The notes under the pieces are model-generated. The model had not been told where the DNA came from. It saw only the letters and a list, made by a program, of their open reading frames with translations, and searched no databases. Positions 1-36,928 of a stretch of 36,928 nucleotides of DNA are shown here, in pieces (the stretch's first letter is position 1; each line of letters starts with the position of its first letter). This stretch comes from Burkholderiales bacterium. GTDB lineage: Bacteria; Pseudomonadota; Gammaproteobacteria; Burkholderiales; Burkholderiaceae_E. The stretch lies in the NCBI GenBank assembly GCA_017307915.1, contig JAFKGG010000387.1:1-36928 (forward strand), written 5' to 3'. The translations under genes and the position numbers were made by a program.

Positions 1-1266
1 GGCCGCGAACACGCGCTGGCCTGGAAGCTCGCGCAATCGCCGCGCATCCAGCTGGTCTACGTCGCCCCGGGCAACGGCGGCACGGCGCTCGACGAGCGCC
101 TGCGCAATGTGCCGATCTCCGATCCGAACGTGCTGGCCGAGTTCGCCGCGCGCGAAGGCATCGCCCTCACCGTCGTGGGTCCGGAAACGCCGCTCGCCGC
201 CGGTATCGTCAATATCTTCCGCGCTCGCGGCCTGAAGATCTTCGGCCCGACGAAGGAAGCCGCACAGCTCGAATCGTCGAAGGATTTCGCCAAGGCGTTC
301 ATGAAGCGCCACAAGATCCCCACCGCCGATTACGAAACTTTTTCCGATGCCGCCGCCGCGCATGCCTACATCGATCGCCGCGGCGCGCCGATCGTCATCA
401 AGGCCGACGGGCTGGCCGCCGGCAAGGGCGTGGTGGTGGCCATGTCGCTGCCGGAAGCGCACGCCGCCGTCGATGCGATGCTGGTCGACAACCGCATGGG
501 CGACGCCGGCGCGCGCGTGGTCATCGAAGATTTCCTGGAAGGCGAAGAAGCCAGTTTCATCGTGATGGTCGACGGCCACCACGTGCTGCCGCTGGCCGCC
601 AGCCAGGATCACAAGCGCCTGCGCGACCACGACGAAGGCCCGAACACCGGCGGCATGGGCGCCTATTCGCCCACCCCGGTGGTGACGCCCGACGTGCACG
701 CGCGCGCGCTGCGCGAGATCATCAAGCCCACCGTCGAAGGCATGGCCGCCGACGGCATCCAGTACACCGGCTTTCTCTATGCCGGCCTGATGATCGACGC
801 GCAAGGCCAGTTGCGCACGCTCGAATTCAACTGCCGCATGGGCGACCCCGAAACGCAGCCGATCATGGCGCGCATCAAGAGCGATTTCGCCGACGTCGTC
901 GAGCAGGCGATCGACGGCACGCTCGATCGCGCCGAGATCGAATGGGATCGCCGCACCGCGCTGGGCGTCGTGATGGCGGCCGGCGGCTACCCCGAATCGC
1001 CGCGGCAAGATGACGTCATCCACGGCCTGCCCGCCAACGGCTGTGAAATCGACAGCGACTGCTTCGTGTTCCACGCCGGCACCCGCGCGCATGACGGGCA
1101 AACCTTGACCAGCGGCGGACGCGTGCTGTGCGTCACCGCGCTCGGCGATTCGGTGAAGATCGCGCAAAGCCGTGCCTATCGCGCGATCGAATCGATCCGC
1201 TTCGACGGCATGCAGTATCGGCGCGACATCGGCTTTCGCGCGATCGGGCGGGGGGCCGCGCGATGA
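1..1266 (+). CDS. purD: Phosphoribosylamine-glycine ligase, 5'-truncated by window edge
   Basis: GAR synthetase: ligates glycine to 5-phosphoribosylamine with ATP in cytoplasmic de novo purine synthesis. The frame is open from base 1 and begins GREHALAWK, which in the family follows the N-terminal VIGSG-type strand, so only about nine residues are missing. The ATP-grasp signatures are clear: [30 protein letters not shown], the SQDHKR segment, [12 protein letters not shown], and the metal-binding [13 protein letters not shown]. The C-terminal domain carries the usual [10 protein letters not shown] and FHAGT segments. The stop overlaps the hemF start as ATGA, so the two are probably translationally coupled. 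An ATG inside the frame at 109 is not the real start because conserved residues precede it. Confidence 0.97.
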
Positions 1267-2213
1267 GCGGGCCGGCGCAGACGCCGGTGCCGGGCGCAGC
1301 CGACGGCACCACCATCGACACCGATGCCGTTCGAGCCTACCTGCTCGACTTGCAGCAGCGCATCGTCAGCGGCCTGGAAACGCTCGACGGCCAGCCGTTT
1401 CGCCGCGACGACTGGCGCCGCCCCGAAGGCGGCGGCGGACTGAGCCGCGTCATCGAGGAAGGCGGGCTGATCGAGCGCGGCGCCGTGCTGTTCTCGCACG
1501 TGCGCGGCGACAAGCTGCCGGCCTCGGCCAGTGCGCACCGCGCCGGCATCGGCGGCCGGCCGTTCGACGCCATGGGCGTGTCGCTGGTGCTGCATCCGCG
1601 CAACCCCTACGTGCCCACCGTGCACATGAACGTGCGCTGCTTCGTGGCCGGCCCCACCGAATCCTCGCCCGACACCGTCTGGTGGTTCGGCGGCGGCATG
1701 GATCTGACGCCGTACTACCCGTTCGAGGAAGACGCCGCGCATTTCCACCGCACCTGCCGCGATGCGCTGGCGCCGTTCGGCGGTGAACTGTATCCGCGCT
1801 TCAAGGCCTGGTGCGACGAGTATTTCTATCTCAAGCATCGCCAGGAAGCACGCGGCATCGGCGGCATCTTCTACGACGACTTCAACGAACCCGGTTTCGA
1901 CACCGCGTTCGCGCTCACGCGCTCGGTCGGCGATGCGTTCCTGGCCGCCTACGCACCGATCGTCGAGCGCCGCCGCGACATCGCCTACGGCGAACGCGAA
2001 CGCGATTTCCAGGGCTACCGGCGCGGCCGCTACGTCGAGTTCAACCTGGTGTTCGACCGCGGCACCCTGTTCGGCCTGCAATCGGGCGGCCGCACCGAAT
2101 CGATCCTGTGCTCGATGCCGCCGCTGGCGCGCTGGCGCTATGACTGGCACCCCGAGCCCGGCTCAGCCGAGGCACGGCTGTACGATTTCCTGCGCCCGCG
2201 AGACTGGGTGTGA
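1263..2213 (+). CDS. hemF: Oxygen-dependent coproporphyrinogen III oxidase
   Basis: Catalyses aerobic oxidative decarboxylation of coproporphyrinogen III to protoporphyrinogen IX in heme synthesis, in the cytoplasm. The 316-residue length is normal for the family. Hallmark blocks are [15 protein letters not shown] (about 111-125), [14 protein letters not shown] (about 140-153) and the [10 protein letters not shown]...GIGGIFYDD segment, followed by [12 protein letters not shown]. The ATG at 1263 is chosen because it overlaps the purD stop as ATGA; the same frame runs further upstream only inside purD coding sequence. Its 3' end overlaps the nadD start by four bases. An oxygen-dependent enzyme implies aerobic heme synthesis is available; no oxygen-independent homologue is visible in this window. 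Confidence 0.97.
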
Positions 2214-2860
2214 CGCGGCCACGCATCGGGCTGCTCGGCGGCACCTTCGATCCGATCCATATCGGCCATCTGGCGCTGGCGCGTGCCGCACGCGATGCCT
2301 TGCTGCTCGACGAAGTTCGCTTCATTCCCACCAGCCATTCGTGGCAGAAGGGCAATGCCGGCACCCCCGCCGCCGATCGGCTGGCGATGACGCGGCTGGC
2401 CGTGGCGCACGACGCCGGCTTTGCCGTCGACGAGATCGAAGTGCGCCGCGGCGGCGACACCTACACGATCGACACGCTGATCGAACTGCGCCGCGAGCTG
2501 GGCCTCACGCCCGCGCTGGTGCTGATCCTGGGCAGCGACCAGTTGCGCAACCTGGGCACCTGGCACCGCCATGAAGAACTGCTGCAGCACGCGCACATCG
2601 CCGTCACGCAGCGCGAAGGCCACCGGCTGGCCGACCTGCCCGCCCCGGTCGAGGCACTGCTGCAAGCGCATGGCCGGCAGGCGCTGCCCGACGCACCGGC
2701 CGGCGCCATCGTGTTCTTCGTGATGCCGCCGGTGCCGGTTTCGGCCACCGCGCTGCGCGCCGGCCTCGCCCGCGGCGAACGACCGGCGGAATTGTTACCG
2801 CCCGCGGTTCTCGACTATATTGAACGACACCGGCTGTACCGCGCCGATTCCGGCCGCTGA
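2210..2860 (+). CDS. nadD: Nicotinate-nucleotide adenylyltransferase
   Basis: Transfers AMP from ATP to nicotinate mononucleotide, giving deamido-NAD in NAD synthesis. The nucleotidyltransferase signature [11 protein letters not shown] lies at residues 10-20, and the C-terminal ISSTxxR-like motif appears as VSATALR near residue 180. The 216-residue length fits the family. It starts with GTG at 2210, overlapping the hemF stop as GTGA; no better start lies close. NadD followed by rsfS and rlmH is a very widely conserved bacterial order, which supports both this call and the next two. A short untranslated gap with a purine-rich ribosome site separates it from rsfS. Confidence 0.96.
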
Positions 2861-2892
2861 GCAGTCATTCAGGTACCTGCACAAGGAACAGG

Positions 2893-3645
2893 ATGGATCT
2901 GAGGAAACTGCAGCGCGTCATCGTTGACGCGCTCGACGACATCAAGGCGCAAGACATCAAGGTGTTCAACACCACCGGCCAGACCGAACTGTTCGATCGC
3001 GTGATCGTGGCCACCGCCACGTCGAATCGCCAGACTCGGGCCTTGGCCAGCCACGTGCGCGACAAGGTCAAGGAAGCCGGCGGCGCCATCATCTCGGTGG
3101 AAGGCGGCGATACCGGCGAATGGGTGCTGGTCGACGCCGGCGACATCGTCGTGCACATCATGCAAGCGGCCATACGCAGCTACTACAACCTGGAAGAGCT
3201 GTGGGGCACCAAACCCGTGCGCGTACAGCTCGGCCGGCCCGCGTCGGCGGCCTCGCGCGCGTCGCCGTCGATCGACGACGACGACGAGGGCGGTAGCGTG
3301 GCCGGCGAGATCATGCCGCGGGCGGCGACGCCGGTCCGGCGCCGGGCGGCGGCCGGAACGGCCGCTGCGAGAGGCGCGGAGGGCAAGGCTCCTCGCGGGA
3401 CTGCGGCGAAGGCCCCCGCCAAGAAGACCGGCAAGAGCGCTGGCACTTCGGGCGCGCGAACGAAGGCCGCCACGGGCACGGCGGCACGGCGCGGCGGCGC
3501 TGCATCGCCCGGCGCGGGCACTGCCGCGCCGCGAAAGCGCACCGCCTCTTCCTCGCGCCCCGCCGCAAGCGCCAGCACCGCCGGCAGCGCCCGCGCCGGC
3601 GCCCCGCGCAAGACCGCGGCCCGCAAGCCGCGCAGCAGCGGTTGA
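2893..3645 (+). CDS. rsfS: Ribosomal silencing factor RsfS with long basic C-terminal tail
   Basis: RsfS (YbeB/Iojap) binds large-subunit protein uL14 and blocks subunit joining when nutrients are scarce. Residues 1 to about 114 form the whole known domain, with DIKVFNTTGQTELFDRVIVATATSNRQ, GEWVLVDAGDIVVHIM and YYNLEELWG. Family members are normally about 105-120 residues. This one has 250. The extra part starts with an acidic stretch (DDDDEGG near 128-134) and continues as a low-complexity Ala/Lys/Arg/Gly/Ser-rich tail resembling histone H1 tails. The stop immediately precedes the rlmH ATG. AAGGAACAGG before the ATG at 2893 supports that start. The tail could bind rRNA or may simply be expanded GC-rich low-complexity sequence. 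Confidence 0.95.
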   Translation: MDLRKLQRVIVDALDDIKAQDIKVFNTTGQTELFDRVIVATATSNRQTRALASHVRDKVKEAGGAIISVEGGDTGEWVLVDAGDIVVHIMQAAIRSYYNLEELWGTKPVRVQLGRPASAASRASPSIDDDDEGGSVAGEIMPRAATPVRRRAAAGTAAARGAEGKAPRGTAAKAPAKKTGKSAGTSGARTKAATGTAARRGGAASPGAGTAAPRKRTASSSRPAASASTAGSARAGAPRKTAARKPRSSG

Positions 3646-4116
3646 ATGCGCATCCGCATCGTCGCGGTCGGCACCAAGATGCCGCCCTGGGTCGGTGCGG
3701 TGGTGGCCGATTATCAGCAGCGATTACCGGCCGAGATCGGCGTCGAATGGCGTGAAGTGCGCGCCGAGCCGCGCGGCGAAAGCGGCCAGCCGGCTTCCTG
3801 GATGCGCCGCGAAGCCGAGCGCATCCGCGCTGCCCTGCCCGTCGGCGCACGGCTGGTCATGCTCGACGAACGCGGCCGCGACCTCGACACGCGCCAGCTC
3901 GCCGCGCGGCTCGACGCCTGGCGTAACGACGCACGGCCGGTGGCCATCATCATCGGCGGGCCGGACGGGCTCGACGCCGAATTGAAAGCCAGCGCCGACG
4001 AGACGCTGCGCCTGTCCAGTCTGACCCTGCCGCATCCGCTGGTGCGCGTGCTGCTGGCCGAGCAACTGTTCCGCGCCTGGTCGATCCTGGCCAACCATCC
4101 GTATCACCGTGGCTGA
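3646..4116 (+). CDS. rlmH: 23S rRNA pseudouridine-1915 N3-methyltransferase
   Basis: SPOUT-class methyltransferase that modifies pseudouridine 1915 in helix 69 of 23S rRNA on assembled 70S ribosomes, using S-adenosylmethionine. The 156-residue length is exactly typical. The SAM-binding knot region is visible as [13 protein letters not shown], followed by [23 protein letters not shown], and the protein ends in the nearly invariant NHPYHRG. The ATG directly follows the rsfS stop with no spacer, and the 3' end overlaps the maf start, so expression is likely coupled across three genes. Pairing of a ribosome-silencing factor with a 70S-specific rRNA methylase is a conserved arrangement. Confidence 0.97.
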
Positions 4117-4759
4117 CGACTTCATCTATCTCGCCTCGCAAAGCCCGCGCCGGCAGGAACTGCTGCGCCAGATCGGCGTGCGCTTCGAACTGCTGCTGCC
4201 CGACGCCGACGAAGACGCCGAGGCGCTGGAAGCGCCGATCGCGCACGAATCGCCGACCCGCTACGTGCAGCGCGTGACGCTGGCCAAGGCTGAAGCGGCG
4301 CGTGCGCGCTTACGCCGGCGCGCGCTGCTGGCCGCACCTATGCCGGCCGCGCCTTTGCCGGCCGCGCCCTTGCCGGCCGCGCCAATTCTCGTTTCGGACA
4401 CCACCGTCGCAGTGGGCGGGCGCATCTTCGGCAAGCCGCTCGACGCCGCCGATGCGGCGCGCATGCTGCGTGCGCTGTCGGGCCGCACGCACCGCGTGCT
4501 CACCGCCGTAGCGGTGGTACGCGGCGCGCGCATCGAACAGGCGCTGAACGTCTCGCGCGTGCGCTTCGCGCATCTGAGCCAGCACGAGATCGACGACTAC
4601 GTCGCCAGCGGCGAGCCGATGGGCAAGGCCGGCGCCTACGCGATCCAGGGGGCCGCCGCCCGCTTCATCCGCAAAATCGAAGGCAGCCACTCCGGTATCA
4701 TGGGCCTACCACTCTACGAGACGGCCCGTCTGCTGCGCAGGGTCGGACAGGACCGATGA
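4109..4759 (+). CDS. maf: Maf-family nucleoside triphosphate pyrophosphatase (YhdE type)
   Basis: House-cleaning pyrophosphatase that hydrolyses non-canonical or pyrimidine nucleoside triphosphates to monophosphates. Motifs are [10 protein letters not shown] (residues 10-19), SDTTV (96-100, containing the catalytic Asp) and the end block [18 protein letters not shown] followed by GLPLYET. The IQG segment matches the YhdE (dTTP/UTP) branch rather than the YceF branch. It uses GTG at 4109, eight bases inside rlmH, and its stop overlaps rng as ATGA. Residues 77-91 form a triple PxPAA repeat encoded by three 15-bp units, inserted just before the SDTTV strand where E. coli YhdE has a short linker. 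The insertion looks tolerated because all catalytic segments remain. Confidence 0.93.
4337..4381 (+). repeat. Three in-frame 15-bp tandem repeats inside maf
   Basis: Units occupy 4337-4351, 4352-4366 and 4367-4381. They differ only at positions 3 and 4 of the unit (CCTATG, CCTTTG, CCCTTG followed by CCGGCCGCG). Each encodes Pro-(Met/Leu)-Pro-Ala-Ala. Because the unit is a multiple of three, copy number can change by slippage without breaking the maf frame. Confidence 0.9.
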
Positions 4760-6219
4760 CCGAAGAGATCCTCGTCAATCACACCGCGCACGAAACCCGC
4801 GTCGCCGTCGTACAGCAAGGCGCCACGCAGGAACTGCACATCGAACGCGCCGCCGCGCGCGGACTGGTCGGCAACGTCTACCTGGGCAAGGTGCTGCGCG
4901 TGCTGCCCGGCATGCAGTCGGCGTTCATCGACATCGGCCTGGAACGCGCTGCGTTCCTGCACGTGGCCGACCTGTGGCAATCGCGCAGCGGCGCGCACAA
5001 CGGCGGCAATTCGGTGCCGATCGAAAAGCTGCTGTTTGAAAGCCAGCCGCTGCTGGTGCAGGTCATCAAAGACCCGCTCGGCACCAAGGGCGCTCGCCTG
5101 TCGACGCAGATCAGCATCGCCGGCCGCCTGCTAGTCTACCTGCCGCAAGACCCGCACATCGGCGTGTCGCAGCGCATCGGCGACGAAGCCGAGCGCCAGC
5201 AGCTGCGCCACCGTCTGCAAAAGGTGCTGCCGCCCGAGGAAAAAGGCGGCTTCATCATCCGTACCTCGGCCGAAGACGCCGACGAAACCGAGCTGGCTGC
5301 CGACGTCGAATATCTGCGCCGCCGCTGGCGCCAGATCCTCGACGGCAGCCGCCAGAAGACCGCGCCGCTGCTGCTCTACCAGGAACTGAGCCTGGGCCAG
5401 CGCGTACTGCGCGACATCGCCAGCGACAGCACCGGCGCCATTCTGATCGACTCGGTCGACGCCTTCGCCGAGCTGTCGGAATTCGCCCGCACCTACATGC
5501 CCTCGATGGCCGGCCGGCTGCGCCAATACAGCGGCGAACGCCCGCTGTTCGAGCTGCACGGCGTCGAAGAGGAAACCACCAAGGCCCTGTCGCGCCGCGT
5601 CGACCTGAAGTCGGGCGGCTATCTGATCATCGATCAGACCGAGGCGATGACGACGATCGACGTCAACACCGGCGGCTACATCGGCGGGCGCAACTTCGAC
5701 GACACGATTTTTCGCACCAACCTGGAAGCCGCCCACGCCATCGCACGGCAACTGCGCGTGCGCAACCTGGGCGGCATCATCATCATCGACTTCATCGACA
5801 TGTCCAGCGGCGAGCACCGCGACGCCGTGCTGCAGGAGCTGCGCCGCGCGCTGGCGCGCGACCGCACCAAGTCGAGCGTCAACGGCTTCACGTCGCTGGG
5901 CCTGGTCGAAATGACGCGCAAGCGCACGCGCGAATCGCTGGCGCACCTGCTGTGCGAGCCGTGTCCGACCTGCGAAGGCAAAGGTCAAGTGAAGACCGCG
6001 CGCACCGTCTGCTACGAGATCCTGCGCGAGATCCAGCGCGAGGCGCGGCAGTTCAATCCGAAGGAATTCCGGATCGTGGCGTCGCAGGACGTGATCGATC
6101 TGTTCCTGGAAGAGGAGTCGCAGCCGCTGGCGGCGTTGGGGGACGTGATCGGGCGGCGGATTTCGTTGCAGGTGGAGACGGTTTATTTGCAGGAGCAGTA
6201 CGATATCGTGTTGATGTAA
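4756..6219 (+). CDS. rng: Ribonuclease G
   Basis: RNase E/G-family endoribonuclease that matures the 5' end of 16S rRNA and degrades some mRNAs. An S1-like domain starts around residue 37 ([26 protein letters not shown]). The two catalytic metal-binding aspartates are D302 (in [14 protein letters not shown]) and D345 (in [10 protein letters not shown]). A zinc-link-type cysteine cluster [11 protein letters not shown] is at 400-410. At 487 residues it has RNase G length and lacks the long disordered scaffold of RNase E. The ATG at 4756 overlaps the maf stop. This is the last gene of the housekeeping block; base composition drops sharply right after its stop, and I see no strong terminator hairpin in the 138-base gap that follows. 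Confidence 0.97.
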
Positions 6220-6357
6220 AAGCATACGTACTAGCAGAGCCAGTTATATTGGATTGCGTGGTAATTCCCGCCTAAATCGCAGGCAAGGTAGCTCCAGCAG
6301 TCGAGGGGATGCTTTACTCGTAGAAGCCCTGTGGTTTGATCTTTAAGGCTGACCTAA

Positions 6358-7203
6358 ATGGAAGATCACCCGAATCGAGCCCCACATTTTTTTACCGAAA
6401 CTCCACTGCGAGCGATCCCGGAGATCCCTTACGAAAAACTCGTAGAGCTAAGCCAATTAGCGACCATAGCCGATACGGTTTCTCTATACGATGATCTTCG
6501 CATTGCAACAAAAAAATTAGCATGGACAAAGCTCGCAGGGCTGCGAGCCTTAGGAATAGATCAAATTCTATCGCAGCAAGAAGTTGATAGTTATAAGTTA
6601 TCCGATCCGGTCGCCCAGGCGGAGCACGCGCGAGCAATAACGGAACTAGTCACTTATGGGAAAGCGACGCTTGATTCAATTTCTCACTTTTTTAACAAAA
6701 GATGGGCGCTCGGCTTCAAGGAAAAAAGCAGTGACTTAAAGTGGTCGACGTTTCGACAGGGCGTGCTAGAAAAAATACCGGCATTAAAAGAATTTCTGAC
6801 CAACAGTACTTGGTGGCTCGACGGAAAAGCCAAAGAATCGAGCAGCTTACCCGCAGCTAGAGATTTCTGGATTCATCGAAGTTCGCCAGCTATTCGCCTC
6901 GTGTGGCCCCCTATCGAGATAGGGGTACTTCCGATACCTAAGACCCTTACACAAAGCTTATCCACCCACGTCTGCAGTGAGAACTTTTACAGCACTCATG
7001 ATTTTGCAAGCCTACATCTTTCAAAGCTCACCTCTCTATTTCACACAGCTTTAGAAGCAGCAATCGCTGAAGAGCGTCAACACAATCCAGGATATGTAAA
7101 CAAAACCGACAATGAAACGGTAATGGAGTTTTATCCATTTGTACTTTCTACAAGCATGCAGATCGCAGGGATCAAGCTCGGACCGTTCTCTCAACCGTCA
7201 TGA
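6358..7203 (+). CDS. Uncharacterised protein with HEPN-like R-x4-H motif, in AT-rich insert
   Basis: I do not recognise the family. It is a 281-residue, largely helical, soluble protein with no signal peptide or membrane segment. Residues 168-173 read RDFWIH, matching the R-polar-x3-H active-site pattern of HEPN RNases found in abortive-infection and toxin proteins; the flanking sequence RDFWIHRSS resembles the RN/RDxxxHR style of such proteins. Helices before it (about 85-150) would supply the rest of the bundle. The ATG at 6358 follows an in-frame TAA directly, so no longer form is possible; the weak ribosome site is AAGG at 6344. GC is visibly lower and codon use different from the flanking housekeeping and transport genes, indicating transfer. 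No obvious antitoxin gene adjoins. The HEPN reading is inference from one motif. Confidence 0.75.
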   Translation: MEDHPNRAPHFFTETPLRAIPEIPYEKLVELSQLATIADTVSLYDDLRIATKKLAWTKLAGLRALGIDQILSQQEVDSYKLSDPVAQAEHARAITELVTYGKATLDSISHFFNKRWALGFKEKSSDLKWSTFRQGVLEKIPALKEFLTNSTWWLDGKAKESSSLPAARDFWIHRSSPAIRLVWPPIEIGVLPIPKTLTQSLSTHVCSENFYSTHDFASLHLSKLTSLFHTALEAAIAEERQHNPGYVNKTDNETVMEFYPFVLSTSMQIAGIKLGPFSQPS

Positions 7204-7469
7204 AGCAGAACACGATCCCTTGGTATCAAAGCATTAATGTGATTAAACGCTATTAGCCGACATTGTGCAGCTCAAGATCGCACTGACGCAGTTGGTATCC
7301 CAACTCACCTCAGATCCACGCGATCAACTATTGTGGGAATTGGGGGTTGCAAAGCCCAAGCTATTTCTGATCTCCTGCGACACACCCTTGCTCTGTGACG
7401 TCGGCATGCGCGGATATATGCTTTCCTCAGTAAATAGGTGGCCGATCCCTTTTGCCAACAGCGACGTGA
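7204..7469. other. Low-GC spacer with possible coding remnant
   Basis: Between the HEPN-like gene and lysE. A plus-strand frame opens with GTG at 7265 and reads about 68 residues before running antisense into lysE. The text does not match a family I know and may be a fragment of a gene that arrived with the insert. Base composition returns to the high-GC level at about 7470, which I take as the right edge of the insert. Confidence 0.35.
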
Positions 7470-8096
7470 TCAGGCATTACGCCGATAAAGCGCCAACGAC
7501 CCCGCCAGCGCGATCAACGCCCCACCACACGCGCGATCCAACCAAAGCGCCCCTTTGGCGCGAAGAAATCGAATCGCCCGCGCCCCAGTCAACGCATAGG
7601 CCAGCATCACGACGAAATCGATGCCGGCAAATACGACGGCCAGCGCGGCATACTGCGGCAGTTGAGGCGCTGCCGGCACGATGAACTGCGGCAAGAACGC
7701 CGAGACGAAGAGATAGCCTTTCGGATTCGTGACGGAGACGAGAAAACTTCGCAGGAAGATCGTTTTCGCGGAAGCGTTCCGACGAGAGAGGTCTTCGGAC
7801 GGCATGGCAAGCGTGCCGCTCGACCCCAGAAGGCGAATACCCAGATATGCCAGGTAGACCACGCCCACCCACTTGACCACCGAGAACCAGAACTCCGACG
7901 CTGCCAGCAGCGCGCCCAAGCCGACGGCAGCGGCCGAGACCAGCATGAAATCCGAGAGCACCGCTCCGAACATCCCAGGAACCGATGCGCGCACCCCGAA
8001 TCGGGAGCCGTTCGAAAGCGCGAGCAGCATAGTGGGGCCGGGCGTGACGATGGCAATGAAAGCAACGACGGAGAAGATCAGAAGTGTCTGGGTCAT
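7470..8096 (-). CDS. LysE/RhtB-family amino-acid exporter
   Basis: Inner-membrane efflux protein of the LysE/RhtB superfamily, which exports basic amino acids, homoserine, threonine or related compounds. The N-terminus MTQTLLIFSVVAFIAIVTPGPTM contains the family signature ending in TPGP, followed by GSRFGVRASVPGMFGAV and the NPKGYLFVSAFLPQF segment near the middle. About six hydrophobic segments and 208 residues agree with the family. The frame continues 26 codons upstream to 8174, but M at 8096 is preferred because the signature helix begins there. It is divergent from the arsR-rhodanese gene across a 200-base region. The exported substrate cannot be told from sequence. Confidence 0.92.
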   Translation of the reverse strand: MTQTLLIFSVVAFIAIVTPGPTMLLALSNGSRFGVRASVPGMFGAVLSDFMLVSAAAVGLGALLAASEFWFSVVKWVGVVYLAYLGIRLLGSSGTLAMPSEDLSRRNASAKTIFLRSFLVSVTNPKGYLFVSAFLPQFIVPAAPQLPQYAALAVVFAGIDFVVMLAYALTGARAIRFLRAKGALWLDRACGGALIALAGSLALYRRNA

Positions 8097-8267
8097 ATCG
8101 GTCCTGGCGCTTTCCAGCGTTCCTTCGACGATTATCTCCGATAGCCATTCGCGCCGATAGCCGGTTGCTTGCATGCCGGTCGCGGCATTTCGCGGTTTGC
8201 CTCCTTCTGCCCTTCAGCGCCAATTCGCCAACAATCGCTACCCCACTACTCCCTGCAACGCCCGGCA

Positions 8268-8293
8268 AACATTCTAAAAATCGTTAGAATGTT
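8268..8293. promoter_or_regulatory. Perfect palindromic operator just upstream of the ArsR-rhodanese start
   Basis: Perfect 10-base arms AACATTCTAA (8268-8277) and TTAGAATGTT (8284-8293) flank a 6-base spacer. The right arm ends three bases before the ATG at 8297. Symmetry, AT-rich arms and position are typical of ArsR/SmtB operators, so autoregulation is the natural reading. It may also act on the divergent lysE promoter. Confidence 0.75.
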
Positions 8294-8296
8294 GGC

Positions 8297-8950
8297 ATGC
8301 GAGAACTCAAAGACCACCTGTACGACCAAGTCGCCCGCATCGGCAAGGCCGTCGCCAGCCCGAAGCGGCTCGAGCTCATCGAACTGCTCTGCCAGGGCGA
8401 AAAGACCGTCGAAACCCTCGCCGCCCAGGCCGACATCAGCGTCAAACTCGCCAGCGCCCACCTGAAGGAACTGCGCCTGGCCCGTCTGGTAGACACTCGC
8501 AAAGACGGTAGATACGTGCTGTACCGTCTGGCCGGCACCAGCGTCGCCGACCTGTGGGTGAGCTTGCGCGCCGAAGCCGAAGAGCGCCTCGTCGAGCTAC
8601 AGATGGCGCTGTCTTCGATCGCCGCGCATGGCGACGAACTGAAAGGCGTCGACCGCGCCGAGATCCTGCGCCGCGCCGCCACCGGCGAAGTGATCGTGCT
8701 CGACGTGCGTCCTCAGGAGGAATTCGCGGTGGCACACCTGCCGCATGCGCGTTCCCTGCCGCTGGGCGAACTCAGGAAGCGCATCGCAGGCCTGCCGAAA
8801 AACGTACCGGTCGTGGCCTACTGCCGCGGCCCGTTCTGCCTGATGGCCAAGGACGCGGCCGAGCTGCTGCGCAAGAAGGGCTACCAGGCATTCCACCTGA
8901 CCGACGGCGTGGCCGAGTGGCGTGCGCGCGGCCTGCCGGTCGCTGAATGA
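8297..8950 (+). CDS. ArsR-family regulator fused to rhodanese domain
   Basis: Two-domain sensor-regulator. Residues 1 to about 90 are a winged helix of the ArsR/SmtB type (SPKRLELIELLCQGEKTVETLA, then SVKLASAHLKELRLARLVDTRKDGRYVLY). Residues about 118-215 are a single rhodanese domain (VIVLDVRPQEEFAVAHLPHA) with active-site loop CRGPFC: C176 is the catalytic sulfur carrier and C181 a second loop cysteine able to form a di- or polysulfide. Such fusions are thought to sense reactive sulfur or related species through the cysteines. No Shine-Dalgarno site is evident between the operator and ATG 8297, so the transcript may be leaderless or nearly so. Downstream genes follow on the same strand, and the MFS transporter at 9058 is the likely regulated partner. 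Confidence 0.93.
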   Translation: MRELKDHLYDQVARIGKAVASPKRLELIELLCQGEKTVETLAAQADISVKLASAHLKELRLARLVDTRKDGRYVLYRLAGTSVADLWVSLRAEAEERLVELQMALSSIAAHGDELKGVDRAEILRRAATGEVIVLDVRPQEEFAVAHLPHARSLPLGELRKRIAGLPKNVPVVAYCRGPFCLMAKDAAELLRKKGYQAFHLTDGVAEWRARGLPVAE

Positions 8951-8963
8951 CACGAGGCCTGCC

Positions 8964-9053
8964 ATGTCGCTTCGGCAACATATCGCCGCCGACGCCGCGG
9001 GGCTGTACCTGGCCAACCAACGCGTCATAGCTCTCGGGCTCGCCCCCGCCTGA
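8964..9053 (+). CDS. Possible 29-residue small protein between regulator and transporter
   Basis: ATG at 8964 is preceded by a purine-rich ACGAGG at proper spacing and reads MSLRQHIAADAAGLYLANQR, ending at TGA 9051-9053, four bases before the MFS start. It could be a genuine small protein, a leader ORF for translational coupling of the transporter, or chance. It has a soluble, helical look with no membrane segment and I do not recognise it. Confidence 0.35.
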   Translation: MSLRQHIAADAAGLYLANQRVIALGLAPA

Positions 9054-9057
9054 GCCC

Positions 9058-10335
9058 ATGCACTTCGGCATTCGCGTCAACCTCGGCCAGTTCCTGCAGC
9101 AGTTACTACAGGTGCTGCTGGTCGGCATGACACTGGGCATGATGCGCAACGTCGTGCCCGCGCTGGCCGAATCCGAATTCGGCGTGCCGCGCGGCTCGTT
9201 CATGCTGCTGACGGCCTTCGTCGTGGCCTTCGGTTTCGTCAAGGGAACGATGAATTTCGTGGCCGGGCGCATGGCCGAACGGCTCGGGCGCAAGCAGGTG
9301 CTGTCCATCGGATGGCTGATCGCGCTGCCCATCGCACCGATGATCTACTTCGCCACGAGCTGGTCGTGGGTGGTCGCAGCCACCGTTCTGCTGGGCATCA
9401 ACCAGGGCTTGACCTGGTCGATGACGCAGACCGCCAAGCTCGACTTCACGCGCGCCGACCAGCGCGGTCTGGTGATCGGCTTGAACGAGTTCGCCGGTTA
9501 TGTCGGCGTGGCGATCGCCGGCGTCGCCACCGGGTATCTGGCCTCGGCGCTGGGTCCGCGCGAGGGTCTGTTGTGGTTCGGCATTGCGGTCGTCGGGCTG
9601 GCCACGCTGATGTCCTGGCTGGCCGTCGCCGAAACCCTGCCGTGGGCACGGCATGAAGTAAAGCGCCACGCCAGCGGCCCGGCGCAAGCGCTGCGCCCGC
9701 GCTATCCCAAGACAGTGAGCGCGCAGCCGAGCACGTCGGAAATGTTCGCGCTGATGAGCTGGCAAGACCGCCGCATGGCGGCCATCTGCCAGGCCGGCCT
9801 GGTGGAGAAGTTCGTCGACGCGCTGGTGTGGGCCTTCTGGCCCATCTACCTGCACCAGCAGGGCGTCGGTCTGCCGGCTATCGGCTGGATCGTCGGCGCC
9901 TACGGTTTCACTTGGGGCGGCGCCCAGTTGTTCACGGGCAAGCTGTCGGATCGATTCGGGCGCCACCTGATGAACACCTGGGGCATGTGGATCTGCGCGG
10001 TCGGTGTCGCATTGATGCCGTTCGGTGCCGGTGCGGCCTGGTGGAGCATCGCCGCCGCCATCGCCGGCCTTGGCATGGCCATGCTCTACCCCAACCTGAG
10101 CGCGGCCGTCGCCGACATTGCGCATCCGAACTGGCGCGCCTCAGCGATCGGCATCTATCGCTTCTGGCGCGATCTCGGCTATGGCATCGGTGCACTCGGG
10201 CTGGGTGCCGCGGCCGCGCTGGGCGGCCGGCTCGAAGCCGCGTCGTGGTTCGTGGCGATCGCGATGCTCGTTTCCGGGGCGCTTCTCTACCATTGGGGTG
10301 AAGAAACGCATCCGCGCCTGAATCCGGCTGCGTGA
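9058..10335 (+). CDS. Major facilitator superfamily transporter
   Basis: A 425-residue inner-membrane protein with about twelve hydrophobic segments in two bundles split by a hydrophilic loop near residues 195-235. The first-half loop motif appears as GRMAERLGRKQVLSIGW and is repeated in the second half as GKLSDRFGRHLMNTWG, the classical MFS A-motif between helices 2-3 and 8-9. It lies 107 bases downstream of the ArsR-rhodanese gene on the same strand, so it is likely under that regulator and may export a sulfur- or metalloid-related toxicant. That substrate is inferred from context only. It converges on the LysR gene, with a hairpin between. Confidence 0.92.
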   Translation: MHFGIRVNLGQFLQQLLQVLLVGMTLGMMRNVVPALAESEFGVPRGSFMLLTAFVVAFGFVKGTMNFVAGRMAERLGRKQVLSIGWLIALPIAPMIYFATSWSWVVAATVLLGINQGLTWSMTQTAKLDFTRADQRGLVIGLNEFAGYVGVAIAGVATGYLASALGPREGLLWFGIAVVGLATLMSWLAVAETLPWARHEVKRHASGPAQALRPRYPKTVSAQPSTSEMFALMSWQDRRMAAICQAGLVEKFVDALVWAFWPIYLHQQGVGLPAIGWIVGAYGFTWGGAQLFTGKLSDRFGRHLMNTWGMWICAVGVALMPFGAGAAWWSIAAAIAGLGMAMLYPNLSAAVADIAHPNWRASAIGIYRFWRDLGYGIGALGLGAAAALGGRLEAASWFVAIAMLVSGALLYHWGEETHPRLNPAA

Positions 10336-10363
10336 TTGCCGGGCGGCGCTGCGATCCCGGCAA
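10336..10363. terminator. Hairpin between converging genes
   Basis: Perfect 8-base arms TTGCCGGG (10336-10343) and CCCGGCAA (10356-10363) around a 12-base loop, placed directly after the MFS stop and before the LysR stop. No clear T-run follows on either strand, so factor-independent termination is uncertain; the position suits a bidirectional terminator. Confidence 0.5.
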
Positions 10364-10371
10364 GCGCCCTC

Positions 10372-11286
10372 TCAGCGATAGGCGTTCGCCGATCCCAAAC
10401 CGCGTGCGATACGGCGCAAGATGGTCGCCAGTGCCGCGGCGCGCGGCGTCAATGGCCGGCGCGCCACGGTGATCAGCGACTGCTCGAGCCCGATCGACAC
10501 GTTGCGCAGCGGCACCCTGGTCAGCAATCCCTCGCGGCAGAACGGCGCGACGGCGGGTTCGCTGGCCAGGCTGAGCAAGTCGGAACCGAGCAGCAAGAAC
10601 ATCAGTGCACTGAATGAATCCCGCCGAGCGGCAAAACGCGGCGGCGGCAGACCGGCCGACTCGAATGCCGCGACGATGCCAGGCGCCACGTCGTCGGGGC
10701 GCGAACCGTGCACCCACTCGCAATCGGCGATCTGCGCAATATCGGTGGCATGAGCCAACGGGTGATCGTAGCGGGCGACGACGATGTTCTGCGATCGCAC
10801 GATCGGCTCGGACCGGATGTCGGGATGCGAGGCACGCCGCACCGTCGGCGTCACGGCCAGCTCGATATGGCCTTCGCGCAGCAGCGTAATCAAGGTAGGT
10901 GCCGTGCCGCCGCGCAGATTGACCAGCGCATCGGGGTATTTACGCCGGAATTGAGCAATGGCCGGCGCCGCCAGCAATGCTTCCGCGGTGGACGACATGC
11001 CGATGCTGAGCACCGACTGGTGATGCCCGGCCAGCGATGAGATTTCTTCCTGCGCCTTGCGCAGCTCGGCATCGGCCAGACGCGCGCGGCGCAGCAGCAC
11101 GCGGCCATAGCGGGTAGGCTCGACACCATGCGCCGAACGAAGCAGCAAGGGCACGCCGAAACTGCGTTCGAGCGCGATCAGGTTCTTGCTGACAGCCCCC
11201 TGGGTGACCTTCAGTCGCCGGGCAGCCCCGCGTACGCTGCCGGCATCGGCAACAGCGATGAAATCGCGTAAATGGGCTTCTTTCAT
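10372..11286 (-). CDS. LysR-family transcriptional regulator, divergent from hydratase operon
   Basis: A 304-residue LysR-type regulator. The N-terminal winged helix-turn-helix is MKEAHLRDFIAVADAGSVRGAARRLKVTQGAVSKNLIALERSFG, and the remainder is a periplasmic-binding-protein-like effector domain starting near residue 90 (VLSIGMSSTAEALLAAPAIAQFRRKYP). It is divergent from the leuC-like gene across 113 bases, the usual arrangement for a LysR activator and its target, so it probably controls 11400-20587 in response to that pathway's substrate. The ATG at 11286 is the only start that keeps the family's normal N-terminus. Confidence 0.94.
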   Translation of the reverse strand: MKEAHLRDFIAVADAGSVRGAARRLKVTQGAVSKNLIALERSFGVPLLLRSAHGVEPTRYGRVLLRRARLADAELRKAQEEISSLAGHHQSVLSIGMSSTAEALLAAPAIAQFRRKYPDALVNLRGGTAPTLITLLREGHIELAVTPTVRRASHPDIRSEPIVRSQNIVVARYDHPLAHATDIAQIADCEWVHGSRPDDVAPGIVAAFESAGLPPPRFAARRDSFSALMFLLLGSDLLSLASEPAVAPFCREGLLTRVPLRNVSIGLEQSLITVARRPLTPRAAALATILRRIARGLGSANAYR

Positions 11287-11399
11287 GTGTCTACCTTAAC
11301 GAAACACCTCGACCTTAGGAGCATCTTACCCGTCCGCCTTTGGTTTTGTATGGTTATGCGATGCGGGGCGGTTATCGCTTCGCAGCATTGGAGTGATCG
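11287..11399. promoter_or_regulatory. Divergent promoter region, LysR versus hydratase operon
   Basis: This 113-base region separates the LysR start from the leuC-like start and must hold both promoters. It contains two GGTTAT copies, near 11352 and 11370, in direct orientation, which might mark regulator contacts. TTGGAG before ATG 11400 is the ribosome site. I cannot assign -35/-10 boxes with confidence. Confidence 0.45.
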
Positions 11400-12824
11400 A
11401 TGGCCCGGGCCACAGGGCAAACGTTCTTCGACAAAGTCTGGGAGGAGCACGTCATCGCCGAACTCGGCGACGGCGTATCGCTGCTGCAGGTAGACCGGCT
11501 GCTGATGCACGACATCACCGGCGGCGTGATGATGCGCGAGCTGACGGCCGCCGGTCGCGGCGCCGATTCGCCCCGGCAGGTCTTCGGCATCATCGACCAT
11601 GCGGTCGACACGTCGCCGCAGATCCGGCCGCGCACCGGCTGGATGCCGATCGCCACTCAAATGATCGACGAAGCCCGCCGCGCCACGCGGCAACTGGGTA
11701 TCCATCTGATCGATACCGACGATGCCCGGCAAGGCATCACGCACGTCGTCGCGCCGGAAACCGGCATCGCATTGCCGGGGCTGACGATCGTCTGCGGCGA
11801 CAGCCACACCTGTACGCTGGGCGGCATCGGCGCCTTGGGCTGGGGCATCGGCACCTCGGAAGGCACGCATGTGCTGGCCACGCAAACGCTGGCCGAAATG
11901 CGCCCGAAGACCATGCGCGTGAACTTTCTCGGCCGCCTGCCGGCACACGCCGGCGCCAAGGACATGGCGCTGCGGCTGATCGGCCGCATCGGCGCGGCTG
12001 CCGGAACCGGCAGCGCCGTCGAGTTTGCGGGACCGGCAGTGCGCGCGCTGCCGGTCGAAGCGCGCATGACGCTATGCAACATGACGGTCGAGTTCTCGGC
12101 CAAATACGGTTTCATCGCCCCCGACGACCTGGTTTTCGACTACCTGCACGGGCGTGAGTTCGCCCCCATCGGCAGCGAATGGGACCGCGCTGTCGCGCAT
12201 TGGCGAAACCTGGGTAGCGATGCCGACGCCCGCTTCGATACCGAAGTGGACATCGACGTCTCCGATCTCGAACCGCAAATCACCTGGGGCACGAGCCCGC
12301 AACACGTCGCGCCGATCGACGGCCGCGTGCCGTCGCCCGGCGACATCGCTGACCCGGTCGAGCGAGCGCTGGCCGAACGCGCCCTCGCCTATCAGCGGCT
12401 GCAACCAGGCACGCGGCTGCAAGACATTCCGATCGACGCGGCCTACATCGGCACCTGCACCAATGCCCGGCTATCCGACCTGCGCACCGCTGCCGCGTTC
12501 CTGTCCGGCCGCAAGGTGGCCGACGGCGTCCTGGCGATCTGCGTTCCGGGCTCCAGCGCCATCAAGCGCGATGCCGAAGCCGAGGGGCTGCACCGCGTGT
12601 TCATCGAGGCCGGCTTCGAATGGCACGAAGCAGGCTGCGGCATGTGCGGCAGCGGGCGTGGACGCTTCGAAGACATCCGCGTCGTCAGCACCAGCAATCG
12701 CAATTTCGAGAATCGCCAGGGGCCGCGCACGCGCACCCACCTGGCCAGCCCGCTCACCGTAGCGGCCTCGGCGGTAACGGGTCGCTTGACCGACGTCCGC
12801 CGCCTGTTGCACGGAAACGGCTGA
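11400..12824 (+). CDS. Aconitase/isopropylmalate dehydratase-type large subunit (LeuC paralogue)
   Basis: Fe-S hydro-lyase large subunit, 474 residues. The three 4Fe-4S cysteines are C353 (in GTCTNAR), C413 and C416 (in AGCGMCG). Other family blocks are DRLLMHDITGG, VCGDSHTCTLGGIGALGWGIGTSE and TSNRNFENRQG. The sequence after the last cysteine, MCGSGRGRFED, departs from the MCLAMNPD type of leucine-pathway LeuC. Together with the setting in a transport and catabolic operon rather than a leuCDB cluster, this argues for another substrate such as an alkyl- or hydroxy-dicarboxylate. The start is supported by TTGGAG and a 7-base gap. The small subunit begins two bases after the stop. It is the first gene of an operon extending to 20587. 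Confidence 0.9.
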   Translation: MARATGQTFFDKVWEEHVIAELGDGVSLLQVDRLLMHDITGGVMMRELTAAGRGADSPRQVFGIIDHAVDTSPQIRPRTGWMPIATQMIDEARRATRQLGIHLIDTDDARQGITHVVAPETGIALPGLTIVCGDSHTCTLGGIGALGWGIGTSEGTHVLATQTLAEMRPKTMRVNFLGRLPAHAGAKDMALRLIGRIGAAAGTGSAVEFAGPAVRALPVEARMTLCNMTVEFSAKYGFIAPDDLVFDYLHGREFAPIGSEWDRAVAHWRNLGSDADARFDTEVDIDVSDLEPQITWGTSPQHVAPIDGRVPSPGDIADPVERALAERALAYQRLQPGTRLQDIPIDAAYIGTCTNARLSDLRTAAAFLSGRKVADGVLAICVPGSSAIKRDAEAEGLHRVFIEAGFEWHEAGCGMCGSGRGRFEDIRVVSTSNRNFENRQGPRTRTHLASPLTVAASAVTGRLTDVRRLLHGNG

Positions 12825-12826
12825 AG

Positions 12827-13471
12827 ATGGAATCGCTCACCCGAGTCACCGGGATCGCCGCGCCGATGCTGTCGGCCAACATCGACACCGACCAGATCAT
12901 TCCCACGCGCTTTCTCAGGCGCTTGTCGGAAGAAGGTCTCGGCGAGGGGCTGTTCGCCGAATGGCGCGTGCAGGCCGACGGCATGCCCGACCCCACGTTC
13001 GTGCTGAACCGCGCACCGTGGAATGAAGCCACCATTCTGGTCGCCGGCCCGAACTTCGGCTGCGGCTCATCGCGCGAAGCCGCGCCCCGTGCGATGCGCC
13101 AACACGGTTTTCGTGCCGTGGTGGCGAGCAGCTTCGGCGACATCTTCTTCAGCAACTGCTTTCGCTGCGGCCTGCTGCCGGTTCGGCTGCCTGCCGAGAT
13201 CGTCGACTCGATCGGCGCGCGATTGCAATCGGGTGCCATCGAGCAACTGCACATCGACCTGAACGAAGAGCGCCTGCAGATCGTCGGCAGCGACGAAAGC
13301 CATTCCTTCAACACACCCCCGCGTCTGCGCCAGATGCTGCTGCTGGGCCTGGACGAGATCGAACAGACATTGCTGCACCAGACGGCGATCAGCGCGTTTC
13401 GCGAACGCGATCGTTCCCGGCGGCCATGGGTCTATCGTTCGCCGGATGCCTCTCACGAAAGCGCTTCATGA
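12827..13471 (+). CDS. Aconitase/isopropylmalate dehydratase-type small subunit (LeuD paralogue)
   Basis: Swivel-domain partner of the preceding gene, 214 residues. NIDTDQIIPTRFL (18-30) and GPNFGCGSSRE (74-84) are the family signatures, followed by SSFGDIFFSNCFRCGLLP. The motif usually read as SSREHA is SSREAA here: residue 85 is Ala instead of the customary His, while the substrate-contacting Ser and Arg remain. This suggests altered substrate specificity within the hydro-lyase family. The ATG at 12827 is chosen because the same frame upstream lies within the large-subunit gene. The stop overlaps the next start as ATGA. Confidence 0.9.
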   Translation: MESLTRVTGIAAPMLSANIDTDQIIPTRFLRRLSEEGLGEGLFAEWRVQADGMPDPTFVLNRAPWNEATILVAGPNFGCGSSREAAPRAMRQHGFRAVVASSFGDIFFSNCFRCGLLPVRLPAEIVDSIGARLQSGAIEQLHIDLNEERLQIVGSDESHSFNTPPRLRQMLLLGLDEIEQTLLHQTAISAFRERDRSRRPWVYRSPDASHESAS

Positions 13472-14235
13472 GCATCGAATCGAATATCAGGCAGGCGTTC
13501 ACGCCGTCGGGCGCCCTGCGCGTCGCGCTGAACATGGGCAATCCGGTGCTGGCGCACAGCCGCACCGCGCACGAGCGGCCCGCCGGCGTGTCGATCGACA
13601 TCGCGCGCGAATTCGCTCGCCGCATCGGCTGCGATGCGGTCACGCTGCTGCCGTTCGACACGCCCGGTGAAGCCTGGCGCGCGCTGGCCGACGGCCAGGC
13701 CGACATCGGCTTTCTCGCCATCGACCCGCAACGCGGCGCGCAGGTGCACTTCACGCAAGCCTACGTGCAGATCGAGGGCAGCTATCTGGTGCGAAACGAT
13801 TCGCCGCTGAAACACTGCGCCGACGTCGACCGGCCGGGCATCGACATCGTCGTCGGACAGCAGAGCGCCTATGACCTGTTCCTGAGTCGCGCCATCCAGG
13901 CCGCGCAACTGGTACGCGTTCCAACCTCCGAGGAGGTGGCCGACGCAATGCTGCGGCGCCCCGGCCTGCAAGTCGCCGCCGGCATTCGCCAGCAACTGGA
14001 AGCCGACGTCCGACGCATCGGCGCCCAGGGCATCGACAACGTGCGCCTGCTCGAAGGCTGCTTCATGGTCATTCAACAGGCGATGGTCATGCCGCGGCAA
14101 CGTGGTGAGGCGGCCGAGGCCTTTCTCGAACGCTTCATCGATGACATGAAAACGAGCGGCTTCGTCGCCGATGCGTTGCAACGCCATGGCATCGAAGGCG
14201 CCACGGTGGTACAAGGCAAGGGATCGGTCGCTTGA
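13468..14235 (+). CDS. Family-3 substrate-binding-type protein lacking a signal peptide
   Basis: A 255-residue protein of the bacterial extracellular solute-binding family 3 fold (GALRVALNMGNPVLA, GVSIDIAREFARRIG, ADGQADIGFLAIDPQRGAQVHFTQAYV, EGSYLVRNDS). These normally bind amino acids in the periplasm, but this N-terminus (MSIESNIRQAFTPSG) has no hydrophobic export signal. An alternative ATG at 13426 adds a short stretch including GLSFAGC, but it overlaps leuD by 46 bases and looks no better as a signal peptide. It is therefore probably cytoplasmic, either a ligand sensor or a dehydratase-like enzyme on this fold. The ATGA overlap with leuD shows operon membership. No amino-acid-type permease is adjacent. 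Confidence 0.85.
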   Translation: MSIESNIRQAFTPSGALRVALNMGNPVLAHSRTAHERPAGVSIDIAREFARRIGCDAVTLLPFDTPGEAWRALADGQADIGFLAIDPQRGAQVHFTQAYVQIEGSYLVRNDSPLKHCADVDRPGIDIVVGQQSAYDLFLSRAIQAAQLVRVPTSEEVADAMLRRPGLQVAAGIRQQLEADVRRIGAQGIDNVRLLEGCFMVIQQAMVMPRQRGEAAEAFLERFIDDMKTSGFVADALQRHGIEGATVVQGKGSVA

Positions 14236-14296
14236 AAGACCGAGCAGCCGCAACGGCGCGATGCCGGCGCGGCGCAATGAAAGGGGAGATCATTCG

Positions 14297-15487
14297 ATGA
14301 CAAGCGTTGCCGGGCGCAGCGGCGGCCTGCTGGAGCAGACCGCAACCGGATCGACGATCGAATCGATCGAAGCATTCGGCGTGCGCATCCCGCTCGAACC
14401 CGTGGTGTCGGCGGCCCGCTTCAGCCGGCGCGCCCGCGACATCGTGGTGACGCGTCTGCGCACCAGCGACGGCGTCGAAGGCATCTGCTTCAACGCAGTG
14501 ACCGGCACCGACCCGGTGGAAGTGGCACGCGTCATCACGCAAGACATCGCACCGGCCATCTGCGGGCACAGCGCGTTCGCCATCGAACGCACGCTGCAAC
14601 TGGCCGTCGCCGCCACTTACCGCTACCAGCGCGACTGGCGCGTGATGGTGCGCGCCCGCGCCTGCGTCGACTCCGCGCAATGGGACGCGATCGGCAAGCT
14701 GCTCGGCCAGCCCCTGTTCCGGGTCTGGGGCGGCGAATTGCGCGATCTGCCGGTGATCGTCTGGGGCGGCGCCGCGGCGCAGGGTGCGACGCTCGACGAC
14801 GTGGCCCAGGAAATGGCGACGATCCGTGCGATGGGCGGCGGTGGCTGCAAATTCAAGGTCGGCTACCTGAACGGCCTGACGCCGGCGCAGGACGCACAAC
14901 GGCTGCGCGCTGCCCGCGAAGCCGCCGGGCCCGACTTCCTGTTGATCGCCGACGCCAACCAGGGCTGGACGCGCGCCGAAGCGCTCGATTTCGCGCACCG
15001 CGTCGAAGACCTGAATCTGCTGTGGATCGAAGAACCGTGCCGCTGGCCGAACGATCGGCGCGACCTGGCGCTGGTTCGCAAGGCGACCCGCGTACCGATC
15101 GCCGGCGGGCAGATGGAAATCACCGCCGAAGGCTGCCGCGACCTGATGCTCGAAGGGGCGATCGACTATTGCAACTTCGACGCCAGTTGGGGCGGCGGCC
15201 CCTCGGTCTGGCGCAAGGTGGCGGCGCTGGCCGAGGCTCACGGCATTCCGATCACCCAGCACCAGGAATCGCACTTCGGCGGCCATCTGGTGCTATCGGT
15301 CAAGGACGGCGTGGCGCTCGAAGTCTATCCGCCCTATCTCGATCCGCCGTACTACGAGATGATGACCGAGCGGCCACGTTTCGAAAACGGCATGTGCCGG
15401 CTGTCCGAGGCGCCCGGCTGGGGCTTTGACCTGGATTGGGATTTCGTCGCCCGTTACGCGCTGGCGTCGATGAAAGGGACGCGATGA
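14297..15487 (+). CDS. Enolase-superfamily (mandelate racemase/MLE type) enzyme
   Basis: A 396-residue member of the MR/MLE group, which abstract a proton alpha to a carboxylate and racemise or dehydrate sugar acids or hydroxy-acids. The catalytic KxK is K185-F-K187, and metal ligands D219 (DANQGW) and E245 (WIEEP) are present. The position usually holding the third acidic ligand (AxGE) reads AGGQ, giving Gln272. A general His is likely in QHQESHFGG (H322 or H326). ATG 14297 is chosen for the strong AGGGGAG seven to ten bases upstream; the frame itself extends into the preceding gene. The stop overlaps the permease start as ATGA, tying substrate uptake to this reaction. Confidence 0.9.
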   Translation: MTSVAGRSGGLLEQTATGSTIESIEAFGVRIPLEPVVSAARFSRRARDIVVTRLRTSDGVEGICFNAVTGTDPVEVARVITQDIAPAICGHSAFAIERTLQLAVAATYRYQRDWRVMVRARACVDSAQWDAIGKLLGQPLFRVWGGELRDLPVIVWGGAAAQGATLDDVAQEMATIRAMGGGGCKFKVGYLNGLTPAQDAQRLRAAREAAGPDFLLIADANQGWTRAEALDFAHRVEDLNLLWIEEPCRWPNDRRDLALVRKATRVPIAGGQMEITAEGCRDLMLEGAIDYCNFDASWGGGPSVWRKVAALAEAHGIPITQHQESHFGGHLVLSVKDGVALEVYPPYLDPPYYEMMTERPRFENGMCRLSEAPGWGFDLDWDFVARYALASMKGTR

Positions 15488-17229
15488 GCGCCTCGGCCGC
15501 CGACGTGGATACGGCCGCCGATGCAGGGCGCGCCGCAAGCCCCGCCCGCAACGGTTCGGGACGCACCGGCGCCTATCTGCTGCTGATCATCCTGGTGTTC
15601 CTGACGCTGTATCCGTTGGCGATGCTGCTGTATGGCGCGCTCAGCACCGCGCCGCCGGGCGAGCTCGGCAGCTTCGATCTGCGCGGCTTTCGCGAACTGT
15701 GGAACGCAGCCACGGCAAAGGTGCTGCTCGACACCCTCAGCCTGTCGGTGGTCAAGACCACGCTGGGCGTTGCGCTGGCGGTGCTGCTCGCCTGGATCGT
15801 GACGCGCACCGACACGCCCGGCCGAGGCACACTCGAAGTGCTGTTGTCGCTGCCTTTCTTCATTCCACCGATCCTGCTGGCGATGGGCTGGTCGATGCTC
15901 GGCAATCCCACCGTCGGCACGATCAATCTATGGTGGAACGCGCTGACCGGCGCGGAAGAACCGCTGGTGAACGTGTTTTCGTTCGGCGGCGTGGTCTGGC
16001 ACATGATCCAGTTCACCGTGCCGTTTGCGTTCCTGCTGCTGGTCGACGCCTTTCGCGCGATGGACCCATCGCTGGAAGAATCCAGCCGGATGTCGGGCGC
16101 AAGCCGCATGGGCACGTTCTTCCGGATCACGTTGATCCTGATGCTGCCGATCATTTCGAACGTCTTCATCCTGTCGCTGATCAAGGGGCTGGAAGCATTC
16201 GAAGGGCCGCTCTTCTTCGGCCTGCCCGCCGGCATCCACGTGGTGACGACGGAAATCTACGAAGCGATTCACCACCGCAACGTACCCGACTACCAATATG
16301 CGACGGCGCTGTCGTTCTCGACGATGGCGGTGATGTGCCTGGTGGTCGCCTGGCAATGGCGCCTGCTGCGCGGGCGGCGGTTCGAAACGGTCACCGGCAA
16401 GGGCTACTCGCCCAACGTGATGAAACTCGGCTGGCTGCGCTGGGTCACCTTCGGCATCTGCGCCGCCACGTTCCTGATCATGACCGTGATGCCGGTCGGG
16501 CAACTGATCGCCGGCTCGCTGGTCGAGTTCTACGGTTTCTATTCGTGGGACGCGCTCACGCTCAAGCACTACCGCGCCGTGTTCGACAATGCGCTGCTGT
16601 GGCGCTCGACGCGCAACACGCTGATCCTGGCCGTCGGCGGCGCCACGTTGACGACCATCCTCGGCAGCCTGATTTCATACGTCGTGGTGCGCACGCGCTG
16701 GCCGATCCGATATGCGATCGATCTGCTGGCCTGGCTGCCGTGGATGATGCCGGGCATGGTGCTGGGGCTCGGTTTCCTGTGGGGATTCGCGCTGCTGCCG
16801 CGCGGCATCGACATCTACGGCACCTTGTGGGCGCTGCTGTTCGCCTACATGACGCTGGGTACGCCATTGACGGTTCGGATCATGAGCGGCGCCTTCACCC
16901 AGTTGTCGGTCGATCTGGAGGAATGCTCGCGCGTGCACGGCGCCAACTGGTGGCAGACCTTCCGGCGCATCCTGCTGTCGCTGACCTTCCCCTCGTTCGC
17001 CGTCGGCTGGGTATTGACGTTCTTCATGATCCTGCGCGAACTCAGCGCCTCGGTGCTGCTGTATTCGGTGGGCAATGAAGTGATGCCGGTCGTCATTCTG
17101 CGCATGTGGGAAGAAGGCAAGGCCGAGGAAGTCAGCGTGGTGGCGCTGTTCATGCTGCTGCTGGTGCTGGCCTTCCGCGTCATGCAACTGATCATCGTCA
17201 AGCGCCGCTTCGGCGGCCTGCAGCATTGA
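15484..17229 (+). CDS. ABC importer permease, two permease domains fused
   Basis: A 581-residue inner-membrane protein with about twelve hydrophobic segments and two binding-protein-dependent permease domains, as in FbpB/AfuB/ThiP-type importers. Each half carries an EAA loop contacting the ATPase: EESSRMSGASRMGTFFRI in the first half and EECSRVHGANWWQTFRRI in the second. ATG 15484 overlaps the enolase-like stop, so the extended frame from 15436 is rejected. The binding protein and the ATPase follow directly, giving a complete importer. The class handles ferric iron, thiamine, sugar phosphates, phosphonates or polyamines; the catabolic neighbours favour an organic acid. Confidence 0.92.
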   Translation: MSASAADVDTAADAGRAASPARNGSGRTGAYLLLIILVFLTLYPLAMLLYGALSTAPPGELGSFDLRGFRELWNAATAKVLLDTLSLSVVKTTLGVALAVLLAWIVTRTDTPGRGTLEVLLSLPFFIPPILLAMGWSMLGNPTVGTINLWWNALTGAEEPLVNVFSFGGVVWHMIQFTVPFAFLLLVDAFRAMDPSLEESSRMSGASRMGTFFRITLILMLPIISNVFILSLIKGLEAFEGPLFFGLPAGIHVVTTEIYEAIHHRNVPDYQYATALSFSTMAVMCLVVAWQWRLLRGRRFETVTGKGYSPNVMKLGWLRWVTFGICAATFLIMTVMPVGQLIAGSLVEFYGFYSWDALTLKHYRAVFDNALLWRSTRNTLILAVGGATLTTILGSLISYVVVRTRWPIRYAIDLLAWLPWMMPGMVLGLGFLWGFALLPRGIDIYGTLWALLFAYMTLGTPLTVRIMSGAFTQLSVDLEECSRVHGANWWQTFRRILLSLTFPSFAVGWVLTFFMILRELSASVLLYSVGNEVMPVVILRMWEEGKAEEVSVVALFMLLLVLAFRVMQLIIVKRRFGGLQH

Positions 17230-17288
17230 CGGACGCAATGCTACCGGGTCACAACGGGTTTTCAGGCAACAACATGAGGAGATTCGCG

Positions 17289-18305
17289 ATGTCTTTGTCA
17301 TCCCTATTCGCCAGGGCGCTGGCGGCTACCGCGCTATGCGCGTCGATCGCGCCGGTGGGCGCGCAAACCGACTGGGCCGCCGTCGAGGCGGCCGCCAAGC
17401 GCGAAGGCAAGGTCGTTCTGTACAGCGCGCACGTCGGCGTGCCCTATCACCCGGAAATCGCCAAGATGTTCACGGCGAAATACGGCATCGAGGTCGAGAT
17501 CCTGGAAGCCCGCGCCAGCGAGATCCGCGAACGCATCCGCACCGAACACGCCACCGGCCGCGTCGCGGGCGACGTTTCGTACAACGGCGCCAGCACGACC
17601 TTTCTGATGCAGCAACAGGGTTTGCTGCAAGCGCATCAGGGCGTCCCGAACCGGTCGAAGTTGGACGGCAGCTTCTATCAGTCGGACTACCAATTCCCCG
17701 TCTACATCCAGAGCTACGCCATTCTGGTCAATTCCAAGCTGGTGCCTCCCGATCGGCGGCCCAAGCGCTGGACCGATCTGCTCGACCCGAAATGGCAGGG
17801 CAAGATCATCAGCGACGACCTGCGCGCGCTCGGCGGCGGCGGCGCGATGTTCAGCGTCACCTACAAGAACCTCGGGCGCGATTTCCACGAGAAGCTGGCG
17901 GCGCAGAAGCTGCATTTCACGCGCGCCGTCCGGGAAAGCCCGCGGCGCGTGGCGCGCGGCGAGTTCCAAGTGGCCATTCCGTTCGCCATCCCCGACAGCC
18001 TGCTGCACCAGGGCCTGCCGCTCGAGGTCGTTCTGCCCGAGGAAGGCAATCCCTACATCACCTATGACGTGGCGGTTCTCAAGGGCGCGCCGCACCCGAA
18101 CGCGGCCCGCCTGTTCATGAACTTCTTCCTGACCGACGAAGCGCAGATGGTGTTTCTGCGCTCCGGCCGCGGTTCGCCGGTGAAAGGCATGAACGCAAAG
18201 GCGCCCGAATCGGTGCGCGCGCTGGTCAACGCCAAGCTGATGGGCACGCCCGAGTTCGAAACGATGGAAGATCTGCTGAAGACCGCCAAGGACATCTACA
18301 AATAG
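17289..18305 (+). CDS. Periplasmic binding protein of ferric/organic-anion ABC importer
   Basis: A 338-residue extracellular solute-binding protein of the FbpA/AfuA-like class. Signal peptide MSLSSLFARALAATALCAS is followed by a probable cleavage after PVGA, before QTDW. The mature part starts AAVEAAAKREGKVVLYSAH and includes YNGASTTFLMQQQGLLQ and the WTDLLDPKWQGKIISDD segment typical of the class. ATG 17289 is chosen because GAGGA sits eight bases upstream; an in-frame ATG at 17274 would add MRRFA but has only a weak site. Lack of the clear Tyr-pair iron motif is consistent with an organic ligand, though I cannot exclude iron. Confidence 0.92.
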   Translation: MSLSSLFARALAATALCASIAPVGAQTDWAAVEAAAKREGKVVLYSAHVGVPYHPEIAKMFTAKYGIEVEILEARASEIRERIRTEHATGRVAGDVSYNGASTTFLMQQQGLLQAHQGVPNRSKLDGSFYQSDYQFPVYIQSYAILVNSKLVPPDRRPKRWTDLLDPKWQGKIISDDLRALGGGGAMFSVTYKNLGRDFHEKLAAQKLHFTRAVRESPRRVARGEFQVAIPFAIPDSLLHQGLPLEVVLPEEGNPYITYDVAVLKGAPHPNAARLFMNFFLTDEAQMVFLRSGRGSPVKGMNAKAPESVRALVNAKLMGTPEFETMEDLLKTAKDIYK

Positions 18306-18313
18306 GAGCCGAA

Positions 18314-19459
18314 GTGAGCGCCGTTTCGATTCGGAACATCTCGCGCCGCTTCGGCAGCGCGGCGGCGGTGGCCGGCATCGATCTCGATGTCGAAGAAGGA
18401 CAGTTCGTCACGTTCCTGGGGCCGTCGGGTTGCGGCAAGACGACCACGCTCAGGATGATTGCCGGACTGGAGCGCAATGACAGCGGCACGATCGCCATCG
18501 CCGGCCAGACCGTCAGCGATGCGCAGCGCGGTCTGTTCGTGCCGCCCGAAAAGCGCAACGCCGGCATGGTGTTCCAGTCGTATGCGATCTGGCCTCACAT
18601 GACGGTGTTCGACAACGTCGCCTATCCGCTGCGCGTGCGGCGCATGGCGGGTGCCGAGGTACAGCAGCGCACGCAGGAGGCGCTGCGCACCGTCGAGATG
18701 GGTCCCTATGCCGAACGGTCGGCAACGGCGCTCAGCGGCGGCCAGCAGCAGCGGGTGGCGATCGCGCGCGCCATCGTCTTCGCGCCGAAGGTGCTGCTGC
18801 TCGACGAGCCGCTGTCGAATCTCGATGCCCGCCTGCGCGAGCAGATGCGCTCGGAGTTGCGCGGCTTGCAGCAGCGGCTGGGCATCACCACGGTCTACGT
18901 CACCCATGATCAGGAAGAGGCCATGGCCTTGTCCGACCGGATCATCGTGATGAGCAAGGGCCGGATCCTGCAAGACGCCGATCCCGAATCGGTTTATTTC
19001 CGGCCCTCCACCGTTGAAGTGGCTGCATTCTGCGGCAGCCCCAACATCGTCGCCGGCCGCGTACTGCGCTCGCAAGCCTCGCCCGACGGCATCAGCTATC
19101 TGCAAGTGGCCGGCGCCGGCTGGCAGGGTTGGGCCCGCGCCGGCGCGGCGATCGCCGAAGGCAGCGAGGTCTCGATCGTGGTGCGCCCCGAATACGTCGA
19201 GATCAGCCCGATGACGGCCGACGCACCGGAGCGCAGCGACGAGCGGCCAGGCATCCAATGGCAAGGACAGGTCGTGGAGAACATGTTCCGCGGCTTTCGG
19301 CGAACGCTGCGCGTGGACTGCGGCGCCACCCGGATCCTGGTCGACATGCCCGCGGACCTCGACGTGGCCAAGGGACAGAAGGTGCGCCTGTCGGTGCCGG
19401 CCGAGCGCACGTGGATACTCAAAGAGCCGACCGCGAACGAGCCGGCAGCGAGGATCTAG
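18314..19459 (+). CDS. ABC importer ATP-binding protein
   Basis: A 381-residue ATPase of the PotA/FbpC/MalK class. Walker A GPSGCGKTT is at residues 36-44, Q-loop QSYAIWPHMTV near 88, signature LSGGQQQR at 140-147, Walker B LLLDEP at 161-166 and switch-His segment VTHDQEEAMALSDR. The C-terminal third is a TOBE-type regulatory domain. It starts with GTG at 18314; AGGAG overlapping the previous stop serves as ribosome site. With the fused permease and binding protein it completes the importer. The following gene begins one base after its stop. Confidence 0.94.
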   Translation: MSAVSIRNISRRFGSAAAVAGIDLDVEEGQFVTFLGPSGCGKTTTLRMIAGLERNDSGTIAIAGQTVSDAQRGLFVPPEKRNAGMVFQSYAIWPHMTVFDNVAYPLRVRRMAGAEVQQRTQEALRTVEMGPYAERSATALSGGQQQRVAIARAIVFAPKVLLLDEPLSNLDARLREQMRSELRGLQQRLGITTVYVTHDQEEAMALSDRIIVMSKGRILQDADPESVYFRPSTVEVAAFCGSPNIVAGRVLRSQASPDGISYLQVAGAGWQGWARAGAAIAEGSEVSIVVRPEYVEISPMTADAPERSDERPGIQWQGQVVENMFRGFRRTLRVDCGATRILVDMPADLDVAKGQKVRLSVPAERTWILKEPTANEPAARI

Positions 19460-20587
19460 ATGCGCATCGAACGCATACGAGCAAGTCTGCTGCAACTGCC
19501 CGCCACGGCGCCGGCCCCGGCACGCCGTCATCTGTTCGTCGAGGTGTTCGACAGCGACGGCGCCGCGGGCATGTCGATCAGCGAATGGGATAGTGCCGCG
19601 GCTCCCGGCAGCTTCGTCGACGAGTGTCTGGCCCCGGCCGTGATCGGGCGTGACGCGGCAGCGGTCGTGCTGCGCTGGCACGACATGCAGGCCGCGCTGG
19701 CGGCGCGCAAGTCGGCAGCCGACGCCACCGGCGTCGCGGTGTTGGCCGCAATCGACGCGGCCTTATGGGATCTGCACGGCAAGCGAATGGGGGCGCCGCT
19801 GTTCCGTCTGTGGGGTGAGCACCGGACGGCGCTCGATGCCGTGGCAACCGGGCTTGCCATGGACGAATCCGGCGGTGATCCCTGGGGCGCCCCGCGTCCA
19901 GCCGATATCCCCGGCACTGACGAAAACATAGCGAGCTCGATCGACGCAGCGCGCCGCGCCGGCTTCGGCGGCATCGTGCTCACCGTGGCCCGCGGGCGCT
20001 CGCCGGGCAGTGCTGCCCAGGCCCTGCACGCAGCTCGGTCCCATGCCGGTGACGAGTTCGCTCTGTGCGTCGATGGCGGTTCGCAATGGGTCGACGACGA
20101 CGCGCTGGCGTTCGCGCAACGGGCCGTCGGCGCCACACCGGCTTGGTTTTCCAACCCGTGCCGCGCCGCCACGCCTGAAGCGTTGGCGCGGATTCGCGGC
20201 AACAGCGGCATTGCGCTGGCCGCCGCGCCGCCGGCCTTCGGCGACGCAGCGCTGGTCTCGTTGCTGGCTGCCCAGGCGGTCGAAGTGTGCCGGCTTGCCT
20301 CGCGGCGCTGCGGTGGACCCACGGCCTGGCTGCGTGCCGCACGCCAGGCCGCTTGCTTCGGCGTCGGCATCGCCCACCCCGGCGATCCGCTGCTGGCGGC
20401 GCATCTACTTGCCGCCGTCGGCAACGGTGCCAACTTGGAGCTATCGGTGCATTCGCTGACCGCGCTGGCGCCGGTTGCCCACGTCGGGCATCGATTGCGG
20501 GATGGCCGGCTCGAACTCGATGCAGCGCCGGGCTGGGGGATTCGGGTGGATGCGGAGGCGGTGCGGCGTTACGCTAGCTCGTCCTAG
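19460..20587 (+). CDS. Enolase-superfamily protein with degenerate catalytic site (probable pseudoenzyme)
   Basis: A 375-residue protein with the MR/MLE layout: N-terminal capping domain (MRIERIRASLLQLP), the AAIDAALWDLHGKRMGAPLFRLWG helix, a barrel, and a C-terminal GWGIRVD end. The expected catalytic positions are mostly lost. The KxK strand reads GGIVLTVARG with no Lys pair; the first metal ligand Asp is kept (VDGGSQW, D205); the EEP motif is FSNPC (231-233); and the GE motif is LAAAPPA. A His is present in IAHPGDP. It therefore cannot bind Mg in the usual way and may be a binding or regulatory protein, or a partner of the enzyme at 14297. It is the last gene of the operon. Its TAG shares CTAG with the converging gene's stop. 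Confidence 0.85.
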   Translation: MRIERIRASLLQLPATAPAPARRHLFVEVFDSDGAAGMSISEWDSAAAPGSFVDECLAPAVIGRDAAAVVLRWHDMQAALAARKSAADATGVAVLAAIDAALWDLHGKRMGAPLFRLWGEHRTALDAVATGLAMDESGGDPWGAPRPADIPGTDENIASSIDAARRAGFGGIVLTVARGRSPGSAAQALHAARSHAGDEFALCVDGGSQWVDDDALAFAQRAVGATPAWFSNPCRAATPEALARIRGNSGIALAAAPPAFGDAALVSLLAAQAVEVCRLASRRCGGPTAWLRAARQAACFGVGIAHPGDPLLAAHLLAAVGNGANLELSVHSLTALAPVAHVGHRLRDGRLELDAAPGWGIRVDAEAVRRYASSS

Positions 20588-21045
20588 GGGCTGCGAACAA
20601 TGGATTTGGCCAACTGCTGAGCCAACTCATCCGCATGGACATCAATGGCCCTACTGACCAGAACCATATTGAATTGATGCGCGCCGGAAGGGGAAACGTG
20701 TGCTCCCTCCAGCACTTTGGCAACTTTTTGCACATCGGAGCGAGCACGTCGATCGATAGACTTGGCCTCGACGATTATTCGATACAGGCGCCCGCTCTTG
20801 GTGCCAACTTCGACTTCGAGGTCCGCGATGCGATTGCGAGAGGTACGCTCGTCCCCACCCAGGTATCTCAGTTCCACGGCATACGCTGGGTCAGCCAGAT
20901 CGCCTTCATCTATTCGAAGCGCCATGGGTACGTCGTAAGGAGACGGAGATGATTCGATGCCTTCCGGGCCGCTGGTCACACCCGTTGGTCCAACGACCTC
21001 CGAGGGGCTGACATTGATCCACGGGCCATAAGCCTGGGCAGTCAT
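20584..21045 (-). CDS. Unknown small soluble protein coupled to a GAF-like membrane protein
   Basis: I do not recognise the family. It has 153 residues, no signal peptide or membrane segment, and a Pro/Ser/Gly-rich N-terminus (residues 10-40). The core (41-100) is rich in beta-strand pattern: DVPMALRIDE, YAVELRYLGGDE, ADLEVEVGTKSGRLYRIIVEAKSID. D75 and E93-A-K95 fit the spacing of a PD-(D/E)xK nuclease site, but the same strands would suit a plain beta domain, so nuclease function is only a possibility. A helical C-terminus follows. It starts at an ATG overlapping the upstream gene's stop (ATGA), so the two are co-translated. GC is lower than in the flanking operons. Confidence 0.75.
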   Translation of the reverse strand: MTAQAYGPWINVSPSEVVGPTGVTSGPEGIESSPSPYDVPMALRIDEGDLADPAYAVELRYLGGDERTSRNRIADLEVEVGTKSGRLYRIIVEAKSIDRRARSDVQKVAKVLEGAHVSPSGAHQFNMVLVSRAIDVHADELAQQLAKSIVRSP

Positions 21046-21854
21046 ACGCGAACCCTCTCCAACAACTTGCTGATGGTGAACGAGAACATCCTGGTAAGAG
21101 GCCCCTGCCCATCGGGATCGACACCAAATGGAGCAGGCTCCCTGCTATCGAGCACTATGACACCCCATAGCGCATTGTCAACTTCAACTGGGATGCCTCG
21201 AAGCGCGCGAGGCAATTCTTCATTTTGCTCCAACCTGCCCCGTAACCACGCCATCGAAATTTTCGTCTTGTGGCTATAACTTGTCATCTCGCCTTCGGGT
21301 GAAGCACTGGAGAGATCCGGCAAGTTGATGATCGTATTGATACTACGAGTACGCCATGTAAGGCCGGCAAAGCCCTCCGCCCTCGCTGCTTTGTCGGGAG
21401 CCAGGAAACGCGATCTGACTCTCTGGGTGGCATGCCCCGAGCGGGCAACAGGCACGAGCCAACCTGACCACGGATGCCGATCCATTCGCCACGGCAAAGT
21501 ACGCCACAAGGCGAATTTTTGATGGACAAAGAGAGTGGCACGATGCTCATCCTTACCGCCGCCCAAAGCGCCGAACATCTGATCGCAGAACTGGGTAAGA
21601 ACTGATTGAATGACACTCAACAGCCAATTCGTCCTCAATTTATTGGAAAAGTGGTTTGCTACCCAGGCAATACCCGGTAACACCACCAACACCCAGGAAT
21701 ACTGGTCGAAAAAGCGCGCGATCGTGCCGACAATGCTGGAGCTCAGCGGCTCTGCCGATGCGAAACGCAGCAGATAGGCTCCAATGGCTGCAATTGCCAA
21801 TGACAGAACGTGTATCGATTTTAGAATGATGCTCAAGATAGGATGCCGAGACAC
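21042..21854 (-). CDS. Two-helix membrane protein with GAF-like cytoplasmic domain
   Basis: A 270-residue protein. Transmembrane helix 1 spans about 12-31 (SIHVLSLAIAAIGAYLLRF) and helix 2 about 53-68 (SWVLVVLPGIAWVANH). Residues from about 105 onward have the rhythm of a GAF sensor domain: FAGLTWRTRSINTI, SMAWLRGRLEQNEELPRALRGIPVEVD, then ALWGVIVLDSREP and a final helix ISKLLERVRV. It starts with GTG at 21854, preceded on its strand by a strong GAGGGG site. It is the first gene of a two-gene unit. The layout (membrane anchor, ligand-sensing domain, coupled soluble partner, lower GC, placed between catabolic operons) is reminiscent of conflict-system effectors, but that is inference; no cyclase or nucleotide synthase is visible nearby. 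Confidence 0.8.
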   Translation of the reverse strand: MSRHPILSIILKSIHVLSLAIAAIGAYLLRFASAEPLSSSIVGTIARFFDQYSWVLVVLPGIAWVANHFSNKLRTNWLLSVIQSVLTQFCDQMFGALGGGKDEHRATLFVHQKFALWRTLPWRMDRHPWSGWLVPVARSGHATQRVRSRFLAPDKAARAEGFAGLTWRTRSINTIINLPDLSSASPEGEMTSYSHKTKISMAWLRGRLEQNEELPRALRGIPVEVDNALWGVIVLDSREPAPFGVDPDGQGPLTRMFSFTISKLLERVRV

Positions 21855-22111
21855 GCTTTCCCCTCATTGCTCTTTTTCAGAATCTTACGTCCTGGCTACG
21901 CACCTCGCGCCTACACTAGCCATATGTCCTAGGCCACGAATCGCTTCCCCTTTTTCTCCGCCGGCCTCTCCCGTGCCGAGCCCGTCGTCGCCAACATCCC
22001 CTCAGCGGCAAACCATCGAAATTCGAGATAGAACATATCTCCAAAAGGAATAACACCCACCGCGCTTATCTCTACACTCCGTGCCAAACCTCGCATCACG
22101 GAGACTCCTTC
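21855..22111. other. Divergent intergenic region between GAF unit and tctC
   Basis: This 257-base stretch without a convincing gene holds the start regions of both flanking units. AT-richer sequence near 21840-21900 belongs to the minus-strand gene's leader. Before tctC, ACGGAG at 22098-22103 is the ribosome site. I found no confident promoter boxes, repeats or attachment-site duplication. Confidence 0.5.
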
Positions 22112-23113
22112 ATGCTCAACGTCCCCAAGGCATTGCGCCTGCTTTGCGGCCTCGCCGTCGTCGCAGCCAGCCTCTTGTTCGTATCGCAGGCCTATGCCCA
22201 GCCCGACAACTATCCGTCGCGTCCGGTCCGCCTGGTGGTCGGCTATGCACCGGGCGGCCCCACCGACATCCTGGCCCGGCAGGTCGGCACCGAGCTGGCC
22301 AAGGTGCTGGGCCAGACGGTGGTGATCGAGAACAAGGCCGGCGCCAACGGCAACATCGGCGGCAGCGAGGTGGTCAATGCCAAGCCTGATGGCTATACGC
22401 TGCTGATGGGCGATCTGACGCTGGCCACCAACCCCAGCCTGATGAAGAACATGCCCTTCGATCCGCTGAAGGATCTGAAGGCCGTCGCTTCGCTGGCGGT
22501 GGCGCCGCTGGCCTTGGTGGTGCACCCGTCGGTGACGGCGCGCACGCTGCCCGAGCTGCTCGAATACGCACGTAACAATCCCGGCAAGCTGAGCAATGGC
22601 ACGGCCGGCAACGGCAACCTCACGCACCTGGCAGGCGAAGTGCTGAAGACGACCGCCGGCGTCGACATCCAGCAGGTTCCCTATCGCGGCTCGGGCCCCG
22701 CGCTGACGGATCTGGTGAGCGGCCAGATCTCGATGGTCATCACCGGCCTGAGCAGCACGGTCGGCTACATCAAGGAAGCGCGCGTGCGGCCGCTAGCCAT
22801 CACCGGCAAGAAGCGCACGCCGCTGTTCCCCGACATTCCGACCTTCTCGGAAGCGCTGGGCAAACCGATGCCCGAGCTGGAGCTGGGTTCGTGGTGGGGC
22901 CTGTTCGCGCCAGCCGGCACGCCGGATGCGATCGTGCAGAAGATCAACGCCGCAGCCAACGCGGCGCTGAAGAACCCCGAGTTCCACGAGCGTCTGGCCA
23001 AGATGAACATCATGCCCGACACTGGCACGCCGCAGTACATGGACGCCCGGCTCAGGTCTGAATATGATGCCTGGACCAAAGTGATTCGCCGGGCGGGCAT
23101 CCAGGCCGAGTGA
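22112..23113 (+). CDS. Bug/TctC-family periplasmic solute receptor
   Basis: A 333-residue tripartite-tricarboxylate-transporter receptor, the family hugely expanded in Burkholderiales. Signal peptide LRLLCGLAVVAASLLFVSQAYA is cleaved before QPDNYPSRP. Family blocks include RLVVGYAPGGPTDILAR, NKAGANGNIGG, PDGYTLLMGD, PYRGSGPALTDL and the LFPDIPTFSE segment. The membrane components TctA/TctB are absent nearby, which is common because receptors share them in trans. With the aromatic genes downstream it probably binds an aromatic or dicarboxylic acid feeding that pathway. The LysR gene begins right after or overlapping the stop. Confidence 0.93.
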   Translation: MLNVPKALRLLCGLAVVAASLLFVSQAYAQPDNYPSRPVRLVVGYAPGGPTDILARQVGTELAKVLGQTVVIENKAGANGNIGGSEVVNAKPDGYTLLMGDLTLATNPSLMKNMPFDPLKDLKAVASLAVAPLALVVHPSVTARTLPELLEYARNNPGKLSNGTAGNGNLTHLAGEVLKTTAGVDIQQVPYRGSGPALTDLVSGQISMVITGLSSTVGYIKEARVRPLAITGKKRTPLFPDIPTFSEALGKPMPELELGSWWGLFAPAGTPDAIVQKINAAANAALKNPEFHERLAKMNIMPDTGTPQYMDARLRSEYDAWTKVIRRAGIQAE

Positions 23114-23175
23114 ACGGGCGCGGCCATACCAGCGCCGGCGTCGAGACCGGATCCTCACCCGGCGCGGGATCCGGC

Positions 23176-24135
23176 ATGTCTCTCGACGACATTCAGGCCT
23201 TCTTGATCGTTGCCAAGACGAAGAGCTTTTCCGCGGCCGCACTCAGGCTGCGCGTGGCGCAGTCTTCGCTGTCCAAACGAGTGCAGCGGCTGGAACAGCA
23301 TTTTGGCACCCCGCTGTTCATCCGCCATGGCCGCGGCGTCAGCCTGACCGAAGCCGGCACGGTGCTGCTGGCTCGCTCCGAGCAGCTGCTGCAAGACATC
23401 GAAGACATCGAGCATGACGTGCGCGGTCTGGTCACCGAGCCCGCCGGCCTGGTGCGCATCGCCATGCCGCCGGCCACCAGCCCGGTGCTGGCGCCGATGG
23501 TGTTTGCACGCTGCGTGACCGACCATCCGAAGGTCACGTTGCAGTTGCGCGAGAGCACGTCCGACATCATCCATCAGTGGCTCAATGCCGGCGAAGTCGA
23601 CATCGCGCTGATGTACAACCCCGAGCCTGGTCCCGACATCGAAATTCACCCACTGGTCACCGAGCCGCTGTTCCTGCTGGCCCCGGCCACGCCGAAGGCA
23701 CGGGCACTGGCGCGCCTGGACCTGCCCAAGGCATGCGCCATCGACGATCTGGCTCGGTTGCCATTGATATTGCCGCGTTCGCCGCACAGCATTCGCGTGC
23801 TGGTGGAACGGCTGTGCGCGGGCAACAACATCCAGCCCAACGTGCTGTTCGAGAGCGACAGCATCCGCTCGACCAAGGGCATCGTCGAGATCGGCATCGG
23901 CTGCACGATCTTCAGCAGAAGTTCGCTGGCCACCGAGATCGCCGAGGGCCGGCTGCAGGCGATCCCCTTCAAGTCGCCGCTGCTGGCATGGACGCTGTGC
24001 GTGGTGCATCCGCGCCGCGACAATCTTTCGCTGGCGGTGCGCAGCGTCAAGCGCATCATCATCGACCGCGCGATGGCGCTGCATCGTTCGGGCTTCTGGC
24101 GCGGTGGGCGCATTCATCCCGAGGTCCCAGCCTAG
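23176..24135 (+). CDS. LysR-family regulator of gentisate-type cluster
   Basis: A LysR-type regulator with an N-terminal helix-turn-helix SLDDIQAFLIVAKTKSFSAAALRLRVAQSSLSKRVQRLEQHFG and an effector-binding domain beginning near VRIAMPPATSPVLAP. ATG 23176 gives 319 residues and starts two residues before conserved sequence. A GTG at 23110, overlapping the tctC stop as GTGA, would add 22 poorly conserved Gly/Ser-rich residues and is the alternative. It stands on the same strand between the receptor and the aromatic genes and probably activates the FAH-dioxygenase-monooxygenase operon in response to the substrate or gentisate. Confidence 0.92.
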   Translation: MSLDDIQAFLIVAKTKSFSAAALRLRVAQSSLSKRVQRLEQHFGTPLFIRHGRGVSLTEAGTVLLARSEQLLQDIEDIEHDVRGLVTEPAGLVRIAMPPATSPVLAPMVFARCVTDHPKVTLQLRESTSDIIHQWLNAGEVDIALMYNPEPGPDIEIHPLVTEPLFLLAPATPKARALARLDLPKACAIDDLARLPLILPRSPHSIRVLVERLCAGNNIQPNVLFESDSIRSTKGIVEIGIGCTIFSRSSLATEIAEGRLQAIPFKSPLLAWTLCVVHPRRDNLSLAVRSVKRIIIDRAMALHRSGFWRGGRIHPEVPA

Positions 24136-24218
24136 CAAGCGCGGCACGCCTTTCCTCACGCATCGGCGCACGCCGCTGCACGGGCGTCCGGCATTTTCAC
24201 GGTCGATCTGCTGCAAAC

Positions 24219-24237
24219 CGAGATAACAACCATCTCG
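24219..24237. promoter_or_regulatory. Inverted repeat upstream of the aromatic operon, candidate LysR site
   Basis: Arms CGAGAT (24219-24224) and ATCTCG (24232-24237) are separated by seven bases, 78 bases before the first structural gene. Dyad symmetry, spacing and distance suit a LysR recognition site. The rest of the 179-base gap shows an AT-rich patch near 24263-24273 that may be part of the promoter. Confidence 0.45.
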
Positions 24238-24314
24238 CTTCTTGTCGGCTCGCGCAGATCGGAATTGATTAAATCCGCCTAGTCGGCAAACAACGCACGA
24301 GAACTTTCACGCTC

Positions 24315-25199
24315 ATGAAAATCCTTCGATTCAACCAAGGCCGGCTGGGCATCAGCGACGGCATCAAAGTGGTCGACGTCAGCCATCTGTTCGGGGTCAC
24401 GCCCGACGCCTGGCCGCCGGTCGGCATCAACCGGTTGATCCGCGACTTCGGCGCGCATCGCGCGCAGTTCGAAGCGCTGCTCAAGAGCGAGCCCGGCGTA
24501 CCGCTGGCCAGCGTGCACCTGGAAACGCCGGTGCCCTGGCCGAACAAGCTGATGGCATATCCGGTCAACTATCACGATCACGCCAAGGAAATGGCCAGCA
24601 AGGGCCTGGCCAACGTGCAAGGCTACTTCCTGAAAGCCAACTCGTCGCTGAGCGGCCCGCAAGACGATATCGAGCTGCCGGCACTGGCCGGCCGCGAAGT
24701 GCACCACGAGTGCGAGATCGCGCTGATCATCGGCAAGGAAGGCCGGCAGATCCTGCCCGAGCAGGCGCTCGATTACGTGTTCGGCTATGCCTGCCTGCTC
24801 GACATGACGATCCGCGGCAAGGAAGAGCGCGTATTTCGCAAGTCATACGACACGTTCACGCCGGTCGGCCCGTGGATCGTCACCGCCGATGAAATCGCCG
24901 ACCCCGGCAACATCGACATGAAGCTGTGGGTCAACGACGAACTGCGCCAGCAAGCCAATACGCGCGACCTGATCGTCGACATCCGCAACATGGTGTCGAT
25001 CGCGTCGTCGGCCTCCACGCTGTACCCCGGCGACGTGATCGCCACCGGCACGCCGGCCGGCGTCGACAAGGTGCTGCCGGGCGACGTGGTGACGATCGAG
25101 GTGGCCAACGTCGGCCGCATGTCGCTGCCGGTGGTGCAAGGCAGCCGCGGCGCCAACATCGTGTTCGAGAAGCCGTACGAGTTCGTGCGCGCCAGCTAA
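24315..25199 (+). CDS. Fumarylacetoacetate hydrolase-family C-C hydrolase (fumaryl/maleylpyruvate hydrolase-like)
   Basis: A 294-residue FAH-family enzyme, which hydrolyses C-C bonds of acylpyruvates with a divalent metal. The N-terminal part (1-70) is the lid-like domain. The catalytic core has PVNYHDHAKEM (84-93), the metal-ligand segment VHHECEIALIIG (E132, E134) and LLDMT (D163), and ends with the family's GDVIATGTPAGVD. In the gentisate pathway this enzyme class splits fumarylpyruvate or maleylpyruvate to pyruvate and fumarate or malate. It is the first of three closely spaced genes (23- and 2-base gaps), and the neighbouring gentisate dioxygenase-like gene supports that role. Confidence 0.93.
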   Translation: MKILRFNQGRLGISDGIKVVDVSHLFGVTPDAWPPVGINRLIRDFGAHRAQFEALLKSEPGVPLASVHLETPVPWPNKLMAYPVNYHDHAKEMASKGLANVQGYFLKANSSLSGPQDDIELPALAGREVHHECEIALIIGKEGRQILPEQALDYVFGYACLLDMTIRGKEERVFRKSYDTFTPVGPWIVTADEIADPGNIDMKLWVNDELRQQANTRDLIVDIRNMVSIASSASTLYPGDVIATGTPAGVDKVLPGDVVTIEVANVGRMSLPVVQGSRGANIVFEKPYEFVRAS

Positions 25200-25222
25200 G
25201 CCCTCACATCAGGAGAACGTTC

Positions 25223-26188
25223 ATGAAACAGGCACAAGCGAACATCGACCGCGTGCTGGCCACCGGCAATCTCGAAGAGCTGTACCCGGTGCTGGGCGAA
25301 ATGCGCATGACGCCGGGCTGGCACAAGAAGCGGCCGTCGCTGTGGAAAGAGCCGCGTACCGAGTTCCAGTCGATGCACTGGAGTTATCAGGTCGGCCGCG
25401 CCGCGCTCGACCAAGCCGGCCAATGGATCGGCACCGAGCTGGCCGAGCGCCGCAACACGCTGCTGTACAACCCGGTGGGCGATAACGATTACGACACCGT
25501 GCGCACGCTGGTATCGGCCTACCAGATGATCAAGCCCGGCGAATACGCGCGCGCGCACCGGCACAGCCCCAACGCCATGCGGCTGGTGATCGACGCCGAA
25601 CCTGGCTGTTTCACAGTGGTCGATGGCATCAAGCTGCCGATGGTGCCGGGCGACTTCCTGCTCACGCCCGGCGGCTGCTGGCACAGCCATTACAACGAAG
25701 GCAAGGCCAACGCCTACTGGATCGACTTCCTCGACGTGCCGCTGGTGCAACTGTTGGAACCGATGTTCTACGAAGAGCATCCGCAGGGCTACCAGCCAGT
25801 GACCACCGACACCGAGACGCACGCCTTCCGCTTTCCCACCGTCGACGTGCGCCCGCGCCTGGTCGACCAAGCGATGCTTGACGGCGTCAAGCGTCTGACC
25901 ATCGACACGCAGGCGCATATCGCCACCGTCGAGATCAGCTATCTGTCGCCCGAACCGGGCCGGCAGGTCGTGTTCGTGAAAGACACCGCCAGCAGGATCC
26001 TGGCCGTCACCAAAGGCAGCGGCACCGGCCGCATCGGCCAGCTCGACGTCCAATGGCAACGCGGCGACGTGATCGCCGTGCCGAGCTGGACCGACTACTC
26101 GCTGAGCGCTGCCGAACCCGCCGAGCTGGTCGAAGTGTCAGACCGGCCGGTGCTGCAAAAACTCGCCCTTTATCGCCAGGCCCGCTGA
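25223..26188 (+). CDS. Bicupin, gentisate 1,2-dioxygenase-like
   Basis: A 321-residue two-cupin protein. The first cupin keeps iron ligands in ARAHRHSPNAMRLVID (H112, H114) and a third His in GGCWHSHYNEG (H154), the pattern of gentisate dioxygenases, which open the ring of 2,5-dihydroxybenzoate to maleylpyruvate. The second cupin (about 200-315) lacks obvious ligands, as is usual. AGGAG at 25211 supports ATG 25223; the same frame further upstream is only antisense-free read-through of the previous gene. Neighbouring hydrolase and monooxygenase genes fit gentisate catabolism. Related cupins act on salicylate or 1-hydroxy-2-naphthoate, so the exact substrate is not proven. Confidence 0.9.
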   Translation: MKQAQANIDRVLATGNLEELYPVLGEMRMTPGWHKKRPSLWKEPRTEFQSMHWSYQVGRAALDQAGQWIGTELAERRNTLLYNPVGDNDYDTVRTLVSAYQMIKPGEYARAHRHSPNAMRLVIDAEPGCFTVVDGIKLPMVPGDFLLTPGGCWHSHYNEGKANAYWIDFLDVPLVQLLEPMFYEEHPQGYQPVTTDTETHAFRFPTVDVRPRLVDQAMLDGVKRLTIDTQAHIATVEISYLSPEPGRQVVFVKDTASRILAVTKGSGTGRIGQLDVQWQRGDVIAVPSWTDYSLSAAEPAELVEVSDRPVLQKLALYRQAR

Positions 26189-26190
26189 AC

Positions 26191-27384
26191 ATGGCTCAAC
26201 GCAAAGTTCTCATCGCCGGCGGCGGCATCGGCGGCCTGTCGGCCGCCATCGCGCTGCTGCAACGCGGCTTCGACGTCGAGGTGTTCGAGCAGGCTCCCGA
26301 GCTGCGCGAATTCGGTGCCGGCATCCAGATCAGCCCGAACGGCAATCGCGCGCTGCATTCGCTGGGCGTGTTCGAAGCACTGCACGAGCTGGCCAACCCG
26401 TCGGACAGCAAAGAGATCCGCCTGTGGAACACCGGCAAGACCTGGAAGCTGTTCGACCTGGGGCACACCGTCATCGAGCGCTACGGCTTTCCGTACATGA
26501 CCGTGTTCCGCCCCGACCTGCTGCGCGTGCTGGGCGACGAAGTGCGGCGCTTGAAACGCGACGCCGTGCACCTGAACGCGCGCTGCGTCGGCGTCAGGCA
26601 GACCGCTGACAGGGCCGAGCTGGAACTGGCCGACGGCAGAACCTTCAGCGGCGACGTTCTGGTTGGTGCCGACGGCGTGCACTCGCGGATTCGCGCCGCA
26701 TTGTTCGGGCAGGACGATACGCTGTTCTCCGGCATGATCGCCTGGCGTGCGCTGATTCCGATGCAGGCGTTGCCCGATCACTTCAAGCGCAGCGTCGCCG
26801 TGAACTGGGTCGGACCGGGCGGCCACGTCGTGCACTACCCGATCCAGAGCGGCAAGCTGATGAACTTCGTCGGCACGCTGGAAGGCTGCACCTGGGAAGG
26901 GCCGCCGTGGAGCACGTCGACCACCGCCGATGAAGCGTTGCGTGCGTTCGCCGGTTGGCACGACGACGTCCGCACCATGCTGTCGCACGCGCCCGCCGTC
27001 ACCAAGTGGGCACTGTGCGGCCGGCCGTTCCTCGACAACTGGGTGAACGGCCGCGCCACGCTGCTGGGCGATGCCTGCCATGCGACGCTGCCATTCCTGG
27101 CGCAGGGCGCCGTGCATTCGATCGAAGACGGCGTGGTGCTGGCACGCTGCCTGAAGGCCTATGACGACTTGCCGCAGGCGCTGGCGCGCTTCGATGAGCT
27201 GCGGCGGCCGCGCACGTATCGGATGGTACGCGGTGCGGCGGACAATACTTCGCGCTTTCACAATCCGGCGCTGGCCTCGGTGGAGTCGGCCGAGGCGTTC
27301 ATCTCGCGCGAGTGGCAGTCGGCGGCGGTCAGTGAGCGGTATGACTGGCTATTCGAGTATGACGTGGAGGCCGTGGAAGTGTAG
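26191..27384 (+). CDS. FAD-dependent aromatic monooxygenase (salicylate/3-hydroxybenzoate hydroxylase-like)
   Basis: A 397-residue group A flavoprotein hydroxylase. N-terminal dinucleotide fold VLIAGGGIGGLSAAIALLQ with GGGIGG at about 10-15, the DG motif VLVGADGVHSRIRAAL, and the FAD-ribityl motif LLGDACHATLPFLAQGA. It uses NAD(P)H and O2 to hydroxylate an aromatic acid. In this operon the likely product is gentisate, from 3-hydroxybenzoate or salicylate, which the bicupin would then cleave. ATG 26191 lies two bases after the bicupin stop. It is the last gene of the cluster. No maleylpyruvate isomerase is present in the window. Confidence 0.92.
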   Translation: MAQRKVLIAGGGIGGLSAAIALLQRGFDVEVFEQAPELREFGAGIQISPNGNRALHSLGVFEALHELANPSDSKEIRLWNTGKTWKLFDLGHTVIERYGFPYMTVFRPDLLRVLGDEVRRLKRDAVHLNARCVGVRQTADRAELELADGRTFSGDVLVGADGVHSRIRAALFGQDDTLFSGMIAWRALIPMQALPDHFKRSVAVNWVGPGGHVVHYPIQSGKLMNFVGTLEGCTWEGPPWSTSTTADEALRAFAGWHDDVRTMLSHAPAVTKWALCGRPFLDNWVNGRATLLGDACHATLPFLAQGAVHSIEDGVVLARCLKAYDDLPQALARFDELRRPRTYRMVRGAADNTSRFHNPALASVESAEAFISREWQSAAVSERYDWLFEYDVEAVEV

Positions 27385-27401
27385 AACTCCGCCGCCTCCG
27401 A

Positions 27402-27427
27402 GCCCGGTGCTCCGGCTTGTACCGGGC
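27402..27427. terminator. GC-rich hairpin after the aromatic operon
   Basis: Seven-base arms GCCCGGT (27402-27408) and ACCGGGC (27421-27427) surround a 12-base loop, 17 bases past the monooxygenase stop. No T-run follows, so it is a candidate terminator only. Confidence 0.35.
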
Positions 27428-27492
27428 CCGGGCAAACCATCTTGATTCCCGCTCGCTAGTCCGCCATCACATCGGGCAGATACGCGTCAGTA

Positions 27493-27521
27493 TTGACGTT
27501 GTCCACACAAATATGTATTAT
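27493..27521 (+). promoter_or_regulatory. Near-consensus sigma-70 promoter of the toxin-antitoxin pair
   Basis: TTGACG (27493-27498) and TATTAT (27516-27521) are 17 bases apart, each one base from consensus. The start codon follows 16 bases after the -10 box, with GGAGGT at 27528-27533 as a perfect ribosome site. AT-rich sequence between the boxes is a likely place for autorepression by the antitoxin-toxin complex. Confidence 0.75.
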
Positions 27522-27537
27522 TGATGTGGAGGTAAAT

Positions 27538-27813
27538 ATGTCTCAACCCGACGCCATCACCATCAATATTCGTGCGAAAGCTCGGCAGCGCGACCTGATC
27601 GACCAAGCCGCCGCCCGGCTGGGCCGCACCCGGTCGGACTTCATGCTCGAGGTCTCTTGCAAGGCGGCCGAGGATGTGTTGCTGGACCAGACGTATTTCG
27701 GACTGAGTGCCGAACAATTCACGCAGTTTCAGGCGCTGCTTGATGCGCCGCCCGCCGTCTCGCCACGTCTGCTCCGAACTTTGAGCGCCAAAGCCCCCTG
27801 GGAACGCAAGTGA
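27538..27813 (+). CDS. DUF1778/TacA-type antitoxin
   Basis: A 91-residue ribbon-helix-helix antitoxin. MSQPDAITINIRAKARQRDLIDQAAARLGRTRSDFMLEVSCKAAEDVLLDQ is the DUF1778 DNA-binding half; the C-terminal part (FGLSAEQFTQFQALLDAPP and SPRLLRTLSAKAPWE) is the toxin-neutralising tail. ATG 27538 is preceded by GGAGGT at ideal spacing; 15 upstream codons in the same frame overlie the promoter and are rejected. It neutralises the acetyltransferase toxin encoded next and represses the shared promoter. The toxin start overlaps its stop. Confidence 0.93.
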   Translation: MSQPDAITINIRAKARQRDLIDQAAARLGRTRSDFMLEVSCKAAEDVLLDQTYFGLSAEQFTQFQALLDAPPAVSPRLLRTLSAKAPWERK

Positions 27814-28319
27814 TGCTGGCGCCGCAGCCGTTGGCTGCCGGCCATCGTCTCGATGAGTTCAAATCCGGAGAGCCCTCGCTGGACGAGTGGCTGCGGCGGC
27901 GCGCGCTGAGGAATCAGGCTAACGGGTCGTCACGAACCTACGTGATCGTCGAGGATGACGCCGTGATCGGCTATTACTGCCTGGCAGCGGGGGCCATCGG
28001 TCATGCGGAAGCGCCGGGCAACCTGAAGCGCAATCGTCCCGATCCGATTCCCGTCATCGTGCTGGGCCGTCTGGCCATCCATCAGAACCATCACCAGCGC
28101 GGGCTCGGTACTGCGCTGATACGCGACGCGATTCTGCGGACACTGCGTGCAGCCGAGGTTGCCGGCGCGGCTGCGATTCTGGTTCACGCCATCTCCGAGC
28201 AAGCGCGGCGATTCTATCTATCGCGCGGCTTCGTCGAGTCCCCCATTCAACCGATGACCTTATGCCTGCCTCTGAGTGCCGTGGTAGCCACCTTGGGCGA
28301 GCTGCGCAAGCAGCCTTGA
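27813..28319 (+). CDS. GNAT-family toxin, TacT-like
   Basis: A 168-residue GCN5-type acetyltransferase. Known relatives (TacT, AtaT, ItaT) acetylate the amino group of charged tRNAs and stop translation. The N-terminus reads LAAGHRLDEFKSGEPSLDEWL, as in the DUF1778-paired group. The acetyl-CoA loop is NHHQRGLGTALI, preceded by VIVLGRLAIHQ, and the likely catalytic Tyr lies in ARRFYLSRGF. ATG 27813 overlaps the antitoxin stop as TGATG; the GTG at 27810 would add one residue. The pair is complete and seems intact, so it is probably functional. Confidence 0.92.
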   Translation: MLAPQPLAAGHRLDEFKSGEPSLDEWLRRRALRNQANGSSRTYVIVEDDAVIGYYCLAAGAIGHAEAPGNLKRNRPDPIPVIVLGRLAIHQNHHQRGLGTALIRDAILRTLRAAEVAGAAAILVHAISEQARRFYLSRGFVESPIQPMTLCLPLSAVVATLGELRKQP

Positions 28320-28358
28320 GATAGCCCATGCTTCTCGCTGGCTGAAGGTACCTACTGT

Positions 28359-28378
28359 GGCTCTTGGCTCGAAGAGCC
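28359..28378. terminator. Hairpin between toxin gene and converging gene
   Basis: Perfect seven-base arms GGCTCTT (28359-28365) and AAGAGCC (28372-28378) with a six-base loop, in the 67-base gap between two converging stops. No strong T-run follows on either strand; position alone favours a terminator. Confidence 0.45.
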
Positions 28379-28386
28379 CCCAGAGC

Positions 28387-29658
28387 TCAATCCAACACGA
28401 TCAGCCGGTTGTGGCGTCCAGTCGCTAGCTCGACGTCCATCGCCGCCGCGATGCGGCGCACCGTCTCGTTGCACTGCTCGCGGGTGGCCGGCTCATCCTT
28501 GGTAATGTAGACACCGACGCGGCTGAACTTCTCCTCCGGCATGCCAGCCTCGCGCGCCGACAGTCCCAGCAGGCAGGGGCCGACGCGCACGGTATTGCCG
28601 TCGATGCCGCGACGAGGGTCTATCCAGTCGGGCGCCAATGCGGCGCCCGGTAGCGCGAGCACGACGCGACGCAGGTGTTCCAGCAGCGCGGGCTGCACGC
28701 GCTCGACGTGATACTCGATCGTTCCGTGGGACGGGGCGGTCAAGCGTCCCCGCCAGGGCAGCGCCTGCGCTCCGACGCGCGGCACCAGCCGTTCCTGCCC
28801 ACCGGCGTCGCGCTGCCAGACGAAATAGTGGTCGATCCAGCGCAGGTCCATGTCCTGCGTGTCGGCAAAGGGCATGCGGCGCCGGTCCGCGCGCAGTTCG
28901 TAGGCGGTGCCGCGGAGCATGTCCACCACCAGCAGGCCATATATCTCGCCGTGACCGCGCGCGTAGTCGTTCTGCGAGCCGGCCAGCACATATTGGGTGC
29001 GGCCGGGCGAGAAGGCACGCGCGAGATCGCCATCGCGCGACAAGTCGGTCACAGGCTTGCCCGGAACCATCGGCACCCAGGGTTCGACCTTGTGCAGTTG
29101 CAGGCTGCTGACGTCCAGCACCAGCGCCGAGCCCAGGAGCAGGAAGCGGCCGCCCTGCAGTACGGTTTGCGTGGCGAGGTCGACCTTGCTGATCCCCCAG
29201 GACTGCGGCGCGCCCGGCTGACCGGCCTTGCTATCCAGCCACTGCGCTTCGGCCAGAGACGAGCTCTGGCTACTGAGCGGCTGCACGCGCAACTCGCCGT
29301 TCTGCTCGCTGACCAGCGTGAAGTCGCGCTCGACCAGCAGTATCGCCGGCTGCGGGGCGCCCACCAGGCGCAACGCCTGCCAGAAACGGTCGCCACGGCC
29401 GGGCACCTGCACGGAGCGGCCACGCCAGCGCAGTGCAAAGGACGTGACCTCGACCGTGGCGAAGGGGTTGCCGCCGATGTTGGGAAAGGTGCCGCTGGAG
29501 ACGCGCCGGGGGCTGGCGACGATCTCGAAGGGGCCGTGCTGGATCGTTTGCGCCTGCGACGCGCGTGTCGGGGCGAAGGCGGCGAGCAAGACCGCGGCAA
29601 GGCCGAACAGGCCGATGGCGATACGGCGAAGAAAGTCGCGCTTGTCGGTAATCTTCAT
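28387..29658 (-). CDS. Unknown exported protein with Tat-like KR signal
   Basis: A 423-residue protein I cannot assign. N-terminus MKITDKRDFLRRIAIGLFGLAAVLLAAFAPTRASQA is an export signal; KRDFLR resembles a twin-arginine motif with Lys for the first Arg, so Tat export is possible. The mature part looks beta-rich with repeating strand-turn patterns (FEIVASPRRVSSG, FALRWRGRSVQVPG, VEYHVER-like segments) and no catalytic motif I know. Three cysteine-poor domains are not distinguishable by eye. M at 29658 is preferred over the frame start at 29730 because the signal begins there. It is the most downstream gene of a minus-strand run. Possible roles include a periplasmic scaffold or an accessory to the neighbouring exported proteins. 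Confidence 0.82.
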   Translation of the reverse strand: MKITDKRDFLRRIAIGLFGLAAVLLAAFAPTRASQAQTIQHGPFEIVASPRRVSSGTFPNIGGNPFATVEVTSFALRWRGRSVQVPGRGDRFWQALRLVGAPQPAILLVERDFTLVSEQNGELRVQPLSSQSSSLAEAQWLDSKAGQPGAPQSWGISKVDLATQTVLQGGRFLLLGSALVLDVSSLQLHKVEPWVPMVPGKPVTDLSRDGDLARAFSPGRTQYVLAGSQNDYARGHGEIYGLLVVDMLRGTAYELRADRRRMPFADTQDMDLRWIDHYFVWQRDAGGQERLVPRVGAQALPWRGRLTAPSHGTIEYHVERVQPALLEHLRRVVLALPGAALAPDWIDPRRGIDGNTVRVGPCLLGLSAREAGMPEEKFSRVGVYITKDEPATREQCNETVRRIAAAMDVELATGRHNRLIVLD

Positions 29659-29806
29659 GGAGCGGAGCTCTCGATCGCCACGGTCCGGCACCAGAACAAT
29701 TGAACCGGTACTGTCTCTGTCGCGTTCCATGCCTCAGCTCTTTCGTTGGGGGCCTTGCTGCCCAGCGTGCTGACGCGCACGCCGGGCAGGGCTGATCGAG
29801 GCGTTC

Positions 29807-30007
29807 TCAGCCAGGCGCTTTGTCCTTTAGAGAAACCAGGCGGCCGCCCGAGGCCCAGTTCTGCGGCTTCACGTCTTCGAACACCACGAACGTGGATTGC
29901 GCATTCGCGTTGCCGTGTTCGACCAGCGCTTTCGTGATCGCCTCGGCGATGCGCGCTTTTTGTTCTTCGGTACGGCCTTCCAGCATCTGCACGTTGACGT
30001 AAGGCAT
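29807..30007 (-). CDS. 4-Oxalocrotonate tautomerase-family enzyme
   Basis: A 66-residue member of the 4-OT family. The processed N-terminal Pro that acts as catalytic base is present (MPYVNVQMLEGRTEEQKARIAEAITKALVEH), and the length is typical. These enzymes interconvert 2-hydroxydienoates and oxo-enoates in aromatic catabolism. ATG 30007 has AGGAG about nine bases upstream on its strand; a longer frame to 30133 is rejected because the Pro must follow Met. A 182-base gap with no recognised feature separates it from the intradiol dioxygenase upstream on the same strand. Confidence 0.9.
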   Translation of the reverse strand: MPYVNVQMLEGRTEEQKARIAEAITKALVEHGNANAQSTFVVFEDVKPQNWASGGRLVSLKDKAPG

Positions 30008-30189
30008 TTCTTCGGGCTCCTTGGAGACGGCGTAACGAAGGTTCGCCGAGAGCTGGCAGCGTATCAGGTGTGGGCGTCGGCACGGCGATGCGCCTTCACG
30101 TGGCCGTTGCGCTGCGGTCGGTGTCCTGCGCATCAGCCACCTGCATCCGCTGCTGCATCAGCCATGTCTCGGCCACGCCGCACCACGCT

Positions 30190-30825
30190 TCAGCCGCGCA
30201 GCACCACGTCGAAGTGCCCCGTCAGCCGCGCTGCCCGTTCGGAGCCCAACCCCGCTTCCGTCATCGGAATCGTCACCCGCTTGCGCCCGGCCTCGGGCAA
30301 CCAGCGCCATAGTCCATCACGCTCGTTGCCTGGTTCACCTTCCACGAAGATCTGCGTCACCAGCCGCCGCGCCTGCGGCGAAACCGCCGACAGATGGATA
30401 TGCGGCGTGCGCCCCGGATACGGCACCGGCCGGATCGTCTCGAACGCCCAGCGCCCCGCAGCATCGCTGCGCACCCAGCCGAAGCCGAGAAACGCCGGAT
30501 CGACCCCATCGCTACCGCCATCGCGTGAGTGCCGGTAACGTCCAAGCCCGTCGCATTGCCAGATCTCGACACGAGCACCCGCGATCGGCTGGCCGCGCAG
30601 ATCGCGTACCGTGCCTGACAGGGCGAGCGGCACACCGGCCTTCAGCGGACCGACAATCAGCGAGGCACGCGGCGCGGCCGGCCAGCTTTCGGGATAGAAC
30701 GGCCCTTCGGTCATCGCCGGGGTGGGATCGAGCGCGCCGTCGGCCGCGCGGGCGCGCATGCCTGGGATCAGTCCACCGAACGCGGCTATCGCGGCGAGGA
30801 GTCTGCGGCGTGACAGGGGGTACAT
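30190..30825 (-). CDS. Exported intradiol ring-cleavage dioxygenase
   Basis: A 211-residue protein of the protocatechuate 3,4-/catechol 1,2-dioxygenase fold. The N-terminus MYPLSRRRLLAAIAAFGGLIPG is a good twin-arginine signal. The body has TEGPFYP (39-44), GARVEIWQCDGLGRYRHS and PYPGRTPHIHLS. The four Fe(III) ligands are visible as Y97, Y136, H142 and H144. Ordinary catabolic enzymes of this fold are cytoplasmic, but a branch with Tat signals acts outside the membrane on catechols or lignin-like phenolics. With the tautomerase next to it on the same strand, a catechol-type substrate is plausible. The C-terminus FDVVLRG is complete. Confidence 0.9.
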   Translation of the reverse strand: MYPLSRRRLLAAIAAFGGLIPGMRARAADGALDPTPAMTEGPFYPESWPAAPRASLIVGPLKAGVPLALSGTVRDLRGQPIAGARVEIWQCDGLGRYRHSRDGGSDGVDPAFLGFGWVRSDAAGRWAFETIRPVPYPGRTPHIHLSAVSPQARRLVTQIFVEGEPGNERDGLWRWLPEAGRKRVTIPMTEAGLGSERAARLTGHFDVVLRG

Positions 30826-30910
30826 ATCGGCGGTTCCGTCATCGATGGGTTTACTGAGCAGAGGATAGCGCCGTCTTCACTAGGGGGTGCAAGACTGAGG
30901 ACACGCCCAA

Positions 30911-30929
30911 GGGCTGCTTGAAGTAGCCC
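30911..30929. repeat. Short imperfect palindrome
   Basis: GGGCTGCTT and AAGTAGCCC flank a single central G, with one G-T mismatch across the dyad. It lies eight bases from the larger palindrome and may be part of the same element debris. Confidence 0.4.
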
Positions 30930-30936
30930 CCTGAAT

Positions 30937-30981
30937 TGATCTGACCCCCGAAAGTTGGACAACCTTTCGGGGGTCAGATCA
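30937..30981. repeat. Perfect 18-base-arm palindrome resembling paired IS ends
   Basis: Left arm TGATCTGACCCCCGAAAG (30937-30954) and its exact complement (30964-30981) flank nine bases, TTGGACAAC. The text TGA-x-CTGACCCCC-x-AAAGTTGGACA is like the terminal repeats of several IS3-family elements. Two facing ends with almost nothing between suggest an internally deleted element or a target for end-directed insertion. It abuts a truncated transposase exactly at its outer edge. It could also act as a hairpin in RNA. Confidence 0.7.
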
Positions 30982-31105
30982 CGGCAGGCACGGACTTGTC
31001 GATGGTGCGCAGGAACGCCAGGAACTCCTGATGACGATACCGCGGCTTGCACTCGGCCAGCACTGCGCCGTTGAGCACGTTTCGTAGCGCCAGCCACAGC
31101 CGTTC
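30982..31105 (-). pseudogene. Fragment of IS630-type transposase
   Basis: On the minus strand this reads NVLNGAVLAECKPRYRHQEF then LAFLRTIDKSVPA, which resembles the middle of IS630-family transposases (ALNV-x-NG-x-V-x-x-x-C-x-PRHRHQEF-x-x-FL-x-x-ID). Upstream on the strand the similarity fades within about 10 residues of L-W-L-A-L-R; downstream it ends abruptly where the palindrome begins. The first catalytic Asp region and the DNYATH and WLN blocks are missing, so it is dead. The rest of the 329-base gap between 30826 and 31154 has no gene. Confidence 0.55.
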
Positions 31106-31154
31106 AATCGCCTCGCCACAAAAAGACAGACAGGCCCCCTGTTCCGCTCTCGCC

Positions 31155-34100
31155 TCAGCGTAGTGCCCCCGCCGGGCAGCGCGTCTGCGGCTCCTCTCGG
31201 CCAGGCAGACTGGAGCGCAGAGCCACGCCCCGGCATCCGTAGCGCTCAGCCAGCGGGCTGAAAAATGCCACGACCCCACCGCTATCGCGTATCGATCCGA
31301 CGTCATAGTGGAGCACATCATTCCCTGCCAGGCCCGGCAGAAGTTTCGCCGGATGCAATGCCGCGGCATACCATACCTCGTCGTCCATTGCCTCCCGCAT
31401 GAATGTCCAGCGCGCCATGCAGCCCCGCTGGCTCTGGTGCATCAGGCGGGTATTGACGGCATCGACACCTAGTGAGCGCACTCCCAGTACCAGACTGGCC
31501 AAGTCCGCATCGTCCAGGTAGCCCGCGCGCGCGCTCCGCAATGGTGGCAACTCCGGACGGAGTTGCTCGAGCCGTCGCGCCGCGCCCCGGATCGAGTCGC
31601 GCACTTCCGGCGTGAACCCGCTGAGGGCCGCCACGACATCCTCATCCCGCACACTACAGAAGGCTTCCTTGTCGCCGGCCAGCGCGCGCATCAGCAAGGC
31701 CAGCATCAGACGGTCCGCGGCTTCGAGGCCCGTCTCCGGGCTGGGTCTCTCCCCCATAGACCGCCAGGTACCCGTCCACGGCGGCAGATCGTCCAGACTC
31801 CGGCCCCCGTCCACGCGATGCAATACATCGCCTTGGCCGACGTACAAGGCCAGGCCGCTGCTGTGCGCGAAGTCCATCGCCAGACGAGCGAACGCTTCGT
31901 CGAGGCCTCGCGTCGAACTACTGGCAACTGCGGCTCGCAACACCGCCGGCACAGGCACCTCGCTTCGCCTGGCCCAAGCCGGCACCGGATGCCCGACGCG
32001 ACTACGTGCGAGCTGTTGCCTGACCGTCCAGGGTCTGCTGCCGAGCAGAAAATCATTGACAGGCAAGCGGGACCGGAGCGCATCCAGCGTCGGCAGCGCC
32101 AACATCAGATGGCCACCCTTGAGCGCAACCAGGCTGGGCCGTAGCGAATGGCTCGCATCGTTCAGATCATCGATGCTGAAGACCCTCGGCATCGGATGCG
32201 TGTGCACATCGGCGGCCCAGCGCGCCTGCAAAACTTCGGGGAACGACATCAGATCGCGATGCGTGTCGGCCAGGGTGCGGTGGACGAATGTGCCGTGGCC
32301 ATCCTGCACCGCCGAAGGCGAGATGCCTTCTCGCGTGACGAACAGATCCAGGGTTGCCTCGCGATCGGCAGCAGTGGCTTTGTGCTCGACCTGGTTCAGC
32401 CGGGCGGCCAAGCCCTTGGGCAGCAGCATGCGCTGCGGCGCACGCGGCGGCGCCAGCGGCAAGCGGCCCGCCACGACCTGCTGAAGCACGTTTTCCAGTT
32501 GCGCCTCGGCCGGCGGCCGGCACCACAGCGGATCCTGCAATGCCAGATCCATCAGCCGCGCAGGTTCGGTGAGCAGCGACCAAGCAGGCCGGCCCGGCTC
32601 AAGCCAGCGGCCCGACGTGCTGGCCCGCAACAAGCCGTTGCGGTCCACGACCTGAACCATGGGCGTCAGATGCCCAGGCAGGGTACTAGCTACACCACCC
32701 GCCAAGGTGAAAAAGAACCGGCCGGGCGAACGCAAGGCAAGCGCCTGCCATTGCGCATCGTAGTGCTGGCTTCGGGCCGGGTCGGCCCCGGCGGCAGGCA
32801 CCGCGATGACCACCAGATGCGTCTGCGCCGGCGCCCGGCCATCGGCCGCACGCTGCGGCAAGCTTTTATGCAGGGCCTGCACCACCTGATCGCAGACGCT
32901 GCAATCCGCCTGCCAATAGACCACGATGGCCTGCCGGCCGGCCAGCAGTGTGCGCAGGCGGCTCTCCCGCACATCAAGATCCTGGCCGCGCGCGTCCCGG
33001 AAAGCAGCGTTGACCCACAGCTCCAGCGGCTGGGGGGTCTGCCAGGTCAACCAAGGAGCGGCGGGATCGTTCAAGCGCCTCAGCGCAGTATCGTCATCCG
33101 GCGGCTCATTCGGTTCATGCTGCGTGGGCGCAGGGCCGCGCACCCATGCATCGCAGCGGTCCGGGCGCAGATCGAGGTAGCGATCGACCGCGCGGAAATC
33201 GGGGCCGCGCACGTGCGGCGCCGCGGCCGTGGGGACGACGCAGTCGAGATCCACCGGGCCGCTCAGGCACAGCAATTCGACACGATCGCCGTCTCGACGG
33301 CGCACGGTGCCATGCACGTTCTCCACCGCTTCGCCGGTGGCAGCCGCACAGGCGATGGCGGGCCCCTGGCCGGATACGGTCAAGGCGGTGGACCATGCGG
33401 TCGTGCGACGCGTCCAGGCCGGCCGCTGCCGCGGCGCCTGGTCGCGTTCAGGAGCGCCTTTGAGCACCACGCTTGGCAAAACTTCGCTCAGGCGCTGGCC
33501 GGCCCGCACTGTCGACACGATGCGCGATGCGCGCTGCTGTTCGGGGCCGTCCATGACCAGCCGGCGCTGTTTCGCGAGCAGATCGTCATGCCCGCCCGGG
33601 ACACCGCTCTGGATCGCCAGAGTCCACAACGCATGCGCCGCGCCGTGGTCCAGGGCTACGCCACGGCCGACCGCGTATTGACTACCGAGCGCCCGCAGTG
33701 CACTGGAGTTTCCGGCGTCAGCCGCACGAACCAGCCACGCGATGCCCCGTGCGGTATCGGGAGCAACGCCATAGCCCGTCAGATAGTCCATGCCGAGCAG
33801 ATACTGACTGGATGGAACACCGGCCTGCGCCGCTCGCTGCTGCCAATACACGGCTTCCAGTGGGTCACTCAAGCTCCCGCCGGCGTGCCTGTAGAAGGTC
33901 TCCAGCAGAGCAATGGCTCGAGGCTCACCTGCGTGGCCGAGCCGGCGCAGTGATTCCTCGGTTTCTGCGAAACGCTCCGGGCCAGGCGGGTTCCTGGCTG
34001 TCAACGTTCGAAACGCCAAATCGGCAATGGCGCCGCGATCGCCCCGGTTTGCAGCCGCCTGGAGCAGCCGCCAGCCCACGGGCCAATCGCGCTGCGAATC

Positions 34101-34352
34101 GTAGGAGTGCTCCATGACCATCCGGCCCAGCTCCGCCAGACAATCGGGGTTCGCTGGCCAAACACAGTTGCGCCGCGCTTGCAAAGCGAGCTGACTGTCC
34201 CTCTCGTCCAGGAACTGAAACGCATGCTCCAGATCTCGGCTGACTTGGGCAGCGTCGTTGGTCAACGCCGGTCCAGCCGAGAACAGCCCCACAAGCAGCA
34301 CGAGTTGCCGAAAGAGGCGAATGCGGATCGGATCCAGGATCGGGATTGTCAT
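31155..34352 (-). CDS. Large exported protein: Sel1 repeats, CSVC thioredoxin-like and JAMM-like domains
   Basis: A 1065-residue protein with an unusual domain order. N-terminus: a hydrophobic export or anchor segment (RLFRQLVLLVGLFSAGPAL, about 12-30). Residues about 160-250 hold at least two clear Sel1-type repeats (YWQQRAAQAGVPSSQYLLGM, then GIAWLVRAADAGNSSALRAL). Residues about 470-610 look thioredoxin-like: IVVYWQADCSVCDQVVQAL contains a CSVC redox pair (C484, C487), and HLTPMVQVVDRNG matches the later strand. Residues about 660-780 include VHTHPMPRVFSIDDLNDA, fitting a JAMM/JAB or DUF4329-type metal site (H717, H719, S726, D729). The C-terminal third is unassigned. M 34352 is preferred over 34424 because the signal starts there. 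Two unknown genes precede it on the strand. Confidence 0.85.
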   Translation of the reverse strand: MTIPILDPIRIRLFRQLVLLVGLFSAGPALTNDAAQVSRDLEHAFQFLDERDSQLALQARRNCVWPANPDCLAELGRMVMEHSYDSQRDWPVGWRLLQAAANRGDRGAIADLAFRTLTARNPPGPERFAETEESLRRLGHAGEPRAIALLETFYRHAGGSLSDPLEAVYWQQRAAQAGVPSSQYLLGMDYLTGYGVAPDTARGIAWLVRAADAGNSSALRALGSQYAVGRGVALDHGAAHALWTLAIQSGVPGGHDDLLAKQRRLVMDGPEQQRASRIVSTVRAGQRLSEVLPSVVLKGAPERDQAPRQRPAWTRRTTAWSTALTVSGQGPAIACAAATGEAVENVHGTVRRRDGDRVELLCLSGPVDLDCVVPTAAAPHVRGPDFRAVDRYLDLRPDRCDAWVRGPAPTQHEPNEPPDDDTALRRLNDPAAPWLTWQTPQPLELWVNAAFRDARGQDLDVRESRLRTLLAGRQAIVVYWQADCSVCDQVVQALHKSLPQRAADGRAPAQTHLVVIAVPAAGADPARSQHYDAQWQALALRSPGRFFFTLAGGVASTLPGHLTPMVQVVDRNGLLRASTSGRWLEPGRPAWSLLTEPARLMDLALQDPLWCRPPAEAQLENVLQQVVAGRLPLAPPRAPQRMLLPKGLAARLNQVEHKATAADREATLDLFVTREGISPSAVQDGHGTFVHRTLADTHRDLMSFPEVLQARWAADVHTHPMPRVFSIDDLNDASHSLRPSLVALKGGHLMLALPTLDALRSRLPVNDFLLGSRPWTVRQQLARSRVGHPVPAWARRSEVPVPAVLRAAVASSSTRGLDEAFARLAMDFAHSSGLALYVGQGDVLHRVDGGRSLDDLPPWTGTWRSMGERPSPETGLEAADRLMLALLMRALAGDKEAFCSVRDEDVVAALSGFTPEVRDSIRGAARRLEQLRPELPPLRSARAGYLDDADLASLVLGVRSLGVDAVNTRLMHQSQRGCMARWTFMREAMDDEVWYAAALHPAKLLPGLAGNDVLHYDVGSIRDSGGVVAFFSPLAERYGCRGVALRSSLPGREEPQTRCPAGALR

Positions 34353-34536
34353 GCGCGCAAGGCTAGCAGCGCTGATCAAAAACGGCCCCTCGAACCTCGG
34401 TCCGAGCAAGCGTAGACAGCTCATTCAATGACGTCTCCATTGCACTGAGGAAGCTCTGCCACACGGCTATCGGCGCCAACCGGATCGCGCTTGCCGTCGG
34501 TTGTTTCATCGTGGCAAATGGTTCAGGATCGGCGAG

Positions 34537-35286
34537 CTAACGCGAGGCAGGCAGAAAATCAGCATAGCCCGGCATGACAAGTGTCACCGCTCCACAGTGG
34601 GGCGGTTGAGCGGGCGAGTCGGGCAGTGCTTCGATGTATGCGTTGGGCGGGGTCCGCCTGCGCCAGGCCAGCAAGGGGCGGGCGAACTCGGCCTCGATCA
34701 GGTCGCTACCCGTGAAATTGGCGGCCACCACCGCCTCGGCCACGTCGTGGGGAAAGTCGACCCCAGCCGCGAAACCGCTGGCTTCGTCGACGACCACGCC
34801 GCCCAGAAAACGCTCTCTTGCGGAAGGCCCGGCTGCTTGCTCCGACGTCTCCATCCACAGCCACTGCTTGGCCCCGATGGTCCACAAGAGCGGCCGCCAG
34901 GCGGCTGGCTCCGGGTAGCCCGAGCGGCCGTCCATGCCCGGCGCCAGGCCGGTCCAGCGAAGTGCGGCAGGCGGTTGCACCCGGCCGCTCCTGCCGCCGC
35001 TCTGCGCAAGACGAAAGACGCCCGCCGCACGCAGACGATCATCCGGGCCGTAGACCAACTTCAGCCACAGGCTCCCCCGGCGCCGCAACTCGATGCGGTG
35101 CGTCGGGCACATCGCCACGGCCCGCACGCGTTGCGCCTTGCCCAGTCGCGCCAGCACCCTGGCCTGCGAATCTCCCAGATCCACTATGGGCTCCGCAGGC
35201 GCTGCACGCACGTGGCCGGACGACATCCCGAGCAGCACGACCGACACGGACAGCGCAAAGCGACAGGTCGCCCGCCATCGCTTCAC
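34537..35286 (-). CDS. Unknown exported protein, partner of the large Sel1 protein
   Basis: A 249-residue protein of no family I recognise. Signal peptide LSVSVVLLGMSSGHVRA is cleaved before APAEP. The mature part begins VDLGDSQARVLARLGKAQRVRAVAMCPTHRIELRRRGSLWLKLVYGPDDRL, which resembles small periplasmic SmpA/BamE-like beta proteins with a GDSxxxVLARLG start, followed by a Pro/Arg-rich region and FAAGVDFPHDVAEAVV. It starts with GTG at 35286, overlapping the preceding gene's stop by four bases. A 184-base gap separates it from the large Sel1-thioredoxin protein downstream; I see no gene in that gap. Confidence 0.8.
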   Translation of the reverse strand: MKRWRATCRFALSVSVVLLGMSSGHVRAAPAEPIVDLGDSQARVLARLGKAQRVRAVAMCPTHRIELRRRGSLWLKLVYGPDDRLRAAGVFRLAQSGGRSGRVQPPAALRWTGLAPGMDGRSGYPEPAAWRPLLWTIGAKQWLWMETSEQAAGPSARERFLGGVVVDEASGFAAGVDFPHDVAEAVVAANFTGSDLIEAEFARPLLAWRRRTPPNAYIEALPDSPAQPPHCGAVTLVMPGYADFLPASR

Positions 35287-35681
35287 AGCAGCCGCTCCAT
35301 CCGCCAGGCCGTTTCGACCAGGCCCTCGTCGACCTCCAACCGGATCTGGCTCTGGTAGTTGCCGAAGTAGGCGTCATGCAGTTTCCCGGGGGGTGAACCG
35401 ATACCGATACGCAGATCGCCGCGGACCCATTCGGCCGGCAGCGGTTGCCCATCGGTCAGACGCAAGCGCCCGTGCACCGCCACCAGCCAGAGCTCACGGC
35501 CGCGAATCTCCCAGTGCGCGACATAGCCTCGTTGCAGCGCGGTGGACCCCTCCAGCGCCAGCGCGATCCGATCAGGCAGATCGTTCTCCTCGACCACGCC
35601 GGCGCCGAAGCCCAGCGGCGTGAGGATCACCCCTCGAGTGCCGTCCCACAAGGCAATGGAGTCGAGAATCTGAACCGTCAT
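35283..35681 (-). CDS. Unknown 132-residue cytoplasmic-looking protein
   Basis: I do not recognise this family. It has no signal peptide or membrane segment. The beta-rich text (GVILTPLGFGAGVVEENDLPDRIALALEG, HWEIRGRELWLVAVHGRLRLTDG, AEWVRGDLRIGIG, SQIRLEVDEGLV) resembles small immunity- or chaperone-like proteins, but no motif is diagnostic. It begins at ATG 35681, 37 bases after the LysR stop on the same strand, and overlaps the exported protein's GTG start, so the two are translationally coupled. It may accompany the exported proteins as a cytoplasmic partner. Confidence 0.8.
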   Translation of the reverse strand: MTVQILDSIALWDGTRGVILTPLGFGAGVVEENDLPDRIALALEGSTALQRGYVAHWEIRGRELWLVAVHGRLRLTDGQPLPAEWVRGDLRIGIGSPPGKLHDAYFGNYQSQIRLEVDEGLVETAWRMERLL

Positions 35682-35718
35682 TCTTCACATGCTCCCGCAA
35701 GTGTCGCTGGACATCGCT

Positions 35719-36645
35719 TCATCCCCTCCCCCTGCCCTCCCCCAGCCACACAAACAACCTCCCCGCCACCGACGCCCCCGGCGTCCCGGCCAGCATCCCC
35801 ACCAGCAATTGCCTGACCGCCCACGGCTCGTGAATCTCCACCCGCCGCAACCCGCGAAACGGCCCGAACCGCTGCCACGCATTCGCCGGCACGATCGCCA
35901 CGCCAAACCCGGCCTGAGCCATCATCACCATGCCGTCGAAGCTGGCAACGCGAATCGACGAACGCATGCGCATGCCATGGCGCCGCGCCTGATCAGCCAA
36001 TAGCTGCTCGGTTTCAGTACCGGCCAACGGGCCAATGACCTCATGCGCCGCGATATCGGCAATGCCCACGCTGCTACGGCGTGCCAGCGGATGACCTGCA
36101 CGCACCAGCAAGGTCAAGCGATCATCACGATAGACCTGTGCACGCATACCGGTAGGCACGGCGCTGGCAGCAAACACACCGACATCGATCTGCTTTTTTC
36201 GCAGCGCCTCGATCACCTGCCGGCTCGACAGACTCTGGAACGACAACCCGATCGACGGAAACTGCTGCGTGAAGCGCGCCAGGTCATCGGGCAACGACTC
36301 CATCAGCGAAAATACCGAAGCGGCGAGCCGCACGGTGCCGCGAGTGCCGTCGGTAAAACCGGCCATGTCCAGCGACAACCCATCCAGTTCCTTCAAGATG
36401 CGATGTGCGCGTTCGAGCAGCGCCTGGCCGGCGCCGGTGAATTCCACGACATGCGGCGTGCGATTGACCAGTTGAACGCCGAGCACCCGCTCCAGCTCCT
36501 GGATGCGCCGGCTCACGGCCGACGGCACCATGCTGATCTGGGCAGCGGCTTTTTTGAAGTTGCCCTGCTCGGCGACAGCGACGAACACGCGCAGCGTCTG
36601 CAGATCGACGTGGCGCGGCAGATTGAGGGCCGGGCGTTTCGGCAT
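35719..36645 (-). CDS. LysR-family transcriptional regulator
   Basis: A 308-residue LysR-type regulator. The helix-turn-helix is DLQTLRVFVAVAEQGNFKKAAAQISMVPSAVSRRIQELERVLG. The effector domain starts near VRLAASVFSLMESLPDDLARF and includes the FDGMVMMAQAGFGVAIVP segment. M 36645 is preferred over the frame start at 36708 because the extra 21 residues are Ala/Pro-rich and unlike the family. It is 37 bases upstream of the unknown gene pair and on their strand, so read-through from its transcript could express them; its own target may instead be the gene ending at the window's right edge. Confidence 0.92.
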   Translation of the reverse strand: MPKRPALNLPRHVDLQTLRVFVAVAEQGNFKKAAAQISMVPSAVSRRIQELERVLGVQLVNRTPHVVEFTGAGQALLERAHRILKELDGLSLDMAGFTDGTRGTVRLAASVFSLMESLPDDLARFTQQFPSIGLSFQSLSSRQVIEALRKKQIDVGVFAASAVPTGMRAQVYRDDRLTLLVRAGHPLARRSSVGIADIAAHEVIGPLAGTETEQLLADQARRHGMRMRSSIRVASFDGMVMMAQAGFGVAIVPANAWQRFGPFRGLRRVEIHEPWAVRQLLVGMLAGTPGASVAGRLFVWLGEGRGRG

Positions 36646-36657
36646 GCGTGCTCCGTG

Positions 36658-36695
36658 GGCGGCGTGGCTGCGTGGCGGGAATGGCGGCGTGGCTG
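36658..36695. repeat. Two 13-base direct repeats upstream of the LysR gene
   Basis: GGCGGCGTGGCTG occurs at 36658-36670 and 36683-36695, 25 bases apart start to start. It lies just upstream of the LysR start and may be a protein-binding site or GC-rich chance repetition. Confidence 0.4.
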
Positions 36696-36840
36696 GCGCG
36701 CCGGCCATCCTAAATCACGCGCGCCGATGGCGCAGCAGTTCGTTGCCTGAAGCGCACGGGCGCACGCAGCGCATCCGCCGGGCGAACATGCCGATCGCGT
36801 GATCTGCCGCGCTGACGCGCTCCCTGATCGCGCCCGCTCC

Positions 36841-36928
36841 TCAATACAGCGGATGCTGCGCCACGCCGGCCGGATCGTCAACGACGCCGCCGTCGTCGGC
36901 AAAGCGCATCGTCGCCCGCCGGCCCGCC
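36841..36928 (-). CDS. C-terminal fragment of a gene cut by the window edge
   Basis: A minus-strand frame is open from the right edge and ends at TGA 36843-36841, reading ATMRFADDGGVVDDPAGVAQ then HPLY. Only 29 codons are visible. The frame has the codon pattern of a real gene end and no competing stop, but I cannot name the family. Confidence 0.4.
   Translation of the reverse strand, partial: AGRRATMRFADDGGVVDDPAGVAQHPLY

What the first reader, a model, noticed from the sequence alone, without database searches (positions are those of the whole stretch)
31155..35681. Three-gene envelope unit built around a Sel1-thioredoxin-JAMM-like protein
Seen: a 1065-residue exported protein carries Sel1 repeats, a CSVC redox pair at 484-487 and an HTHP-x5-SIDD motif at 717-729, preceded on the same strand by a small cytoplasmic-looking protein overlapping an exported protein. 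Known: JAMM metallo-isopeptidases need H-x-H and S-x-x-D plus an upstream Glu; CxxC thioredoxin folds handle disulfides; Sel1 repeats bind proteins. Inference: a periplasmic protein-processing or quality-control machine, or an interbacterial effector with partners. I know of no described protein with this domain order.
Basis: partly seen in the sequence, partly recalled or inferred. Interest (0 to 1): 0.7.

Follow-up and report, generated by a model that had tools for sequence, protein, structure and literature searches.

The report
Exported Sel1, thioredoxin-like, JAMM-like orphan protein
A bacterial genome carries a large, apparently secreted protein that seems to join a protein-binding scaffold, a disulfide-handling domain and a possible metal-enzyme site in one chain, next to two small partner genes; no other full-length copy turned up in the collections searched, and the enzyme site is plausible but unproven.

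Summary
The ORF at 31155-34424 (-) encodes 1089 aa, or 1065 aa from the inner ATG at 34352. CSVC is at 484-487, HTHP at 717-720 and SIDD at 726-729 (1065 numbering). The two upstream genes overlap by 4 bp. Sel1 repeats are certain (Pfam 7.8e-9). A glutamate fit for the JAMM site lies upstream (E665, 52 residues before the first His; RadC-like sequences have it at 50). No other full-length copy was found in the collections searched. A second contig of the same assembly keeps the P2-P1 order at about 55% identity, but its P1 is cut to the last 122 residues, without either motif; a third relative is a broken P2 without P1. So the three-gene unit is not shown to be conserved. I read P1 as an accessory exported redox/metallohydrolase-like protein with a secreted partner; a JAB-type effector, or no JAMM at all, are the rivals.

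The parts
31155..34424 (-). P1: exported-looking multidomain protein, 1089 aa (1065 aa from the ATG at 34352)
   Evidence: ORF and translation; Sel1 Pfam hit; N-terminal hydrophobic stretch
34537..35286 (-). P2: secreted-looking protein of 249 aa, no family found; GTG start overlapping the P3 stop by 4 bp
   Evidence: 54% identical intact relative in L033 2940-3668; partial, frame-broken relative in L050
35283..35681 (-). P3: cytoplasmic-looking protein of 132 aa, no family found
   Evidence: weak relative in G022 (33% over residues 46-127, E 9.3e-4)
33615..34073 (-). Sel1-repeat region (residues 118-270 of 1089)
   Evidence: PF08238 7.8e-9, best stretch 204-239, two stretches on the piece; phrog_8741 6.5e-19 at 118-270
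32595..33008 (-). thioredoxin-like region (residues 473-610 of 1089, outer limit my estimate) with CSVC at 484-487 and LTPMVQVVDRNG at 562 (1065 numbering)
   Evidence: AhpC-TSA 0.052 on the whole protein, 0.0064 on the piece, both under the cut-off; motif positions
32100..32360 (-). JAMM-like region (residues 689-775 of 1089, limits my estimate): E665, H717, H719, S726, D729 in 1065 numbering
   Evidence: Prok-JAB 0.064, 0.0084 on the piece, under the cut-off; spacing; shuffles; hhalign probability 0.68% and 0.33%
31158..31523 (-). conserved C-terminal segment of P1 (residues 968-1089 of 1089), three cysteines shared with L033
   Evidence: tblastn 56.6% to L033 2562-2924, 2e-36; shared cysteines; dN 0.378, dS 0.943
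34347..34365 (-). 19-bp element TAGCCTTGCGCGCATGACA at the inner P1 start, shared (18 of 19) with L033 3701-3719 upstream of its P2
   Evidence: only these 2 places in the own assembly at up to 2 mismatches of the pattern with N at the differing base; the backwards control pattern had 1; shuffles as good: 1 of 1000 against the P1 start

Best explanation
P1 is an exported, accessory multidomain protein. N-terminal Sel1 repeats bind a protein partner or substrate (family knowledge). A TlpA/AhpC-type thioredoxin fold with a CSVC pair handles disulfides outside the cytoplasm (inferred). A divergent JAMM-type metal site (E665, H717, H719, D729) cuts a bond in the bound substrate, most likely a peptide bond (inferred). 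A cysteine-bearing C-terminal domain works with the secreted partner P2, which has two conserved cysteines; P2 with this C-terminus is the only combination seen at two loci. P3 is probably coupled to P2 through the 4-bp overlap, but was seen with P2 only in the window. Shown: the ORFs, the Sel1 repeats, the P2-P1 C-terminus pairing in two contigs. Suggested by hydrophobic N-termini: export. Inferred: thioredoxin fold, metal site, catalysis, partner contact.
For: ORFs and motifs. Sel1. The only Pfam family returned for each piece is of the superfamily predicted beforehand: AhpC-TSA 0.0064 and Prok-JAB 0.0084 (HMMER's filters drop most matches above about 0.1). HxHP-SxxD is rare by chance (21 of 20,000 shuffles). 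E665 lies 52 residues before H717; in 11 of 15 fetched sequences with the motif a Glu in a similar hydrophobic run lies at 50, in the other 4 at 60-64 (15 of 30 loci had the motif by my pattern, 15 were dropped). P2 and the P1 C-terminus are together in L033 with dN below dS: 0.396/1.565 and 0.378/0.943. C60 and C231 of P2 are the same in both copies.
Against: Both enzymatic assignments are under Pfam's cut-offs. hhalign of residues 640-860: against 4 JABs score 16.77 (60 shuffles: mean 12.2, maximum 16.32), probability 0.68%, 24 columns around HTHP only; against 15 JAB/RadC-like sequences 14.38 (shuffle maximum 20.49), probability 0.33%, aligned to a stretch without the motif. PDB sequence searches returned no JAB and no thioredoxin. 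The His-to-Ser spacing is x6, while 14 of the 15 compared have x7. The E-x-x-G of the four Prok-JAB sequences is E-A-T-L here; a second Glu, E656, lies 61 residues upstream, so the assignment of E665 is a choice. The only relative of P1 lacks the Sel1, thioredoxin-like and JAMM-like parts. No full-length P1 in other genomes searched.
Confidence: 0.45

Rival explanations
1. P1 is a secreted effector of the polymorphic-toxin kind with a Tox-JAB-like domain (perhaps a nuclease rather than a peptidase), used against other bacteria, and P3 or P2 protects the producer.
For: Secreted JAB domains with the signature E, H[ST]H, S, D (Tox-JAB-2, DUF4329) are described in polymorphic toxins and proposed there to be nucleases; Sel1 is listed among the repeats of such proteins (PMC3482391, passages and section 26). 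P1 has HTH and FSxxD and looks exported. Its distribution is patchy: only the own assembly among 74 family, 399 order and 369 class genomes gave a credible match.
Against: DUF4329 was not returned for the piece. It was also not found in 60 order genomes including the own one, but its 14 control genomes were empty too, so that search proves little. The JAMM-like region is internal, not C-terminal. P3 lies upstream of P2 and P1. No known immunity or defence family was found for P2 or P3.
Confidence: 0.2
2. There is no JAMM enzyme: the HTHP-SIDD run is a chance or structural resemblance inside a Sel1/thioredoxin-like scaffold protein, and the locus is a decaying lineage-specific gene set.
For: hhalign probability under 1%; sub-threshold Pfam; relatives truncated or broken; the motif cannot be tested across relatives because none covers it.
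Against: Motif rare by chance, an upstream Glu at a fitting distance, and Prok-JAB as the only Pfam family returned.
Confidence: 0.3

Closest known systems
JAMM/JAB metallopeptidases (Pfam Prok-JAB PF14464; RadC-like)
   Same: HxHP...SxxD run, Glu about 50 residues upstream in a hydrophobic run
   Different: Sub-threshold score, x6 instead of the usual x7 between His and Ser, no E-x-x-G, export-type N-terminus, fused to Sel1 and thioredoxin-like regions
Tox-JAB-2 / DUF4329 secreted JAB domains (PMC3482391, section 26 and table passages)
   Same: Secreted context, H[ST]H and S, D signature
   Different: No DUF4329 match; region is internal; no recognised immunity gene
TlpA / AhpC-TSA type thioredoxin-fold proteins
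   Same: Hydrophobic strand before CxxC, then TP and DRNG further on (layout recalled, not from a call)
   Different: Sub-threshold; no thioredoxin in the PDB sequence search; embedded in a 1065-residue protein
Exported Sel1-repeat proteins (AlgK, HcpC type)
   Same: Sel1 units after an export-type N-terminus; AlgK model 3.7e-9 but 35.8 bits against a cut-off of 700
   Different: The part of P1 after about residue 325 has no match to them

Membership tests
Sel1-repeat proteins | PF08238 match above its cut-off | tested here: met
   36.2 bits against 30.7; 45.8 bits on the piece
JAMM/JAB | profile match above cut-off | tested here: not met
   13.6 and 16.4 bits against 25
JAMM/JAB | E ... HxH ... 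SxxD residues at JAMM-like spacing | tested here: met
   E665, H717, H719, S726, D729; Glu-to-His 52, His-to-Ser x6. Of the 15 compared, L059 (HTHPHGGSHSSID) also has x6 if the Ser three before Asp is counted; the script printed 7 for it because it took the next Ser. E656 at 61 is an alternative Glu
JAMM/JAB | profile-profile similarity over the fold | tested here: not met
   probability 0.68% (score 16.77; maximum of 60 shuffles 16.32) and 0.33% (14.38; maximum 20.49); single-sequence query, so a weak test
JAMM/JAB | metal site in a structure; hydrolase activity | not testable with these tools
   structure prediction switched off
Thioredoxin-like (TlpA/AhpC-TSA) | profile match above cut-off | tested here: not met
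   13.9 and 16.9 bits against 26
Thioredoxin-like (TlpA/AhpC-TSA) | CxxC after a hydrophobic strand, later TP motif | tested here: met
   YWQADCSVC at 479, LTPMVQVVDRNG at 562; that these are the defining motifs is recalled
Thioredoxin-like (TlpA/AhpC-TSA) | sequence similarity to a solved thioredoxin-fold chain | tested here: not met
   43 PDB sequences at E up to 10, best 0.031, all named benzoylformate decarboxylase
Polymorphic toxin with Tox-JAB-2 | DUF4329 match | tested here: not met
   not returned at E up to 10 (filters drop most matches above about 0.1)
Polymorphic toxin with Tox-JAB-2 | adjacent immunity gene | tested here: inconclusive
   P3 and P2 have no family in Pfam, NCBIfam, PADLOC or PHROGs; no toxicity test possible

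The most novel reading that the evidence does not exclude
An extracytoplasmic JAMM-type peptidase fused to its own thioredoxin domain and a Sel1 scaffold: an envelope enzyme that opens disulfides and cuts the same client, working with a secreted cysteine protein (P2).
Probability: 0.2. Interest if true: 0.65.

Novelty: new variant of a known kind. Interest (0 to 1): 0.35.

Why it matters
PMC3482391 (section 26) states that previously identified prokaryotic JAB domains were intracellular, and describes the secreted ones it found as likely toxin modules or as secreted proteins of viruses and phages. A non-toxin, redox-coupled JAMM in the cell envelope would be a new use of the fold. As it stands the evidence is one full-length sequence, so its main worth is as a well-defined candidate for structure prediction.

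Tried and rejected
Relatives of the P1 part after the Sel1 repeats (residues 301-1089): 1 of 74 family genomes (E up to 0.001), 3 of 399 order genomes (E up to 0.01) and 3 of 369 class genomes (E up to 0.01) had any match, the own assembly included each time; the samples overlap. The three hits outside it were looked at and rejected. G342 (L035): a stretch with a stop inside and no ORF of this kind. G164 (L036): opposite a 667-codon frame that I read as a penicillin-binding protein (name recalled). G780 (L053): residues 315-404 of P1, 31% identity, E 0.0099, outside the motifs. With the whole P1, 38 of 61 relatives matched, own included; outside the own assembly every listed match lies within residues 97-325, the Sel1 part. 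Plasmids: 299 records matched the whole protein and the 20 listed lie within residues 23-324 (279 not seen); none matched residues 301-1089 at E up to 0.1, P2 or P3. Phages: 5 records, residues 93-273 only. Viral contigs: none for P1 or for its C-terminus. Genome contigs: 0 relatives for P1 (4 candidate stretches), 1 for P2 (53 candidate stretches, L050).

P2 profile A1: 12 of 399 order genomes at E up to 0.01, of which only the own assembly is convincing; the 11 others are 5.3e-4 or weaker and short, and were not inspected one by one. 1 of 74 in the family. 2 of 399 in the family of G825: G825 is L050's own genome, and the other, G1209, lies opposite a frame that I read as serine hydroxymethyltransferase (name recalled).

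The P3 relative in G022 has no P2 in the same genome by profile A1; that relative gave two weak plasmid matches, one annotated as a WG-repeat protein, not followed. An att-like repeat of the tRNA ends (13-base matches) was sought in the window, L033 and L050 and not found. A P1 remnant after P2 in L050 was sought and not found. Reading the L033 start element as the P3 start scored weaker (23 of 1000 shuffles) than as the P1 start (1 of 1000); against the wider 5.9-kb region 1 or more of 200 shuffles reached the P1-start score. PDB sequence searches: JAMM piece 1 hit at 0.49 (ATP synthase epsilon), thioredoxin piece benzoylformate decarboxylases, P2 profile 2 hits at E 1 or weaker. Rfam over 28000-36928: none.
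Full report
What is there. Three same-strand ORFs lie at 35283-35681 (P3, 132 aa), 34537-35286 (P2, 249 aa, GTG start) and 31155-34424 (P1, 1089 aa; 1065 aa from the ATG at 34352). P3 and P2 overlap by 4 bp; P2 and P1 are 112 bp apart. P1 and P2 carry N-terminal hydrophobic windows (mean 1.99 and 1.77); P3's best is 1.46, also near its N-terminus, and I read P3 as cytoplasmic without a signal-peptide predictor. Upstream is a LysR regulator on the same strand (35719-36708); downstream, also on the same strand, an intradiol-dioxygenase-like gene (30190-30825). Neither has an obvious link. A 601-aa antisense ORF lies opposite P1 and codon-position G+C does not separate the strands; the case for P1 rests on the Sel1 match and the L033 relative.

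Domains. Sel1 repeats are certain (PF08238 7.8e-9; phrog_8741 6.5e-19). For the middle part Pfam offers AhpC-TSA (0.052 on the whole protein, 0.0064 on the piece) and, over HTHP, Prok-JAB (0.064 and 0.0084); no other family was returned for either piece at E up to 10, though HMMER's filters drop most matches above about 0.1. The Prok-JAB match covers profile positions 70-102 of 114, the motif part, so it is not independent of the motif. The motif occurs in 21 of 20,000 shuffles, and in 280 of 20,000 without the Pro. PDB sequence searches returned no JAB and no thioredoxin.

The glutamate. A JAMM site needs an upstream Glu. P1 has E665 in EATLDLFV, 52 residues before H717, and also E656 at 61. 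Of 30 fetched Prok-JAB/RadC-like loci, 15 had the motif by my pattern and 15 were dropped. In 11 of the 15 a Glu in a similar hydrophobic run lies at 50 residues; in the other 4 an E-x-G-G or E-x-C-G lies at 60-64 ('RadC-like' is my reading of the sequences). So the residues are present at a fitting spacing. Against this, hhalign of residues 640-860 scored 16.77 against 4 JABs (just above the maximum of 60 shuffles, 16.32; probability 0.68%; 24 columns around HTHP) and 14.38 against all 15 (inside the shuffle range, maximum 20.49; probability 0.33%; aligned elsewhere).

Relatives. The window lies in a fragmented 6.1-Mb assembly (521 contigs, completeness 94.42, contamination 4.75). Another contig of it, C157 (L033, 6,309 bp), carries an intact P2 relative (54% identity) followed directly by the last 122 residues of P1 at 56.6% identity. 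After the P2 stop come three codons, an in-frame stop and then EGYLDDADL; about 967 residues of P1 are absent, and with them Sel1, CSVC and HTHP. The segment may be a remnant, or a short gene from the GTG at 2891. dN/dS is 0.25 for P2 and 0.40 for the P1 segment, which hints at stronger constraint on P2, but dS is near saturation. The assembly may hold more than one organism, so the two loci need not be paralogues of one genome. L050, a Burkholderiales MAG contig (JAIXKN010000007), has only the later part of P2 (residues 101-244) in two frames, 33 bp after a tRNA-Ser, with no P1 remnant found next to it and no P1 match in that genome. L033's P2 starts 109 bp after a tRNA-Val. No other credible relative was found in the family, order and class samples, plasmids, phages, viral contigs or genome contigs; these are samples and pattern scans, not all genomes.

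A small shared element. TAGCCTTGCGsGCATGACA sits at the inner P1 start in the window and upstream of P2 in L033, and nowhere else in the assembly at up to 2 mismatches; the backwards control pattern was found once. It suggests that the two loci share or exchanged start-region sequence, but not how.

Mechanism. The anatomy fits an exported protein that holds a client by its Sel1 repeats, handles its disulfides with the CSVC pair and perhaps cuts it at the metal site, with P2 as the partner of the C-terminal domain. Only Sel1 and the pairing of P2 with the P1 C-terminus at two loci rest on direct evidence; export is read from the N-termini. The effector reading is open: secreted JAB domains with H[ST]H are described as toxin modules and proposed to be nucleases rather than peptidases (PMC3482391, passages and section 26), but no DUF4329 match was seen.

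Literature. Searches for JAMM + Sel1 + thioredoxin + periplasm (0 papers), Sel1 + JAB domain (1 paper, PMC3482391) and Sel1-like repeat + periplasm + thioredoxin + operon (1 paper, PMC9803151, seen in the listing only) gave no description of this domain order; of PMC3482391 I saw passages and section 26, not its figures or supplements. That covers only the held open-access library.

Verdict. Observation confirmed; interpretation partly supported; three-gene unit not shown to be conserved; enzyme site plausible. Interest 0.35.

Noticed in passing
window 27493-28319 (+): A TacA1-type antitoxin gene (PF08681, 1.5e-22) followed by an overlapping GNAT acetyltransferase gene (PF13508, 8.1e-10), the layout of a TacA-TacT toxin-antitoxin pair (the pair's name is recalled).
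   Followed up: no
window 30930-30988: 25-bp inverted repeat, 88% complementary, arms 9 bp apart with CTTTCGGGGGTCAGATC cores, in the gap downstream of P1; looks like a REP-type or insertion-element palindrome (recalled).
   Followed up: partly
window 34347-34365 (-) and L033 3701-3719 (-): 19-bp element shared by the two loci and found only there in the assembly, in different places relative to P2 and P1.
   Followed up: partly
L033 3668-3854 and L050 9783-10408: Both other P2 relatives lie directly downstream of a tRNA gene (tRNA-Val, tRNA-Ser), without a detected att-like repeat.
   Followed up: partly
window 5001-9000: G+C falls to 0.525-0.594 against 0.597-0.716 in the other 2-kb windows wholly outside it; the ORF at 6358-7203 there has no Pfam family at E up to 1e-5.
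   Followed up: no
window 28387-29730 (-): 447-aa protein with no Pfam or PHROG match and only weak NCBIfam matches (E 0.12 or weaker).
   Followed up: no
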